Assembly: GCA_019455285.1 (NCBI GenBank)
Contig: JACFMS010000001.1
Span: 62,001-126,000 of the forward strand
Origin: Sphingomonadales bacterium
GTDB lineage: Bacteria > Pseudomonadota > Alphaproteobacteria > Sphingomonadales > Govanellaceae
Length of the DNA: 64,000 nt
Direction: 5' to 3'
The notes below the pieces were generated by a model. The model was not told the DNA's origin, did not search any database, and worked only from the letters and a program-made list of their open reading frames with translations. Of the stretch, positions 1-64,000 are shown piece by piece. How positions within the stretch are numbered: the first letter of the stretch is position 1; every line of letters begins with the position of its first letter. The translations under genes and the position numbers were made by a program.

Positions 1-534
1 GGCGCTTCCGGCCATGGCGATAACCTTCAGGCCGACATGTTTGGCCAGTTGCACCAGCGCTGTCCCCACGCCCCCCGCCGCCGCCCAAACAACTGCGGTC
101 TGCCCCGCCCTGGCGGTGACTGCCGTGTGCAGCAGGTGATAAGCCGTGAGGTAAAAATTCGGTATCAATGTCGCGACGTCAAAATCGACAGAGTCCGGCA
201 TCTCAACAGCCGACCCTTCCGAGCAAACAAGGTATTCCGCATTGGTATGTGCGGCGTTGGCGACGACGCGACGACCGAGCCAGTTATTAGAAACACCGTT
301 GCCCACGCCTTCGACAATACCACTGGCTTGAAAACCAAGAACCGCAGGCAACGAGTAGGAATGACTGTCTGGCCCACCTCTGTAGGCGCCTATTCGGATA
401 AGCGTGTCACCGAATCCCACAGCCGTAGCCTTCACCCTGACCAGCAACTCACCGCTCTTCGGTTCCGGTTTATCAACTTCACAATATTCCAGTACGTCAC
501 TAGCGCCGAACCGGGTCGCTACCACTGCTTTCAT
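1..534 (-). CDS. MDR-family NADPH:quinone oxidoreductase-like protein, 3' end beyond the window
   Basis: Reading the minus strand from the ATG at 534 gives 178 uninterrupted codons to the window edge, so only the N-terminal half is present. It begins MKAVVATRFGASDVLEY, the usual start of zinc-free medium-chain dehydrogenase/quinone oxidoreductases. A GroES-like half follows, then the start of the Rossmann fold with the segment VVWAAAGGVGTALVQLAKHVG, which carries the AxGGVG nucleotide-binding signature. A Shine-Dalgarno AGGAGA lies 6 bases before the ATG. It is downstream of the creatinase-like gene on the same strand (115 bp gap) and probably belongs to the same catabolic set. Family members reduce quinones or enones with NAD(P)H in the cytoplasm; the substrate here is not known. 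Confidence 0.85.
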   Translation of the reverse strand, partial: MKAVVATRFGASDVLEYCEVDKPEPKSGELLVRVKATAVGFGDTLIRIGAYRGGPDSHSYSLPAVLGFQASGIVEGVGNGVSNNWLGRRVVANAAHTNAEYLVCSEGSAVEMPDSVDFDVATLIPNFYLTAYHLLHTAVTARAGQTAVVWAAAGGVGTALVQLAKHVGLKVIAMAGSA

Positions 535-649
535 CGGACGTCTCCTGCCCTTTGCACATTATTCTATTTCTGATCCGCAGACCTTTACAATGAAGAGCGG
601 CCAAGGCTATACGCTATCTTCCAGTCTTGCCGCTTGCCGTCATATCGAT

Positions 650-1852
650 TCATGCTTTCGGGTCCAGTTCAAAGCGTGTTGTCGTCATTACCTCGCAACC
701 GGACGAGGTAATGATAATATTATCTTCCAGGCCCAGCCATCCTCGGCCGGGAACCATCACCGACGGCTCCAGCGCGATACACATATTGGCCTCCAGCACC
801 ATCTCTTCGACCGCCCCACGGCTACCTATCATTGGGTTTTCGTGAATGCCAGCGCCCAACCCATGGCCGCCATAGGACCCAAGATCGTATTTTCCTGCCG
901 AATGTTCATCTAGCGCCCGCGACATGATTTGATGGAGTTCTATGTTAGTCACTCCTGGGCGGGCGGCAGAAATGCCCGCCGCCAATGCATGGTGGACAGC
1001 CGCGTAGGCTTGTTGCACTTGATCGTCCGGGCTGCCGACGTAAACCGTTCTGCCGAAACATGAGTGATAGCCGTGAGAGCAACACCCAATATCAATCCTA
1101 ACCAATTCGCCGTTACGTATGAGTCTGGAAGATGGACTGTTATACGGCATAAGCGCATTCAAACCTGAGAACACCTGGGGCGTGAAGGCGCTGTATTCGG
1201 CCCCATGGACCCGAAACGAATGTTCGGCAGCCGCGGCAATATCCAGTTCGCTGGCGCCTGGGCGGACCGCCTTAAAGGCGTCTTCCATCGCGATATCCGC
1301 CAGCAGGCAGGCGTTTCGCAACGCCTTTAGCTCTTCTTCATTCTTGATCAGCCGCGCCTGGCGCAATATCTCGCCGCCATCTACTATCTGGGCTGTCTGC
1401 AACCTATTTTGTATTGCTTCTTTAAGGGCGAATGGCGTCATCGGGTCGACAGCGATCCGGCTTTTGGAAAGGCCAAGCTGCGACAGCTTGTTGGCAATGA
1501 TCTGCGGCCACTTGTCCACCATCATCGGCTGCAAACCTTCGCCTGTGCCTTCCATTGGAAGTTCTTCGATATCTTCCATCCATGGGGCGCGCTGACTCAT
1601 CGGACTGCCAAATCCTTGCAAAGGGAATAATGTCGGAAAGGGCTTGTCAAGGCAAACTAGAGCGGCATTTACCATCGATGAAAAAATAGAATGAAGCATG
1701 GGCAGGGCGGTCGCATAGCGCCAGTTGTCCGGCGCAATAACGAACAACGCATCCACACCTCTCGCGCGCATCAGTTCATGCAAACGACCGTTGTTGAGTT
1801 CTGCGAGCTTCCTGTCGTCAATCGGGTTTTCCGCGAAATCCGTTATCCTCAT
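650..1852 (-). CDS. M24-family creatinase/aminopeptidase-P-like protein with a substituted metal ligand
   Basis: A 400-residue pita-bread-fold protein. The N-terminal creatinase-type domain (about 1-155) is followed by an M24 domain. I chose the ATG at 1852 (MRITDFAEN) because GGAG lies 6 bases before it; a longer reading to 1903 lacks a ribosome site. In the M24 domain the first Asp ligand (DIG, about residue 254), the His (GGHGLG, about 330) and both Glu ligands (ALEP about 362, GLED about 376) are present. The second Asp, expected 11 residues after the first, is Cys (YHSCFGRT, about 265). Creatinase itself works without metal, so a C-N hydrolase or lyase acting on an amidine or amide fits better than a proline peptidase. 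It lies between the SRPBCC gene and the oxidoreductase in the presumed catabolic cluster. The substrate is unknown. Confidence 0.8.
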   Translation of the reverse strand: MRITDFAENPIDDRKLAELNNGRLHELMRARGVDALFVIAPDNWRYATALPMLHSIFSSMVNAALVCLDKPFPTLFPLQGFGSPMSQRAPWMEDIEELPMEGTGEGLQPMMVDKWPQIIANKLSQLGLSKSRIAVDPMTPFALKEAIQNRLQTAQIVDGGEILRQARLIKNEEELKALRNACLLADIAMEDAFKAVRPGASELDIAAAAEHSFRVHGAEYSAFTPQVFSGLNALMPYNSPSSRLIRNGELVRIDIGCCSHGYHSCFGRTVYVGSPDDQVQQAYAAVHHALAAGISAARPGVTNIELHQIMSRALDEHSAGKYDLGSYGGHGLGAGIHENPMIGSRGAVEEMVLEANMCIALEPSVMVPGRGWLGLEDNIIITSSGCEVMTTTRFELDPKA

Positions 1853-2013
1853 ACATAACTCCATTAGTGCTGGATAGAGTATTACTCTCGGCGATGTCAT
1901 CAAGCCGGTAGTCAGTCCCGTAAAATCAATTCAATCGTAATTAAAGGATCGAGATTTATCAATTACCCAATTCATGAGCGAAATATGGGTTTTTCCACGC
2001 TCAAAATAGCTTA

Positions 2014-2481
2014 TCAATTCCTATGCTTTTTTGCTGGGCTGAACATTTTCTCCAAATTTGCATGCAGTAGCTGCACACCACCCACGACCATTTGTCTGAC
2101 CTCTTCATCCGGGCCGGCCAAAGGAGTATATTTCATTTCGAATTTGTAAGAACACGCGTCTGGACCGTTTGCCGTAATGCGGATATCAACGGTGAAATCC
2201 GTAACCGGGAGCGGGCCGCAGTCTATGATACGGTGGCTCATGAACATGTCATTGTCGTCGAACTTATCGATCCGCTCAACAATTTTTGCAATCACTCCAT
2301 CCTGTTCCATCAGGCTGGTGATGATAGCCCCCTCTCCCTTGCCTTTGATTGATCCTTTTTTCACCAACCCCTCAAACAGCCCGCCGTGCTCGTACTTGCC
2401 GGTCTTGATCGACCCCATCATGAGATCCCATACTTTACGCGCCGGCGCTTCCACACGATGGGCTATTACTATTGTTGGCAT
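2014..2481 (-). CDS. SRPBCC / Bet v1-fold protein
   Basis: A 155-residue protein starting MPTIVIAHRVEAPARKVWDLM, the typical first strand and helix of the SRPBCC (START/polyketide cyclase) fold. The C-terminal helix is VRQMVVGGVQLLHANLEKMF. I chose the ATG at 2481 because GGGAGG stands 9 bases upstream; the 12 extra upstream codons have no support. There is no signal peptide, so it is cytoplasmic. These folds bind hydrophobic ligands or catalyse cyclisation, dehydration or ring chemistry, but catalytic residues are not diagnosable. It sits downstream of the TonB-dependent receptor and upstream of the creatinase-like gene, so a role in the same catabolic route is inferred. Confidence 0.75.
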   Translation of the reverse strand: MPTIVIAHRVEAPARKVWDLMMGSIKTGKYEHGGLFEGLVKKGSIKGKGEGAIITSLMEQDGVIAKIVERIDKFDDNDMFMSHRIIDCGPLPVTDFTVDIRITANGPDACSYKFEMKYTPLAGPDEEVRQMVVGGVQLLHANLEKMFSPAKKHRN

Positions 2482-2585
2482 ATATGGAAACCTCCCGCCC
2501 CTTGGACTAATGCACAAAGGCTCCTTGTTGTTTCACCGAGGATTGCGAACAATTTATACGTTAAGAAAGCCCGATTTTCTGAGTA

Positions 2586-2615
2586 AGAGACCAGACCGGT
2601 CAAAGTCTGGTCTCT
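2586..2615 (-). terminator. perfect 11-bp stem-loop downstream of the TonB-dependent receptor
   Basis: The arms AGAGACCAGAC (2586-2596) and GTCTGGTCTCT (2605-2615) are exact complements around an 8-base loop. The hairpin begins about 70 bases after the receptor stop codon and precedes the SRPBCC gene by about 105 bases. On the minus strand the stem is followed by TTACTC rather than a run of T, so it is not a classical intrinsic terminator. It may be an mRNA 3'-end or processing hairpin separating the two genes. Confidence 0.5.
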
Positions 2616-2684
2616 CCGACGGTGTCTAACTCCTTGGCCGTCATCCCCATTGCAAACGACCTTCATTATGGATATATCCGCCGT

Positions 2685-4898
2685 CTATTCATACCTGTAG
2701 GCAAGCTTGATGCCATAAGTTCTAGGCGGCGTGATATGCCCTATCAAGCCCAGTGGCGAATAATCCGCCATATCAGTGTAATAGGCCTTGTCTGTGAGAT
2801 TATTACCAAACACTGATACCTCCCATCTTTTATCAGGAGAGATATAGCCGATACGGGCGTCAAGGAGGCCGAACGATTTCTGCCCCATCAGTGGATCATT
2901 GAATTGCGAGTTGAAGAACACATCGTCCTGCCATTTATATCCAGCACGGAAGGATAAAGTACCTTTATCGCCTAGCGTCACATCATACTGCGCTGAAATA
3001 TTAAATGCCCACTTCGGTGAGTTGTTGAGTACATTTCCGGAAACATCGACCGGAACCGTAGGCATTGCTGAACGCGCCGTTATGAACTCATCATAAGTAG
3101 CGTCGAGGTATGCTACACTGGCTGATAACATGAATTGAGGCACCGGCAACGCGGTCACTTCAAGTTCGAACCCCTTTACCGTTGCATTCGCCGCATTTGT
3201 CAAGATGACACCTGCTACTCCCCCCGAATCACTTAGATCCTTAAAGCCCTGCACCTGAAGATCGGTATAGTCGTAATAGAAGGCGCTGGCATTGGCACGT
3301 AGGCGCTTGTCTGCCAAATCAGACTTGATACCAATTTCATAGGCCCAGAGAAATTCCGGGTCGAAGGAAGGCTGGTCGGCGGAAAAGTTGAAGCCGCCGC
3401 TTTTGAAGCCGCGGGTAATAGAAGCATAGAGCATCACATCATCATTGACCTTGTAGTCCAACCCGAACTTCGGTGTCCATCCGTCCCAGCTATCTTTATC
3501 TTGATTTGTAAATCCTATTGGAAGCTCAAATCCATCCAGGAATATCGACGCCGACGCATCAATTGATTTCTTTTCATGGCTGTATCTAATGCCTGCCGTT
3601 AGTGACAGTTTTTCATTGACGGCGTAACTGCCTTGCACATAGGCCGCATAGGCATCCGTCTTACCTGTTACATCGTTGACAGATAGAAAATCAGTGGTCA
3701 TGAAGCCAGAGAAAATCAATCCGAAAAACGGCGCTTCAGCGGTAGCTAGGAAATCAGATTCTTCGGTGAAATAGTAGAGCCCGGCAAGCCATTCAAGGCT
3801 ACCTGTATTGCCAGTAAGCTGAAGCTCTTGGGAAAATTGATCCTGCTTATCCGCAGGGTTGAACGGACCAATGGCAGCTACATCTGTGGCGTCGCTGTCG
3901 ACGATGGCCTTAAAGTCAAGTTTGCGATATGCGGTAAGTGATGTCAGCGTGACCTCGGGCGACAAATGGGCCGTTAGCTTTCCGGAAACACCTTTGGTTG
4001 TCATATCATTATAACTGGGATAATCGCCCGGGATACTGACGGTCCAGGGATCGCTGATGATCGTCGGCGAAAAGCCTGGTATCGGGATAACGACAGGGTT
4101 GCCGAAGCCGTCCACGTGCAATGGTTTTTTCTGGTTCCCATAATCTTCCGATTCGAAGTAATCGCCACTTATCAGAACTTCCACCGATTCACTGGGGATA
4201 AATTTCAGCATTCCGCGAATGGCAAACGAGTCTTCATTATTGAGTTTATCGGCGGTAGTATCCGGATTAACATTGTCCACGTACCCGTCACGATCGTTTT
4301 TGAGGATCGAAATACCCGCCATGACGCGGTTATCTACCAGTGGTCCGCTCACGCTGCCCGTTAGCTTGCGCTTGTCATAATTGCCGTATTCGCCGGCAAG
4401 CGACATGCGAAGATCATTGGATGGCTGCCTGGAAATGATGTTGATCGTGCCGCCTGCGGAGTTTCGCCCATACAAAGTACCCTGCGGACCGCGCAGAACC
4501 TCAACCCGCTCAATATCGAGAAAATCGGTAAATACCATCAAAGGGCGCGCCAGATAAACGCCATCGATGTGAACCGTAACGCTTGGGTCTGAGCCGATAA
4601 ACACATTGTTGCTGCCAACGCCGCGTATATAGAGCTGAGCGTAGGACGCGTTATTGGACACCACCAATCCCGGCGTGTTCTTGCCCAGATCTCGGATGCT
4701 TTCCATGTGCATGGCATCGAGATCGCTACTAGAAAAAGCGGTAATGGAAAGCGGCGTCTCCTGCAGCAAGGTCTCACCGCGCTTGGTTGCCGTTATCACA
4801 ACTTCTTCGATTATTCCCTGAGCAAAACCGCCGACAGGAATCATCATTGTCAACGCGATTGTGGCCGTCAAAGTTCCCGATTTACTCTTTTCTTTCAT
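2685..4898 (-). CDS. TonB-dependent outer membrane receptor
   Basis: A 737-residue receptor. The ATG at 4898 (MKEKSKSG) follows GGAGG by 8 bases. A signal peptide ends near GGFAQG and is followed at once by a TonB box-like EEVVITATKR. The plug contains the standard LRGPQGTLYGRNSAGGTINII segment. The remainder is a beta-barrel with alternating aromatic strands, ending in an aromatic-containing last strand (YGIKLAYRYE). Receptors of this CirA/FecA-like class import substrates too large or scarce for porins, using TonB-ExbBD energy. Its place next to the hydantoinase-like operon, and the 18-bp motif it shares with that operon's leader, imply that it imports the pathway substrate. A siderophore role cannot be excluded. 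Confidence 0.93.
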   Translation of the reverse strand: MKEKSKSGTLTATIALTMMIPVGGFAQGIIEEVVITATKRGETLLQETPLSITAFSSSDLDAMHMESIRDLGKNTPGLVVSNNASYAQLYIRGVGSNNVFIGSDPSVTVHIDGVYLARPLMVFTDFLDIERVEVLRGPQGTLYGRNSAGGTINIISRQPSNDLRMSLAGEYGNYDKRKLTGSVSGPLVDNRVMAGISILKNDRDGYVDNVNPDTTADKLNNEDSFAIRGMLKFIPSESVEVLISGDYFESEDYGNQKKPLHVDGFGNPVVIPIPGFSPTIISDPWTVSIPGDYPSYNDMTTKGVSGKLTAHLSPEVTLTSLTAYRKLDFKAIVDSDATDVAAIGPFNPADKQDQFSQELQLTGNTGSLEWLAGLYYFTEESDFLATAEAPFFGLIFSGFMTTDFLSVNDVTGKTDAYAAYVQGSYAVNEKLSLTAGIRYSHEKKSIDASASIFLDGFELPIGFTNQDKDSWDGWTPKFGLDYKVNDDVMLYASITRGFKSGGFNFSADQPSFDPEFLWAYEIGIKSDLADKRLRANASAFYYDYTDLQVQGFKDLSDSGGVAGVILTNAANATVKGFELEVTALPVPQFMLSASVAYLDATYDEFITARSAMPTVPVDVSGNVLNNSPKWAFNISAQYDVTLGDKGTLSFRAGYKWQDDVFFNSQFNDPLMGQKSFGLLDARIGYISPDKRWEVSVFGNNLTDKAYYTDMADYSPLGLIGHITPPRTYGIKLAYRYE

Positions 4899-4986
4899 AT
4901 TGTTAACCTCCCAGGTTTGCTGTCTTAAAGAATACGTTAGCCGCATAAGCCCAATTGAGCAGTAATTATGGGAATGTGAATTATCA

Positions 4987-5004
4987 ATTGACCAAAAAGG
5001 GTAG
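4987..5004 (-). promoter_or_regulatory. candidate operator of the TonB receptor gene (copy 1 of shared 18-bp motif)
   Basis: On the minus strand this reads CTACCCTTTTTGGTCAAT, matching the copy at 8540-8557 in 17 of 18 positions. It ends 88 bases before the receptor start codon; the other copy ends 90 bases before the racemase start. Same orientation and near-identical spacing before two starts in one cluster suggest an activator or promoter element, plausibly for the adjacent MalT-type regulator. The binding protein is inferred. Confidence 0.5.
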
Positions 5005-5008
5005 GCGG

Positions 5009-6097
5009 CTATTCTCGGCTTTCGAATGGCCGGAATGGCTCATCGATGCCAAACGCCTTGGGGCCGAAAGCCTGAAGCCCTGCATCAGAGCGCAAAAGCG
5101 CGGGCGCGGACACGGCCATAACCTTGACTCGCTGGCCATATGCCAACGCTTCTGTCGTGATCGGCTCGGCAGTTTCCCTGTCCAGTATACAGATCAGATC
5201 TGGAACGATAGCCAGCGTCCGGCCGTTAGATCTGGCCACCAAGTTTTCATTTTGAAAAACAACTTCAAAGCTAGCTTTTGAAGAATTCAATTCTGCTAAC
5301 TTAGCTGTTCCGGTTGTAAAGCCACCGTTTGTCTGGCGCGCCAGATCAACGATTTTGCCATCAAAAAGCAATTTAGAATATTGATAATGCTCGGTTCCTG
5401 ACAGATAAGACATCAATTCAGCAAAAGGATCCTCTTTGGATCGACCAGCGGTGATGGCGCGGCCAATGTCAAGCACAATATCAAGCGTCCTTGGAACTGC
5501 ATATTTTTTTATGAAACGCCCTTCCATAGGGTAGCAACAAATCTGAGCAGAGCCGCCCATCTGCATGACAACGCTACGGGCCAGCATTTCCGTAGTAAGA
5601 TTGCATTTGGATTTAATCGTCACAAAGTCACCACGTTCGTTGGTCATGACGCAGGGCGAAATGGACGCACCATAAGCGCTGTAGGTCACCATTTGCAATT
5701 CAGGGAAGGCGCGGCCCATGCCATCGGCATTAATAACGGGAATGCCGGTCTGAGCAGCGAGCACCAATGGTATTGCCGAATTGAAGCCGCCAATCTCGGC
5801 CGGTATGATGGCATCTATAGGGCGACCCAATTCCATTTCCATGGCGCGCAGGCAATTTTCTGCTTCGCTTCCATTGGGAAATTTTTCCAGCAGAACAGTG
5901 GGTGCGCCCATCATAGCGACAGAAACAGCCAGGGCATCGTCTGCCACATCATCAAGCTCGATTATGTTAAGTCGGCCATTTCTAAGCAACGCCTGTTCCA
6001 GCATCAGACGCCCAATATAAGGGTCACCACCGCCGCCAGTACCGAGAAAGGTTGCACCGCTGGCAAAGTCTTTCAAATTTTGCACGTTCAATTTCAT
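5009..6097 (-). CDS. DUF917 family protein (S-methyl-thiohydantoin desulfurase-like)
   Basis: A 362-residue protein with the DUF917 N-terminal pattern: ATFLGTGGGGDPYIG, followed by IPAEIGGFNSAIPLVLAAQTGIPVINADGMGRAFPELQM. As far as I know, this family's Pfam domains were renamed after S-methyl thiohydantoin desulfurase, and members usually lie beside a HyuA-like protein, as here. The ATG at 6097 has GGAG 8 bases upstream. The gene follows the HyuA-like gene by only 13 bp, so the two are cotranscribed. No signal peptide is visible, so it is cytoplasmic. The reaction here is unproven; a cyclic thiohydantoin, hydantoin or similar heterocycle is the reasonable substrate class. Confidence 0.82.
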   Translation of the reverse strand: MKLNVQNLKDFASGATFLGTGGGGDPYIGRLMLEQALLRNGRLNIIELDDVADDALAVSVAMMGAPTVLLEKFPNGSEAENCLRAMEMELGRPIDAIIPAEIGGFNSAIPLVLAAQTGIPVINADGMGRAFPELQMVTYSAYGASISPCVMTNERGDFVTIKSKCNLTTEMLARSVVMQMGGSAQICCYPMEGRFIKKYAVPRTLDIVLDIGRAITAGRSKEDPFAELMSYLSGTEHYQYSKLLFDGKIVDLARQTNGGFTTGTAKLAELNSSKASFEVVFQNENLVARSNGRTLAIVPDLICILDRETAEPITTEALAYGQRVKVMAVSAPALLRSDAGLQAFGPKAFGIDEPFRPFESRE

Positions 6098-6110
6098 CAG
6101 ATCAACTCCA

Positions 6111-7697
6111 CTAACTTACACCAGAGTGATCGCCAACAACCTTGACGCGCAATCTCGTCATACCGCCTGGCATATAAGCCAAGGGCAGCTCGCTAACATC
6201 CACAACCCGAAGGCTGTCTTCTTTCGCGCCGGCTGAAACGGCGCTATTCTTAGCTTCTTCTATTGCCTGTTGAATAGCGCCATCACGCCCCAGCGAGTTG
6301 TACGAATAAACTTTATCAACCTCGCCACTGGCTTGCGCGATCGCAGCGCCGATGGCATTGGCCACCGAATAATAATCAGGAATAATCACCCGGGAGGCGC
6401 CAGGAATATTAGCTGGCGCCAGAATGCTGCCGCCGCCCACCAGAATAACGGGAATTTCTTCCGCACTGGTTTTCATGCGATCGACCGCAATGGCAATATT
6501 CTGGTGTATATTTTCAAGTACAGCCGTAATCGTGCCCGGCTCAATGTCCGCTACCGCAGCCGGATTGCCAATATCCGCAAGGCCTGCGGCGACAACAATA
6601 TCTGTGGCGGTCAAAGTTTCCCCGCCGAAAATGCGCGCCATCTCCGTTAATTTGAAACCCACGGAGTCAGGACCAACAGTAATGGCGCCATTGCCGCGCA
6701 CCAAACTGCCGCCGCCAAGCCCCACCGACAGAATGTCCGGCATACGAAAGTTCGTACGCACGCCGCCAATGTCGACTGAAACCGCGGATTGCCTGGGGAA
6801 ACCCTTAACTAGCACCCCGATATCAGTCGTTGTTCCACCGATGTCAATAACTATGGCATCTTCGAGATTAGAAAGAAAAGCGGCGCCACGCATGCTGTTG
6901 GTGGGGCCAGATGCAAAGGTCATGATTGGAAAGCGTTCAAGCTGATCCAATCCCATCAACGTGCCGTCGTTCTGACTAATGAAAATGGGGCTACTAATGC
7001 CCAAATTATCTAGTGAACGCCTGCAAGATTTGACGACAGCGGCCGCAAGACGGGACAAGCTGGCATTGAGAATGGCGGCGTTTTCCCGCTCAAGAAGGCC
7101 CAATCTTCCCACTTCAGAGGAAAGTGTTATTTTAGCCTCAGGTATTTCACCTCTGACAATCTCCGCAGCGCGTTGTTCCATCTCCATATTCATCGGGGAG
7201 AAAACACAGGATATGGCTATCGCGCATAGCCCTTTCCTTTTAAAATCCTGGGCAGCCTTAAGAATTGCAATTTCGTCCAGCCTGGAAATTTGCCTTCCAT
7301 CATATTCGTAGCCACCGGCGATAAGATGAATATGCCGTCCAATTATATCGACAAGATCTTTGGGCCAATCTGTTAAGGGAGGAATGCTGGCGGTCGCCGG
7401 CAGCGCAATACGGATAATTCCTGCTTCTACCAGCTTCTTGCGCTCGACAAGAGCATTGGTAAACTGAGTCGTGCCGATCATCACGCTTCCGATCGACTGG
7501 GTTGGAATGCCGTTCTCAGATAAAACGTGCTTGATAGCAGTGATTATACCTGTCGCAATATCATCCGTCGTAGGTGATTTGAACCACGATACGACCTTAA
7601 CACCGCTCATTACGACGGCGTCGGTGTTTGTGCCGCCAACGTCAACGCCGATACGCAGCGAATCAGACAACGACTTGTTTGCAGGACTGGAAATCAT
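6111..7697 (-). CDS. short HyuA-like hydantoinase/oxoprolinase family protein
   Basis: A 528-residue protein with an N-terminal hydantoinase/oxoprolinase ATPase fold (RIGVDVGGTNTDAVV, residues 15-29). The second phosphate motif is VIDIGGTTTDIGVL (283-296), typical of the actin-like ATPase core. Canonical HyuA or 5-oxoprolinase alpha chains are near 690 residues, so this is the shortened form that pairs with DUF917. No HyuB partner is present in the window. The start ATG overlaps the racemase stop codon (ATGA), implying translational coupling, and the DUF917 gene follows 13 bp later. ATP-dependent activation or opening of a cyclic amide is inferred from the family. Confidence 0.85.
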   Translation of the reverse strand: MISSPANKSLSDSLRIGVDVGGTNTDAVVMSGVKVVSWFKSPTTDDIATGIITAIKHVLSENGIPTQSIGSVMIGTTQFTNALVERKKLVEAGIIRIALPATASIPPLTDWPKDLVDIIGRHIHLIAGGYEYDGRQISRLDEIAILKAAQDFKRKGLCAIAISCVFSPMNMEMEQRAAEIVRGEIPEAKITLSSEVGRLGLLERENAAILNASLSRLAAAVVKSCRRSLDNLGISSPIFISQNDGTLMGLDQLERFPIMTFASGPTNSMRGAAFLSNLEDAIVIDIGGTTTDIGVLVKGFPRQSAVSVDIGGVRTNFRMPDILSVGLGGGSLVRGNGAITVGPDSVGFKLTEMARIFGGETLTATDIVVAAGLADIGNPAAVADIEPGTITAVLENIHQNIAIAVDRMKTSAEEIPVILVGGGSILAPANIPGASRVIIPDYYSVANAIGAAIAQASGEVDKVYSYNSLGRDGAIQQAIEEAKNSAVSAGAKEDSLRVVDVSELPLAYMPGGMTRLRVKVVGDHSGVS

Positions 7698-8449
7698 TCT
7701 TCATTGCCATAAGTTGGTAGATTAAATCCTTTAATTTTCTTACGCCTAGGATAGCCAAAGGCGCGTTTGCTGTGACTTAACTTGCTGCGCAGCAATGCTT
7801 TGGCCAAAGATATGGCAGCGTTTATCGGATCAATAACCGGCACGCCGCTAAGGCGCGCTTTCATCAGTTCGTTTTCAATAGCATCGGCCAGTCCATCCAT
7901 GCCGGTGCATCCTAGAATAATCACATCGGCGCCATCATCCTCTATGGCCCGAATTGACTGTTCAGCCAGCGCACGACACAAACGTTCCGGATCCTTGTCC
8001 AGTTCAATAACCGGAATATCGACAGAACGTACGGAAGTCATTTTCCCACTTACGCCGTAGATGCTGGCAAGATTATCCAAGAGCGGATGCAGGCGGCACA
8101 GAACCGTAACTACTGAAAATCTATGACCCAGCATAGAAGCAACATGCATGGCGGTCTGGCATGGCCCGAGCACTGGTATGGCAACGGCTTCCCGAGCTGC
8201 GGCGAGGCCAGGATCACCCATGCAGTCGATAATCACCGCATCAACCCCATCCTGTTCAGCCTGAATTATTTTGGCTACGGTATCGGGCTTGGCGAAGACT
8301 TCATCAAACTCGCCCTCTATTGTTTCCGGACCGTTGTCTATGGTGACAAAGCTGATCTCGGTATCATCATCGCCAAGCGCAGCGGCATGCGCCTCGGTTC
8401 GCAGGCCCTGCGTTATTATCGGCACGATAAGGCGTATTCTATTTTTCAT
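7694..8449 (-). CDS. Asp/Glu/hydantoin racemase family protein
   Basis: A 251-residue protein from the ATG at 8449 (MKNRIRLIVPIITQGLR), which has GAGG 6 bases before it; upstream in-frame ATGs are less well placed. It shows both catalytic cysteines of the family, in VIIDCMGDPGL and VIILGCTGMDGL, each at the end of a beta strand. Family members racemise 5-substituted hydantoins, aspartate or glutamate; some are isomerases or decarboxylases. It is the first gene of a coupled racemase-HyuA-DUF917 operon. A copy of the cluster's 18-bp motif lies 90 bp upstream. The C-terminal tail (KRAFGYPRRKKIKGF) is unusually basic. Epimerisation of the ring substrate before opening is the inferred role. Confidence 0.85.
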   Translation of the reverse strand: MKNRIRLIVPIITQGLRTEAHAAALGDDDTEISFVTIDNGPETIEGEFDEVFAKPDTVAKIIQAEQDGVDAVIIDCMGDPGLAAAREAVAIPVLGPCQTAMHVASMLGHRFSVVTVLCRLHPLLDNLASIYGVSGKMTSVRSVDIPVIELDKDPERLCRALAEQSIRAIEDDGADVIILGCTGMDGLADAIENELMKARLSGVPVIDPINAAISLAKALLRSKLSHSKRAFGYPRRKKIKGFNLPTYGNEE

Positions 8450-8539
8450 ATGGGACCTCATGAACATGCGCTTAGCACAACGCTCCTGCAGAAGCGCTTT
8501 CGTGGACACATAGATAGAGGGGAATGCTTACTCGATGCT

Positions 8540-8557
8540 ATTGGCCAAAAAGGGTAG
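8540..8557 (-). promoter_or_regulatory. candidate operator of the racemase-HyuA-DUF917 operon (copy 2 of shared 18-bp motif)
   Basis: The minus strand reads CTACCCTTTTTGGCCAAT, one mismatch from the copy at 4987-5004. It lies between the regulator stop codon and the racemase start, 90 bases before the start codon. See the receptor copy for the spacing argument. Confidence 0.5.
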
Positions 8558-8605
8558 CCCTGTTCACCCTGGCCTGAAACCCTCAGAACGCCATGGGCTA
8601 CGCCC

Positions 8606-11311
8606 TTAGGAATAAAGGGCAAGCTTACGGGCGGCAGATATGGCCTGGGCACGGGATGCTGCCCCAAGTTTCTCGAACAGCCTTTTGCGGTGATACTTTA
8701 TGGTGTTCATGGATAGCCCTAGCCGGAAGGCTGTCTCTTTTGATGAGCAGCCTTTGATAATGAGATCCAAAACCTCTTTTTCACGGTCAGTTAATAATTC
8801 TTTACCCTCCGCCCGTTCGCCAAGGATTACGGCCACAAAGTCCTTCACGGCGGGGATTAGAAGTTCATCCCGGCGGCGTAATCCATTAAGCAGTTTTTTC
8901 AGCGCCGCGCCTTCATCGAGATATTGCCGAATAAAATTTTGCGGAGCGGCTTTCAACAGCGACTTTCCTATCAGCTCACGCGCCTCTTTATGGTTGCCAA
9001 TGGCGTCATGGCACATTGCCAATTTTATTTGCATCTTCATGGAAGACAGCGCCCATCCGTTAGCCTCGGCTTGCGCGAGTCGTGGCCTGAGAATAGCTAA
9101 AGCGCGCTCCTTATCGCCAAGTTGCAGCGAAAGATCCGCCAGGCACGTCCCCGCAGCCTCCAGTAGGCGCCAACTGGGTAACTGGGAGCCTATCGGCATT
9201 TCAGCTTCCTCAAAGGGTTCAAATTCAGCTGCAAAAGCTTCAGCCGCGCGCAAATCAACGGCCTTTGTCAATTCCCTAACGCGCAGCAGGCGCACCAATC
9301 TGCCAAGGCGATCAAGATTCCGGCGGCGTGCGATTTCATCAGCCCGATCCAGCATTGCCATGGCGGCATCAATTCCTTGAGAAATGTGGGATAGCGAGGC
9401 TGCGGTGGCATACCCTGAAGCATAAATATCAAACCAGCCATCGAATATCTCTATGTGGGGCAACGATGCTTGCAGATGCTGGCTTGCGGATTCGAGGTCA
9501 TTCTGATAATAATCCGTCTCTGCAAGCAAAACCCTGGAAATTGCCGTCGCATCACCGCCGTCCCCCAAATAATGGCGGGCTTTATCATAAATATCGCTAT
9601 AGATTTTTGCAGCCGCATTCAGGTGCGCTTGCGCCAATTCAGACTGCCCGATATGCGTATCTATGATGCTAGCGCCATATTCATCTCCTCTGGCGGCAAA
9701 ATAATTCTTACACTTTCTGGCTTCTTCAATTGACTGATTAAACCTGCCGGCATCTAGATAAAGCAAGCACAAATAATTACGCAGCAACATCAGCACAAGG
9801 TCATCTTCAAATTTCGGTTTTTGCGCCAACTGATTAATTTCATCCAAATCCTGCGCCGTCACAGGCCTGTCTTCATACCCAGCGATAAGAATTCCAATTG
9901 CTAGTCGCTCTGCCTTCACCAACTCGCTGACTGTCGCAAGGCCCGCTTGACGCCAATCAAGCTCCCTCAATTTTCGCTGGGCATCATCAATCCGCCCGGA
10001 TTTTGCTGACATCAGAATGTCTCCAAGCCACAATCTTGGATACTTTCGCAGCATGTTTTCCGGCAAACGGGAACACACCTTCCGCAGAACAAGCAAGTTC
10101 TCTTTTATTGCTAGCCGCCACCCTCCTGCCTCTTCAGCAATTTGTGCAACGAGTTCCAGCGATCCTGATTGCAGCGCGTGCTTGACCGCATCTGAAATCA
10201 TCCCATGACTACTGAACCAACGCGCTGCCTTATCATGAACAGCTTCGCTTTCCGCGCGACCGCGGCGACGCAACCGTTCTTTGAGAAACTCGGAAAATAG
10301 ATCGTGGTAACGGCACCATTCCCGCTCTTGATCGAGGAAGAATATAAACAAATTTCGTTGATAAAGCTGTTCCATTACGCGCCAGCTATCTTCGCGGCAA
10401 CATACAGCATTTGCCAGATCACCATTGAACCTTTCAAGCACGGAAGTTTGAACTAGAAAGTTTTGAATATCAGCTGGCTGTTGCTGGAAAACCTGCATAA
10501 GCAGATAATCGGTCACTTCCATCGTTCGGCCGGAAAACAAGTAGAGCTTATCGGAGTACTGCGACTGTTTCTTTAGGTAGATAATGGCAAGCTGCAAACC
10601 CAGTGCCCAGCCTTCAGTCTTTTGAACCAGCTCTCTTATTTCAGGATCGGATAAATCTATATTCTGGTTCTTGGAGATGAATTTTTTGGCATCTGGAAAG
10701 GCAAATTGCAAATCAGTAACGCCAAGCTCAAGCATTTCACCGCGGGAACTGAATTCCGCCCATCCGAATTTAGGTACTTCTCGGCTTGAAATCACAACGT
10801 GAACATTGCCAGACAGATGACGAAGGAAGAACGCTAGCAGGTCATCGTTTTCATTTGATTGCCCCCGGTGGTAATCATCTAATATGATTACCAGTTGTTT
10901 TTTTGTGGTGCTTAGCCCGTTCAATAGGGTCGAAATCAGCGACCGTGACGGGATGCTCGTAACTTCATTTGCCACCGTATCAAGCAACCCGTCGATAATG
11001 ATATTGGCTCGGCTCAGCGCCCAGATTAAATAGGGTATGAACTTCTTGGATTGCCGGTCTTCTTCATCAAGAGCCAGCCAGCTGACCGCAACGCCATTTG
11101 CCATCAGCTTTTCGCGCCATAGTGCGAGCAAGGTGGTCTTGCCATAGCCGGCTGAGGCCAGAACCAGACTAAGGCGGACATCCAGGGCGCCATCCAACTT
11201 CTTTGTCAAGGCGGGCCTATCCACCACCTGCACCGATGACTGCGGCGGTGAAATCTTACTCGTCACCAGCCAAGAGGGCTGCTGGAGGATGCTAATTTTA
11301 CGTTTATTCAC
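8606..11311 (-). CDS. MalT/LAL-type ATP-dependent LuxR family transcriptional regulator
   Basis: A 901-residue STAND-type regulator. The N-terminus WLVTSKISPPQSSVQVVDRPAL is the normal start of this family. Walker A is ASAGYGKT (52-59) and Walker B is LVIILDDYH (140-148). A long helical TPR-like sensor region follows. The C-terminal LuxR helix-turn-helix runs from LLTDREKEVLDLI through MNTIKYHRKRLFEKLG. The start appears to be GTG at 11311, without a clear ribosome site. That start overlaps the truncated methyltransferase ORF by 4 bases, so the native promoter seems to have been replaced. Such proteins are inducer- and ATP-dependent activators; control of the downstream racemase operon and the TonB receptor is inferred from position and the shared motif. 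Confidence 0.9.
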   Translation of the reverse strand: MNKRKISILQQPSWLVTSKISPPQSSVQVVDRPALTKKLDGALDVRLSLVLASAGYGKTTLLALWREKLMANGVAVSWLALDEEDRQSKKFIPYLIWALSRANIIIDGLLDTVANEVTSIPSRSLISTLLNGLSTTKKQLVIILDDYHRGQSNENDDLLAFFLRHLSGNVHVVISSREVPKFGWAEFSSRGEMLELGVTDLQFAFPDAKKFISKNQNIDLSDPEIRELVQKTEGWALGLQLAIIYLKKQSQYSDKLYLFSGRTMEVTDYLLMQVFQQQPADIQNFLVQTSVLERFNGDLANAVCCREDSWRVMEQLYQRNLFIFFLDQEREWCRYHDLFSEFLKERLRRRGRAESEAVHDKAARWFSSHGMISDAVKHALQSGSLELVAQIAEEAGGWRLAIKENLLVLRKVCSRLPENMLRKYPRLWLGDILMSAKSGRIDDAQRKLRELDWRQAGLATVSELVKAERLAIGILIAGYEDRPVTAQDLDEINQLAQKPKFEDDLVLMLLRNYLCLLYLDAGRFNQSIEEARKCKNYFAARGDEYGASIIDTHIGQSELAQAHLNAAAKIYSDIYDKARHYLGDGGDATAISRVLLAETDYYQNDLESASQHLQASLPHIEIFDGWFDIYASGYATAASLSHISQGIDAAMAMLDRADEIARRRNLDRLGRLVRLLRVRELTKAVDLRAAEAFAAEFEPFEEAEMPIGSQLPSWRLLEAAGTCLADLSLQLGDKERALAILRPRLAQAEANGWALSSMKMQIKLAMCHDAIGNHKEARELIGKSLLKAAPQNFIRQYLDEGAALKKLLNGLRRRDELLIPAVKDFVAVILGERAEGKELLTDREKEVLDLIIKGCSSKETAFRLGLSMNTIKYHRKRLFEKLGAASRAQAISAARKLALYS

Positions 11312-11625
11312 TGTATGGCCATGTCCATGTGCTTAAGTGCCAAACATATATAATCCTTGATCATGGGGGCGTTGACGTTGTCGTTATAACACCAGCCTTC
11401 CTCGCCAGTGTTGTAAGGCGGACCAATGAAGATGCAGTCCACCTTGCCCGCATACAGCGGCAACAGCGCTTTTAATGCGTGCAGGTTGTCGCCCTGGATG
11501 ATCAGGTTGCCGTCCATGACCACCGGGCCGATGCCTTTCTTCGGGTCTGGCACCAGCGGGCGGAAGGGCACCGCCAGATGATGGTTGTAGACAAATTCCT
11601 TACCCTTGAAATTCAGTTCCGTCAC
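11308..11625 (-). pseudogene. truncated N-terminus of a type III/site-specific adenine DNA methyltransferase (Mod)
   Basis: A 105-residue ORF from the GTG at 11625 (MTELNFKGKEFVYNHHLAVPFRPL) matches the known start of Mod-type adenine methyltransferases and continues through the SAM-motif region. At catalytic motif IV the usual DPPY is GPPY (FIGPPYNTGEEGWCYNDNVN), so the key Asp is lost. Homology ends at about NAPMIKD; the last 14 residues look foreign. Intact family proteins are several hundred residues longer. The reading frame stops within the first codons of the MalT-type regulator, placing a recombination breakpoint near 11340-11360. It is non-functional by both truncation and substitution. 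Confidence 0.85.
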
Positions 11626-11689
11626 CGTTCCGCCCCTTGATGTATGGTTTCAGAATTTGCCGCGCTTTTTGATGAATTTTCGAGCAACC

Positions 11690-11721
11690 TTGACAAACCG
11701 GGCCAATTGGCCCATATATGG
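11690..11721. other. two adjacent palindromes in the spacer between DUF3800 and the methyltransferase remnant
   Basis: GGGCCAATTGGCCC (11700-11713) and CCATATATGG (11712-11721) are both perfect palindromes and overlap by 2 bases. TTGACA at 11690-11695 lies 18 bases before ATATAT on the plus strand, giving a promoter-like arrangement pointing into the DUF3800 gene from its 3' side. It may be an operator or chance; no gene on the plus strand follows. Confidence 0.3.
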
Positions 11722-11760
11722 ACCGTGGGCTGGTCACTGCGTAGCGGGGGCTGGCCCCTT

Positions 11761-12504
11761 TCATTTTGGCAATATGACAAGGCCATATCCTTTCACTTCG
11801 CCAGTGCGACTGGCGCGGAATTTATCCATAACGATCCGCCAATCTTCCTTGTCTGCCTTGCCCAGCACATGGCGTCCAATGGGAGAGACGACCAGATCGG
11901 CCAGTTGTAGGCCCGCGATATTATCCTTCTTCGCCCGTAAGTTTAGGCCCAAAATGCGGTCTTCAATATCATGGGCTTGCAGAAACCGCGTGCCTTGAAT
12001 TTTCAGGTTCAACCATGCCAGATCAAGTTCTCGGTCAAGGGTGGGATCGCGTTTTTCGGCAACAATCACGCCGCCGCCGCTTACCTTGCCAATATCGAAA
12101 CAGAACCGTTCCACCAGCACGTCAAGGCTTAGAAGATAAGGGTCAAGGGCGGCGACGCCATAACGGCTCAGATGGTCTCCCTTGCGGATGGCACAGGCAA
12201 CCACCGTGTAGCGCAGCCGCCGCATCAAAGTGTTCAAGCGTTGATAGAAGAGCTGGCGGAAGGATGCTTCTTTAAGCTGTTCAAAGCCATTGCGGTTGCG
12301 GGTGATGTCGGCGGTATGAAGTACAATATCCGTGCGCCCGAACATGTCCATTTTAAAGGCGTTCAGCTCCCGAACCAGCTCTCCTTCAGCATAGCTTTTG
12401 TCCATAATAACGCCGCCCAGCACAAACATGGGATACTGAGGGTCGATCACCGACAGGTTGTGATCTCCGGATTCGTCCAGGAACAGCACTTTCACTGTGG
12501 CCAC
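11761..12504 (-). CDS. DUF3800 domain protein
   Basis: A 247-residue protein with the DUF3800 signature: N-terminal VLFLDESGDHN, a central region ending in VIVAEKRDPTLD, and a late acidic motif LQLADLVVSPIGRHV. The conserved acidic residues (DE in LDESG, D in LADLV) are intact. The fold is thought to be RNase H-like and metal dependent, so a nuclease is plausible but not shown. Members are frequent in mobile and defence islands. It lies downstream of the Fic gene (79 bp gap) on the same strand and upstream of the methyltransferase remnant, so it may be part of a former restriction or defence cassette. Confidence 0.82.
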   Translation of the reverse strand: MATVKVLFLDESGDHNLSVIDPQYPMFVLGGVIMDKSYAEGELVRELNAFKMDMFGRTDIVLHTADITRNRNGFEQLKEASFRQLFYQRLNTLMRRLRYTVVACAIRKGDHLSRYGVAALDPYLLSLDVLVERFCFDIGKVSGGGVIVAEKRDPTLDRELDLAWLNLKIQGTRFLQAHDIEDRILGLNLRAKKDNIAGLQLADLVVSPIGRHVLGKADKEDWRIVMDKFRASRTGEVKGYGLVILPK

Positions 12505-12583
12505 CCAATGACATTGGAGCGTCGGTGTCGCCTCTGTAGATGGCCATTCAGTTGCATGTCTGCCTCTAGTTGCTGGCTGCCTG

Positions 12584-13756
12584 TTACAGCGGCTCGGTGC
12601 CTTGTTTCAGAATATTCAAATAGCCGTCATAGACAAACAATTGTCCGCGCCGCTTGCCGGTGATCTCCCGCACCAGCTTCAAGTCCGCCAGGTGGCCCAC
12701 CGATTTACGCACGGTGGGCGCGGATAGCCCCAAATCCGTCGCCGCATGGGGTACCGACAGAATGGGGCGGGATTGCAGATATTGATGTAGGCGCAGGGCG
12801 GACGAGGCCGGGCGGCCCAGCGTGCCGATGATTTTGCGGTCGTGGTCAAACAGCGCCAGGATTTGCCGTGCCGTAGCCACCGCTTGGTCCGATGTTTCCT
12901 TCACGCCGGTGAGGAAAAACTCCAGCCACGCTTCCCAGTCGCCCCGTTCGCGCACCCGCTGCAACAGGTCGTAATACTGTTGGCGGTGAGTTTTGAAATA
13001 CAGGCTCAAATAGAGGATGGGCTCTTTCAGCGCCCCTTCGGCGGTGAGCAGAAAGGTGATCAAAAGCCGTCCCAGCCGCCCGTTGCCATCCAGAAAAGGA
13101 TGGATGCTTTCAAACTGCACATGGACCAGTGCTGCCTTGATCAGCACCGACAGGCCAGTGTGCTCGGCATGGAGGAACTTTTCCAACTCCCCCATGCAGT
13201 CCATCACCTTGTCCGGCGGCGGCGGCACATAGAGCGCATTGCCGGGCCGGGTACCGCCGATCCAGTTCTGGCTGCGGCGGAACTCGCCGGGTTGTTTGTC
13301 GCTGCCCCGGCCCTTGGCCAGCAGCACCTGGTGGATTTCCTTCATCAGCCGCAGGGAGAGGGGGAAGCCGCCGCGCAACCGCGCTAGCCCGTAATTCATG
13401 GCGGCGACGTAGTTGGAGACTTCCTGCACGTCATCCAGGGGCGCGCCGGGCACCTCATCACTTTCAAACAGTAACAGGTCCGACAATGACGATTGCGTGC
13501 CCTCAATCTGGGACGACAGCAGAGCTTCCTTGCGCACATACATGTACAGGAACAGCGGCGCATCAGGCAGGATGGAGGTTACGCCGTCCAGCCGCCCCAG
13601 TGCCCGGTTAGCGTCTTCCAGCAGGCCATAAAGGCCATCCAGCCGCAGAGGCGGGTTGGGCGGCAAGGGGGTTGGCAGGAAGGCGCGCACCCGCTCCCCG
13701 CCCATGCTGTTGACGGCGAACCGGCCCGCCCGCTCCCCCTTGGCTGATGGTTCCAA
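12584..13756 (-). CDS. Fic family protein with N-terminal inhibitory motif and C-terminal winged helix
   Basis: A 390-residue class II Fic protein. The core motif HPFLDGNGRLGR is complete (219-230), and the inhibitory helix motif SSQIEG (81-86, S-x-x-x-E-G) lies in the N-terminal part. Residues about 310-380 (LHQYLQSRPILSVPHAATDLGLSAPTVRKSV) form a winged helix. The start is TTG at 13756: the conserved segment AGRFAVNSMGGERVRAFLPTPLPP needs codons upstream of the only nearby ATG (13705), and AGGA lies about 11 bases before the TTG. Fic enzymes transfer AMP from ATP to protein targets. The winged helix and the palindrome upstream suggest autoregulation. Its place in the integrated element fits a toxin-like or stress role. 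Confidence 0.9.
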   Translation of the reverse strand: MEPSAKGERAGRFAVNSMGGERVRAFLPTPLPPNPPLRLDGLYGLLEDANRALGRLDGVTSILPDAPLFLYMYVRKEALLSSQIEGTQSSLSDLLLFESDEVPGAPLDDVQEVSNYVAAMNYGLARLRGGFPLSLRLMKEIHQVLLAKGRGSDKQPGEFRRSQNWIGGTRPGNALYVPPPPDKVMDCMGELEKFLHAEHTGLSVLIKAALVHVQFESIHPFLDGNGRLGRLLITFLLTAEGALKEPILYLSLYFKTHRQQYYDLLQRVRERGDWEAWLEFFLTGVKETSDQAVATARQILALFDHDRKIIGTLGRPASSALRLHQYLQSRPILSVPHAATDLGLSAPTVRKSVGHLADLKLVREITGKRRGQLFVYDGYLNILKQGTEPL

Positions 13757-13766
13757 TTAAGAAACG

Positions 13767-13799
13767 ATCCTTTCCTAAGCAAATCCTTTAAGAAAGGAT
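13767..13799. promoter_or_regulatory. palindromic candidate operator in front of fic
   Basis: A perfect 17-bp dyad ATCCTTT-AAG-AAAGGAT occupies 13783-13799. A further half-site ATCCTTTC at 13767-13774 covers the AGGA ribosome site of the fic TTG start. A protein bound here would block both promoter and translation start. The winged helix of the Fic protein itself is the natural candidate. Confidence 0.5.
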
Positions 13800-14152
13800 A
13801 ACCGCCCTTCCTTTCTTTGGGAAGGACTTTCATGCCCTTTAGGATATGGCTTTGGCGGGAATGTGAAGGATACAGACTGGTAACTTAATAGGTGCGCAGA
13901 TTTTGCGGGTGGTTTCAAGCCAAAGCAAGCAGCAAGCCCTTGTAATCATTAAGGGCCCAAGATGGCTTGGCGGGCTAAAATGTATCAACCCCGCAAATTC
14001 TGAAGGGGTCAGGTGCAGGATTTGAAGGGGTGGGGCGCAAATCCTGAAGCCTACAAAATGAATCTTTTGCCGGGGGGCGGGGTCAATCTTTGGGGCTTTC
14101 AAAGGGGACACCGGCGTGATCCCTTGCCGTTGATAAATCCCACGAAAAAAAG
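13800..14152. other. gap between fic and a small DNA-binding protein gene: no gene seen
   Basis: I see no convincing coding sequence here; frames running into the flanking genes have no family signal. The left edge contains CCTTCC and GGAAGG arms 8 bases apart (13806-13825), possibly an extension of the fic operator. The remainder is G-rich on the plus strand, with repeated GGGG runs near 14020-14110, and holds no recognisable RNA. Confidence 0.5.
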
Positions 14153-14530
14153 TCAGCGGGCGGGCGGCGTCCAACTTCGCCAGGCGTCGGTGGGCTCCCG
14201 CCCCCGGCAGGGGGTGAGGGTGAGGTGATAGCAGCGCGCCTTGCCGTTGGTGTAGCTGTATTCGGCCGTGGGTTCCAGAAAGCCCCGATCGTAAAGCTGC
14301 CGGAAGGCCTTGCGGATTGTATTCTGGCTGACGTTCAGCATGGCGGCGGCCCGCTCCACCGATATGGCCAGGTGCCCGTTTTGGCGTTGGTCCAGGTTCA
14401 GAAACTCCATCAACAGCGCCCGCGCATCCGATGAGAGAGAGCGATAGGCGGGGCTTTGAAACCACTCCCTATCGACCTGGAAATAGCCCCCAGGCCGGTT
14501 AAGGCGCTTGGCTGGGGATTTCTTGCTCAT
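14153..14530 (-). CDS. small winged-helix replication/regulatory-type protein of the integrated element
   Basis: A 125-residue basic protein. Residues about 20-90 (WFQSPAYRSLSSDARALLMEFL through ISVERAAAMLNVSQNTIRKAFRQLYDRGFLE) resemble the winged-helix domains of phage and plasmid helix-turn-helix proteins. Its start codon overlaps the stop of the upstream small gene by 4 bases (ATGA), so they are cotranslated. There is no match I can name. Transcriptional or replication control in the mobile element is inferred. Confidence 0.65.
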   Translation of the reverse strand: MSKKSPAKRLNRPGGYFQVDREWFQSPAYRSLSSDARALLMEFLNLDQRQNGHLAISVERAAAMLNVSQNTIRKAFRQLYDRGFLEPTAEYSYTNGKARCYHLTLTPCRGREPTDAWRSWTPPAR

Positions 14531-14781
14531 GTAGCCCCCGGCTTAGGTTGGCGGCGGCGGATGTCCTTCCGTTTGACGTGCCGGCCATGGGCTATCCAGC
14601 GGTAGCCGTCATTGGCGACTTCGCAGATGATCTTGGCCCTTTTTTGCTCACCTCGGACCTTGAACACTTTGGCGATGGCCAGAGGATCGTTTTGAACCTC
14701 CCGCCGTGCCCAGTCCAGACAGCCCGCCAGGGAGCCATGATGGCTTCGGGGGCGGTCTATGATGGCGGAAAAAAGGTGCAT
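14527..14781 (-). CDS. hypothetical small basic protein of the integrated element
   Basis: An 84-residue protein starting MHLFSAIIDRPRSHHGSLAGCLDWARREV and ending in a very basic tail (HGRHVKRKDIRRRQPKP). I chose the ATG at 14781 because GGGGAAAG precedes it; a TTG at 14799 is an alternative. It is translationally coupled to the following winged-helix gene. I do not recognise the family. A hairpin (14790-14809) stands 8 bases upstream of the start codon in the message. Confidence 0.55.
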   Translation of the reverse strand: MHLFSAIIDRPRSHHGSLAGCLDWARREVQNDPLAIAKVFKVRGEQKRAKIICEVANDGYRWIAHGRHVKRKDIRRRQPKPGAT

Positions 14782-14789
14782 GGCTTTCC

Positions 14790-14809
14790 CCGGTGCCAAA
14801 GGGCACCGG
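14790..14809 (-). other. stem-loop in the leader of the small basic protein gene
   Basis: Arms CCGGTGCC (14790-14797) and GGCACCGG (14802-14809) pair perfectly around four bases. In the mRNA the stem ends 8 bases before the start codon and touches the GGGGAAAG ribosome site. A translational control or processing element is possible; there is no T-run, so it is not a standard terminator. Confidence 0.4.
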
Positions 14810-14838
14810 CCCGGTGTTGTCTGAAGCGGTTGGGGGCT

Positions 14839-15072
14839 TTAAATGCGGTGGGCGCGGGCTTGGGCCGTAGAGGCTACAGTGGGGAAGCTCGCCAGCCAGC
14901 TATCCAGGTCATCCCGGCGGTAGAATACCCTGCCGCCCACCTTCTGGAATCGGGGGCCAGTCCCGGCACAGGCATGCATGGCCAGGGTCTTCACCGAGAA
15001 TCCTGTGTACTTTGCCGCATTGGGGCGGTCCATCCGGCCATCAGGAAATATAGAGATTTCAATAGATTGCAT
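14839..15072 (-). CDS. AlpA/excisionase-type helix-turn-helix protein
   Basis: A 77-residue protein read from the ATG at 15072, with AGGA 6 bases upstream. The central region (MDRPNAAKYTGFSVKTLAMHACAGTGPRFQKVGGRVFYRRDDLDSWLAS) is the MerR-like excisionase fold: helix-turn-helix, then a wing ending in the YRRDDLDxWL motif common in AlpA and phage excisionases. It is divergent from the ribbon-helix-helix and integrase genes, the usual layout of a recombination directionality factor. Excision control of this element is inferred. Confidence 0.78.
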   Translation of the reverse strand: MQSIEISIFPDGRMDRPNAAKYTGFSVKTLAMHACAGTGPRFQKVGGRVFYRRDDLDSWLASFPTVASTAQARAHRI

Positions 15073-15195
15073 ATCTGATCCTTTCGTAATGTATGCCACG
15101 CCCTAGAAATTATCATAATCGTATGGACTTACAACACATAGAATGATAAATGTCTGCATAGTAGAAAACTGTGGAACTTTCGACACGGGGACAGA

Positions 15196-15753
15196 ATGGC
15201 AAAGAAGGTTGCAAAGGGTGGCGGCAGACTAAGCCGATCCGAAACGGTAACGGTTCGCTTGGACCCCAAGCTGAATTACCTGTGCGAGTTGGCCTCCAGG
15301 GCCCAGCGGCGTACCAAAAGCAGTTTCATTGAATGGGCGATTGAACACGCCCTTGGAGGAGTCTCGGTGCCCGGAAGCTCCCGTTCCTTTGATGAACCAG
15401 ATTCGACTATCAGCGGCATAGCGTCTGAACTCTGGGACACGGATGAACCCGATCGACTTGTGAAGTTGGCATTCAACGCCCCTAGTCTGATGAACCATGA
15501 AGAACAGGTTTTATGGAAGCTGATTAGTGAAAATGGCTACCTATGGAAGGGTCATTACCCCGACAGGGGGGATCGGGAATGGAAATGGCAAGTTGAGCCA
15601 GCTTCCCTAATCATGGATCGCTTGCGCACCACTTGGGATGTCTTTGTATCCGTAGCCAATAATGAGGCCAGCAAAGATAAACTGCCTAGCTGGGACAAAA
15701 CAAAGTATGTGCCAAAACCTCCACCTGGCCTTGAAGATGAAATCCCATTTTGA
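15196..15753 (+). CDS. ribbon-helix-helix N-terminal hypothetical protein
   Basis: A 185-residue protein. Residues about 12-55 (SRSETVTVRLDPKLNYLCELASRAQRRTKSSFIEWAIEHAL) form a ribbon-helix-helix DNA-binding domain. The C-terminal 130 residues are Trp-rich (LWKLISENGYLWKGHYP, WKWQVEPA) and resemble nothing I can name. The integrase gene begins 9 bp after its stop, so the two form one operon, and it may repress or aid integrase expression. GGGGACAG lies just before the ATG. Confidence 0.7.
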   Translation: MAKKVAKGGGRLSRSETVTVRLDPKLNYLCELASRAQRRTKSSFIEWAIEHALGGVSVPGSSRSFDEPDSTISGIASELWDTDEPDRLVKLAFNAPSLMNHEEQVLWKLISENGYLWKGHYPDRGDREWKWQVEPASLIMDRLRTTWDVFVSVANNEASKDKLPSWDKTKYVPKPPPGLEDEIPF

Positions 15754-15762
15754 GGTGAGTAA

Positions 15763-16971
15763 ATGGCCATCAGCTTTTCAAAACTCACCCGGCCCGCCAT
15801 GCGCAAACTATCGGCAGGCCAGAAGATCATAGAAAATGGCATCAAGTTTGAACGGCTTGCCAATGGCGATGGCGTTTTCACTGTCAACATCATGGTGGAC
15901 GGCTGCCGGGTGCATCGGGTTATTGGCCGCGAAAGCGAAGGCGTCACCCGTACTCAGGCGGAACAATTCATAGAGCAAACCCGCACGGCGGCGCGGGAAG
16001 GCCGTCTGGCTTTACCCAGCGGCCGCAAGGTAGCCTTATCCTTTGCCAAGGCGGCAGGTTCCTACATTACCCGTTTGAAGGAAGAAGGTGGCCGCAACGT
16101 CGCCCGCAAAAAGAAACAGCTTGACCAGCATCTGGTGCCGTTTTTCGGTGATAGGCCCCTATCCAAGATCGCTTCTTTTGACGTAGCGCGCTACCGCAAA
16201 AAGCGGGAAGACCAGAAGGCGGCACCGGCCACCATTAATCGGGAACTGGCCGTGCTATCCCACCTGTTTAACAAAGCAGTGGAATGGGGGTGGATTGCCA
16301 GCCGCCCTGCAAAGATTACACGCTACAAGGAAGACAAGGGGCGCATAGTCTATCTGACAGCGGAACAGTGCGCCAGCCTTGTGGCGGCGTCTAAGGCAGA
16401 CCAAAACCCTTACATTTATCCCTTCATCGTCATTGGCCTTTCAACAGCCATGCGTAGATCGGAAATATTGGCTATCCGCAAAGAGCATGTTGACCTGGAG
16501 CGCCGCCGTATCTTCATCCCCCAGGCCAAGGCCGGGGCTCGGGATCAGCCCATTACCACCGAGCTGCGGGATTTTCTGGCCATGCATATGGCAGGGCTGC
16601 CCAAGGGAACGGAATGGCTGTTTCCGCAAATCAGCAGCCGGACGGGACATATTGTTGATGTCCGCAAGGCCTTCCGCCGCACAGTGGCCCGCGCCGGATT
16701 GGACCCTGATGTTATCGTCCGCCACACCCTTCGCCACACAGCCATCACGCACTTGGTTCAGGCGGGTGTAGACCTACCGACAGTACAGAAGATTTCAGGC
16801 CATAAAACCATGGTGATGGTGGCGCGCTACGCTCACGCCAATGGCGCGCATATTGATACCGCCATGGATCGGCTGGAAGGACGGTTGGAACTTGGCCTAT
16901 CAATAGGCCAATCAGCCAGTAATTCCGGCACGATTACACAGGAATTACACAAAGCCCAAAATCAGGGCTAA
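15763..16971 (+). CDS. tyrosine recombinase (phage/island-type integrase)
   Basis: A 402-residue integrase. The SAM-like core-binding domain spans about 90-185 and the catalytic domain about 195-365. All signature residues are visible: Arg231 (STAMRRSEIL), His321 and Arg324 (HTLRHTAITH), His347 (SGHKTM) and Tyr356 (VARYAHA). The gene points at tRNA-Phe and ends 29 bp from the CCA end of that tRNA, the standard arrangement for elements that integrate at tRNA 3' ends. It should be functional on sequence grounds. Confidence 0.93.
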   Translation: MAISFSKLTRPAMRKLSAGQKIIENGIKFERLANGDGVFTVNIMVDGCRVHRVIGRESEGVTRTQAEQFIEQTRTAAREGRLALPSGRKVALSFAKAAGSYITRLKEEGGRNVARKKKQLDQHLVPFFGDRPLSKIASFDVARYRKKREDQKAAPATINRELAVLSHLFNKAVEWGWIASRPAKITRYKEDKGRIVYLTAEQCASLVAASKADQNPYIYPFIVIGLSTAMRRSEILAIRKEHVDLERRRIFIPQAKAGARDQPITTELRDFLAMHMAGLPKGTEWLFPQISSRTGHIVDVRKAFRRTVARAGLDPDVIVRHTLRHTAITHLVQAGVDLPTVQKISGHKTMVMVARYAHANGAHIDTAMDRLEGRLELGLSIGQSASNSGTITQELHKAQNQG

Positions 16972-17000
16972 TAAATGTGGCGCTAAGTCATTGAAATAAA

Positions 17001-17076
<76 letters not shown>

Positions 17077-17251
17077 CCCCTGATCGGGCGGCGCAAAGCC
17101 GCCCGGCGCGAAGCTGAAGCCTTATAGGAAATCTCGCCGGAGCTGTCCATACCCTTCCCATGCCGCCCCCCGGCCATGTCCGCCGCCCCATTGTGCGCCG
17201 CGCCGCCCTCCCGTATCCTCGCCGGAACCGACGAAAGCGAGGGGGACGGCC

Positions 17252-18301
17252 ATGGCGCGTGAGCTGAAGGTTCTCAACATCTCGGTCACCTTCATTGCGG
17301 TGGTGCTGGCGGGCTATGTGCTCTACGCCGCCCGCGATCTCTTTATCCCGTTCGCGGTGGCGCTGATGGTATGGTACATCATTACCGCCCTGACCGATCT
17401 GGTGGGGCATCTTCGTGTCGGCGGCCGCGCCGCGCCGCGCTGGCTGGCGCTGAGCGTGGCGCTCATCGGCATGGGGCTCGCCATCAAGCTCATCGTCGAT
17501 CTGGTGTCGAGCAACGTCAACGAGGTGGCGCGCGCCGCGCCGGCTTACGCCGCCAACATCGAGCGCATCGCCGAGGTGATGCGGGGATGGTTCGATCTGC
17601 CCGAGCTGCCGACCTTCAACGACATTTTGAAAGACATCAACATCGGGCAATGGATCGGCACGCTGGCCAGCGCGCTGTCCAACTTCGCCGGAAAGTTCGG
17701 CCTGGTGGTGGTCTATGTCATCTTTCTGCTGGTGGCGCAGGGCAGCTTCGGCAAGAAAATCGAGGCGCTGTTCCCCGATCCCGGCCGCCGCGCCCGGGTG
17801 CTGGTGATGATGGGCCGCATGCACCGCCAGATTCAAAGTTATGTGTGGATCAAAACCTGGGTCAGCGCGCTGACCGGCGTGGTCGCCTATGGGGTGTTGG
17901 CGGCGGTCGGGCTTGATTTCGCCTCGTTCTGGGCCTTTGTGGTGTTCCTGCTGAATTATATCCCCAACATCGGCTCCATCATCGCGGTGATTTTTCCCTC
18001 GGCGTTGGCTCTGGTGCAATTCGGCGAGCCGGCGCCTTTCCTCGCCGTCACCTTAGGGCTGATCGCCACCCAATTCCTCATCGGCAATATCCTGGAGCCG
18101 CGGGTCACCGGCTCCTCCTTGGGCCTTGATCCCCTGGTGCTGCTGTTGGCGCTGATCGCCTGGGGCATGATGTGGGGCGTGGTGGGTATGTTCCTCAGCG
18201 TACCCTTGACCGTGATCTTGATGATCGTGCTGGCGCAGTTCGAGGGGTCTCGCCCCATCGCCATCGTGATGTCCAGGGACGGCCGCTTGAGCGAGGATTA
18301 G
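17252..18301 (+). CDS. AI-2E family (PerM-type) transporter
   Basis: A 349-residue inner-membrane protein. Hydrophobic segments cluster at the N-terminus (residues about 8-45 and 62-85), with a soluble middle portion, then several membrane helices in 145-330. The signatures LLNYIPNIGSIIAVIFPSALALVQFG and ILEPRVTGSSLGLDPLVLLLALIAWGMMWGVVGMFLSVPL are diagnostic of the AI-2E/PerM family. Substrates are poorly defined (autoinducer-2 export, ions or lipids in different members). It starts at an ATG after GGGGGACGGCC. It is monocistronic between the two tRNA genes. Confidence 0.92.
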   Translation: MARELKVLNISVTFIAVVLAGYVLYAARDLFIPFAVALMVWYIITALTDLVGHLRVGGRAAPRWLALSVALIGMGLAIKLIVDLVSSNVNEVARAAPAYAANIERIAEVMRGWFDLPELPTFNDILKDINIGQWIGTLASALSNFAGKFGLVVVYVIFLLVAQGSFGKKIEALFPDPGRRARVLVMMGRMHRQIQSYVWIKTWVSALTGVVAYGVLAAVGLDFASFWAFVVFLLNYIPNIGSIIAVIFPSALALVQFGEPAPFLAVTLGLIATQFLIGNILEPRVTGSSLGLDPLVLLLALIAWGMMWGVVGMFLSVPLTVILMIVLAQFEGSRPIAIVMSRDGRLSED

Positions 18302-18326
18302 AAGCGTATTTTTGATTTTTCGAGAA

Positions 18327-18403
18327 TGGCGTCCCCGACTGGATTTGAACCAGTGGCCTCAGGATTAGGAATCCTGCGCTCTATCCTACTGAGCTACGGG
18401 GAC
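18327..18403 (-). tRNA. tRNA-Arg (anticodon CCT)
   Basis: The minus strand gives acceptor GTCCCCG pairing with CGGGGAC, D arm GCTCAGTAGGATAGAGC, anticodon stem CAGGA/TCCTG with loop TTCCTAA (anticodon CCU, reading AGG), T arm ACTGG-TTCAAAT-CCAGT, discriminator G and encoded CCA. All stems are complete. Confidence 0.96.
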
Positions 18404-18484
18404 AGCCCGGCGGCTGTTATAGCAGCCCCGAGCGCGCGCTCCAACGCCCTTCGCGCCGTCCTCAAGAGCGGCTAAAGTTCCCCC

Positions 18485-19273
18485 ATGCGGCGGCTGGCGG
18501 TTCATCTTTTCTTCTGGCTATGGGCGGTTGCGGCCGCGCCAGCTCTGGCCGGCGCGCCGGCGGCGCTTACCCCCCTGGGTGAAGCGCGGGTGAGCGCCGT
18601 CATTGATGGCGATACGGTGGTGCTGGAGGATGGCCGGCAGGTGCGCCTCGTTGGCATTCAGGCCCCAAAGCTCCCGTTAGGGCGGCCCAACTTCAAGCCC
18701 TGGCCCCTGGCCGAGGCAGCCAAGGCGGCGCTCTCGCGGTTGGTGGCGGGCAAGCCGGTGCGGCTTTTGAAGGGTGAGACGGTTGAGGATCGCCATGGCC
18801 GAGTGCTCGCCCACCTGGAGCGGCGGGAGGATGGCCTGTGGGTTGAAGGCGAGATGCTGCGGCTGGGGCTCGCCCGGGTCTATACCTTTGCCGATAATCG
18901 CCGGGCGGCGGCGGAGATGCTGGCGATCGAAGCCGAGGCGCGCGCCGCCCGGCGCGGGCTGTGGGCCGATCCTTATTACGCCGTGCGCGACGCCGCCACC
19001 ATCGGCCGCCATCTCGATGGCTTTGAGATCATCGAGGCCCGCATCCAGTCCATGGCCAAGGTCAAGGGCCGCATCTACCTCAACTTCGGCGACGACTGGC
19101 GGCGGGATTTCACGGTCAAGATCGAGCGGCGGAGCGTCAAGCTCTTTGACCGCGCCTCCCTCGATCCGGCACAATGGGCGGGCAAGCGCATCCGGGTGCG
19201 CGGCTGGGTGACGTGGCAAAACGGCCCGATGATCGAGGCGACGCACCCCGAACAGATCACCCTTCTCGACTGA
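18485..19273 (+). CDS. exported staphylococcal-nuclease-fold (SNase-like) protein with altered active site
   Basis: A 262-residue protein with a signal peptide (MRRLAVHLFFWLWAVAAAPALAG) and an SNase/thermonuclease domain (about 30-165) with AVIDGDTVVLEDGRQVRLVGIQAPK and DRHGRVLAHL. In active nucleases the GIDxPE motif carries a calcium-binding Asp and the general-base Glu; here they are Gln and Lys (GIQAPK). Both arginine positions are kept. Activity is therefore doubtful. A C-terminal domain of about 90 residues (VKGRIYLNFGDDWRRDFTVKI, WAGKRIRVRGWV) resembles an OB-type fold. The M48 protease gene begins 12 bp downstream, so they are probably cotranscribed. Confidence 0.8.
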   Translation: MRRLAVHLFFWLWAVAAAPALAGAPAALTPLGEARVSAVIDGDTVVLEDGRQVRLVGIQAPKLPLGRPNFKPWPLAEAAKAALSRLVAGKPVRLLKGETVEDRHGRVLAHLERREDGLWVEGEMLRLGLARVYTFADNRRAAAEMLAIEAEARAARRGLWADPYYAVRDAATIGRHLDGFEIIEARIQSMAKVKGRIYLNFGDDWRRDFTVKIERRSVKLFDRASLDPAQWAGKRIRVRGWVTWQNGPMIEATHPEQITLLD

Positions 19274-19285
19274 AGGAGAGCTTTC

Positions 19286-20770
19286 ATGACCAGGACACGA
19301 TGGCAACACACGGCGGCGGCGCTGACGCTGGGACTGATGGCGGCGTCCTGCCAGACGGTCAATCCGGCCACCGGCAAGAGGGAGTTCACGCCTTTCATGT
19401 CGCCGACCCAGGAAATCAAGATTGGTCAGGACTCGCACCCCGGCGTGGTGGCTGAGAACGGCGGCGTTTACGACGATGCGAACCTCGGCGGCTATGTCGC
19501 CTCGGTGGGCGGCCGGCTCGCCGCCAACTCGGAAATGCCGGAGCTCGGCTTCACCTTCACTCTTCTCAACACGCCATTGGTCAACGCCTTCGCGCTGCCG
19601 GGCGGCTATGTTTATGTCACCCGGGGGATTCTGGCGCTCTTTAACAACGAGGCGGAGATGGCCTCGGTGGTCGGCCATGAAATCGGCCACGTCACGGCGC
19701 GTCACACCGCCAAGCGCTACAACCAAGCCATGATGTCGGGACTGCTGGGCGCCGGGCTCGGCATCGCTCTGGGCAGCTCCATGGTCAACGACTTGATCTC
19801 CTATGGCTCGCAGCTCTATCTCCTCAGTTATTCCCGCGATCAGGAATACCAGTCGGACGAGCTCGGCGTGCGCTACATGACCCGCGCCGGCTATGATCCT
19901 TACGCCGCCGCCGACATGCTGCGCGCGCTGGAAGCCGAACATGCGCTCGCCACCTTGACCGCCAAAGGCGAGCAAGGCCAGCGGCCGCCGGAATTTTTCT
20001 CCACCCACCCCAACACCGAAAACCGCGTCGCGCGGGCGGAACAGAAAGCCGTGGACACCGGCGTGCAAAAAGACGCGCGACCGCGCCTGCGCGACGCCTA
20101 TCTCGACGCCATCGACGGTATGCTTTATGGCGACGATCCCGAACAAGGGCTCATCCGCGACACCGTGTTCTGGCATCCCAAGCTAAAGTTCACCTTCACC
20201 GCGCCGCCCGACTACATGATGATGAATTCTGCTGAGGCGGTTTACGCCAAGGGACCGCAGGGCAACGCCGTCATCTTCACCGGCTCGGCGCCCACCGCAT
20301 CCACCTCCACCGATCAGGCAATGCGCGCCATGTGGCAAAAGTTCGCCAAGAATCTGCCGCTCGGCGGCGTTGAATCTCTCACCATCAGCGGCATGGAGGC
20401 GCGCACCGGCGCGGCGATGGCGAACTTGCAAAGCGGGACGGCCTTGGTGCGCATCGTCACCATCCGCTATGCCGCCGAGCAGGCTTTTCACTTCCTGTTG
20501 GTGACGCCGGAAAAATTGGTGCAGGCGACCACGGCGGAACTGCAGCGCATGACCTACAGCTTCCGCAAGCTCGCCGATAATGAGCTGAACAAATATAAGC
20601 CGCTGCGCTTGCGCGTCGTCACCGTCAAGAAAGGCGATACCGCCGCCTCGCTCGCCAAGCGCATGGCGTTTCCCGATTATCAGCTGGAGCGGTTCTTGAC
20701 CATAAACGGCCTCTCCAAAAGCGATGTCTTGAAGGAAGGCGACCGGGTGAAGATCATCGTCGAGGGCTGA
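19286..20770 (+). CDS. M48 family metalloprotease lipoprotein with C-terminal LysM-like domain (BepA-like)
   Basis: A 494-residue protein. A lipobox ends at Cys22 (LGLMAASC), predicting a lipoprotein anchored in the periplasm. The zinc motif HEIGH is at 131-135, and the third ligand Glu lies in YSRDQEYQSDELGVRYM. The mid part has a degenerate domain with GNAVIFTG and QKFAKNLPLGG. The C-terminal 55 residues (VVTVKKGDTAASLAKRMAFPDYQ through VLKEGDRVKIIVEG) are LysM-like, suggesting peptidoglycan binding. Family members clear misassembled outer membrane proteins. GGAGAG precedes the ATG. It is cotranscribed with the SNase-like gene and convergent with the phosphatase-like gene 2 bp away. Confidence 0.92.
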   Translation: MTRTRWQHTAAALTLGLMAASCQTVNPATGKREFTPFMSPTQEIKIGQDSHPGVVAENGGVYDDANLGGYVASVGGRLAANSEMPELGFTFTLLNTPLVNAFALPGGYVYVTRGILALFNNEAEMASVVGHEIGHVTARHTAKRYNQAMMSGLLGAGLGIALGSSMVNDLISYGSQLYLLSYSRDQEYQSDELGVRYMTRAGYDPYAAADMLRALEAEHALATLTAKGEQGQRPPEFFSTHPNTENRVARAEQKAVDTGVQKDARPRLRDAYLDAIDGMLYGDDPEQGLIRDTVFWHPKLKFTFTAPPDYMMMNSAEAVYAKGPQGNAVIFTGSAPTASTSTDQAMRAMWQKFAKNLPLGGVESLTISGMEARTGAAMANLQSGTALVRIVTIRYAAEQAFHFLLVTPEKLVQATTAELQRMTYSFRKLADNELNKYKPLRLRVVTVKKGDTAASLAKRMAFPDYQLERFLTINGLSKSDVLKEGDRVKIIVEG

Positions 20771-20772
20771 GG

Positions 20773-21630
20773 TTACGCCTCGATCCGGTCCACCACCTCG
20801 CCCGAGGGTGAGAAGCACACCGCCACCAGCGGGCCGCCGAAGCCGCAACCGCCATCGATGGTGACGGCGTGGGGATGCTCGAGGTTGACGCCGCGCCGCT
20901 TGTGATCATAGCCGCGAATGACCTTGGTAAAACCGTTGAACGGCTCCGTCAGGGCGTCGAAGCCGCCGGTGTCCCACCAGAAAATATCGCCCTGCATGGA
21001 CAAAGGCCGCGACGGGTCCACCGAGGCGTGAACAAACAGCAGCGCGCCGTTGTCGGTCAGCGCGGCACGCTTGAAGGCGGCCATGATGTCGTAATGGCCG
21101 GGATTGCGGTGGACGGCGTTGCGCAACATGCTGGTCCATTTGGTGATGGCCAAGGGACCGTCGCGGGTGTGGCCGCGCGCCGAGGCGAGCGTGCTGCCAT
21201 AGGCCTCGATGGTAGGGCCGACGCCGTGGTCAAGGAGCCATTCCAGGATTTCCCGCGGATTGGGTGCGAATTGCAACTGCAGCAATTTCGACCACATCTC
21301 CTCTTGCGCGCCGCGCAGGTAGACGAAATCTTGCGGCTCATAGCGGCCGGCGCGGGCCAACAGCCGCCGCCGCATCAGCAACAGCTCGTCGACGGTCTCA
21401 CGAATGGCGTTGCCGAGCCCGAGATAATTGCCGAGATAGACCAGGCGATCGCCGGGCGCGAATTTTTCGCCGAGCATCGCATGCAGCGCTTTTAAGCGAT
21501 CCGCCTGGCCATGAATGGCGGCCACCGCCCACACCCGCGCGGGGCGGTAAAGGGTGGCAAAACGCGACTCATCGAGCGCCAGTTCTGAAGGTTTGGTCAT
21601 CAGCGTCGCCAGGGTTCGAGGAGCGTTCAT
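20773..21630 (-). CDS. degenerate metallophosphoesterase (probable pseudo-phosphatase)
   Basis: A 285-residue protein that aligns end to end with diadenosine tetraphosphatase/PrpE-type serine-threonine phosphatases but has lost most metal ligands. GDxHG is AAIHG (37-41), GDYVDRG is GNYLGLG (67-73), RGNHE is RGAQE (106-110) and GHT is GYD (240-242). Only the His of the first motif and VHAS His201 remain. The reading frame is intact and the rest of the fold is well kept (LLFVHASVDPSRPL, TIDGGCGFGGPLVAV), so this is a conserved protein rather than a decaying gene. A binding or regulatory role is inferred. The start may also be Met11 (21600). Confidence 0.8.
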   Translation of the reverse strand: MNAPRTLATLMTKPSELALDESRFATLYRPARVWAVAAIHGQADRLKALHAMLGEKFAPGDRLVYLGNYLGLGNAIRETVDELLLMRRRLLARAGRYEPQDFVYLRGAQEEMWSKLLQLQFAPNPREILEWLLDHGVGPTIEAYGSTLASARGHTRDGPLAITKWTSMLRNAVHRNPGHYDIMAAFKRAALTDNGALLFVHASVDPSRPLSMQGDIFWWDTGGFDALTEPFNGFTKVIRGYDHKRRGVNLEHPHAVTIDGGCGFGGPLVAVCFSPSGEVVDRIEA

Positions 21631-21711
21631 CGCCCCATGCTTAAAAAAGGTTTAAAAAAGGAAAGCCCGGGACGCAAGCCCGGGCCTCCACGAAAAGAGC
21701 GATAAGGGCGT

Positions 21712-22251
21712 TTATGCTGCGCGCAGCACGTCTTCCAGCCGCTTGATGGCGTCTTTCTCAGCGATCGCCTCCACCGCCGCCACCTCCCGCGCCAAGCGGG
21801 CAAGCGCCGATTCATAGATCTGCCGCTCGCTGTAGGACTGCTCGGGCTGGTCGTCGTTGCGGTGCAGATCGCGCACCACCTCGGCAATGGAAATCAGGTC
21901 GCCGGAATTGATTTTCGCTTCATATTCCTGGGCCCGCCGGCTCCACATGGTGCGTTTGACCTTGGCCTTGCCCTTCAGGGTCTTCAAGGCCTGATCCATG
22001 GTCTGCTGGTTGGCGAGCTTGCGCATGCCGACATTGCGCGCCTTTTCGGTGGGCACGCGCAGGGTCATGCGCTCCTTCTCGAAGCGGATGACGTAAAGCT
22101 CCAGCTCCATGCCGGAGATGGTCTGAATTTCAATTTCCTGAATCCGCCCGACGCCGTGCTTGGGGTAGACGATATAGTCGAGTTTGGAGAACTCCAGGGA
22201 GTTCTTCTTTGCATTGTTCTTTTTCAAAGGTTTATTCATAGGGTTAGCCAT
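21712..22251 (-). CDS. carD: CarD/CdnL-type RNA polymerase-binding transcription regulator
   Basis: A protein of about 179 residues. An N-terminal Tudor-like RNA-polymerase interaction domain (FSKLDYIVYPKHGVGRIQEIEIQTISGMELELYVIRFEKERMTLRVP) is followed by a helical C-terminal domain with the DNA-contacting region (KRTMWSRRAQEYEAKINSGDLISIAEVVRDLHR). CarD stabilises open promoter complexes. The start is uncertain: ATG at 22251, ATG at 22239 or TTG at 22266, none with a strong ribosome site. It is transcribed in the same direction as fdxA but after a 318 bp gap. Confidence 0.92.
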   Translation of the reverse strand: MANPMNKPLKKNNAKKNSLEFSKLDYIVYPKHGVGRIQEIEIQTISGMELELYVIRFEKERMTLRVPTEKARNVGMRKLANQQTMDQALKTLKGKAKVKRTMWSRRAQEYEAKINSGDLISIAEVVRDLHRNDDQPEQSYSERQIYESALARLAREVAAVEAIAEKDAIKRLEDVLRAA

Positions 22252-22569
22252 TCCATTCACACACAAAAACCCAACCCCTCGAGGCCCCGGCCGGCCGTAG
22301 CGCCTATGCCAGTCATCGCCGCCCCTGACCAGAGTCGGCGATGATCCACGATGACAAATTGGCCACAGGAACTAAAGTCGATACCGCGCCCAGAGGTGTG
22401 TTCGTGTTCAAAATCCGCTGCACTGCCGCATCGGATTTGTGCACTGTAGCATAACTTTAGTCAAAAAGACAGCCCCCTCCGCCGGGCGGCGGAGGATTGG
22501 GGTGGTCGGGGATGCCCGCAAGGCCCCCAGGAACAGCCGCCTTTTCGGGCGTGCGATGGGGCTGTCCCG
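22252..22569. other. gap between carD and fdxA: promoter region of carD and end of fdxA, no gene
   Basis: No coding sequence is evident. The right third holds the fdxA terminator hairpin. The middle is the only AT-rich part (22365-22470) and must carry the carD promoter; TTGACT on the minus strand at 22464-22459 is a possible -35 element, with no good -10. Inverted 8-mers ACTAAAGT (22371-22378) and ACTTTAGT (22454-22461) flank it. Confidence 0.5.
22466..22495 (-). terminator. intrinsic terminator of fdxA
   Basis: On the minus strand, arms CCTCCGCC and GGCGGAGG (22476-22495) pair perfectly around four bases. They are followed by GGGCTGTCTTTTTG, giving a T-run about 8 bases after the stem. It lies about 75 bp after the fdxA stop codon. 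Confidence 0.65.
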
Positions 22570-22905
22570 TCAGCTTCCCTTGCCGGGTTTATCGCTGAAG
22601 TATTGTAACTTTTCTTCTTGGCCCTTCCACTCGTCGGCATCGGCGGGGACGTTGCCCTTCTGGGTCACATTGGGCCAAGACTCGGCGTATTGGGCATTCA
22701 GCTTCAGCCACTGTTCGAGCCCGTCCTCGGTATCCGGCCGGATGGCGTCCGCCGGGCATTCGGGCTCGCATACCCCGCAATCGATGCATTCGTTGGGGTT
22801 AATGACGAGCATGTTCTCGCCCTCATAGAAGCAGTCCACGGGACACACTTCGACGCAGTCCATGTATTTGCACTTGATGCACGCTTCTGTGACGACGTAG
22901 GTCAT
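22570..22905 (-). CDS. fdxA: 7Fe ferredoxin FdxA
   Basis: A 111-residue seven-iron ferredoxin. The N-terminal cluster region is [21 protein letters not shown] and the second is [19 protein letters not shown]; together these supply ligands for one [3Fe-4S] and one [4Fe-4S] cluster. The C-terminal extension ([20 protein letters not shown]) is the normal FdxA tail. It is a cytoplasmic low-potential electron carrier. Length and sequence are typical for alphaproteobacteria. A terminator follows at 22466-22495. Confidence 0.96.
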
Positions 22906-22986
22906 AATCCACTCATCCTTACCGTCAATGTCGGGGCATTAATGACGGAGTTCTAGCGGCTTGTCGTCAGGGAAGGCAAGGGTTTT

Positions 22987-23502
22987 TTAGCGCTTCAGGA
23001 TCAGCCGATCGCCCGCCACCTCAAAGCCCGCCAGGCGTTCCAGGAAGCTCATGCCGAGGAGGGATTGCGGCAGCGGCGCGCCGTTGACGGCGGCCACCAC
23101 GTTGGTCACCGCGATGTCGCCGACGGCCAGTTCGGCGAGGCGGACCGGGGCCGCCGCGGCGCGGCCGTTGGCGGTGGCGTAGGAGACGGTGAAATCTTGC
23201 TCGGAAAGGCGAAACCCCGCCCGTTCGGCGTCTTCCTGGGTGAGGATGACGTGGCTTGCCCCGGTGTCGATGAGAAATTGGACAGCCTCGCCGTTGACTT
23301 CGCCCTCGACCCAAAAGTGGCCATCGGCGGCGCGCTCGATGACCACCTCCGATGGCCCGGCGGCATAGCTTGAGGGGATGGCGTCAACCGCTGCGGTTTC
23401 CCGTTGCGGCGGTTTGCCGGTGCCGGCGAGCCCCACCGCCACGGCTAGCCCCAAGCCGAGGAGAATGAGCCCTTTTAGAAGGCCGGAATTGCCGCCGAAC
23501 AT
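22987..23502 (-). CDS. membrane-anchored retropepsin-like aspartic protease (TIGR02281 type)
   Basis: A 171-residue protein with one N-terminal membrane helix (LLKGLILLGLGLAVAVGLAG) and a periplasmic domain carrying the aspartic protease signature FLIDTGASHVIL. The second half of the single-lobe fold is PLPQSLLGMSFLERLAGFEV. Clan AA proteases of this kind act as dimers. The physiological substrate is unknown. It stands alone between fdxA and the S4 gene in the same orientation. Confidence 0.9.
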   Translation of the reverse strand: MFGGNSGLLKGLILLGLGLAVAVGLAGTGKPPQRETAAVDAIPSSYAAGPSEVVIERAADGHFWVEGEVNGEAVQFLIDTGASHVILTQEDAERAGFRLSEQDFTVSYATANGRAAAAPVRLAELAVGDIAVTNVVAAVNGAPLPQSLLGMSFLERLAGFEVAGDRLILKR

Positions 23503-23554
23503 GGCTTCTCCCCAATCATATGCTTAATATTCCAGGTTTTTATTTAAGGATTTG

Positions 23555-23827
23555 TTAAGCGCTCAGATCCTGGTAGAGGAGGGCCGCCGTTGCGGCCGGG
23601 CCGCGCCGTTCGGCGATGGCGGCGATGCGGATGACGCGAATGCGCGATCCTTGGGGGAAGGTCAGGGTATCGCCTAAGCCCACCAGAACGCTGGATTTTT
23701 CCACCCGCTCGCCATTCAGCCGGATCCGTCCCTCGCGGCACATGGCGGCCGCCAGGGTGCGGGTCTTGAAGAAACGAGCATGCCACAACCACTTGTCCAG
23801 ACGTTGGCGGGATGGCGGGCCGGTCAT
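23555..23827 (-). CDS. S4-domain RNA-binding protein (Hsp15-like)
   Basis: A 90-residue protein composed almost wholly of an S4 domain: RLDKWLWHARFFKTRTLAAAMCREGRIRLNGERVEKSSVLVGLGDTLTF. Its start codon overlaps the helicase stop by 4 bases (ATGA), so the two are translated together. Hsp15 relatives bind 50S subunits carrying stalled nascent chains; a role in ribosome recycling or RNA metabolism alongside the helicase is inferred. Confidence 0.9.
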   Translation of the reverse strand: MTGPPSRQRLDKWLWHARFFKTRTLAAAMCREGRIRLNGERVEKSSVLVGLGDTLTFPQGSRIRVIRIAAIAERRGPAATAALLYQDLSA

Positions 23828-26730
23828 TTCCTCTTCAATTGGCCTTTCAGGGCGGCCAGCACGGCGAACGGCGAGTCTTCCAGGTTGCGCGCCGGCGGTT
23901 TCTGCCGCTGCGGCGGCTTGGGGCGGGGCTTGAAGCGCTTGGCGGGGAGAGCCTCGGCGGCTGCCTCTTCCTTGGGCGGCGAGGGGCGTTTTGCCGGGTG
24001 GGGCCGCTCCTTGCGGTGATGGGGGCGGTGCCGTCGCGCCGCCGGCTCCTCGCGGAAGAAAAGCTGCGCCGGGACCGCTGGCTCGGCGACGGGCGGGCTT
24101 TCCATGGCGGCCGGCGTTCCAGCCGGGAGAGCAGCCGCCGGCTCGGCGGTCGATGCCGGCTCGGGCGTCGTTTCGGCGGCCGGCGGTTCTGTAGCAGCCT
24201 CAGATGCGACCTCGGGGGCGGATTCCGGCGGTGGCGCTGATTCTGCCGGCGATGCCGCCGGGGCAGGCGCTTTCAGCCGCTCCAGATAGGCGGCTGCTTC
24301 CGTCTCGGTAGGAGCGCGCAGGATATAGCCCAGGTGATGCATGACGCGGGTGAAATCCTCGCCGCTCACGCCCACCAGCGACATCATCAAGGGGTCGAGG
24401 GGGAAAGGGCCGGACTCGATCTTGTCCCGCGCCGTCTGGCCGATGCGCTCCAACATGTCGAAGCGCACCGCCAGCCCGCCGATGGGCCGGTAGCCGAGCA
24501 TTTCATAATAGGCAGCCGGCACCACCTTGTCGGTGGGAATGGTAACCAGCCCAGCCGGCGGACAGGCCGGCAGGCCGCGTATCTGGTGATGTACCGCCCA
24601 CAGCAACAGGCGCAAGCGAGCCGGATAGGGCTTGACCAACGGCGGCAGGTAGAGGGTCGCCGCGCCCAGCCAGATGCCGGCCTGGCGCATCTGCCGCCTG
24701 CCGTCCTTGTCGACGGTACGAAATTCCTGCGCCACATGGCGGCGCGGCAGGCTGCCGAGATTTTCATGCAGGCGGTACGCCAGACCCCGGGCCAGCCCGG
24801 CGATGCCGTCAGCCGAGTCCAGCGCCGCGCCTAGGCGATGGAGCGCTTTGAGATTGCTTTCCAGGTGGGCGGCGAGCCAGGCTTCCAACCGCGCCTCCAC
24901 CCGTCGCGCCGCCTCACCGGCGAGCAAGGGCGACGGCAGGAGCTGAATTTTCGGCTTCAACGCGCTCGGGCCGGTGGTAAATTCGGCGATCTCTACCCCC
25001 TGCCAGGTCAGGCGGCTTAGGGCGATGTCGTCGGCGTAGGCTATGGCAAAGGCGCTGTCAGCGGCTTCGGCGCAGGCGGCGACCCGGCGGGCGATCTCGT
25101 CAGCCAGCGCCTTATCGGCGGCATGGCGGAGCGTGCGGTCCTCGGTTGCCCCGGCGGTGGCGTCAGCCACGAACTGGAAGCCCTTGAGCGCGCCGATATG
25201 GTGCCCTTCAACCGCCACCGCGCCGTCGTTGCCAATGACCGTCATCAATTTGTCCTTCGCCCGCAGCTCCCGCATCAATACCGCCGTCCGCCGATCCACG
25301 AAGCGCTGGCTTAAGCGCTCATGCAAGGCGTCCGACAGGCGATCCTCGATGGTCCGCACCCGCTGTTGCCAATGCTCCGGATCATCTAGCCAATCCGGGC
25401 GGTTGGCAGCATAGGTCCAGGTCCGCACATAGGCAAGGCGCTGGGCCAGGGTGTCGATATCGCCGTCAACGCGATCAAGGGACGTTACTTGGCGATCGAA
25501 CCAGTCGGCCGGGATCATGCCGCTGCCGGTTACCCGGAACCGGTAGACGCGAAGGCAGAGCCGGGCGTGATCGACGGGCGAGACCTTGCGGAAGTCGGGG
25601 ATCTGGCAAACCTCCCATAATTGCCTGAGCGCCGCCGGCGATCGCGCCAGGGCGGCGATCTCGGAATCGCCCAGCGCCGTCTTCAGCACCATCAGGTCTT
25701 CCGCTTCCCGGGCGCGGCGGAAACGGGCATCGGCGGGCAGCGCCTCCAGGCTCGCTAGCAGTGCCTGGGGGGTGCGAAAGTCAAGCTCGCGGTTGCGCCA
25801 TTCCAGAACGGAAATCGGCGGAAAGGCGTGGTTTTCCACGGCGCGGACGATCTCCTCCGGGATTCTATCCAACAATTCGGCCACCGCGCCGAAGGTGCCG
25901 TTGTTCATGTGCCGACCGGCGCGGCCGGCGATCTGCGCCACTTCCGCCGCGCTCAGATCGCGCCAGCGTTCGCCATCGAATTTGCGCAAAGAGGCGAACG
26001 CCACATGGTCGACGTCCATGTTAAGGCCCATGCCGATGGCGTCGGTGGCGACGATGTAATCGACGTCGCCGGCCTGATAGAGCGCCACCTGGGCGTTGCG
26101 GGTGCGTGGGCTTAGGGCCCCCATCACCACCGCCGCGCCGCCCTTCTGACGGCGGATCATTTCGGCGAGTGCGTAAACCTCGGTGGCGGAAAAGGCGATC
26201 ACTGCCGAGCGCCGGGGCAGGCGGGAGAGTTTTTTCGCCGCCACGTAGGTCAGGGTGGAAAAACGTGGCCGGGCGATGACATCGGCCCGGGGCAGCAGCG
26301 ATTGCAGCACGCCGCGCATGCTGTCGGCGCCTAAAAACATGGTTTCCTCGCGGCCGCGGGCATGCAGCACGCGATCGGTAAAGACATGGCCGCGATCGCT
26401 GTCGGCGCAGAGCTGCACCTCGTCGACGGCGAGGAAGGCGGGATTGAGGTCCAGGGGCATGGCCTCCACCGTGGAGACCCAATAGCGGGCGCTTTTCGGC
26501 GCGATCTTCTCCTCGCCGGTGACCAGCGCCACCGCCTCCGCGCCCAAGATGCGGACGATGCGGTCGTAAATCTCCCGCGCCAGCAGCCGTAAGGGCAGCC
26601 CGATCAAGCCTGAGGAATGGCCGAGCATGCGCTCCACCGCGAGATGGGTTTTGCCAGTATTGGTGGGACCAAGCACCACTTTGACGCCGGGGTCGGCGGC
26701 GGGATGGGGGGTGACGAAGTGCGAACTCAT
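23824..26730 (-). CDS. SUV3-like DExH RNA helicase with a long low-complexity C-terminus
   Basis: A 968-residue helicase. Walker A is GPTNTGKTH (near residue 22), the DExx box is DEVQLC, motif III-like is SATE, and motifs V-VI are ATDAIGMGLNMD and QIAGRAGR. This combination is that of mitochondrial SUV3 and its alphaproteobacterial homologues, which unwind RNA in degradation complexes. After about residue 830 the chain becomes Ala/Pro/Glu-rich and then strongly basic (RHRPHHRKERPHPAKR), probably disordered and RNA binding. It is coupled to the S4 gene downstream. Start ATG at 26730. Confidence 0.93.
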   Translation of the reverse strand: MSSHFVTPHPAADPGVKVVLGPTNTGKTHLAVERMLGHSSGLIGLPLRLLAREIYDRIVRILGAEAVALVTGEEKIAPKSARYWVSTVEAMPLDLNPAFLAVDEVQLCADSDRGHVFTDRVLHARGREETMFLGADSMRGVLQSLLPRADVIARPRFSTLTYVAAKKLSRLPRRSAVIAFSATEVYALAEMIRRQKGGAAVVMGALSPRTRNAQVALYQAGDVDYIVATDAIGMGLNMDVDHVAFASLRKFDGERWRDLSAAEVAQIAGRAGRHMNNGTFGAVAELLDRIPEEIVRAVENHAFPPISVLEWRNRELDFRTPQALLASLEALPADARFRRAREAEDLMVLKTALGDSEIAALARSPAALRQLWEVCQIPDFRKVSPVDHARLCLRVYRFRVTGSGMIPADWFDRQVTSLDRVDGDIDTLAQRLAYVRTWTYAANRPDWLDDPEHWQQRVRTIEDRLSDALHERLSQRFVDRRTAVLMRELRAKDKLMTVIGNDGAVAVEGHHIGALKGFQFVADATAGATEDRTLRHAADKALADEIARRVAACAEAADSAFAIAYADDIALSRLTWQGVEIAEFTTGPSALKPKIQLLPSPLLAGEAARRVEARLEAWLAAHLESNLKALHRLGAALDSADGIAGLARGLAYRLHENLGSLPRRHVAQEFRTVDKDGRRQMRQAGIWLGAATLYLPPLVKPYPARLRLLLWAVHHQIRGLPACPPAGLVTIPTDKVVPAAYYEMLGYRPIGGLAVRFDMLERIGQTARDKIESGPFPLDPLMMSLVGVSGEDFTRVMHHLGYILRAPTETEAAAYLERLKAPAPAASPAESAPPPESAPEVASEAATEPPAAETTPEPASTAEPAAALPAGTPAAMESPPVAEPAVPAQLFFREEPAARRHRPHHRKERPHPAKRPSPPKEEAAAEALPAKRFKPRPKPPQRQKPPARNLEDSPFAVLAALKGQLKRK

Positions 26731-26858
26731 AAATGGAGTGGTAGCATTTTGGACATTGCGGCGGAAAGCCCCGCATTTTTCACAATTCCACCCCAGTTCC
26801 GCCGCAGCGCCCCTGTACTGTGATAATATGTCATCCTCAGACGAAGGATCAGACCACC

Positions 26859-27602
26859 ATGATGAGCGATAAGGAACAAAACGGCGGCCGGGCCGCCTTG
26901 GGCTTGTTTGTTGGCGCCGGCTTGGCGGTCTCGGCCTGGATCATCGCCGATGCCGCCCGCGATGTGGCGGCCGGCCGGGACAAGGTACAGATCAAGGGCT
27001 ATGCCGAGAAGGTGGTCAAGGCCGATCTTGGGCAATGGAGCGGCCAGTATACGGTGCGCGCCGCCACCCTTGCCGCCGGCTACCGTGATCTGGAGGCCGC
27101 CCGCGCCCGGGTGCTGGGATTTCTCGCCGCTCAAGGCTATGACGCCGGGAAGGTAACGCTATCTTCCGTCAATACCATGACCCGCTATAAAACGCTGCCG
27201 AACGGCAGTATGTCCGACGAGGTGACGGGTTATGAACTGTCCCAGACCGTCACCTTGCGGGACGGCGACGTCGCCCGGCTCGACCGCTTAAGCCGGGAAG
27301 TGACTGCCCTGATCAAGGACAACGTGACGTTCTTCTCCTTTCCGCCACAGTATTATTTCACCGGCCTGGAAGGCTTGAAGCTCGATCTCTTGTCGGCCGC
27401 CACCGAGAACGCCAAGGCGCGGGCCGAGGCCCTGGCCAAGGCCAGCGGCGCCGAAGTGGGTCCGCTGCGCAGCGCCCGGCAGGGGGTGTTCCAGGTCACC
27501 TCGTACCCGTCCACCGATACCTCCGACTACGGCATTTATGACACCTCCTCCATCGACAAGGCGGTCAAGGCCGTGGTGACGGTGGAATTCGCCATCAAAT
27601 AA
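26859..27602 (+). CDS. SIMPL-domain (DUF541) protein, periplasmic/membrane anchored
   Basis: A 247-residue protein from the ATG at 26859 (MMSDKEQ), with AAGGA 10 bases upstream; the reading frame extends further upstream without a ribosome site. It has one N-terminal hydrophobic segment (ALGLFVGAGLAVSAWIIADAA) and then the SIMPL repeat structure (VQIKGYAEKVVKADLGQWSGQYTV and ENAKARAEALAKASGAEVGPLRSARQG). Function is poorly defined; bacterial members form oligomeric rings on the outer face of the inner membrane. It is divergent from the helicase gene. Confidence 0.88.
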   Translation: MMSDKEQNGGRAALGLFVGAGLAVSAWIIADAARDVAAGRDKVQIKGYAEKVVKADLGQWSGQYTVRAATLAAGYRDLEAARARVLGFLAAQGYDAGKVTLSSVNTMTRYKTLPNGSMSDEVTGYELSQTVTLRDGDVARLDRLSREVTALIKDNVTFFSFPPQYYFTGLEGLKLDLLSAATENAKARAEALAKASGAEVGPLRSARQGVFQVTSYPSTDTSDYGIYDTSSIDKAVKAVVTVEFAIK

Positions 27603-27710
27603 GCCCTGCGCAGAGCGCAAGGCAGCCTGCCGCCCGGCGAATTGACTTAGCGGGTTCCCTTGGGCATGCTCCGGCCGCAAAATAACAAGCCACCATAATG
27701 AGGCCCGGAC

Positions 27711-29855
<2,145 letters not shown>

Positions 29856-29859
29856 GGCC

Positions 29860-29931
29860 ATGGACGAATGGACGGTTTATCGCCTGGATCGCGAGGCGGG
29901 GGATAGGCTAACCAAAAATTCCCTCTCCTAG
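29860..29931 (+). pseudogene. possible interrupted gene start (23 codons) ending inside the palindrome
   Basis: Five bases after the mutase stop codon an ATG with GAGG just before it opens MDEWTVYRLDREAGDRLTK and ends at a TAG formed within the left palindrome (29929-29931). The pattern of mutase, good ribosome site and truncated ORF suggests that the repeat/DUF559 unit was inserted into a small gene between mcm and meaB. No remainder is recognisable after the DUF559 gene. It could also be chance. Confidence 0.35.
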
Positions 29932-30028
29932 CAGGAGAGGGTTAGGGTGAGGTAGATTTGTACAACCCGCAGGCTCTACCTCACCCGGTTGCTTACGCAA
30001 CCTCCCTCTCCTGCTAGGAGAGGGAATT
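29917..30028. repeat. nested inverted-repeat structure in front of the DUF559 gene
   Basis: A 25-bp unit at 29917-29941 recurs as an exact reverse complement at 30004-30028. Each unit is itself a hairpin, with arms CCCTCTCCT and AGGAGAGGG around three bases and AATT on the outer side. Inside them GGGTGAGGTAGA (29945-29956) and its complement TCTACCTCACCC (29975-29986) form a second dyad. The whole 112-bp segment can fold into one long cruciform. It ends 11 bases before the DUF559 start codon, next to its ribosome site. Confidence 0.85.
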
Positions 30029-30039
30029 AAAGGTGAGAC

Positions 30040-30393
30040 ATGAAGCCATCGCCCATTAAACCTGTTGCTCGGCGGTTGCGCCGTGATTCTACGGATGTGG
30101 AGAAGAAGCTTTGGCAACGGTTGCGCAATCGTCAGCTTGAGGGATTCAAGTTTCGTCGCCAATGGCCCATAGGCCCTTATGTCCCCGACTTTGTGTGCTT
30201 CGAGGCGCGGTTGATTATCGAACTGGATGGCGGACAGCATACAGCGGAAAACGATACGGCTCGCACGGCTATTCTCGAAAGGGCGGGGTGGCGGTTGCTT
30301 CGGTTTTGGAATAATGAGGTCTCGGAGAATATCGAGGGTGTCCTGGAGACGATCTTAAGAGCGGTTCGCTCCACACCTTTCTCCCCCGCCTAA
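30040..30393 (+). CDS. DUF559 domain protein (Vsr/PD-(D/E)XK-like endonuclease fold)
   Basis: A 117-residue protein. RRLRRDSTDVEKKLWQRLRNRQLEGFKFRRQWPIGPYVPDFVCFEARLIIELDGGQH contains the DUF559 core, with the PDF...ELDG acidic pair of a PD-(D/E)XK-type nuclease and a C-terminal helix after WRLLRFWNNEV. AAAGGTGAG precedes the ATG. It interrupts the mcm-meaB pair and lies directly behind a nested inverted repeat. The function of DUF559 proteins is not established; single-strand nicking or mismatch cleavage is inferred from the Vsr-like fold. Confidence 0.9.
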   Translation: MKPSPIKPVARRLRRDSTDVEKKLWQRLRNRQLEGFKFRRQWPIGPYVPDFVCFEARLIIELDGGQHTAENDTARTAILERAGWRLLRFWNNEVSENIEGVLETILRAVRSTPFSPA

Positions 30394-30415
30394 AATGCAC
30401 TATCGATAACGACGC

Positions 30416-31408
30416 ATGACAAAACGCGCTGACGAAAGGGATGTTGGGGGGCTGGCGGCGGATGTTTTGGCCGGCAATCGGCGGGCGCTGGCCAAGGCGA
30501 TCACGCTGGTGGAATCGACCAAGCGGGAGGACCGCGCGCGGGCGCAGGCCCTGCTGGCCGAGCTGATGCCCAAAACGGGGCGCGCCATTCGCTTAGGGCT
30601 ATCCGGCGCGCCCGGCGTCGGCAAATCGACCTTTATTGAAAGCTTTGGCACCTATCTCACCGCGCAAGGTCTGAGGGTGGCGGTGTTGGCGGTGGACCCC
30701 ACCTCGGCGCGCTCCGGCGGCTCGATCCTGGGCGACAAGACACGCATGGAGGAGCTGGCCCGCGATCCATTGGCCTTCATCCGGCCCTCGCCGTCGGGCG
30801 GCACGCTTGGCGGCGTGGCGCGGCGCACCCGCGAGGCGATGCTCATCACGGAGGCGGCGGGCTATGACGTGGTCCTGGTGGAAACCGTCGGCGTCGGCCA
30901 GTCGGAAACCGCGGTCGCCGACATGGTGGACATGTTCCTCCTCCTCCTGTCGCCCGGCGGCGGCGACGAACTGCAGGGCATCAAGCGCGGCATTATGGAA
31001 CTCGCCGACCTGGTGATCGTCAACAAGGCCGACGGCGACTTGGAGGCGGCCGCCAAACGGGCGGAGGCTGAATATAAGGCGGCACTCCACCTGATGCGGC
31101 CCAAAAGCCCGCACTGGCAGCCGACCACGCTTAGGGTCTCGGCCTTAAAGCGCCTCGGCATGGATAAGGTGTGGGCCGCGGTGCAAAAGCACCAACAGGC
31201 GCTGACGATGAGCGGCGAGATAGCCGCCCGCCGCGCCGACCAGGCCCGGGCCTGGATGTGGTCGGAGATCAAAGAGCGCCTGGTGGAGGATTTTCGCAGC
31301 CAGCACCCGGAGCGCATCGCCGCCATCGAGGCCGAGGTCATCGCCGGCCGCATCGCCCCCGGCGCGGCGGCCGATCAGTTGTTGAAACTGTTCGAGCGGG
31401 AAAGCTGA
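30416..31408 (+). CDS. meaB: methylmalonyl-CoA mutase-associated GTPase MeaB
   Basis: A 330-residue G3E-type GTPase. Walker A is GAPGVGKS (64-71), then [19 protein letters not shown], the switch region [18 protein letters not shown], and NKAD for guanine specificity. MeaB loads and protects the B12 cofactor of methylmalonyl-CoA mutase. It normally sits directly after the mutase; here the DUF559 unit separates them, but transcription may continue through. The start ATG overlaps a TATCGATA-containing spacer. Confidence 0.95.
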
Positions 31409-31511
31409 AATCCGCCATCGGCAACCATTTCGCGAATTGCCAGCAACCAGAATTTCGGATACATCATCTAAGTTAGCCATAACGGGCTAGTTTTGATGAT
31501 TCGGGGGGCGT

Positions 31512-33464
31512 ATGTCGGGCAGATTAGCGCTGGCGCTGGTAGGGATATTTTTTGCAACATGCGCCATCGCCAAGGAAGAACCGCCGCTGCTCAGTGATCC
31601 CACCGCCGCGGCGTTCGGAAAGCTGCCGGATATGTGGGGCGCGCGGTTGTCGCCTGATGGCTCGAAGATCGCTTTTCTCAGCATGTACAAAGCGGACATG
31701 CCGATCCTCGCCATTCTTGATGTCAAGACAGGGAAACTTAACATCATCCTCAGCAGCGTTCCCGATAAGGCCGATCTTAAATGGTGCGAGTGGGCGAACA
31801 ACGAGCGACTGCTGTGTGGTTATTATGGCATCGAGAGGTTCGGCTATGTACTGGTTCCTTTCACGCGACTAGTGGGCATCAACGCCGACGGCAGGAAAAT
31901 GAAAGTCCTGCTGCAGCGAAAGCTCGCGGGCGAATGGAGTCAATTCCAGGACAACGTGATCGATTGGCTGCCGGACGATCCGCGTCACGTCCTGGTGCAG
32001 GTGCCTGTCAACAACGGAACTGGAGTTGCAAAGCTTGATATTTATTCCGGATCGACCGAAACCGAAGCCCGCATTCGTGAGGCAGCCCGTGGCTACATGA
32101 CGGATGGCCATGGGGAAATCAGACTTTACTACTATTACAGCGATGACATTAAAAAGTGGTATTATAAACTTGCCGACGACAGTTCCTATAAGGAACTTCT
32201 GAGCGCTAAAACCACCGACGATCTTGATTATTATCCGGTGGGATTTGGCGCTAACCGCAATCTCCTTTATGTCGTTAAACCCCATGAAGGACACATGGCG
32301 CTGTGGACGGAGGATCTAGCCGCCAATCGCAAGTCTACCCTGGTATTTGCCAATCCTGATGTCGATGTCGAATCTGATAATGTATATTTTCGCGGTAAAT
32401 ATCGCCGCCTGGTGGCAGTGAGCTATGAAACGGAAAAGCCGCATCTGTATTTTTTCGATGACCTGACGAAAGTTATTTCCAATGGCGTCTCCAACCTGTT
32501 TCCAGGGAAAAAGGTCATCGTGACTGATGAAAGCTGGGATCAGAAATATTTCCTGATCTATGTCTATAGTGATCGCGATCCGGGCAACTACTTTCTCTTC
32601 GACGTCGCGGCAAAACAGTTGAGAAAATTGTTTCCGCCACATCCGGCGCTAGAGGGACGCGAACTCGCTGCTGTCAACCCCATCCGTTACAAAGCCCAGG
32701 ACGGTGTGGAAATCCCCGGCTACTTGACGCTGCCGCCGGGCGGCGCGGAGAAAAACCTGCCGCTGGTGGTGTTGCCTCATGGTGGTCCTTCCAGTCGCGA
32801 TAGCTGGGGCTTTGATATTCTGCCCCAATTCTTCGCCGCCAAGGGCTATGCGGTGCTGCAAATGAACTACCGCGGCTCAGGCGGCTATGGCGAAGATTGG
32901 GAGGGCGAAGGCGGCTTTCGCGCGTGGCGGCAAGTGATGGCGGACATCAAGGATGGCGTCGACAGACTGGTCGCTGATGGTATCGCTGATCCCAACCGCC
33001 TTTGCATCGTCGGCTGGAGTTATGGTGGTTATGCGTCGCTGATGAGCGGCATCGAACAACCCGATCGCTACAAGTGCATCGCCAGCATCGCCGGGGTCAG
33101 CGACCCGCTGACGATGATCCGCGATTATCGGAATTATCTTGGTGCCAAGGCAGTAAAAGAATTCATCAGCACTGACGAGGCGGTGATCGAGCAAGGCTCG
33201 CCGATGAGACGGGCGGCGGAGATCAAGGCCCCCGTCCTGCTGTTCCATGGCGATAAGGATAAAAATGTTTACATCACCCATAGCGAAAAGATGGAAAAAG
33301 CCCTCAAAAACGCCGGACGGACGGTGGAGTTCATCCGGTATAAGGGGGTCGAGCATCAGATATATCGCAATAAGTACCGGATCGATCTTTTAAGCCGTCT
33401 GGGCGCGTTCCTGGACCGCCATATCGGCCCCGAAGCCGGCCTTCAGGCGGCAAGTAAACCTTGA
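31512..33464 (+). CDS. exported S9 family prolyl oligopeptidase / acylaminoacyl-peptidase-like enzyme
   Basis: A 650-residue protein with a signal peptide (MSGRLALALVGIFFATCAIA), an N-terminal beta-propeller part, and a C-terminal alpha/beta hydrolase. The catalytic triad is visible: Ser503 in GWSYGGY, Asp583 in HGDKDKNV, and His615 in GVEHQIY. The oxyanion region NYRGSGGYG is typical of the DPP4/acylaminoacyl-peptidase branch. It is predicted periplasmic, cleaving short peptides. It stands alone between meaB and rpmB; base composition is slightly more AT-rich than its neighbours. Confidence 0.93.
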   Translation: MSGRLALALVGIFFATCAIAKEEPPLLSDPTAAAFGKLPDMWGARLSPDGSKIAFLSMYKADMPILAILDVKTGKLNIILSSVPDKADLKWCEWANNERLLCGYYGIERFGYVLVPFTRLVGINADGRKMKVLLQRKLAGEWSQFQDNVIDWLPDDPRHVLVQVPVNNGTGVAKLDIYSGSTETEARIREAARGYMTDGHGEIRLYYYYSDDIKKWYYKLADDSSYKELLSAKTTDDLDYYPVGFGANRNLLYVVKPHEGHMALWTEDLAANRKSTLVFANPDVDVESDNVYFRGKYRRLVAVSYETEKPHLYFFDDLTKVISNGVSNLFPGKKVIVTDESWDQKYFLIYVYSDRDPGNYFLFDVAAKQLRKLFPPHPALEGRELAAVNPIRYKAQDGVEIPGYLTLPPGGAEKNLPLVVLPHGGPSSRDSWGFDILPQFFAAKGYAVLQMNYRGSGGYGEDWEGEGGFRAWRQVMADIKDGVDRLVADGIADPNRLCIVGWSYGGYASLMSGIEQPDRYKCIASIAGVSDPLTMIRDYRNYLGAKAVKEFISTDEAVIEQGSPMRRAAEIKAPVLLFHGDKDKNVYITHSEKMEKALKNAGRTVEFIRYKGVEHQIYRNKYRIDLLSRLGAFLDRHIGPEAGLQAASKP

Positions 33465-33548
33465 CGGAGCCGTTGGCCTCGCGTATACCGCCCACTCGAA
33501 TTTGGCCGCCGGTGGGCGGTCTCTAAACGAAGTAATAAGGACGATCCC

Positions 33549-33842
33549 ATGTCTCGGGTATGCGAGCTTACCGGCAAGGCGGTGCTGACAGGCAATAACG
33601 TCAGCCATGCCAACAACAAGACCAGACGGCGGTTTCTGCCCAACCTCAATAACGTATCGCTGATCTCCGATACGCTCGGTCAGACCGTGCACCTGCGGAT
33701 TTCCGCCAATGCCTTGCGCTCGGTGGAGCACAACGGCGGCCTCGACAACTTCCTTTTAAAGGCCCGCGACGAGGCGCTGTCGGTCAAAGCCCGGCGCTTG
33801 AAGAAGCTCATTGCCAAGAAGCGGGAAGCGGCGGCCGCCTGA
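33549..33842 (+). CDS. rpmB: 50S ribosomal protein L28
   Basis: A 97-residue L28: [69 protein letters not shown], with the usual basic C-terminus ending KKREAAAA. It lacks zinc cysteine pairs. GTAATAAGGACG precedes the ATG. A strong intrinsic terminator follows. Confidence 0.98.
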
Positions 33843-33865
33843 TCCGGCCCCGATTGCTTAGACCA

Positions 33866-33896
33866 TAAAGCCGCCTTTTAGGCGGCTTTTTGCGTT
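33866..33896 (+). terminator. intrinsic terminator of rpmB
   Basis: Stem AAGCCGCC (33868-33875) with GGCGGCTT (33881-33888) around five bases, followed by TTTTTGCG. It can also serve the convergent phytase-like gene, because the complementary strand ends in AAAA/TTTT runs on both sides. Confidence 0.85.
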
Positions 33897-33903
33897 TTAT
33901 GGC

Positions 33904-34980
33904 CTATTCCTCCAGCCGGAACACCATCACCATGGTGCGCTGCAGCGGGTTGTAGTTGTCGTCCGACACCAGATAAAGCAGGGTGTCGCCCGCCTCATCC
34001 TGACGGGCGGTGATGCCTTCCATGTTGTCAATGTTGAAGGGAAAGGCGAGGCTAGCCGCTTCGACGCCGGAGACCACCGCATCGGGTTTGATTTGGTGCT
34101 TTTTGACCAGTTTGAGCCGGGTGGCCAAGCCCTGCAGCAGGGTAAATCGCCGCTCCAGCACCATCAGGTCGCCGTTGGGCAGGAAGGTGGCGTCGGTGGG
34201 GCTGAAATCCTCATCGGTCCGATAGGTGAACTGGGCGATGGTGGTGGCGCCAATCAGCCAGGCCAGGTGGTCGCCGTCGTCGTCCTTGCCGTCCTCGGCG
34301 ATGGCGAGAAGGGTGCCATCGGCCATGGTGGCGATGGCCTCGATGGCGCCGTTTTCCGGTAGTTTCTTGATCGCCTTGGCGATGTCCACCGGCAGTGGCA
34401 AGGGGTGCGGCCGCTTGCCGAAAATGGCGTCGGACAAGGTGGCGCCGTAATGCCACAGGCGGTTATTGCCTTCAAAGGACACCACGATGCCCGAGCCCGG
34501 CAGCTCGGCGATGGCCTCGGCGTCGGCCTCCTTCTTGTCCTTGTCATTGAGCGGTCGGCCGTTGCGGTCGAGGAGCGGCGAGACGATGACGTTGCGCATG
34601 CCGACCAGCCGCTCGCCATCATAGTCCAGGGTGGCGCCCACCCAATAGCCGCGATCCGAGATGGCGAGCATGGTTTGGCCGTCGCTGGAGATCTGCAGGC
34701 CGGAAAGGCCGCCGAAGCGCTTATCCTCGCTTCTGACCTGAAGCCCGCCAAGATAGGTCAGCTTGCCGACGCGCTCGATGGCGGGGTCGCGGAAATGCAG
34801 GGCAATGGGTTCAAAGGAGAGGGGCGATTCCTGGTAAAGGCCGCTGCCCACCGCGCCGGGGGTGACGAGAATCGGCGAGGCTTCGGCGGCGGCTTCCGCC
34901 CGCGCCGCCGGCGTTGCCGGCAGTGTCGCCAAGCCCAGGGCCAAGCCCCAGGCGGCCATAACCCGCCCCGTACGCATCAT
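33904..34980 (-). CDS. exported phytase-like/esterase-like beta-propeller protein (PF13449 type)
   Basis: A protein of about 358 residues with an N-terminal signal peptide (MRTGRVMAAWGLALGLATLPATPAARA). The propeller body carries GGLSGLQISSDGQTMLAISDRGYWVGATLDYDG, VVSFEGNNRLWHYG and FNIDNMEGITARQDEAGDTLLYLVSDDNYNPLQRTMVMVFRL, the hallmark of esterase-like phytase domain proteins. Several starts are possible (34980, 34977, or 34959); the longest reading begins with TTG at 35022. It is predicted periplasmic or secreted, with unknown substrate. It is convergent with rpmB. Confidence 0.88.
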   Translation of the reverse strand: MMRTGRVMAAWGLALGLATLPATPAARAEAAAEASPILVTPGAVGSGLYQESPLSFEPIALHFRDPAIERVGKLTYLGGLQVRSEDKRFGGLSGLQISSDGQTMLAISDRGYWVGATLDYDGERLVGMRNVIVSPLLDRNGRPLNDKDKKEADAEAIAELPGSGIVVSFEGNNRLWHYGATLSDAIFGKRPHPLPLPVDIAKAIKKLPENGAIEAIATMADGTLLAIAEDGKDDDGDHLAWLIGATTIAQFTYRTDEDFSPTDATFLPNGDLMVLERRFTLLQGLATRLKLVKKHQIKPDAVVSGVEAASLAFPFNIDNMEGITARQDEAGDTLLYLVSDDNYNPLQRTMVMVFRLEE

Positions 34981-35163
34981 ATGTCCAGACCACCCCATCA
35001 TCATCAGCGCTGAACGTGCCAAATAATCATGGCGATAATATGCCTGACGAGTGCGCCCCTCCCCGAGGCGCGCAAGGGGCGATTGATAGTGGCTCGCGGG
35101 CGAGGGGTCAATATCGAAGAGTCATCCACGCCGCAACCGCCCGGCCAGCCGTGGCATGGCGTC

Positions 35164-37059
35164 TCATCGTCCGGCCGTGGCGGCGGCGCGGGCGCGACCC
35201 CGGCCGCGGCCGCGGCGCTCCGGCAGACGGGATTCGCTGGCTTTATCGTCAAACAGCGCCGCCAGCTGGTCGGTGATGGCGCCGCCCAGCTGCTCGGCGT
35301 CGACGATGGTCACCGCCCGGCGGTAATAGCGCGTCACGTCGTGGCCGATGCCGATGGCGATGAGCTCCACCGGCGAGCGGGCCTCGATCCAGCCGATCAC
35401 TTCCCGCAGGTGGCGCTCCAGGTAATTGCCGGCGTTGGCCGACAGCGTCGAGTCGTCCACCGGCGCGCCATCGGAAATGACCATCAGGATGCGCCGGTCT
35501 TCGGCCCGGCCGAGGAGGCGGTTATGGGCCCAAAGCAGCGCCTCGCCATCGATGTTTTCCTTCAGAAGGCCCTCGCGCAGCATCAGTCCCAAATTATTGT
35601 GCGCCCGCCGCCATGGCGTATCGGCGGTCTTATAGACGATGTGGCGCAGGTCATTGAGGCGGCCGGGGTTGACCGGCTTGCCCGCCTCGATCCACTTCTC
35701 GCGGGATTGGCCGCCCTTCCAGGCGCGGGTGGTGAAGCCCAAAATTTCGCATTTGACGCCGCAGCGCTCCAGGGTGCGGGCGAGGATGTCGGCGCACACC
35801 GCGGCGATGGAAATGGGCCGACCGCGCATGGAGCCCGAATTGTCGATCAGCAACGTCACCACGGTATCGCGGAAGCGGGTTTCGCTTTCGACCTTGAAGG
35901 ATAACGGATGCATGGGGTCGATGATGATGCGGCTAAGCCGCGCGGTGTCGAGAATGCCCTCTTCCTGGTCGAAGTGCCAGGAGCGGGTCTGCTTGGCCAT
36001 CAGCATGCGCTGCAGTCGGTTGGCGAGCTTGCCCACCGCGCCTTGCAGCGGCGCCAGCTGCTGATCGAGGCTGCGCCGCAGGCGACCGAGCTCCTCGGCG
36101 TCACACAGATTTTCAGCTTCCACCACTTCGTCGAAGGCAGTGGTGAAGGCCTTATAAGCGTCGGGCAGGCGCTCGCCGGGCTCGATATTGGGCCGCCAGG
36201 GCGTGGCGCCTTCCGCTTCATCCTCGCTGGCCTCCGACATCTCCATGTCCTCGGCCATGATGTCCACCGCCTCCTGGGCGGCGTCCGCCGCTTGGTCGCT
36301 GTCCGCCATTTCCGCCGACATCGAGGTGGCGCCCTGTTGCGAGGCGTCCGAATCCCCCTCTTTTTCCTCGCTCGATTGCTCCTGGGATTGGCCCTCGCCC
36401 TGCTCCTCGGGCCCGATCTCCGCTTCCAGATCGCCGGCGAGGTCGAGATCGGCGATCACCGTGCGGGCGGTGCGGGCGAATTTCTCCTGGTCGCCCATGG
36501 CGTCAGTGATGGCTTTCAGGTCGGCCCCGGCGCGGCTTTCGATCCACGGCCGGATGGCGCCAACCACGGCGCGGGCGGCGTCGGGAATGGCCTTGCCGGT
36601 CAGCCGCTCGCGCACCAGCAGATTGAGCACGAAAGGCAGATCGGCGCGCGCCGGATCGGTGCTCACCGCCGGCTTATACGTGGTCAGACGCTGCGCCAGC
36701 GCGGCATCGAGATTATGACTGCAGCCGACCATTTCGCGGCTGCCCAGGCCTTCGATGCGGGCCTGCTCCATGGCGTCATAAACGGCGGCGGCGAGTTCGT
36801 TTATTGGCCGATAGTCGGCGTGCACCTGGTCGCTGTGATAGCGCCGGCGCAGCGCGAAGGCATCGGCCGCGCCGCGGATTTCCGCCGCCTCTTGTGCGCT
36901 AAATTCCCGCGACGGCAGCGGCAGGCGCGCCACCGGCGCGGCCGGATCGGTCCGCTCGGCGCCGAATTGCACCTCGATCTCGCGATTCTTGGCGATGGCG
37001 CGCAGCGCCGAGGTGACGGCGCTTTTAAACGGCTCGGTGGGGTTGCGGGATTTTGACAA
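35164..37059 (-). CDS. cobT: aerobic cobaltochelatase subunit CobT
   Basis: A 631-residue protein with an acidic, Glu/Ser-rich linker (about 220-290) and a C-terminal von Willebrand A domain carrying the MIDAS motif DNSGSM. A late segment, [23 protein letters not shown], follows. With CobS and CobN it inserts cobalt into hydrogenobyrinate diamide in aerobic B12 synthesis. CobS is 19 bp upstream; CobN is not in the window. The start appears to be TTG (37059), since [15 protein letters not shown] matches the usual N-terminus and no ATG is closer. The final residues are Arg/Ala/Gly-rich. Confidence 0.95.
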
Positions 37060-37078
37060 GGGGCACCACTTCTGGCCG

Positions 37079-38083
37079 CTATTCGGCGGCTAGCACCGGC
37101 TTCTTGACCGTCGATTCCGGCAAGTCCTCGCCAAAGCAGCGCTGATAATATTCAGCGACCAGCGGCCGCTCCAGCTCATCGCACTTGTTGAGGAACGAGA
37201 CGCGGAAGGCGAAGCCCAGGTCGCCGCCGAAAATCTCAGCGTTCTGCGCCCAGGTGATCACCGTGCGCGGCGACATCACGGTGGAGAGGTCGCCGTTGAT
37301 GAAGGCGCTGCGGGTCAGATCGGCGAGGCGCACCATGTTGCGGATGCGCTCACGGCCCTCGGCCGTGTCATAGGCTGGCATCTTGGCCAGCACGATCTTT
37401 TCTTCCTGGGCGTGCGGCAGATAGTTCAAGGTGGTGACGATGTTCCAGCGGTCCATCTGGCCCTGGTTGATCTGCTGCGTGCCGTGATATAGCCCGCTGG
37501 TGTCGCCCAAGCCGATGGTGTTGGCGGTGGCGAACAGACGGAAGGACGGATTGGGCCGGATCACCCGGTTCTGGTCGAGGAGGGTCAGCTTGCCCTCCAC
37601 CTCCAGCACCCGCTGGATGACGAACATCACGTCCGGCCGCCCGGCGTCGTATTCGTCGAACACCAGCGCCACCGGATGCTGCAACGCCCACGGCAACAGT
37701 CCTTCGCGAAATTCGGTGATCTGCTGGCCGTCCTTCAACACGATGGCGTCCTTGCCAACCAGGTCAATGCGGCTGATGTGGCTGTCCAGGTTGACGCGGA
37801 TGCACGGCCAGTTGAGGCGCGCCGCCACCTGCTCGATATGGGTCGATTTGCCGGTGCCGTGATAGCCTTGGATCATCACCCGCCGGTTGTAGGCAAAGCC
37901 GGCCAGGATGGCCAGCGTGGTGTCATGGTCAAAGACATAGGCGTCGTCGATGGCCGGCACGTGCTCGGTGGGCTCGGCAAAGCCCTTGACCATCATGTCG
38001 ACGTCAATGCCAAACGCCTGGCGGACGGATATCTCGCGGTCGGGCAGCCCGGTGGGGGTAACGGAATTTTTCTGGTCGGTCAT
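37079..38083 (-). CDS. cobS: aerobic cobaltochelatase AAA+ subunit CobS
   Basis: A 334-residue MoxR-type AAA+ ATPase. Walker A is GYHGTGKS (73-80), Walker B is [10 protein letters not shown], and sensor-like [12 protein letters not shown] follows. It powers cobalt insertion as a ring with CobT. It is cotranscribed with cobT. In many alphaproteobacteria a J-domain protein gene lies next to cobS; here bolA is the divergent neighbour and no J-domain gene is present. Confidence 0.96.
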
Positions 38084-38225
38084 GATCTGTTATTCTTAGC
38101 ATTACAAGGTTACAACTGCCTTGAGGGATATCCCCTAAAAGCCATCTCTCGTCGTCGGGTCCCCCTTAATGTCGGGCTTATGGCTCCCTACATCAAGCCC
38201 CAAGATCAGGAAGTAGGGGTAAGCC

Positions 38226-38246
38226 CTCGCGCGCCTGGCGCGAGGC
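38226..38246. other. GC-rich stem-loop in the cobS-bolA divergent spacer
   Basis: CCTCGCGC (38226-38233) and GCGCGAGG (38239-38246) pair around five bases. CACTATAGTG (38249-38258), a perfect 10-bp palindrome containing TATAGT, adjoins it 40 bases before bolA. The two may mark an operator/-10 region for bolA. Confidence 0.35.
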
Positions 38247-38294
38247 GCACTATAGTGGATTTTGAGCAGCCGGGAATAGAGGACAAGACGTAAA

Positions 38295-38570
38295 ATGACC
38301 ATCGCCCACCAGATTGAGCAAAAACTCCAGGCCGGCCTTCATCCGGCCAAGATCGAGATCATCAACGAGTCTTATAAGCACCGCGGGCATGCTGGCGATA
38401 ACGGCAGCGGCGAGAGCCATTTTCGCGTCCATGTGGTGGCATCGGCTTTTGTTGGCCGCTCCCGGGTCGAGCGCCAGCGGGCGGTCTATGCGCTGTTGCA
38501 GGACGAGCTTCAAGGCCCAGTGCACGCCCTGGCGCTCGTCACCCAAACCCCTGAAGAAGCAGGATTATAA
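38295..38570 (+). CDS. bolA: BolA family protein
   Basis: A 91-residue BolA: IEQKLQAGLHPAKIEIINESYKHRGHAGDNGSGESHFRVHVVASAFVGRSRVERQRAVYALLQDEL. It has the His and the RVxRHRxVY-like helix (here RVERQRAVY) of the family. Partners are usually monothiol glutaredoxins in iron-sulfur cluster traffic. Its stop overlaps the end of the convergent transporter gene by 6 bp. Confidence 0.94.
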   Translation: MTIAHQIEQKLQAGLHPAKIEIINESYKHRGHAGDNGSGESHFRVHVVASAFVGRSRVERQRAVYALLQDELQGPVHALALVTQTPEEAGL

Positions 38571-39440
38571 CAGGAACATCAGCACCACGGGGATGGTGAC
38601 GAAGGTTAAGAGGGTGGAGAGCAACACCAGGCTGGCCACGAACGACGGCATGTTGTTAAAGCGCGCCGCCAGGAGGTAATTGAGGACCGCGATCGGCATC
38701 GCGCCTTGGATGATCACCACCCCTCGCGCCGCGCCCTCCAGCCCCAAGAGCCCGGTAATCGCCACCGCCAGCCCCAGCCCGAGGGCGAAGCGGTAGACCA
38801 CGAACCCCGCCGATTCCCGGACGTGGCCGATGTGAAGCTGGGCCAGGGAGGCCCCGAGCGAGAGGAGCATCAACGGGATCATCATGCCGCCGATGAGCTT
38901 GGTGGTGTTCAAAAGCCAGAGCGGCGGCGTGGTTCCCGTGCCTAAGAAGGCCAGCGCTGCGCCAATGAAATAGACCATGGGCATGCGCATCAGGAGCGCC
39001 GGCCGCCACTCGCCCGAGGCGATGATGAGGCCGATGGTGAGCTGGGTGACGCTGCCCACGGCGTAAAAAGCCAGGGCCAACGTTAGCCCCGGCTCGCCAT
39101 AGGCAAAGAGGCAGATGGGCAGCCCGAGATTGCCCCAGTTCGGGAACGACAGCGGGTGAAGCCAGCGTTGCAGCGGCTTGCCCAGGGATTTCAGCACCAC
39201 GGCGTTGACGGCGACGAACAGCACCAGCATCCCGGCGGCAATGACGGCCAGAGTGGCGAAGTCACGGGTGCTGGCGCTCATGGTGGTCAGGCCATGAAAG
39301 ACCAGCGCCGGCGAGCCGATGTTGATGACGATGCGGGAAATGAAGGCGGGGTCGATGTCGAGCTTGAATTTGGCCCAGGCATAGCCCAGCCCGACGGTGA
39401 TGAACACCGGGGCCAGCACATTGAAAAGGGCGATCAGCAT
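38565..39440 (-). CDS. AEC family auxin-efflux-type transporter
   Basis: A 291-residue inner-membrane protein with about ten hydrophobic segments. It opens MLIALFNVLAPVFITVGLGYAWAKFKLD, with FPNWGNLGLPICLFAYGEPGL and GGMMIPLMLLSLGASLAQL typical of AEC permeases (malonate, malate or auxin exporters). The ATG at 39440 is taken as start; a TTG at 39476 is possible. The ligand is unknown. It follows the LysR regulator gene in the same direction after 156 bp. Confidence 0.88.
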   Translation of the reverse strand: MLIALFNVLAPVFITVGLGYAWAKFKLDIDPAFISRIVINIGSPALVFHGLTTMSASTRDFATLAVIAAGMLVLFVAVNAVVLKSLGKPLQRWLHPLSFPNWGNLGLPICLFAYGEPGLTLALAFYAVGSVTQLTIGLIIASGEWRPALLMRMPMVYFIGAALAFLGTGTTPPLWLLNTTKLIGGMMIPLMLLSLGASLAQLHIGHVRESAGFVVYRFALGLGLAVAITGLLGLEGAARGVVIIQGAMPIAVLNYLLAARFNNMPSFVASLVLLSTLLTFVTIPVVLMFLL

Positions 39441-39596
39441 GGGGTTAGTGATACGGGGGCTTGCGGTGGGCCGCAATGGGGTTGGCGGCTTTTTACCGTT
39501 CTCTCTTCCACCGGCTGAGGACGAAGGGAAATTTCAAGACGATCGTTGTAAGCCCGTCATCGTCACCACTGGCGTAAGGGTTATTAAATTAATCAA

Positions 39597-40502
39597 CTAA
39601 TTAAGCGGTGCGTCACGCCAAGGCTCGCGGCGGGCGAAGGCCGCGAAACGGTCGAGCAGCGGCTTTTTTTCCTCCTCGTCAATGAGATCGCTCAACAACA
39701 GCCCCACCCGGCGGCGGTAGTCGTAGCCGGTGAGTTTGACCTTGACTACGCCCGGATGTTCGTAAGACTGCGGCAAGGTGGTAAAGCCCAGCCCCGCCGC
39801 CACCATGGCCAGCGCCCGCTCGTCCTGAGGCGTGCGGTAAACCAGGCGCGGGCGGACGTTCTGGTCGGTGAAATAGCGGCTGGTTTCCGACAGGATTTCG
39901 CAGCGGGTGCGGACGATGGTGGGCTCATCCGCCAGTTCCCGGCCAGCGACCTCGGTGCGGCTGGCCAGGGGGTGGGAGGCGCTTACGGCCAAAACATAGC
40001 CCTCCTCGAACAGGACCACGGGCGGCTTAGGTCGGTCTCTCCCTTCTGCCACCGGGCCGCGTAGCAGGCTTAAGGCCACGTCCATGCCGCCGCTCTCCAG
40101 GCGATTCAACAGCTCCTGCTCGGTGCCCTCGAAAAGCTCGATCACCACGTCGGGCTCGGCCCGGCGAAAGCCGCCCAATAGCCGCTCCAGAAGCGCGCAA
40201 GGGATGGTCATAAGAACGCCGAGCCGCAGCACTTTGGGCGCTTTCGTTTCGTGCACCTCGCGCTCGGCGAGGTTACACTGGTGCAGGATGGCTTTGGCCC
40301 GTTCCACGAACCGCGCCCCGGCCTCGGTCAGATAGACGCGGCGGTTGGAGCGGTTAAAGAGGCGCACGCCTAGGGCGGCCTCCAGCTTCTGGATGCCGGC
40401 CGACAGCGTCGGCTGGGTGACGAAGGCACGCTCGGCGGCCTTGGTAAAGCTGCCGGTTTCCACCACACTCAGGAAATAGCGCAGTTGATAGAGCTCAAAC
40501 AT
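39597..40502 (-). CDS. LysR family regulator divergent from the leucine degradation operon
   Basis: A 301-residue LysR protein from the ATG at 40502 (MFELYQLRYFLSVVETGSFTKAAERAFVTQPTLSAGIQKLEAALGVRLF), which gives the exact family N-terminus; further upstream codons are spurious. The substrate-binding domain spans about 90-290. It is transcribed away from mccB with 104 bp between start codons, the typical setting for a local activator. Control of the isovalerate/leucine operon by a pathway acyl-CoA is inferred. Confidence 0.92.
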   Translation of the reverse strand: MFELYQLRYFLSVVETGSFTKAAERAFVTQPTLSAGIQKLEAALGVRLFNRSNRRVYLTEAGARFVERAKAILHQCNLAEREVHETKAPKVLRLGVLMTIPCALLERLLGGFRRAEPDVVIELFEGTEQELLNRLESGGMDVALSLLRGPVAEGRDRPKPPVVLFEEGYVLAVSASHPLASRTEVAGRELADEPTIVRTRCEILSETSRYFTDQNVRPRLVYRTPQDERALAMVAAGLGFTTLPQSYEHPGVVKVKLTGYDYRRRVGLLLSDLIDEEEKKPLLDRFAAFARREPWRDAPLN

Positions 40503-40515
40503 AGAAATTTTCGAT

Positions 40516-40552
40516 CCAAAAGATATAAACAAAAAATTTTGTCTATTTTTGG
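40516..40552. promoter_or_regulatory. AT-rich dyad between lysR and mccB, candidate LysR operator
   Basis: ACAAAA-AA-TTTTGT (40529-40542) is a near-perfect dyad. It is enclosed by CCAAAA (40516-40521) and TTTTGG (40547-40552). This is the only AT-rich stretch in the divergent spacer and has the size expected of a LysR recognition site. Confidence 0.45.
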
Positions 40553-40606
40553 GTTCGACGTATGGTTCTGTCAAGATCGGACGACTAGTCGGAAAACGAG
40601 GTTTCT

Positions 40607-42214
40607 ATGTCGGTGATTCAAAGCCTGATCGACCCCAAAAGCGATGCTTTCGCCGCCAACGCCGCCCAGATGCGCGCCCTGGTGGACGATCTTCATGCCA
40701 AGGTGGCGTCGGTCAAGGACGGCGGCGGCGCGACGGCGCGCGCGCGCCATGTCGAGCGCGGCAAGATGCCGCCCCGGGAACGGGTGAAGGCGCTGCTCGA
40801 TCCCGGCACGCCGTTTCTCGAACTGTCGCAACTGGCCGCCTACGAGGTCTATGACGACGCCGTGCCTGCGGCCGGCATCATCACCGGCATCGGCCGGGTG
40901 GAGGGCATCGAGTGCATGGTGGTGTGCAACGACGCCACGGTCAAAGGCGGCTCCTATTTCCCGCTCACCGTCAAGAAGCATGTGCGGGCCCAGGAAATCG
41001 CCCGGGAAAACCGCCTGCCGTGCATCTACCTTGTCGATTCCGGCGGCGCCAACCTGCCCAACCAAGATGAGGTGTTTCCCGACAAGGAGCACTTCGGCCG
41101 CATCTTTTATAACCAGGCCACCATGTCGGCTATGGGCATTCCCCAGATCGCGGTGGTGATGGGCTCCTGCACCGCGGGCGGCGCTTACGTGCCGGCGATG
41201 GCGGACGAGTGCATCATCGTCAAGGAGCAGGGCACGATTTTCTTGGGCGGTCCGCCGCTGGTGAAAGCCGCCACCGGCGAGGAAGTCTCGGCCGAGGATT
41301 TGGGCGGCGCTGACGTGCACGCGAAAATTTCCGGCGTTGCCGATCATTACGCCTTGAATGACGCCCACGCGTTGACCCTGGCGCGGCGCATCGTCGCCAC
41401 GCTAAATCGCCGCAAGGCGGTATCGGTGCAGTGTCGCGAGCCGCGCCCGCCGCTTTATGACCCGGCCGAGATTCACGGCGTCATCCCCAAGGACACGCGG
41501 CATCCCTATGACGTGCGCGAGGTGATCGCCCGCGTGGTGGACGGCAGCGAGTTCGACGAGTTCAAAAAACTTTACGGCACCACCCTGGTCACCGGCTTTG
41601 CCCATATCCATGGCTACCCCGTTGGCATCGTCGCCAACAACGGCGTGCTGTTTTCCGAATCGGCCATGAAGGGCGCGCACTTTGTCGAGCTGTGCGCGCA
41701 GCGCGGCGTGCCGCTCATATTCTTGCAAAACGTCACCGGCTTCATGGTCGGGCGCAAGTACGAAGCCGGCGGCATCGCCAAGGACGGCGCTAAGATGGTG
41801 ATGGCGGTGGCCAACGCCAAAGTGCCGAAATTTACCATCATCACCGGCGGCTCGTTCGGGGCTGGTAACTACGGCATGTGCGGCCGCGCCTATAGCCCAC
41901 GTTTCTTATGGATGTGGCCCAACGCACGCATCTCGGTGATGGGTGGCGAACAGGCGGCAAGCGTGCTCGCCACCGTGAAAAAGGATGCGCTCGCCCGCGC
42001 CGGCAAGGCGTGGAGCGCGGAGGAAGAGGAAAAATTCAAGGCCCCGATCCGCTCCCAGTATGAAACCCAGGGCCATCCCTATTACGCCAGCGCTCGGCTG
42101 TGGGACGATGGCATCATTGATCCCGCCGAGACGCGGCGCGTGCTGGCGCTGGCGCTATCGGCGTCGCTCAATGCGCCGATACCCGACACATCTTACGGCG
42201 TCTTCCGGATGTGA
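40607..42214 (+). CDS. mccB: methylcrotonyl-CoA carboxylase beta (carboxyltransferase) subunit
   Basis: A 535-residue carboxyltransferase. [54 protein letters not shown] and [34 protein letters not shown] are diagnostic of the methylcrotonyl-CoA rather than propionyl-CoA carboxylase. The oxyanion segments [14 protein letters not shown] and [16 protein letters not shown] are present. It carboxylates 3-methylcrotonyl-CoA using biotin charged by mccA. First gene of the leucine operon. Confidence 0.97.
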
Positions 42215-42222
42215 GGCGCGCC

Positions 42223-43008
42223 ATGAGCAAACCCGTCCTTCTCAACATCGATGAGCGCGGCGTGGCGACGGTGACCTTAAACCGCGCCGACAAGCACAAC
42301 GCCTTTAACGAAGAGGTGATCGCCGCACTGACTGAGACCTTCGCCATTGTCGAGGCTGATCCACGTACCCGGGTGATGGTGCTGACCGGCGACGGCGCCA
42401 GCTTTTCCGCCGGCGCGGACTTGAACTGGATGCGCAAGTTCATCGACTACACGGTGGAGGAGAACATGGCGGACGCGCGCAAGCTCGCCGTCATGCTGGA
42501 AACCTTGAACTCCTTGAAGCTGCCGACCATTGCCTGCGTCAACGGTCCCGCTTATGGCGGCGGCGTCGGCCTGGTCGCCTGCTGCGATATCGCCATTGCC
42601 GTATCAAATGCCGCCTTCGCGCTGACCGAGGTAAAGCTCGGTCTCATTCCGGCGACCATTTCGCCTTATGTGGTGGCGGCCATCGGGCCGCACGCGGCGC
42701 GGCGCTATTTCCTGACCGCGGAGCGCATCGATGCGCCCACCGCCAAGGATATCGGTCTGCTGCATGAGGTAGTCGACGATCAGGCGGCGTTGGCGGCGCT
42801 TTGCAACAAGCTCATCGCGACAATTCTCGCCAACGGCCCGGAGGCGGTGGCGGCATCCAAGGCGTTGATCTTTGCCGTCACCGGCGTTGCAGTCGATGAC
42901 GCGCTGCAAGCCGATACCGCGCGCCGCATCGCCGAGCGCCGGGTATCGCGGGAAGGCCAGGAAGGTCTGGCCGCGTTCTTCGCCAAACGCAAACCTGATT
43001 GGGCATGA
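42223..43008 (+). CDS. enoyl-CoA hydratase/isomerase, probable methylglutaconyl-CoA hydratase
   Basis: A 261-residue crotonase-fold protein from the ATG at 42223 with GAGG 7 bases upstream; it starts 8 bp after the mccB stop. The oxyanion hole regions DGASFSAGADLNWM and NGPAYGGGVGLVACCDIAIA are intact, and VKLGLIPATISPYV is typical of methylglutaconyl-CoA hydratases (LiuC/AtuE). It converts 3-methylglutaconyl-CoA to HMG-CoA, the step between the carboxylase and the lyase encoded beside it. Confidence 0.93.
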   Translation: MSKPVLLNIDERGVATVTLNRADKHNAFNEEVIAALTETFAIVEADPRTRVMVLTGDGASFSAGADLNWMRKFIDYTVEENMADARKLAVMLETLNSLKLPTIACVNGPAYGGGVGLVACCDIAIAVSNAAFALTEVKLGLIPATISPYVVAAIGPHAARRYFLTAERIDAPTAKDIGLLHEVVDDQAALAALCNKLIATILANGPEAVAASKALIFAVTGVAVDDALQADTARRIAERRVSREGQEGLAAFFAKRKPDWA

Positions 43009-43023
43009 GAGGAAAGACGCGCC

Positions 43024-45039
43024 ATGTTTGAATCCATTCTCATCGCCAATCGCGGTGAAATCGCTTGCCGGGTGATCAAGACGGCGCGCGCCATGGGCAT
43101 TCGCACCGTGGCGGTCTATTCCGAAGCCGACGCTAAGGCGCGCCATGTGCGCTTGGCGGACGAAGCGCACCTCATTGGTCCGCCCGCCGCGCGGGACAGT
43201 TATCTGGTGGCGGAAAAAATCATCGCCGCCGCCCAAAAAAGCGGCGCGCAAGCCATTCATCCCGGTTATGGTTTCCTGTCGGAAAATGCCGCTTTTGCTG
43301 ACGCCTGCGCAAAGGCGGGCGTGGTGTTCGTCGGTCCGCCGGCGGACGCGATCCGCGCCATGGGGCTGAAAGACGCCGCCAAGGCGCTGATGGAAAAAGC
43401 CGGCGTGCCGGTGGTGCCGGGCTATCACGGACCGGATCAATCCGACAAGACATTGACCGGCGCCGCCAAAAAAATCGGCTTTCCGCTGCTCATTAAGGCG
43501 GTGGCCGGCGGCGGCGGCAAGGGCATGCGGCGGGTCGACAGCATGCAAGATTTCGCCGCCGCGCTGGAGGGCGCGAGGCGCGAGGCGGTGTCCGCCTTCG
43601 GCAATGACGCGGTGCTCATCGAGAAATACGTCACCAAGCCGCGCCACGTGGAAATCCAGGTGTTCGCCGACGGCCATGGCAATGCCGTCTATTTATTCGA
43701 GCGCGACTGCTCGCTGCAACGTCGGCACCAGAAAGTCATCGAGGAAGCGCCGGCGCCGGGCATGCCGGAAGAGATGCGGCGCGCCATGGGCGAGGCGGCG
43801 GTCACGGCGGCGCTGGCAATCGGCTATCAGGGCGCGGGCACGGTGGAATTCATCGTCGACGGCAGCCGCGGTTTACGGCCCGACGGCTTTTATTTCATGG
43901 AAATGAACACCCGCCTGCAAGTCGAGCATCCGGTGACCGAGAAGATTACCGGCCAGGATCTGGTGGAATGGCAACTGCGCGTCGCCGCCGGCGAGCACTT
44001 GCCGCTGACCCAGGATCAATTGCGCATAAAAGGCCATGCGGTGGAGGCGCGGCTTTACGCCGAAGATCCGGCGCGGGGCTTCCTGCCGGCCACCGGCAAG
44101 CTGCTGCGTTTGAAGCTGCCGCAGGGTGACGCGCATGTGCGAGTCGACGCCGGCGTCGAGGAAGGCGATCAGGTCTCCGTCCATTACGATCCGATGATCG
44201 CCAAGGTGATTGCTTGGGGCGAGACCCGAGAAGCGGCGCTCAGGCGCTTGAAGGGCGCGCTCCAAGGCTCGGTGGTGGCGGGGCTTACCACCAATCTGCC
44301 GTTCCTGGCGCGGATCATGGGTCATGCGGCGTTTCGCGCCGGCGATGTGGATACCGGATTCATCGACCGCCATTTAAGCGATCTCATTCCTGCGGACGGC
44401 AAGGCTGACGATCGCACGCTGGCGTTGGCGGCGCTCGATCACTTGCTGGCGCTTGATGAAAACTACCGCGCCCAAGCGGCCGCGACATCCGATCGCTGGA
44501 GCCCTTGGGCATCCGCCGGCGGCTGGCGGATGAACGGCGAAACCAGTCTGGTGTTGCGCTTTGATGACAATGGCGAGATTCGCGATGTCGGCGTGGCGTT
44601 CACGGCCAGCGGCTATGTGCTGGGATTGGCCGATGGCGAAATCGCCGCCCGCGCCGTGCGGCGCGCTGATGGCGCCCTCGTCGCCGATCTGGCAGGCGAC
44701 AAGATCAGCGCCGAAGTGGTGCGCGCCGGCAACGACATTTACGTCACCGTCGGCGGCGTGACGCGCAAATTAAAATTCTACGATCCCGGCGTGGCGGCGG
44801 ACTTATCATCAGACGCGGGCGGCGGCATCGTTTCGCCGATGCCGGGCAAGGTGATGCGCGTCATGGCGAAGGCCGGCGACAAGGTCAAGCGCGGCGCGCC
44901 GCTTCTCATCCTGGAAGCGATGAAGATGGAGCATACCTTGATCGCGCCCGCCGACGGCGTGGTGAAAAAATTGTCTGCCGTGGAAGGCGAACAGGTCAGC
45001 GAAGGCGCGGTGCTGGCGGTGGTCGAGGCGGAGGACTGA
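43024..45039 (+). CDS. mccA: methylcrotonyl-CoA carboxylase alpha (biotin-containing) subunit
   Basis: A 671-residue protein. The biotin carboxylase part (1-450) has the ATP-grasp loop KAVAGGGGKGMR and MNTRLQVEHPVTE. A linker follows, then a biotinyl domain with the attachment Lys634 in EAMKMEH. It charges biotin with bicarbonate and ATP for mccB. An AGGAAAG ribosome site precedes the ATG. The HMG-CoA lyase gene starts 1 bp after its stop codon. Confidence 0.97.
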   Translation: MFESILIANRGEIACRVIKTARAMGIRTVAVYSEADAKARHVRLADEAHLIGPPAARDSYLVAEKIIAAAQKSGAQAIHPGYGFLSENAAFADACAKAGVVFVGPPADAIRAMGLKDAAKALMEKAGVPVVPGYHGPDQSDKTLTGAAKKIGFPLLIKAVAGGGGKGMRRVDSMQDFAAALEGARREAVSAFGNDAVLIEKYVTKPRHVEIQVFADGHGNAVYLFERDCSLQRRHQKVIEEAPAPGMPEEMRRAMGEAAVTAALAIGYQGAGTVEFIVDGSRGLRPDGFYFMEMNTRLQVEHPVTEKITGQDLVEWQLRVAAGEHLPLTQDQLRIKGHAVEARLYAEDPARGFLPATGKLLRLKLPQGDAHVRVDAGVEEGDQVSVHYDPMIAKVIAWGETREAALRRLKGALQGSVVAGLTTNLPFLARIMGHAAFRAGDVDTGFIDRHLSDLIPADGKADDRTLALAALDHLLALDENYRAQAAATSDRWSPWASAGGWRMNGETSLVLRFDDNGEIRDVGVAFTASGYVLGLADGEIAARAVRRADGALVADLAGDKISAEVVRAGNDIYVTVGGVTRKLKFYDPGVAADLSSDAGGGIVSPMPGKVMRVMAKAGDKVKRGAPLLILEAMKMEHTLIAPADGVVKKLSAVEGEQVSEGAVLAVVEAED

Positions 45040-45040
45040 G

Positions 45041-45958
45041 ATGACCTTGCCCGCTTCGGTCACCCTATACGAAGTCGGTCCGCGCGATGGGTTGCAGAAC
45101 GAGTTGGCGACGGTGGCGACCGAGGTCAAAGTCGCGCTGATTGAGAAACTCGCAGCGGCGGGGTTGCCGTTCGTCGAGGCGACCAGTTTCGTCTCCGCCA
45201 AATGGGTGCCGCAGATGGGCGACAATGCCGAGGTGATGGCGCGCCTCAATCGCCGCGCCGGCGTGCATTATCCGGTGCTGACGCCGAACTTGAAGGGCGC
45301 GGAAGCCGCGTTGCAGGCCAATGCCGATACCTGGGCGATCTTCGCCGCCGCCTCGGAAGCGTTCTCGCAAAAGAACATCAACTGCTCCATTGCCGAGAGC
45401 ATCGCGCGCTTCAAGCCGGTCATCGACTTGGCTCAGGCCCACCATATTCCCGTGCGCGGTTATGTATCGTGCGTCGTCGGCTGCCCGTATGAAGGAGAGA
45501 TCGCGCCGCGAAAAGTCGCGCACGTGACGCAGGCGCTCCTGGAGCTTGGCGTCTACGAGGTGAGCCTCGGCGATACTGTCGGCGTCGGCGCGCCCAACAA
45601 GATCGCCGCCATGCTGGACGCGGTGTTGAAGATCGCGCGCGCCGATCAGTTGGCGATCCACTGCCATGACACCTACGGCCAGGCGCTGGTGAATATTCAC
45701 GAAGCGCTGCGGCACGGCGTCGCGGTGGTGGACGCTTCGGTCGCCGGCTTGGGCGGCTGCCCTTATGCAGCGGGCGCTGCGGGCAATGTCGCCACCGAGG
45801 ACGTACTTTATATGCTCAATGGTCTGGGCATTCATACCGGCGTTGATCTGCCGGCGGTGGTCAAGGCCGCTTGGTATATCGCCGATACTCTCAAACGCCC
45901 GCCGGCGTCGAAAGTGGCGCGGGCAATGAAAGATAAAGTGATCAATCAGGAGACATAA
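45041..45958 (+). CDS. mvaB: hydroxymethylglutaryl-CoA lyase
   Basis: A 305-residue DRE-TIM metallolyase. [13 protein letters not shown] carries the catalytic Arg/Asp pair, [15 protein letters not shown] follows, and the C-terminal motif [22 protein letters not shown] includes the active-site Cys. It splits HMG-CoA to acetyl-CoA and acetoacetate. It is packed between mccA and the dehydrogenase with 1 bp spacers, so all are one transcript. Confidence 0.97.
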
Positions 45959-45959
45959 G

Positions 45960-47144
45960 ATGTCGTCTTTTTCCTATTTCATGAAATTCGCGCTGGGCGA
46001 GGAGATCGATGCGCTGCGCGACATGGTGGCGAAATTCGTCGCCGCCGAAATAAGCCCACGCGCCGCAGAGATCGACCGCACCAATGCCTTTCCCATGGAT
46101 TTGTGGCAAAAGCTCGGCAGCATCGGCGTCCTCGGCATTACCGCTGATCCGCAATATGGCGGCGCCGGCATGGGTTATCTCGCCCATTGCGTCGCCATGG
46201 AGGAAATCTCCCGCGGCTCGGGCTCGGTGGGTCTTTCCTACGGCGCGCACTCCAATTTGTGCGTCAATCAGATCAACCGCAACGGCAACACCGCGCAGAA
46301 GGCGAAATATCTGCCCAAGCTGATTTCCGGCGAGCATGTGGGCGCGCTCGCCATGTCGGAGCCGGGCTCCGGCTCGGACGTGGTTTCCATGCGCTTGCGC
46401 GCCGATAAAAAAGGCGACCGCTATATCTTGAACGGCAACAAGATGTGGATCACCAACGGGCCAGACGCCAACGTGCTGGTGGTCTATGCCAAGACCGACA
46501 TGCAGGCCGGGCCGAAAGGCATCACCGCGTTCCTGATCGAGAAGGGCTTTAAGGGATTCTCCACCGCGCAAAAGCTCGACAAGCTCGGCATGCGCGGCTC
46601 TAACACCTGCGAGCTCGTTTTCCAGGATTGCGAAGTGCCAGCGGAAAACGTGCTCGGCGCGGAAGGCGGTGGGGTCAGGGTCTTGATGTCGGGGCTTGAT
46701 TATGAGCGCGTGGTGCTCTCCGCCGGACCCTTGGGGCTGATGCAGGCGGCGATGGACGTGGTGGTCCCCTACGTGCACGAGCGCAAACAGTTCGGCCAGC
46801 CCATCGGCGAGTTCCAGCTGATGCAGGGTAAGCTCGCCGACATGTACACCACGCTTTCCGCCTGTCGCGCTTATGTCTATGCGGTGGCGCAGGCGTGTGA
46901 CCGGGGCGAGACGACCAGAAAAGACGCCGCCGGCTGCATTCTTTACGCCGCCGAGAAGGCGACCTGGCTTTCCATGGAGGCGATCCAGGCCTTGGGCGGC
47001 AACGGCTATATCAATGAATATCCCACCGGCCGCATCATGCGCGACGCCAAGCTTTACGAGATCGGCGCCGGCACCAGCGAGATCCGACGCATGCTGATCG
47101 GCCGCGAATTGTTCGCCGAAACCATGGGCATCAACACTATGTGA
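45960..47144 (+). CDS. ivd: isovaleryl-CoA dehydrogenase
   Basis: A 394-residue acyl-CoA dehydrogenase. The catalytic Glu249 lies in [17 protein letters not shown], the position specific to isovaleryl-CoA dehydrogenases. [13 protein letters not shown] and the C-terminal [44 protein letters not shown] complete the family pattern. It oxidises isovaleryl-CoA to 3-methylcrotonyl-CoA with FAD, passing electrons to ETF. It is the first enzyme of the pathway but the last gene of the operon. Confidence 0.97.
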
Positions 47145-47211
47145 GGAGACATTGCCAGCGGCCGCTCTCTCGTGTCACACTGCATTGGCGCAGTAACCAA
47201 AGAGGGATCCC

Positions 47212-47655
47212 ATGCTGAAAACGATTATTTTTGGCGCGTCCATCATGACCGTCGCCACGGCCTATGCCGCCGCGCCCGATGACGCCATCCTTTATCGCCA
47301 AGACGTGATGCACACCATCGGCGCCAACGCCCACGCCATGAATCTGATCGCCGAAGGCCAGATTCCTTATTCCGCAGCGTTCGCCACCCACGCCAATCTG
47401 GTAGCATCTGCCGCCACATTGGCCGTCGACGCCTTCCGGCAGAACACCCATGGTCAAGGCAAGGAAAAAACCACCGCCAAGGCCGAGGTTTGGCAGGATT
47501 GGGCGAAATTTGAAGAGGGCCTGAAGCTCCTGGAAGAGCGTGCCAAGACGGTGGCGACGCTGGCCGCTTCGGGCGGCGCGGCGGCGGCCAAGGGCGCCTT
47601 GGGCGAGCTTTTCAAAACCTGCAAGGGCTGCCACGACGACTATCGTACCAAGTAG
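47212..47655 (+). CDS. cytochrome c' (periplasmic)
   Basis: A 147-residue protein with signal peptide MLKTIIFGASIMTVATAYA. The helical body and C-terminal haem site CKGCH (137-141) are characteristic of cytochrome c'. Members bind NO or buffer electrons in the periplasm. It is convergent with a cytochrome b561-type gene 10 bp away, a frequent pairing. Confidence 0.93.
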   Translation: MLKTIIFGASIMTVATAYAAAPDDAILYRQDVMHTIGANAHAMNLIAEGQIPYSAAFATHANLVASAATLAVDAFRQNTHGQGKEKTTAKAEVWQDWAKFEEGLKLLEERAKTVATLAASGGAAAAKGALGELFKTCKGCHDDYRTK

Positions 47656-47664
47656 CGCGGGTTT

Positions 47665-48324
47665 TTACGCCAGAACGTACACATAAACCAGCGCCAGCAC
47701 GGCCAGCCACAACAACAGGGCCAAGCGCGCCGAGACAAATCGCGCCACCGGCAGCGGTCCTCGCCATGGCCGCTCGCCGGTGATCATCGGCCGCACCAAA
47801 TCTTCCCTAAAGACGAAGCGGTAGACGATGACCGCCGCGATATGGAAGATCACCAGGATCATCAGCACGTTGAACAACGCTTCGTGCAGCTCGGTCAAGG
47901 CGTCTGAGGTTTGTTTGTCCACCAGGTAGGCCAAGGGCCCGCGAAAGGTGACGTCATCGTTGCCGAAGGCGCCGACCATCGGCATCAGCAAGAGAAGCGC
48001 CAGGAGCGCCACGATCATCCAGCCGCCAGTGGGCGTGTGGCCGAACACCGGCGGGGCGTATCCGGGACGCAGCTGCCGGGCGTAGCTCACCACTGTTTTC
48101 GGCTTCTTGAGGAAGCTGCCAAAGCGGCTGGTGGTGCTGCCGAAGAAGCCCCACAGGATGCGGGTCGCCACCAGGGTAAAGGTCAACAGACCCGACAGCA
48201 TATGAATTTTCATCGCCTCCTCGGCGCTGACATAGGACACAATAAACAGCGCCACGATCAACCAGTGAAACACCCGGGTGGGCAGATCCCACACCTTAAG
48301 CTTGGCGTCTGTGGGAGAGGTCAT
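47665..48324 (-). CDS. cytochrome b561-type membrane protein
   Basis: A 219-residue di-haem b protein with four main hydrophobic segments. Candidate haem ligands lie in RVFHWLIV, MKIHMLSG, LHEALFN and VIFHIAAV. It starts KVWDLPTRVFHW, the usual N-terminus of this family, which passes electrons from quinol to periplasmic c-type cytochromes. It begins 1 bp after the glpD stop codon and may be read from the same transcript. Confidence 0.9.
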   Translation of the reverse strand: MTSPTDAKLKVWDLPTRVFHWLIVALFIVSYVSAEEAMKIHMLSGLLTFTLVATRILWGFFGSTTSRFGSFLKKPKTVVSYARQLRPGYAPPVFGHTPTGGWMIVALLALLLLMPMVGAFGNDDVTFRGPLAYLVDKQTSDALTELHEALFNVLMILVIFHIAAVIVYRFVFREDLVRPMITGERPWRGPLPVARFVSARLALLLWLAVLALVYVYVLA

Positions 48325-48325
48325 G

Positions 48326-49810
48326 TCATCCTCCTTTGTGTTCAGTCAGCCATTGCATCAATGCCTCGGCCGCGCCCGCTGGTGCGGTAAGTCCCAGCCG
48401 GGTGCGCCGCCATAAAATATCCTCCGCCGTCACCGCCCATTCATGATGCACCAGATGATGCGCTTCCTGTTCGCACAAGCCGGGGATGATTTCGGCCCCG
48501 AGCTCGTTGCGGCTACGCGCCTTGGCCAAAATATCAAAGCTGATCGCGCCATAAGAGCGCGTCCAGCGCTCGGCGGTCTCTTCCGGCAGCCACGGCGCGC
48601 GCTCCCGCAGGGCATTGAGCAACGCTTCCGGGCCGCCGAAAAAATCGCCGCCCGGCAGCACGCCGGCATGAGTCCAGGGCGCGCCGCGCTGCGGCAGCGC
48701 CGAGCTGATCTTCTTCAGCGCCGCCTCGGCCAGCCGGCGATAGGTGGTGAGCTTGCCGCCATAGACCGTGAGCGCCGTCGCGCCGTCGATCAGGTGGCGC
48801 TTTAAGACATAATCGCGGCTCATCTTGGTGGGATCGGCGCGGCCGTCGTCGTACAAGGGCCGCACCCCGGCGAAGCTGTGAATCACGTCTTCAGGGCGCG
48901 GCGGGTGACGGAAGAAGCGGCCCACCGCATCGCACAGATAAGAAATTTCTGCTGGCGTGACGGCCGGCGGCGCATCCATGTCGCCGATCTCGACCTCGGT
49001 GGTGCCGATCAAGTGATAGTCGTCCTCAAAGGGCAGCACGAACACCACCCGGCCGTCGGTGGCCTGCAACAGGTAAGCGTGATCGCCGGGATAAAGTCGC
49101 CGCACGACGATGTGGCTGCCCTTGATCAGCCGCAGCTTTGGCGGTTTGGCTACGCCTAACACCCGCCGGTCGATCTCGGACGCCCACGGACCCGCGGCGT
49201 TGATGATCGCCTTGGCGATAAATTCGCGCCGGCCGCGCCCATCTTCCGCCGCCACCCGCCAGACGCCGTTGTGGGGCCGAGCCTCCACCGCCCGGGTGCG
49301 CGGCCATATCTCCGCGCCACGTAAGCGCGCATCCATGGCGTTGGCGATCACCAGCCGGGCGTCGTCGGTCCAACCGTCGCTATAGGTAAAGCCGTGGCGA
49401 AAATCAGGCTTTAACGGCGCGGCGAAAATGCCGGAGCTTAGATCAACGGCGCGGGAGCGGGCGAAACGGGCGCTTTGCGCCAGGCAATCGTAGAGAAAAA
49501 GACCGGTGCGGATCATCCAGCGCGGCCGCTGCAAGCGGTCATGGGGGAGAACGAAGGTTAGGGGCTGCACCAGGTGCGGCGCGGCGCGGGCGAGGATTTC
49601 CCGCTCGGCGAGCGAGGCGCGCACCAGGCCGAACTCGTAGGTTTCCAGATAGCGCAGCCCGCCATGAATGAGCTTGCTGGAGGCCGACGAAGTGGCGCCG
49701 CCGAGATCGCCGGCTTCCAGGAGCGCGACCTTCAACCCGCGTCCGGCGGCGTCGCGGGCGATGCCGACGCCGTTGATGCCGCCGCCGATGATCAGAAGAT
49801 CGAGCGTCAC
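48326..49810 (-). CDS. glpD: glycerol-3-phosphate dehydrogenase GlpD
   Basis: A 495-residue FAD enzyme. I start it at the GTG at 49810 (read MTLDLLIIGGGINGVGIARDAAGRG), because GAGGGGG precedes it and the dinucleotide-binding motif must be near the N-terminus; codons upstream are spurious and overlap the divergent promoter. KLIHGGLRYLETYEF and the C-terminal domain (YGGKLTTYRRLAEAALKKI) are typical. It oxidises glycerol-3-phosphate to dihydroxyacetone phosphate at the inner membrane. It is divergent from glpK. Confidence 0.96.
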   Translation of the reverse strand: MTLDLLIIGGGINGVGIARDAAGRGLKVALLEAGDLGGATSSASSKLIHGGLRYLETYEFGLVRASLAEREILARAAPHLVQPLTFVLPHDRLQRPRWMIRTGLFLYDCLAQSARFARSRAVDLSSGIFAAPLKPDFRHGFTYSDGWTDDARLVIANAMDARLRGAEIWPRTRAVEARPHNGVWRVAAEDGRGRREFIAKAIINAAGPWASEIDRRVLGVAKPPKLRLIKGSHIVVRRLYPGDHAYLLQATDGRVVFVLPFEDDYHLIGTTEVEIGDMDAPPAVTPAEISYLCDAVGRFFRHPPRPEDVIHSFAGVRPLYDDGRADPTKMSRDYVLKRHLIDGATALTVYGGKLTTYRRLAEAALKKISSALPQRGAPWTHAGVLPGGDFFGGPEALLNALRERAPWLPEETAERWTRSYGAISFDILAKARSRNELGAEIIPGLCEQEAHHLVHHEWAVTAEDILWRRTRLGLTAPAGAAEALMQWLTEHKGG

Positions 49811-49904
49811 GCCCCCCTCAATCTTGCGAAAGACCTCTCGACGCCCACGATAGCGGCAGTAGACTCGGTCTGTATAGGGGGCGTGGGAAAAAGGAGAATA
49901 CAAG

Positions 49905-51389
<1,485 letters not shown>

Positions 51390-51397
51390 CGTGGCTT

Positions 51398-51418
51398 CGC
51401 TTAGCGCTTAGCGCTTAG
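51398..51418. repeat. three tandem heptamers between glpK and holA
   Basis: CGCTTAG occurs three times head to tail immediately after the glpK stop codon, in the 44-bp spacer between convergent glpK and holA. It may be slippage-prone sequence; it has no terminator-like T-run. Confidence 0.7.
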
Positions 51419-51433
51419 CCCACACCACGCAAC

Positions 51434-52471
51434 TCACCCCCGCCCGACGCGGGCGGCGTTGGCGATGCGCAGCGAGGTGCGGGCGCAGATGGTGTCGGCC
51501 GGCAGACCGGTGGTCTTGGCCTGAATTTCGGCCTCGATCACCAATTTGAGCGCGCTCATCAAGGCGTCGGGCGTCCAGCGGTTGAGCTGCGAGACGAACG
51601 CCGGCACGTCCTTGAAAAACACCATCGGCCGCAACCGTTTGACCGCTTCCTCCGGCCGTGCGCCGGCGGCCACCGCGTCCGCCGCTTCATAAAGCCGCAG
51701 CAGCCGGCGGCCGATGGCGCGTAAGATAGACACCGCCGCCTCGCCCTGCAAAAAGGCGCGACTGAGCACGTCCTCCAGCCGCTTCAGGTCGCCGCCGGTG
51801 ACCGCCTCCGCCACCGCATCCAGGGTCAACTCGGCGCTGTCGCCGATGGCGGCGCGAATGTCCTCGACGGTGATCCGCCGTTCGGCGTCATTGGCCTTGT
51901 AAAGCAAGAGCTTGTCGATCTCGCCCCGCGCCACCATGCGGTCACTGCCCACCGAGGCCGTCAGCAGACGCAGCGCATCGGCGTCGAAGCGCAAACCCTC
52001 GGCTTCCGCCAGCCCGCGCGCCAAGGCTTCGATGCTTTGCGCGTCATCGTCATAACAAGGCAGCGCCAGCGCCGCCGCCGATGCCTCGGCAGCTTGGCGC
52101 AGCGCCGAGCGCGCCGGCAGATCGCCGGCGATCACTACGATCAGCCCGTCGCCCTTGGGCGCAGCAAGAAAATCTTCTAATGGCGCGGCGACGGCATCGC
52201 CGGCCGCCTCAACTAGGATCACCCGCCGGCCGCCCATCATGGAGATCGCCGCCGCCTCGTCGCCAAGCAGCGACGGATCGGCCGCCACCATGGCCCCGGT
52301 CAGCCGCGCCACGTTGAAGGGATCGGATAAATCGGCCACCACCTGACGGGCGATCAGATCGGCGCGCTCGCGCACCAAGCCTTCGTTGGGGCCGTAGACG
52401 AGAACCGCGCGATAGACAGCCTCCAGGGATTTAAGCTGCCGCGGGATGTCGCGCGTTGCCGCCTTGACCAT
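51434..52471 (-). CDS. holA: DNA polymerase III subunit delta
   Basis: A 345-residue clamp-loader delta subunit. YRAVLVYGPNEGLVRERADLIARQVV, followed by SLLGDEAAAISMMGGRRVILVEAAGD and the C-terminal helical collar (LSRAFLQGEAAVSILRAIGRRLLRL), match HolA. It opens the beta clamp. The gene starts 5 bp after the lptE stop codon. Confidence 0.94.
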   Translation of the reverse strand: MVKAATRDIPRQLKSLEAVYRAVLVYGPNEGLVRERADLIARQVVADLSDPFNVARLTGAMVAADPSLLGDEAAAISMMGGRRVILVEAAGDAVAAPLEDFLAAPKGDGLIVVIAGDLPARSALRQAAEASAAALALPCYDDDAQSIEALARGLAEAEGLRFDADALRLLTASVGSDRMVARGEIDKLLLYKANDAERRITVEDIRAAIGDSAELTLDAVAEAVTGGDLKRLEDVLSRAFLQGEAAVSILRAIGRRLLRLYEAADAVAAGARPEEAVKRLRPMVFFKDVPAFVSQLNRWTPDALMSALKLVIEAEIQAKTTGLPADTICARTSLRIANAARVGRG

Positions 52472-52476
52472 GGCCG

Positions 52477-53022
52477 TCAGGGCGCCGCCGGGGCGGCTGC
52501 GGGGCGGTTGCGGAAATAAAGCCCGAGGCGGCTGGAGATGCGCTCGCCGAGATCGCGCGCCAACCGCTCTTCCATGTTGCGCTCGGCCATCAGCGTGGCG
52601 AAGTCCGACTGCACCACGTCGTAGGAGTTATAAGCGCGCGCCGATTCTTCCAGCGCCACATTGCCGGTAGCGAGATCGATCAGGCGATAATGCGCGGTCA
52701 GCTTCAAGCCATAGCGCGTCACCGCCTCGTCGGGACGAAAGCCGAAGCCTTGCAAATCGCGCTCCACCGACATCTCCAAACGATAGCGTGGGCTGACGCT
52801 GCCGGAGGCATAAAGCCGGTCGCTCAAAGCGTTCTTCATGAGGAGGCCGAGACGAAACGGTCCGCCTTCGGCGTCAACGATCGGCGCCAACTCGATCGCG
52901 CCAAGATCGCTGGCCGCCGAACCGCCGCGCGGCCGCGCGCCATACATCGGCTCAAACCCGCAGGCGGCCATCGTCAGCGCCAGCAGCGCGATCATCACGG
53001 TGCGGATGGCGCGCGCGGTCAT
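52477..53022 (-). CDS. lptE: LPS assembly lipoprotein LptE
   Basis: A 181-residue lipoprotein with lipobox LTMAAC followed by GFEPMYG, the LptE hallmark. The two-layer fold includes RYGLKLTAHYRLIDLATGNVALEESARAYNSYDVVQSDFATLMAERNMEERLARDLGERI. It plugs the LptD barrel during lipopolysaccharide transport. It is tightly packed between leuS and holA. Confidence 0.93.
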   Translation of the reverse strand: MTARAIRTVMIALLALTMAACGFEPMYGARPRGGSAASDLGAIELAPIVDAEGGPFRLGLLMKNALSDRLYASGSVSPRYRLEMSVERDLQGFGFRPDEAVTRYGLKLTAHYRLIDLATGNVALEESARAYNSYDVVQSDFATLMAERNMEERLARDLGERISSRLGLYFRNRPAAAPAAP

Positions 53023-53026
53023 GAGT

Positions 53027-55582
53027 TTATGCCACCACGTTGACGATGCGGTTGGGCACCACGATGACCTTTTTCACCGCCTTGCCATCCAGCGCGCGCT
53101 GCACTTTCTCCAGCGCCAGCACCTGCGCTTCCAGGGCGTCGCGCGGCGCGTCCTTTGGCGCCTCGATGGTGTCGCGCAGCTTGCCCTGCACCTGCACCGC
53201 GATGGTTACCGTATCATCTGCAAGAAGCGCCCGATCGGCCTTGGGCCACGGCGCGTCGATGGCAAGAGTGTCATGTCCCAGCAGTTGCCACAGCTCCTCG
53301 GAGAGGTGCGGCATCATCGGACCGATGAGGATAATGAGCGTGTCCAAGGCTTCGCGCACCGCCGCAGCATTTTCATCCGGCTTGAGAGCCGACAAGGTGT
53401 TGACGTATTCATAAAGATGGGCGACGGCGCGGTTGAAATGGAAATCCTCGATCGCCTTGGTCACCAGGGCGATGGTCTTGTGGGTGGCGCGGCGTAAGCC
53501 CAAGCCATCGCCGCTCGCGCCAGTCGCCGCGCCCGCGGCGTTGTCGTGCAAAGTGATGACCAGCCGCCACAGCCGCTGGGTAAAGCGCCAAGCGCCCTCG
53601 ATGCCTTGCGTCGTCCATTCCAGATCGCGTTCCGGCGGACTGTCGGAGAGCGTGAACCAGCGCGCCGTGTCGGCGCCGTAGGTATCGATGATCACCGACG
53701 GATCAACGACGTTCTTTTTCGATTTCGACATTTTCTCGGAGCGGCCGACGCTGACGCTCTCGCCTGTTGCCGCCACGCGCACAACGCCGCCATCATCGCG
53801 CGCCACTTGGTCGGGCAGGAGATAATCGCCATTGGGCGCGCGGTAGGTCTCGTGGCACACCATGCCCTGGGTGAAAAGCCCGGCGAACGGTTCATCAAGG
53901 CTAATCAATCCCACCCGCTTCATGGCGCGGGTGAAGAAGCGCGAATAGAGCAGATGCAGGATCGCGTGCTCGACGCCGCCGATGTACTGATCGACCGGCA
54001 GCCAGTACTCCGCCGCTTCGCGTTCAAACGGCGTCTCGGCGTGCGGCGAACAAAAGCGCGCGAAATACCAGGACGAGTCGATGAAGGTATCGAAGGTGTC
54101 GGTCTCCCGCGTCGCCTTGGCGCCGCACTGCGGACAATCCACATGCTTCCAGGTGGGGTGATGCTCTAAGGGATTGCCCGGCTTGTCGAAGGTCACGTCA
54201 TCGGGCAGCGTTACCGGCAGATGCTGCTTCGGCACCGGCACGATGCCGCACGACGGGCAGTGAATGATCGGGATCGGACAGCCCCAATAGCGCTGGCGCG
54301 ACACGCCCCAATCGCGCAGACGATAATTGACGGTACGGCTGCCGAAGCCGCCGGCTTCGGCGCGGCGCGTCACCTCCGCCTTGGCGTCCTCGACGCTCAT
54401 GCCGTCGAGAAACCGTGAATTGGCGATGCGGCCGGCCTCGACGTAAGCGTCATCGCCGATGGTAAAGGCCGCGGGATCGATGCCCTCAGGGATCACCACC
54501 GGCAGCACCGGCAGCTCATACTTGCGGGCGAATTCCAAGTCGCGCTGATCGTGCGCCGGACAGCCGAAAATCGCCCCCGAGCCGTATTCCATCAGCACAA
54601 AGTTGGCGACGAACACCGGCAGCCGCCAATTTGGATCGAACGGGTGCACGGCTTCGACCGCGGTGCGATGCCCGCGCTTTTCCGCCTTCTCCAGCGCTTC
54701 CTCGCTGGTGCCGGTCTGGCGGCACTCGGCGATGAAGGCGGCCAGCTTCGGATCGTGCGCGGCCAGCGCGGCGGCCAGCGGATGATCGGCGGCGATGGCG
54801 CAAAAGCTCGCGCCAAAAATAGTATCGGGCCGGGTGGTGTAGATTTCCAACTGCTCGCACCCCGCCGGCGCGGCTTTCAGGTCGAAGAGGAGCCGCGCCC
54901 CTTCCGAACGGCCGATCCAGTTCTCCTGCATCAGCCGCACCTTGGCCGGCCAGCGCTCCAAGCTATGAAGGGCGGACAACAGCTCCTCGGCGTAGGCGGT
55001 GATTTTTAAAAACCACTGCGACAGCTTGCGCCGTTCCACCAGCGCGCCGGAGCGCCAGCCGCGGCCATCGATCACCTGCTCGTTGGCGAGCACGGTCATG
55101 TCCACCGGATCCCAGTTGACCCAGGATTCCTTGCGGTAGACCAGTCCGTCAGCCAAGAAATCCAGGAACATCGCCTGCTCGTGGCGATAGTAGCTGGGAT
55201 CGCAGGTGGCGAACTCGCGGTCCCAGTCCAAGGCTAGGCCTAAGTCCTGCAACTGCCGGCGCATGTTGTCGATGTTCTGATAGGTCCAGCGCGCCGGGTG
55301 GGTCTTGTTCTCAAAGGCGGCGTTTTCCGCCGGCATGCCGAAGGCGTCCCAGCCCATGGGATGGAGCACGTTGAACCCTTGAGCGCGGCGGAAGCGCGCC
55401 ATCACATCGCCCATGGCGTAGTTGCGCACATGCCCCATGTGGATGCGGCCCGAGGGATAGGGAAACATTTCCAGGACGTAATATTTCGGCCGCGTGCGAT
55501 CGGCCGGCGTGGCAAATGAATGCCGCTCCTGCCAAATCTTCTGCCATTTTATTTCAGTGGCGCGGGCGTTATAGCGAGTCAT
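53027..55582 (-). CDS. leuS: leucyl-tRNA synthetase
   Basis: An 851-residue class I synthetase. The HIGH motif is HMGH (48-51), the KMSKS loop is KMSKSKKN, the CP1 editing domain is complete ([22 protein letters not shown]), and the zinc-type CPSCG and CPQCG pairs are present. The C-terminus ends [10 protein letters not shown]. It charges tRNA-Leu. It is cotranscribed with lptE and holA. Confidence 0.98.
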
Positions 55583-55644
55583 GGTGCAAAACCTGGCGCG
55601 GCGGATTCTTTGACGTCGTTAATTGGAGACGAGACGCGCTCGGC

Positions 55645-56112
55645 TCAGTCTTCTTTTGAAACCTGGGCCAGGCGCAGCCGGCGGGCTTCGATCAGGATGG
55701 CGTCGGCGATGGTCTTTTCGGAATCGAGGCCGCCGGCGCTGTCGGCCCATTCGCCGTTTTTCAGCACCTGCTTGAAGACATTGACCTTGACGGCGTCGGC
55801 GCGCAGGGACTTGTCGACGATATAGACCGTGACCTTGGCCCGCTCTTGGGGATCGGCGGGGTTGACGTACCAGTCGCTGATGATCACCCCGCCGGCGGAA
55901 TCGACCTGCGCCATGGGCAGGAAGTCCAGGGTGTTGAGGGCGGCGCGCCATAAATAGGCGTTGACCCCGATGGAGGATATGGTCTCCGAAGCCAGCGTGC
56001 GCTCGCGCAGCACCTTCTCGCGGTCCTTGCCGCATCCCGCCAGCGTCAACGCTAATAGCGCCGCCATCATCAGCGCCGTAGTCGTAGAAATCCTGTCTTT
56101 CACCCCAATCAC
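55645..56112 (-). CDS. DUF3576 lipoprotein
   Basis: A 155-residue protein with a lipobox (LALTLAGC) and the DUF3576 body (ISSIGVNAYLWRAALNTLDFLPMAQVDSAGGVIISDWYVNPADPQERAKVTVYIVDKSLRADAVKVNVFKQ). The family is typical of alphaproteobacteria and lies upstream of leuS in many of them, as here (62 bp). An envelope role is inferred; the mechanism is unknown. Confidence 0.92.
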   Translation of the reverse strand: MIGVKDRISTTTALMMAALLALTLAGCGKDREKVLRERTLASETISSIGVNAYLWRAALNTLDFLPMAQVDSAGGVIISDWYVNPADPQERAKVTVYIVDKSLRADAVKVNVFKQVLKNGEWADSAGGLDSEKTIADAILIEARRLRLAQVSKED

Positions 56113-56420
56113 CCTCGGCTAAACTTGGCTGGAGCCGACTCACCTGCCGCCTCAGCCGCATCAGTTTTAGTGCGGATCGGGGTTGGAGGGAAGCGGTTCT
56201 GTTGGCGACGAGGAGCAATGCCGCTCCCTTGATCCCGGTCAGATGCAAAAGCCGTGGAATTATGCTACTCTATCGCCTGAATTTAACGAATCGCCCTTAT
56301 CCTGCCCTTGTCGCCGTGGCAAAGCGGGATTAAATAGGGGTTTAGAAGTGCAATCGGTTGCCGGGACGGGGTTTCCCCGTCGGTTGAGCGGACCGTAACG
56401 ATGAGTTGGGAGGAGCGCCG
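56113..56420. other. gap between the DUF3576 gene and the outer membrane protein gene: promoters and a leader hairpin
   Basis: No coding sequence is supported here. GACGGGG (56365-56371) and CCCCGTC (56375-56381) form a perfect 7-bp stem around TTT, placed about 40 bases before the downstream start and flanked by two CGGTTG copies. TTATGCTAC near 56257 could be a -10 element for that gene. Divergent promoters are expected here. Confidence 0.5.
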
Positions 56421-57281
56421 GTGTCTTTTGGTGGCGCCATAGTTAAGGTTCTGACGGCGACGGCACTGGCCGGAGCGCTGGCTTTTGGCGCATCCGCCGG
56501 CGAACAGGCCAAGAACGCTAAGCCGGCGGCCAAGAAATTCATCTATCTGGAGGACGGAACGGCGCCCGCGCCGGTCCGGGCGGCAACCAAGGCCAGGGCG
56601 CCGCTGCCGCCGCTGTTTGCCGAAACCTCCCCGGCCTTGAGCCTGGAAGATCGTTTGGCCCAGATCAAACCCTCCTCGCTATTCCTGGTGGAAGTGGACG
56701 CCGTGGGTCTGTCGGCGCCCGGCATCCATCCCACAAGCGCCGCCTCTGGCGCGCGGGCGCGGACCGGCTTTCAGGTGGGATATCCTTTATCGGCGTCCGG
56801 CCGCAGCGGGCTGGAGCATTCCGGGGTGTGGCTGACCACCGAAGTCGTGCTGCAGGCGCCGGGCTTGGGCGGGCGCTGGCAGCATGTGCCGGTGGCGACG
56901 GACGGCGGCCGCCAGAACTACAATGTCGGTCTTAATGTCGCCTATGCCGGGTTCTCCCTGGGCGCGGCCTTGAGCCGCCAGGACGACAGTTTCAATTTAA
57001 GCCTGCAAGGCATCGACCTCGGCTTCGGCTATTACGGCCGCAGCTGGTTTACCAACATCCAGGTTGGCAACTATCGCGGCGACGGCAATCCGCTGGCCCT
57101 CGGGCTCTTGGGCGACCGCTCCATGAACGTGGTTGAAGTCGGCGCCGGCTACAAATTCTGGCCGGGATTGACCTTTTCCGGCCGCTTCAAGTACTTCGAC
57201 TACTCCAACCCGCTGTTCCCCAGCCCGCAGGACGCGGGCCAAGAGCACGTTTTCTCGCTCGACACCAAGCTGAATTTCTAA
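56421..57281 (+). CDS. predicted outer membrane beta-barrel (porin-like) protein
   Basis: A 286-residue protein. I start it at the GTG at 56421 because GGGAGGAG lies 6 bases before it, inside a longer TTG reading. A signal peptide (VSFGGAIVKVLTATALAGALAFGASAG) is followed by a Pro/Ala-rich segment. The C-terminal half alternates polar and aromatic residues (YNVGLNVAYAGFSLGAALSRQ, LGFGYYGRSWFTNIQVGNYRG, VGAGYKFWPGLTFSGRFKYFDYSNP) and ends in Phe, as outer membrane barrels do. I do not recognise a specific family. Confidence 0.7.
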   Translation: MSFGGAIVKVLTATALAGALAFGASAGEQAKNAKPAAKKFIYLEDGTAPAPVRAATKARAPLPPLFAETSPALSLEDRLAQIKPSSLFLVEVDAVGLSAPGIHPTSAASGARARTGFQVGYPLSASGRSGLEHSGVWLTTEVVLQAPGLGGRWQHVPVATDGGRQNYNVGLNVAYAGFSLGAALSRQDDSFNLSLQGIDLGFGYYGRSWFTNIQVGNYRGDGNPLALGLLGDRSMNVVEVGAGYKFWPGLTFSGRFKYFDYSNPLFPSPQDAGQEHVFSLDTKLNF

Positions 57282-57337
57282 ATTCTTGGCCGGACCCCCG
57301 ACAGCCTTTTGCCGCACTATATTTAACATTTTTTTCA

Positions 57338-57406
57338 CGTAAATAAAAATAAGTTACATTTATTTTTCGTAAATTACTTGACTTTCTTAAGGATTGCCTG
57401 ATTTAT
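57338..57406 (+). promoter_or_regulatory. AT-rich candidate promoter/operator of cysDNC
   Basis: TTGACT (57378-57383) is followed after 17 bases by ATTTAT (57401-57406), a usable sigma-70 pair 40 bases before the cysD start. Upstream, CGTAAAT occurs at 57338 and 57368, exactly 30 bp apart (three helical turns), in a strongly AT-rich stretch that contrasts with the GC-rich neighbours. An activator such as a CysB-type LysR protein could bind here. Confidence 0.45.
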
Positions 57407-57445
57407 TGAGCCGCGTTATCCCCAGGCAGGAGCAAGGCACAAGGC

Positions 57446-58393
57446 ATGACCAAAAGAGCGCTGGAACAACCTTCGGCGGCGGCGCGGCCGTCGCCTTTAT
57501 CGGCGCACCTGCGCCGTCTGGAGGCCGAATCCATCGCCATCATCCGCGAGGTGGCGGCGGAGTTCGCCCATCCCGTCATGCTTTATTCCATCGGCAAGGA
57601 TTCCGGCGTCATGCTGCACCTGGCGGCCAAGGCGTTTTATCCATCGAAGCTGCCGTTCCCGCTTCTCCATGTGGACACCACCTGGAAGTTTCGCGACATG
57701 ATCCGCCATCGCGATCAGATCGCCGAGCGCTATGGCGCCAAGCTCCTGGTTTACGTCAACGAGGAAGGATTGGCGCGCGGCGTCAACCCCATCGCGTCGG
57801 GTTCCTCCTTGCATACTCAGGTAATGAAGACCGAAGCCTTGAAGAAGGCGCTCGACACTTTCGGCTTTGACGCCGCCTTCGGCGGCGCGCGGCGGGATGA
57901 AGAAAAATCTAGGGCCAAGGAACGCATCTTCTCTTTCCGCGCCGCCGGCCACGTGTGGGACCCGCGCAACCAGCGCCCCGAATTGTGGCGGCTCTATAAC
58001 ACCAAGATCCGCCAGGGCGAGAGCATCCGCGTTTTTCCGCTGTCGAACTGGACCGAGCTTGACATCTGGGAATATACCCGCGCCGAAAACATCCCCGTCG
58101 TGCCGCTTTATTTCGCCGCGCCGCGCCCGGTGGTCAATCGCAACGGGCTTCTCATCATGCGCGACGATGATCGTCTGCCGCTGCTGCCCGGCGAGAGAGA
58201 GGAGATTCGCAAGGTACGCTTCCGCTCGCTGGGCTGCTATCCGTTGAGCGCCGCCATTGAATCGAACGCCGAAACGCTGGACGACATCATCGCCGAGATG
58301 CGCGCCAGCCGCACCTCGGAACGTCAGGGCCGCCTGATCGACACCGACGAGGCTGCCTCCATGGAAAAGAAAAAACGCGAGGGCTATTTCTAA
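57446..58393 (+). CDS. cysD: sulfate adenylyltransferase small subunit CysD
   Basis: A 315-residue PAPS-reductase-fold protein. The PP-loop region is [29 protein letters not shown] and [20 protein letters not shown] follow, with the C-terminal [27 protein letters not shown]. With CysN it forms APS from sulfate and ATP. The cysNC gene begins immediately at the next base after its stop codon. Confidence 0.97.
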
Positions 58394-60268
58394 ATGCGCG
58401 CCACCGCTCCACAACATCCCAGCGTCAACGGCAAAAGCTTGCTGCGTTTCTTAACTTGCGGATCGGTGGATGACGGCAAGTCGACGCTGATCGGCCGTCT
58501 GTTGTATGACACCAAGCTGATCTTTGACGATCAGCTGGCGACCTTGGAAAAAGATTCCAAAAAGCACGGCACCACCGGCGAGGAGATTGATTTCGCGCTC
58601 CTGGTGGATGGCCTGGAAGCCGAGCGCGAGCAGGGTATTACCATCGACGTTGCCTATCGCTTCTTTACCACCGACAAGCGCTCGTTCATCGTCGCCGACA
58701 CGCCGGGACATGAACAGTACACCCGCAACATGGCCACCGGCGCGTCGAACTCTGACGCCGCCGTGATCCTGATCGACGCCCGCAAGGGCGTGCTCACCCA
58801 AACCAAGCGCCACAGCTATATCTGCGCGCTATTGGGCATTCGCCATGTGGTGGTGGCGGTCAACAAGATCGACCTGATGGGCTATTCGCGCCAGGTGTTC
58901 GAGCATATCGTCGAGGATTACCGCGCCTTCGCCGCCGCCTTGGGTTTTGCCTCGATCACCCCCATTCCGATCTCGGCGCGCTATGGCGACAACGTCACCA
59001 CCCGCTCGGCCAGCATGGATTGGTATCAAGGCCCGACCTTGCTCGACTGGTTGGAAGACATCGACGTCGATACCGATCTGGCGGCCAAGCCGTTGCGCTT
59101 GCCCATACAGTGGGTCAATCGTCCCAATCTCGATTTTCGCGGCTTTTCCGGCACCATCGTCTCCGGCGCGGTGCGTCCCGGCGACAAGGTGGTGGTGGCA
59201 TCCTCCGCCAAGGAAAGCCGGGTCAAGCGCATCGTCACCTTCGATGGCGACTTGGCAGAGGCGCGGGCCGGCGAGGCGGTGACGCTCACCCTGGAAGATG
59301 AGATCGACATCGCCCGCGGCGACGTCATCACGCTCACTACCGAGCGGCCGGAAGTGACCGACCAGTTCGCCGCCCATGTGTTGTGGATGGCGGACGAGGC
59401 GATGCTGCCGGAGCGGCAATATCTGATGCGCATCGGCTGCCGCTACGTGCCGGCGCGCATCACGGCTTTAAAACACAAGGTCGACGTCAACACGCTGCAG
59501 CATCTGGCCGGCAAGACGCTGGAGTTGAATGAGATCGGCTTTTGCAACGTCTCGACGGCGACGGCGGTGGCGATCGATCCTTACGTCGACAACCGCGACA
59601 CCGGCGCCTTCATCCTGATCGACCGCTTCACCAACGCCACGGTGGGCGCCGGCATGATCGACTTTGGACTGCGGCGCGCCACCAACGTGCATCGCCAGGA
59701 TTTGTCGGTCAACAAGGCGGCGCGCAGCCGCATCAAGGGCCATAAGCCGGCAGTGTTGTGGTTTACCGGCTTGTCGGGCTCCGGCAAATCGACCATCGCC
59801 AACATCATCGAGCAGAAATTGAACGCGCGCGGCATTCATACCTATATGCTCGACGGTGACAATCTGCGTCACGGGCTGAACCGCGATCTGGGCTTTACCG
59901 ACGCCGACCGGGTGGAAAATATTCGCCGCGTCGGCGAGGTGGCGAAATTGTTCACTGACGCCGGCGTCGTCGTGCTGTGTTCCTTCATCTCGCCATTCCG
60001 CGCCGAGCGGCGCATGGTGCGCGAGCTGATGGCCGAGGGCGAGTTTGTCGAGATCTTCGTCGATACCCCCATCGAGGAGTGCATGCGGCGCGACCCCAAG
60101 GGGCTTTATGCCCGCGCCAAAGAGGGCAAGATCAAGAACTTCACCGGCATCGACTCGCCATACGAGCCGCCGGAGCTGGCCGAGATCACCGTGCACTCGC
60201 ACCACACCGGGGCCGAGGCCGCCGCGACGCGCATTCTTGATTACCTGGAAGCCAGCGGGATTGTTTAA
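58394..60268 (+). CDS. cysN: bifunctional sulfate adenylyltransferase large subunit / APS kinase CysNC
   Basis: A 624-residue fusion. The N-terminal GTPase (1-430) has [21 protein letters not shown] and NKIDLMGY. The C-terminal APS kinase (about 450-624) has GLSGSGKST and FISPFRAER. It makes PAPS for assimilation or sulfonation. The stop codon shares TTAA with the stop of the convergent thiE-like gene. Confidence 0.97.
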
Positions 60269-60882
60269 GGCGTCATCGCGCCGATGGCGGCGATGCCGGC
60301 GAGCGGCAATCCCTCCAGTCGCGCCACCGTTGTGCCATCGATGCCGCCCAGCGCAATCACCGGCAGCGGCGCGTTTTCAAGCAAGGTTGTCAGCTTGTCG
60401 ATCCCCAGCGACGGCGCGCCGGGATGGCTGGCGGTGGCGAACACCGGCGCCAGGAAGGCGGCGTCCGCCCCGGCCCGATGGGCTGCGGCGAGCGCCGCCC
60501 GGCTGTGCGCCGAGGTGGTGAGCAAGGCCTCGGGCCAGGCGGCGCGGGCGGCCCTTAGTCGTTCCAGACTTCTTTCCGGCAGGTGCAGTCCATGGGCCTG
60601 AACCCGGCGCGCCAGCTCCGCATCCTCACCGACGAGAAAAATCAGCCCCTGCTCCTGGGCGAGCCGGGCGAGCTCGGCGGCCAGATCGGCGCGGTTGAGC
60701 GCGACATAGTCGCGCAAGACAACCCCGCTGCCCGATGGTAAGTCCCTCATCACCGCCGTTGGGTCACTGATTCGCGCTCGGTCGGTGAAAAACCATAATC
60801 GCGGTAAATCCTGCCCACGCACCTTGACCGGGGCTAACGATTGGGCGAAACAAACCAGGGCGTCAAAATCAGTTCGGCTCAT
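60265..60882 (-). CDS. ThiE/TenI-like thiamine phosphate synthase family protein
   Basis: A 205-residue TIM barrel from the ATG at 60882; the 80 codons upstream overlap yggS and have no family signal. The pattern [62 protein letters not shown] and [13 protein letters not shown] fits a ThiE/TenI barrel. The usual pyrophosphate-binding details of authentic ThiE are weak, so a TenI-like regulator or isomerase is possible. Its start codon lies about 10 bp from the opposing yggS-like start. Confidence 0.8.
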
Positions 60883-60892
60883 GGGTGAAGGA

Positions 60893-61582
60893 ATGGACCT
60901 TGTGCAAACGACCGCCGCCGCCACAGTGGCGGCGAACTTTGCCGCTGTCAAAGAGATGATCGCCAAGGCGGCCACAAAGGCCGGCCGCACCGGCGACGCC
61001 GTGACCCTGGTGGCGGTATCGAAAACCCATGGCGCGGCGATGATCCGGCCCTTGCTGGCGGCTGGCCACCGGGTATTCGGCGAGAACCGTGTCCAGGAAG
61101 CCATGGCCAAGTGGCCGGCGCTCAAGCAGGACTACCCCGACATCGAGCTGCACCTGATCGGCCCGTTGCAGACCAACAAGGTCAAGGATGCGGTGGCGCT
61201 CTTTGATGTCATTCAGTCGGTGGATCGGGAAAAACTCGCCCGCGCGCTCAGCGACGCTTTTGCCAAAACTGGAACAGCGCGCGATTGCTATATCCAGGTC
61301 AACACCGGGGCCGAGCCGCAAAAGGCCGGCGTGTTGCCCGCCGACGCCGACGCCTTCATCCGCCTTTGTCGCGATGAGCTGCAATTACCGGTACAAGGCT
61401 TGATGTGCATTCCGCCAGTGGACGAGGAGCCGGCGCTGCATTTCGCGCTGTTGCGCAAAATCGCCGAGCGCAACGGCTTGAAAAATTTAAGCATGGGCAT
61501 GAGCGGCGACTTCGAGAAAGCAATCGCCTTCGGCGCCACCCACATCCGCGTCGGCTCGGCGATCTTCGGCGGCCGCGTCTGA
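60893..61582 (+). CDS. YggS family PLP-binding protein
   Basis: A protein of about 230 residues with the PLP lysine in LVAVSKTHGAAMIRPLL, then FGENRVQEAMAKWPAL, HLIGPLQTNKVKDAV, LMCIPPVDEEPALHF, and the C-terminal SMGMSGDFEKAIAFGATHIRVGSAIFG. YggS controls cytoplasmic PLP and amino/keto acid balance. The start is ATG at 60893 or, with better spacing from AAGGA, GTG at 60902. It is divergent from the thiE-like gene with almost no spacer. Confidence 0.94.
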   Translation: MDLVQTTAAATVAANFAAVKEMIAKAATKAGRTGDAVTLVAVSKTHGAAMIRPLLAAGHRVFGENRVQEAMAKWPALKQDYPDIELHLIGPLQTNKVKDAVALFDVIQSVDREKLARALSDAFAKTGTARDCYIQVNTGAEPQKAGVLPADADAFIRLCRDELQLPVQGLMCIPPVDEEPALHFALLRKIAERNGLKNLSMGMSGDFEKAIAFGATHIRVGSAIFGGRV

Positions 61583-61584
61583 CG

Positions 61585-61606
61585 GTTTGACGTCATGACG
61601 TCAAAC
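61585..61606. terminator. perfect 22-bp palindrome between convergent yggS and ldt genes
   Basis: The half GTTTGACGTCA is followed directly by its exact complement, with no spacer. It begins 2 bases after the yggS stop and covers the ldt stop codon. It lacks T-runs, so it is either an unusual bidirectional 3'-end element or a protein-binding site; its core contains TGACGTCA twice. Confidence 0.5.
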
Positions 61607-62128
61607 TGACTTCACCACCAGCCGGCTGCCGGGCTCCAGGGCGGCGAGCACCGTCAGCAAATCCTCCCGCCGCAGGGCGACGCAGCCTTGGGTGCCGGAA
61701 AAATCCGGCCGCGCGATGTGGAGGAAAATGGCGCTGCCCAGGCCGGGGCGCGGCGGGTCGTCGTTATAGCCAATCTCCACCACCAGGTCATAAAGCGCGT
61801 CATCCCGCCACAGCCGTTCGTGACTGGCGGTAAAAGGCAGCGTCACCAGGCGGTTATATTCCGGATGCGCGGGGTCATCGCACCAGCCGGTACTGGGCGT
61901 GATCGCCGCCGCCGGCAGCCGGGTGACGGGCGGCGTGGCAAACACGTCCGGGCGATAGAACAACCGGCGCAGCAGATAGGAGCCCAAGGGTGTCGCCTGA
62001 TCGCCTTCCCGCTTCGTCCCAGTGACGCCGGCGGCGCCAAGGGCGCAAGGGTAAGGCGATGCGCCGCAACGCAGTATCCCACGATGCGGCGTCAGAGCAT
62101 CAGCATGAACGATGAGATCAAGCGGCAT
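61601..62128 (-). CDS. L,D-transpeptidase (YkuD) family protein
   Basis: A 175-residue YkuD-type protein. The active-site segment HIARPDFSGTQGCVAL gives catalytic His and Cys. LGSYLLRRLFYRPD and TPSTGWCDDPAHPEYNRLVTLPF are typical of the small alphaproteobacterial form. No signal peptide is visible at the chosen start, which is unusual for a peptidoglycan-crosslinking enzyme. It lies 7 bp downstream of the unknown gene at 62136. Confidence 0.88.
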   Translation of the reverse strand: MPLDLIVHADALTPHRGILRCGASPYPCALGAAGVTGTKREGDQATPLGSYLLRRLFYRPDVFATPPVTRLPAAAITPSTGWCDDPAHPEYNRLVTLPFTASHERLWRDDALYDLVVEIGYNDDPPRPGLGSAIFLHIARPDFSGTQGCVALRREDLLTVLAALEPGSRLVVKSV

Positions 62129-62135
62129 GAAAAAC

Positions 62136-62729
62136 TCACAGCGGCGGCAGGGTTGCGACCTCTACTGTGGGCGTCCGATGGGCGCTGTCAAGGGCGCGGT
62201 GAGCGGCCAGGACATCGGCCATGCGCTGCAAGGCCGCCTCGTAGGCATCCTCGCGGCGGCGCGCGGTCTCGAGCTTGGCGGCCGATTTGGCCGCCGGCGC
62301 AATCTCATTGAAGGATTGGGCGAGTAGCTGCAGCTGGCCCTCGCTCAAGGTCGGCGGCGCGGCGGCAGCAAGAACGGGAGCCGCGGGCTTCTTCTCGCCG
62401 GCAAGGAGCGCCATGACGTGACCGCCGGCATCCTTGCCGGTCTCCTGCTGCACCACCGTATCAGCCGTCGCCAGCGCCAGCCCGATGGGACCGCCAAACA
62501 GGCCGCCGCCCGCCAGTTTGGCCTCCGGCCGGATGGTATCGCCGGTAATGGCGCGATAGATGGTGCTGACCACCGGGATGTGCTGCAGGGGATTGATGAC
62601 GTCGATAAAATCCCAGAACGAGAAACCTTTTTTCGTCGCCGCAGGCGTTGCCGCGCCGGCTTTGAGCGGCGATGCGGCGGGCGGATCAAGGCGCGCCAGC
62701 GGCGGCGTGAGCGTTGCGGCAGGGTCCAT
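62136..62729 (-). CDS. conserved hypothetical protein
   Basis: A 197-residue protein with a Pro/Ala-rich N-terminus and a distinctive central block: FSFWDFIDVINPLQHIPVVSTIYRAITGDTIRPEAKLAGGGLFGGPIGLALATAD. A Lys/Ala-rich helical tail follows (SAAKLETARRREDAYEAALQRMADVLAAHRAL). The glycine-rich stretch could insert in a membrane. I recognise it only as an alphaproteobacterial hypothetical. It is cotranscribed with the transpeptidase, so an envelope role is possible. Confidence 0.7.
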   Translation of the reverse strand: MDPAATLTPPLARLDPPAASPLKAGAATPAATKKGFSFWDFIDVINPLQHIPVVSTIYRAITGDTIRPEAKLAGGGLFGGPIGLALATADTVVQQETGKDAGGHVMALLAGEKKPAAPVLAAAAPPTLSEGQLQLLAQSFNEIAPAAKSAAKLETARRREDAYEAALQRMADVLAAHRALDSAHRTPTVEVATLPPL

Positions 62730-62831
62730 GGCAAAGGGGAGCGAGCAAGATGTGGGCCAAGACTACAACCCTGAACATTCAAGGACTTGGCGGGTGAGGC
62801 CGGCAACATCTGCCGGGAACATCCCGCCCCC

Positions 62832-63956
62832 CTACAGATAATGCCCGCTGCGTTTGCGCTTGGTCAGGAGATAATGCTCGTTATGGCGGTTGCTGGGGAA
62901 GGCGTGCGGCACCCGCTCCGTGACCTCGATGCCGCATTCGGATAGGGCCGCCACCTTGTCCGGGTTGTTGGTCATCAGCCGCACCCGCGTAAACCCCAAA
63001 CGCTGGAGCATTTCCGCCGCCGGCCGGAACGCCCGCTCATCGGCAAGAAAGCCTAATCGCTCGTTGGCGTCCACGGTATCGAAGCCCTGATCCTGCAGGC
63101 TGTAGGCGCGCAGCTTGTTGATCAAGCCGATGCCGCGGCCTTCCTGGGCGATGTAAAGAATGACCCCGCCACCGGCTTTGGCGATCTCGGCAAGGGCGCC
63201 GCGCAGCTGATCGCCGCAGTCGCATTTCAAGGAGCCCAACAGATCGCCGGTGAAACATTCGGAATGCAGGCGGGTAAGCACCGCCTCATGGGGCTTCGGC
63301 TCACCGATGAGGATGGCCAGATGCTCGACGCCGCCGTCAGCCGGGCGAAAGGCCACGATCCGCGCCTTTTCCGCCCCCGCCAGCGGCACATGGGCCGAGG
63401 CCACCGCCTGCAGCGCGGCGGCGATGGCGTCCTCATAGGCGTCGATATCGGCAGCCCGAACCCGCAACAGGTCCTCGGCGCGGGCGATCCGGTCGCCCTC
63501 CGCCGCCGTCAGGGTCGCGCTCGTCACCACCGCCGGCAATAGGCGGGCGATCTTGGCCAGCCGAACGGCGGCGCGATGAACGTCAAGCACAGGCTCGTCC
63601 GCGCGGCCGCGCCGGAACGGACCTTTCAAGGGTGAGGCGAGGTCGGCGGTGGGATCGGCGATGGCCTTGATCTCGGCTGCCTCCTGGTCGGCGGCGAGCG
63701 CCAGGATTTCCACCGCCTCGCCGCTGGGATTGACATGGAGCACCGCGCCGCGCTGGGCGGTGATCACCAGATGAAGCGCCGGGCCGACGCCGCGCAGCCG
63801 GGCAAGGGTTCGTGGCGTGGCGGTTTCGGCGGCGATGATCGCCAGGCCGCTGGCCGGACCTTCCACCAGCGCCATGCGGCCGCGGCGCAGCTCCGCCGCC
63901 GCCCGCTCGACGGCGCGGACGCCGGGCAAGTCATCTTTCTCGGCGGCTTGCGGCAT
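62832..63956 (-). CDS. ribA: GTP cyclohydrolase II RibA with a non-catalytic N-terminal domain
   Basis: A 374-residue protein. The C-terminal GTP cyclohydrolase II (about 165-374) has zinc ligands in HSECFTGDLLGSLKCDCGDQL, the catalytic EGRGIGLINKLRAYSLQDQGFDTVDAN, and the terminal TKRKRSGHYL. The N-terminal half occupies the place of DHBP synthase in RibBA fusions, but the acidic DDEDRENEGD-type substrate loop is absent (here LVEGPASGLAIIA). It opens the guanine ring in riboflavin synthesis. It starts at the ATG at 63956, close to the window edge. Confidence 0.93.
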   Translation of the reverse strand: MPQAAEKDDLPGVRAVERAAAELRRGRMALVEGPASGLAIIAAETATPRTLARLRGVGPALHLVITAQRGAVLHVNPSGEAVEILALAADQEAAEIKAIADPTADLASPLKGPFRRGRADEPVLDVHRAAVRLAKIARLLPAVVTSATLTAAEGDRIARAEDLLRVRAADIDAYEDAIAAALQAVASAHVPLAGAEKARIVAFRPADGGVEHLAILIGEPKPHEAVLTRLHSECFTGDLLGSLKCDCGDQLRGALAEIAKAGGGVILYIAQEGRGIGLINKLRAYSLQDQGFDTVDANERLGFLADERAFRPAAEMLQRLGFTRVRLMTNNPDKVAALSECGIEVTERVPHAFPSNRHNEHYLLTKRKRSGHYL

Positions 63957-64000
63957 GCTTAAATTTCGGCAACCAATAAAATCGTGGCCTGGCGGCTATG

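Follow-up and report, generated by a model that had tools for sequence, protein, structure and literature searches.

Enzyme genes bounded by repeats that are also dispersed through a genome are known from several systems. In REP/REPIN-RAYT (TnpA-REP) systems, short palindromic repeats are arranged in inverted pairs, dispersed between genes and accompanied by a flanking gene for an HUH Y1 transposase. A conserved tag (GTAG or a variant) stands beside the hairpin, repeat type and enzyme agree loosely, and some genomes contain orphan repeats. TIRYT elements (TIRtrons) likewise comprise an enzyme gene flanked by inverted repeats of dispersed families, but encode tyrosine transposases (PMC3733652). 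The system described here, which we followed from a 64-kb stretch of DNA (the window), has the layout of REP/RAYT and a different enzyme: DUF559 is a predicted Vsr/EDxHD-like PD-(D/E)XK hydrolase, and instead of the GTAG tag we found GGGTGAGG, GGATGAGG, GGGTGGGG or similar tracts, that is, a mirror third strand that matches the stem. Since we tested for an HUH-Y1 enzyme and a GTAG-type tag and found neither, the system is an analogue of REP/RAYT and not a member. It does share the REPtron feature of an enzyme gene flanked by repeats that are also dispersed in the genome.

The repeats of the window match another described group, the BoxC/PIT/'TM' repeats, on which Hoyne and Maher reportedly worked. 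In this motif a second purine tract mirrors the purine strand of the hairpin stem and can occupy its major groove; physical triplex formation (CD, NMR, footprint) was shown by Holder et al. 2015 (PMC4666352), and for the E. coli motif only. According to the main survey, neither transposase or integrase remnants nor mobility activity were ever found near these repeats, and neither DUF559 nor a nuclease is mentioned there (PMC4666352). The likeness lies in the hairpin, the TTA and GGGTGAGG, but while BoxC/PIT/TM repeats were described without any mobility gene, those studied here are tied to DUF559, E. coli included. Among publications mentioning DUF559 or ycjD, mostly outside subscription journals and bioRxiv, we found no link to repeats, and an earlier report is possible.

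Results

Upstream of the DUF559 gene, two 25-bp arms (AATTCCCTCTCCTAGCAGGAGAGGG and CCCTCTCCTGCTAGGAGAGGGAATT) are exact inverted copies of each other, and each is itself a hairpin (Table 1). Together with their interior they span 112 bp and enclose a 12-bp dyad with 100% complementarity (GGGTGAGGTAGA at 29945-29956 and TCTACCTCACCC at 29975-29986). Sequence inspection bore out the original prediction on the arms, the dyad and the position of the gene between mcm and meaB, and the structure abuts a ribosome site as had been stated. One large foldable structure had also been proposed. As single-stranded DNA the element does fold strongly (-50.2 kcal/mol, where shuffles give -17.1; z = -11; none of 200 shuffles reached this value), but it is composed of two REP-like units that face each other and not of one palindrome. 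The original prediction had not recognised the repeat as the BoxC/PIT triplex motif described earlier, in which a third strand accompanies the hairpin. Judged by its sequence, each arm is one unit of this intrastrand-triplex motif (hairpin CCCTCTCC/GGAGAGGG plus GGGTGAGG). The pattern is found at 29920-29952, with a stem (CCCTCNCC/GGNGAGGG), a short loop, for example TTA, and the mirror third strand; it is the same motif as in PMC4666352 and as the copy between ycjD and fabI of E. coli. On the inner side of the arms, TTA-GGGTGAGG follows directly on the left, and an extra small hairpin intervenes on the right. Inserts like this one (GGTTGCTTACGCAACC) were found in other repeat copies of the genome.

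Table 1. Features in and around the repeat pair of the window
Feature	Position	Strand	Description and basis
mcm-like methylmalonyl-CoA mutase gene, upstream neighbour	27711..29855	+	
Probable GNAT-type C-terminus relic (MDEWTVYRLDREAGDRL), ends at repeat	29860..29911	+	By eye; resembles gene upstream of meaB in G002
Left REP unit (left 25-bp arm)	29917..29941	+	Hairpin CCCTCTCC-TAGCA-GGAGAGGG, AATT outside; sequence, folding, genome count
GGGTGAGG, putative third strand of left unit	29945..29952	+	Mirror of GGAGAGGG, reverse-Hoogsteen rule, spacer TTA; motif PMC4666352
CCTCACCC, putative third strand of right unit	29979..29986	-	Minus-strand reading
GGTTGCTTACGCAACC, accessory hairpin	29987..30002	.	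In spacer of right unit, third strand to stem
Right REP unit (right 25-bp arm)	30004..30028	-	Hairpin CCCTCTCC-TGCTA-GGAGAGGG, AATT outside; sequence, folding
AAAGGTGAG, Shine-Dalgarno-like	30029..30037	+	Directly 3' of repeat; sequence inspection
DUF559 (PF04480) gene, 117 aa, single-domain Vsr/EDxHD-like PD-(D/E)XK nuclease (predicted)	30040..30393	+	
meaB, downstream neighbour	30416..31408	+	

The two units are the only purine-rich hairpins of the BoxC-like kind in the whole window, and both lie beside the DUF559 gene. Their arrangement is an atypical example of the association between DUF559 and repeats: the pair lies upstream of the gene only, its third strands face each other and no repeat follows downstream. 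Because the downstream repeat is missing, the window copy is not by itself the clean minimal mobile unit that had been predicted, although the pairing of palindrome and nuclease recurs elsewhere. A chance palindrome was ruled out by folding against shuffles, by the number of genome copies and by the hairpin excess across loci, and a known structured RNA was rejected as the window repeat gave no match in Rfam.

In the 3.3-Mb genome the hairpin core occurs in 32 copies, versus 0 for a reversed control pattern. Many copies are paired in a REPIN-like manner, with third strands facing inward or outward; the inward pairs include the window unit, L188 and L194. Purine-tract repeats, differing slightly in type, flank each of the four DUF559 genes of the genome; the case that would have spoken against the original prediction, namely that no other copies are associated with DUF559, is therefore not what the genome holds. 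A profile search for Y1/RAYT transposases (PF01797) found none in the genome. This ruled out a RAYT encoded elsewhere that serves the repeats and, together with DUF559 genes being flanked by repeats nearly everywhere, supports the proposed REP/RAYT-like logic with a different enzyme. As a separate observation, the reversed control pattern (purine arm first) gave 8-25 matches in G230, G264, G287 and G320 (family f52, genus g146) and almost none elsewhere, which suggests a different dispersed repeat family in these genomes.

DUF559 genes lie beside repeats in relatives as well, at different loci, and the pairing extends to named organisms across phyla, to Neisseria, where the repeat-associated DUF559 protein is closely homologous to the solved structure 3hrl, and to cyanobacterial and Deinococcus plasmids. 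Within a phylum-wide sample, DUF559 genes without the strict repeat core carry other repeat variants instead. Using a sequence-neutral definition of the hairpin (perfect stem, purine arm), we surveyed 137 DUF559 loci from many phyla. A purine hairpin was present within 350 bp at 115 of these loci, versus 3 of 400 random positions in the sister genome G001. Near DUF559 we counted 279 hairpins; beyond 900 bp there were 27, although the DNA scanned there was about four times as long. This is a roughly 40-fold difference in density, and shuffled flanks yielded 0-1 hairpins. Repeats were located on both sides of the gene at 77 of the 137 loci. Among nearest repeats with an orientation, the third strand pointed towards the gene in 66 of 82 on the upstream side (66:16) and in 67 of 78 on the downstream side (67:11), so DUF559 is usually bounded by an inverted pair. 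Up to 10 DUF559 copies occur per genome, and their loci differ.

Three further observations were made during this survey. In Legionella anisa (L169) the same stem and third strand are combined with a very long loop of about 40 nt, and the same repeat sequence occurs on either side of the gene in opposite orientation. Two DUF559-related genes, L032 (G019) and L042 (G013), lack triplex repeats and lie beside suf genes, directly upstream of a sufC-like gene; they form a divergent subgroup with a long N-terminal part, possibly a domesticated branch. A preference for positions inside operons was striking by eye, but both neighbours were codirectional in only 51 of 125 cases, and we do not claim it.

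The median distance of the repeats to the DUF559 domain was 58 nt upstream of its start and 26 nt downstream. Such tight placement, like the ribosome site that adjoins the window repeat, would suit local regulatory or terminator-like hairpins that control a potentially toxic nuclease, with the dispersed copies being of independent origin. We consider this highly improbable, since it leaves the dispersed copies (32 exact cores) and the genome-level co-occurrence unexplained, the repeat has no Rfam match, and earlier tests of PIT elements gave no promoter or terminator activity, as summarised by Holder et al. (PMC4666352).

This co-occurrence was evident at two scales. Among 40 relatives, at least 7 repeat cores, counted by hand, were present in 12 of the 14 genomes with convincing DUF559 and in 0 of the 26 others. 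Among 397 Pseudomonadota genomes, at least 5 cores were found in 90 of 116 genomes with DUF559 versus 25 of 281 without (Fisher p = 8e-42, relatedness ignored). Stratified by family, the common odds ratio was 31 (p = 1e-13), family strata being a partial correction for phylogeny. Conversely, 256 of the 281 genomes without DUF559 have fewer than 5 cores. This bears on whether the DUF559 gene might be a homing-endonuclease-like selfish gene that inserts in or next to existing triplex repeats as its target, and so follows the repeats without spreading them. Passive targeting of this kind predicts otherwise, unless repeat-less lineages cannot host the gene, and we regard it as unlikely, even though the gene lies between repeats at 77 of 137 loci, the protein matches the homing endonuclease I-Bth0305I in profile and fold (E 1.3e-4 and 1.6e-4), and some genomes have repeats without DUF559. 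Alleles without insert exist in the mcm-meaB gap of relatives and at L191 in G001.

Four genomes without convincing DUF559 contain 70-154 cores (G207 with 82, G092 with 70, G278 and G380). These genomes may have lost the enzyme recently, or a diverged enzyme may serve their repeats.

The third strand follows the stem, which would not be needed if sequence alone counted. GGAGAGGG is found with GGGTGAGG or GGGAGAGG, GGGGAGGG with GGGTGGGG, GGGGAAGG with GGATGGGG, GGAGAAGG with GGATGAGG, and GGGAGGGG with GGGGAGGG or GGGGTGGG. In one REPIN of the sister species G001 the pairs GGAGAGGG/GGGTGAGG and GGAGAAGG/GGATGAGG even occur together, and each stem keeps the third strand that belongs to it. The element's own stem type was among the best fits for its third strand in 182 of 224 elements (permuted mean 99, maximum 113) and uniquely best in 33 (permuted mean 6, maximum 13); relatedness among elements inflates these counts, and the paired changes are nonetheless explicit. 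A bulk comparison of mirror and direct third strands (268 versus 223 of 279 hairpins) is a weak test because the arms are G-rich, so we relied on the permutation of stem types. As a change in the stem is matched by one in the third strand, it is the triplex-forming mirror that is conserved and not one sequence. We read this as selection acting on the mirror, by which the variants would form triplexes too. Repeat type and the DUF559 tree agreed only modestly (24 changes versus a shuffled minimum of 29).

By profile search, the window protein is a full-length DUF559/PF04480 member (146.5 bits versus a gathering score of 20.6) that matched the families DUF559 and MTES_1575 only. We know of no role assigned to this very widespread family, of which a structure has been solved (3hrl). 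Across diverse members, E21, D50-F51, E61-x-D63, H67, D72 and R75 vary little or not at all, and from the fold we take the catalytic residues to be among E21, D50, E61, D63, H67 and D72. With an AlphaFold2 model (pLDDT 84), Foldseek retrieved 3hrl first, followed by I-Bth0305I (3r3p, an EDxHD homing endonuclease; E 1.6e-4) and more weakly Vsr (1cw0). Sequence profiles gave 3hrl (8e-39), 3r3p (1.3e-4) and the Vsr family model (1.4e-4). The protein models as a Vsr/EDxHD-like PD-(D/E)XK fold with conserved putative catalytic residues and is very likely a nuclease. A single-strand-type nuclease, as originally predicted, finds no support in this fold, which is not HUH. The reading as a defence-system gene was dropped, as the matches were confined to large Hhe/ProA-type proteins and were weak and terminal.

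I-Bth0305I is similar in sequence profile, fold and conserved acidic and His residues, but possesses additional DNA-binding parts and a target of great length (PMC3943268), whereas the DUF559 proteins of this study consist of the one domain and are encoded next to dispersed repeats. With the mismatch endonuclease Vsr, DUF559 shares a distant similarity in sequence and fold; however, it scored 22.1 bits with the Vsr model TIGR00632, far under the cut-off of 97.85 for that family, and is linked to repeats instead. That YcjD belongs to the PD-(D/E)XK superfamily and is linked to Vsr was noted already in 2005 (PMC1189080). The Vsr relationship would be in keeping with a DNA-repair nuclease (VSP-type or removing structured DNA) that protects genomes with break-prone triplex repeats, in which case the linkage would reflect co-selection and not mobility. 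A Caulobacter VsrA with a DUF559 domain leads to a DNA damage response in methyltransferase-less cells (PMC12907096), and TM sites are tied to instability in E. coli (PMC4666352). Yet there is no need for a repair enzyme to be encoded between inverted repeats of its own, or in many copies (up to 10 per genome) at differing loci, and this role seems to us quite improbable.

The site between mcm and meaB varies among relatives. The two genes are adjacent in G003, G004 and G009, with neither repeat nor DUF559 between them. In the window, a stretch upstream of the repeat is a probable acetyltransferase relic by its sequence. In the sister species G001, the slot contains parDE-like toxin/antitoxin genes between two REPINs; the two repeat pairs are near-identical, lie 766 bp apart and represent the sole case of two repeat pairs around a short insert in 2.4 Mb of G001. 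Read on the minus strand (L078, 3333-2498), these REPINs are about 100 bp each, and the arrangement looks like a composite cargo unit.

A fixed location, which would have argued against the original prediction, was not observed: the unit is absent in family relatives, other DUF559 loci differ, and some repeats are absent in G001. The empty-site comparison proposed at the outset gave, besides the three relatives above, one clean empty repeat site, where the repeat pair L191 (G000:C9, near 109,000) is missing in G001. L188, a repeat pair of the window type, is missing there as well. The filled L191 allele has an imperfect 17-bp direct repeat; the difference fits a target duplication and also a slippage deletion between the 17-bp direct repeats in G001. 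Most other repeat sites compared are common to both sister species (one sister genome, partly compared), so movement is slow. Both species also share the DUF559 genes at carA-carB and a further locus.

In E. coli K-12, the DUF559 gene is ycjD, located between sapF and fabI, with BoxC (GGGGAGAGGGTTAGGGTGAGGGG) between ycjD and fabI and a decayed repeat at the ycjD 3' end. We found ycjD in 3365 of 5426 complete E. coli genomes. The ycjD-negative genomes examined have the eef operon at that place, where it is also reported in PMC12817139. The absence of ycjD was therefore rejected as an empty site and represents an exchange with the eef operon. In the PF04480 search our E. coli control gave no match, though ycjD of MG1655 is annotated as DUF559; the strain or the search may miss it.

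Discussion

We observed that DUF559 genes and triplex-forming REPs (BoxC/PIT/TM) are physically linked, that the repeats are arranged in inverted orientation around the gene, that the two co-occur across genomes, that third strands covary with stems, that the active site is conserved and that repeat sites differ between sister species. On this basis DUF559 and the repeats almost certainly form one partnership. By analogy, this is probably a selfish or domesticated repeat-nuclease system that resembles RAYT in its logic and employs an unrelated nuclease. That the nuclease mobilises the repeats we judge somewhat more probable than the contrary: the association is strong, and cleavage, binding and transposition are predicted. 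Against this reading of the system stand repeat-rich genomes without DUF559 (82 cores in G207, 70 in G092), DUF559-related genes without repeats (L032, L042), the many sites common to both sister species, the atypical window unit and the modest agreement of repeat type with the DUF559 tree. DUF559 is nevertheless the first good candidate for an enzyme that spreads the long-orphaned BoxC/PIT repeats.

If the partnership is mobile, a repeat on an exposed single strand would fold into a hairpin with its third strand, and the small Vsr/EDxHD-like enzyme would recognise this fold by its shape and nick or cut at the fold or next to it. When the break is repaired, the repeat, or a repeat pair with its content (DUF559 or cargo), could be copied into other intergenic sites; alternatively, an empty allele might be converted. 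The other repeats in a genome would be non-autonomous and depend on the enzyme acting in trans. In the window, a third-strand-inward pair lies upstream of the enzyme gene; in the slot of G001, two pairs of this kind enclose another insert. Tentatively, and with rather less confidence than in mobilisation as such, we propose a new class of mobile DNA, in which a lone Vsr/EDxHD-type PD-(D/E)XK nuclease reads triplex shape and, by cutting, may copy the repeats, its own gene and bracketed cargo without known transposase chemistry.

Linking DUF559 and BoxC/PIT repeats gives each of them a testable explanation, E. coli K-12 (ycjD, BoxC) included, and with both present in K-12 a simple laboratory test is possible. 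If true, REP-like systems would have more than one origin, with enzymes that are unrelated, and the partnership would point to a protein able to recognise a DNA triplex.
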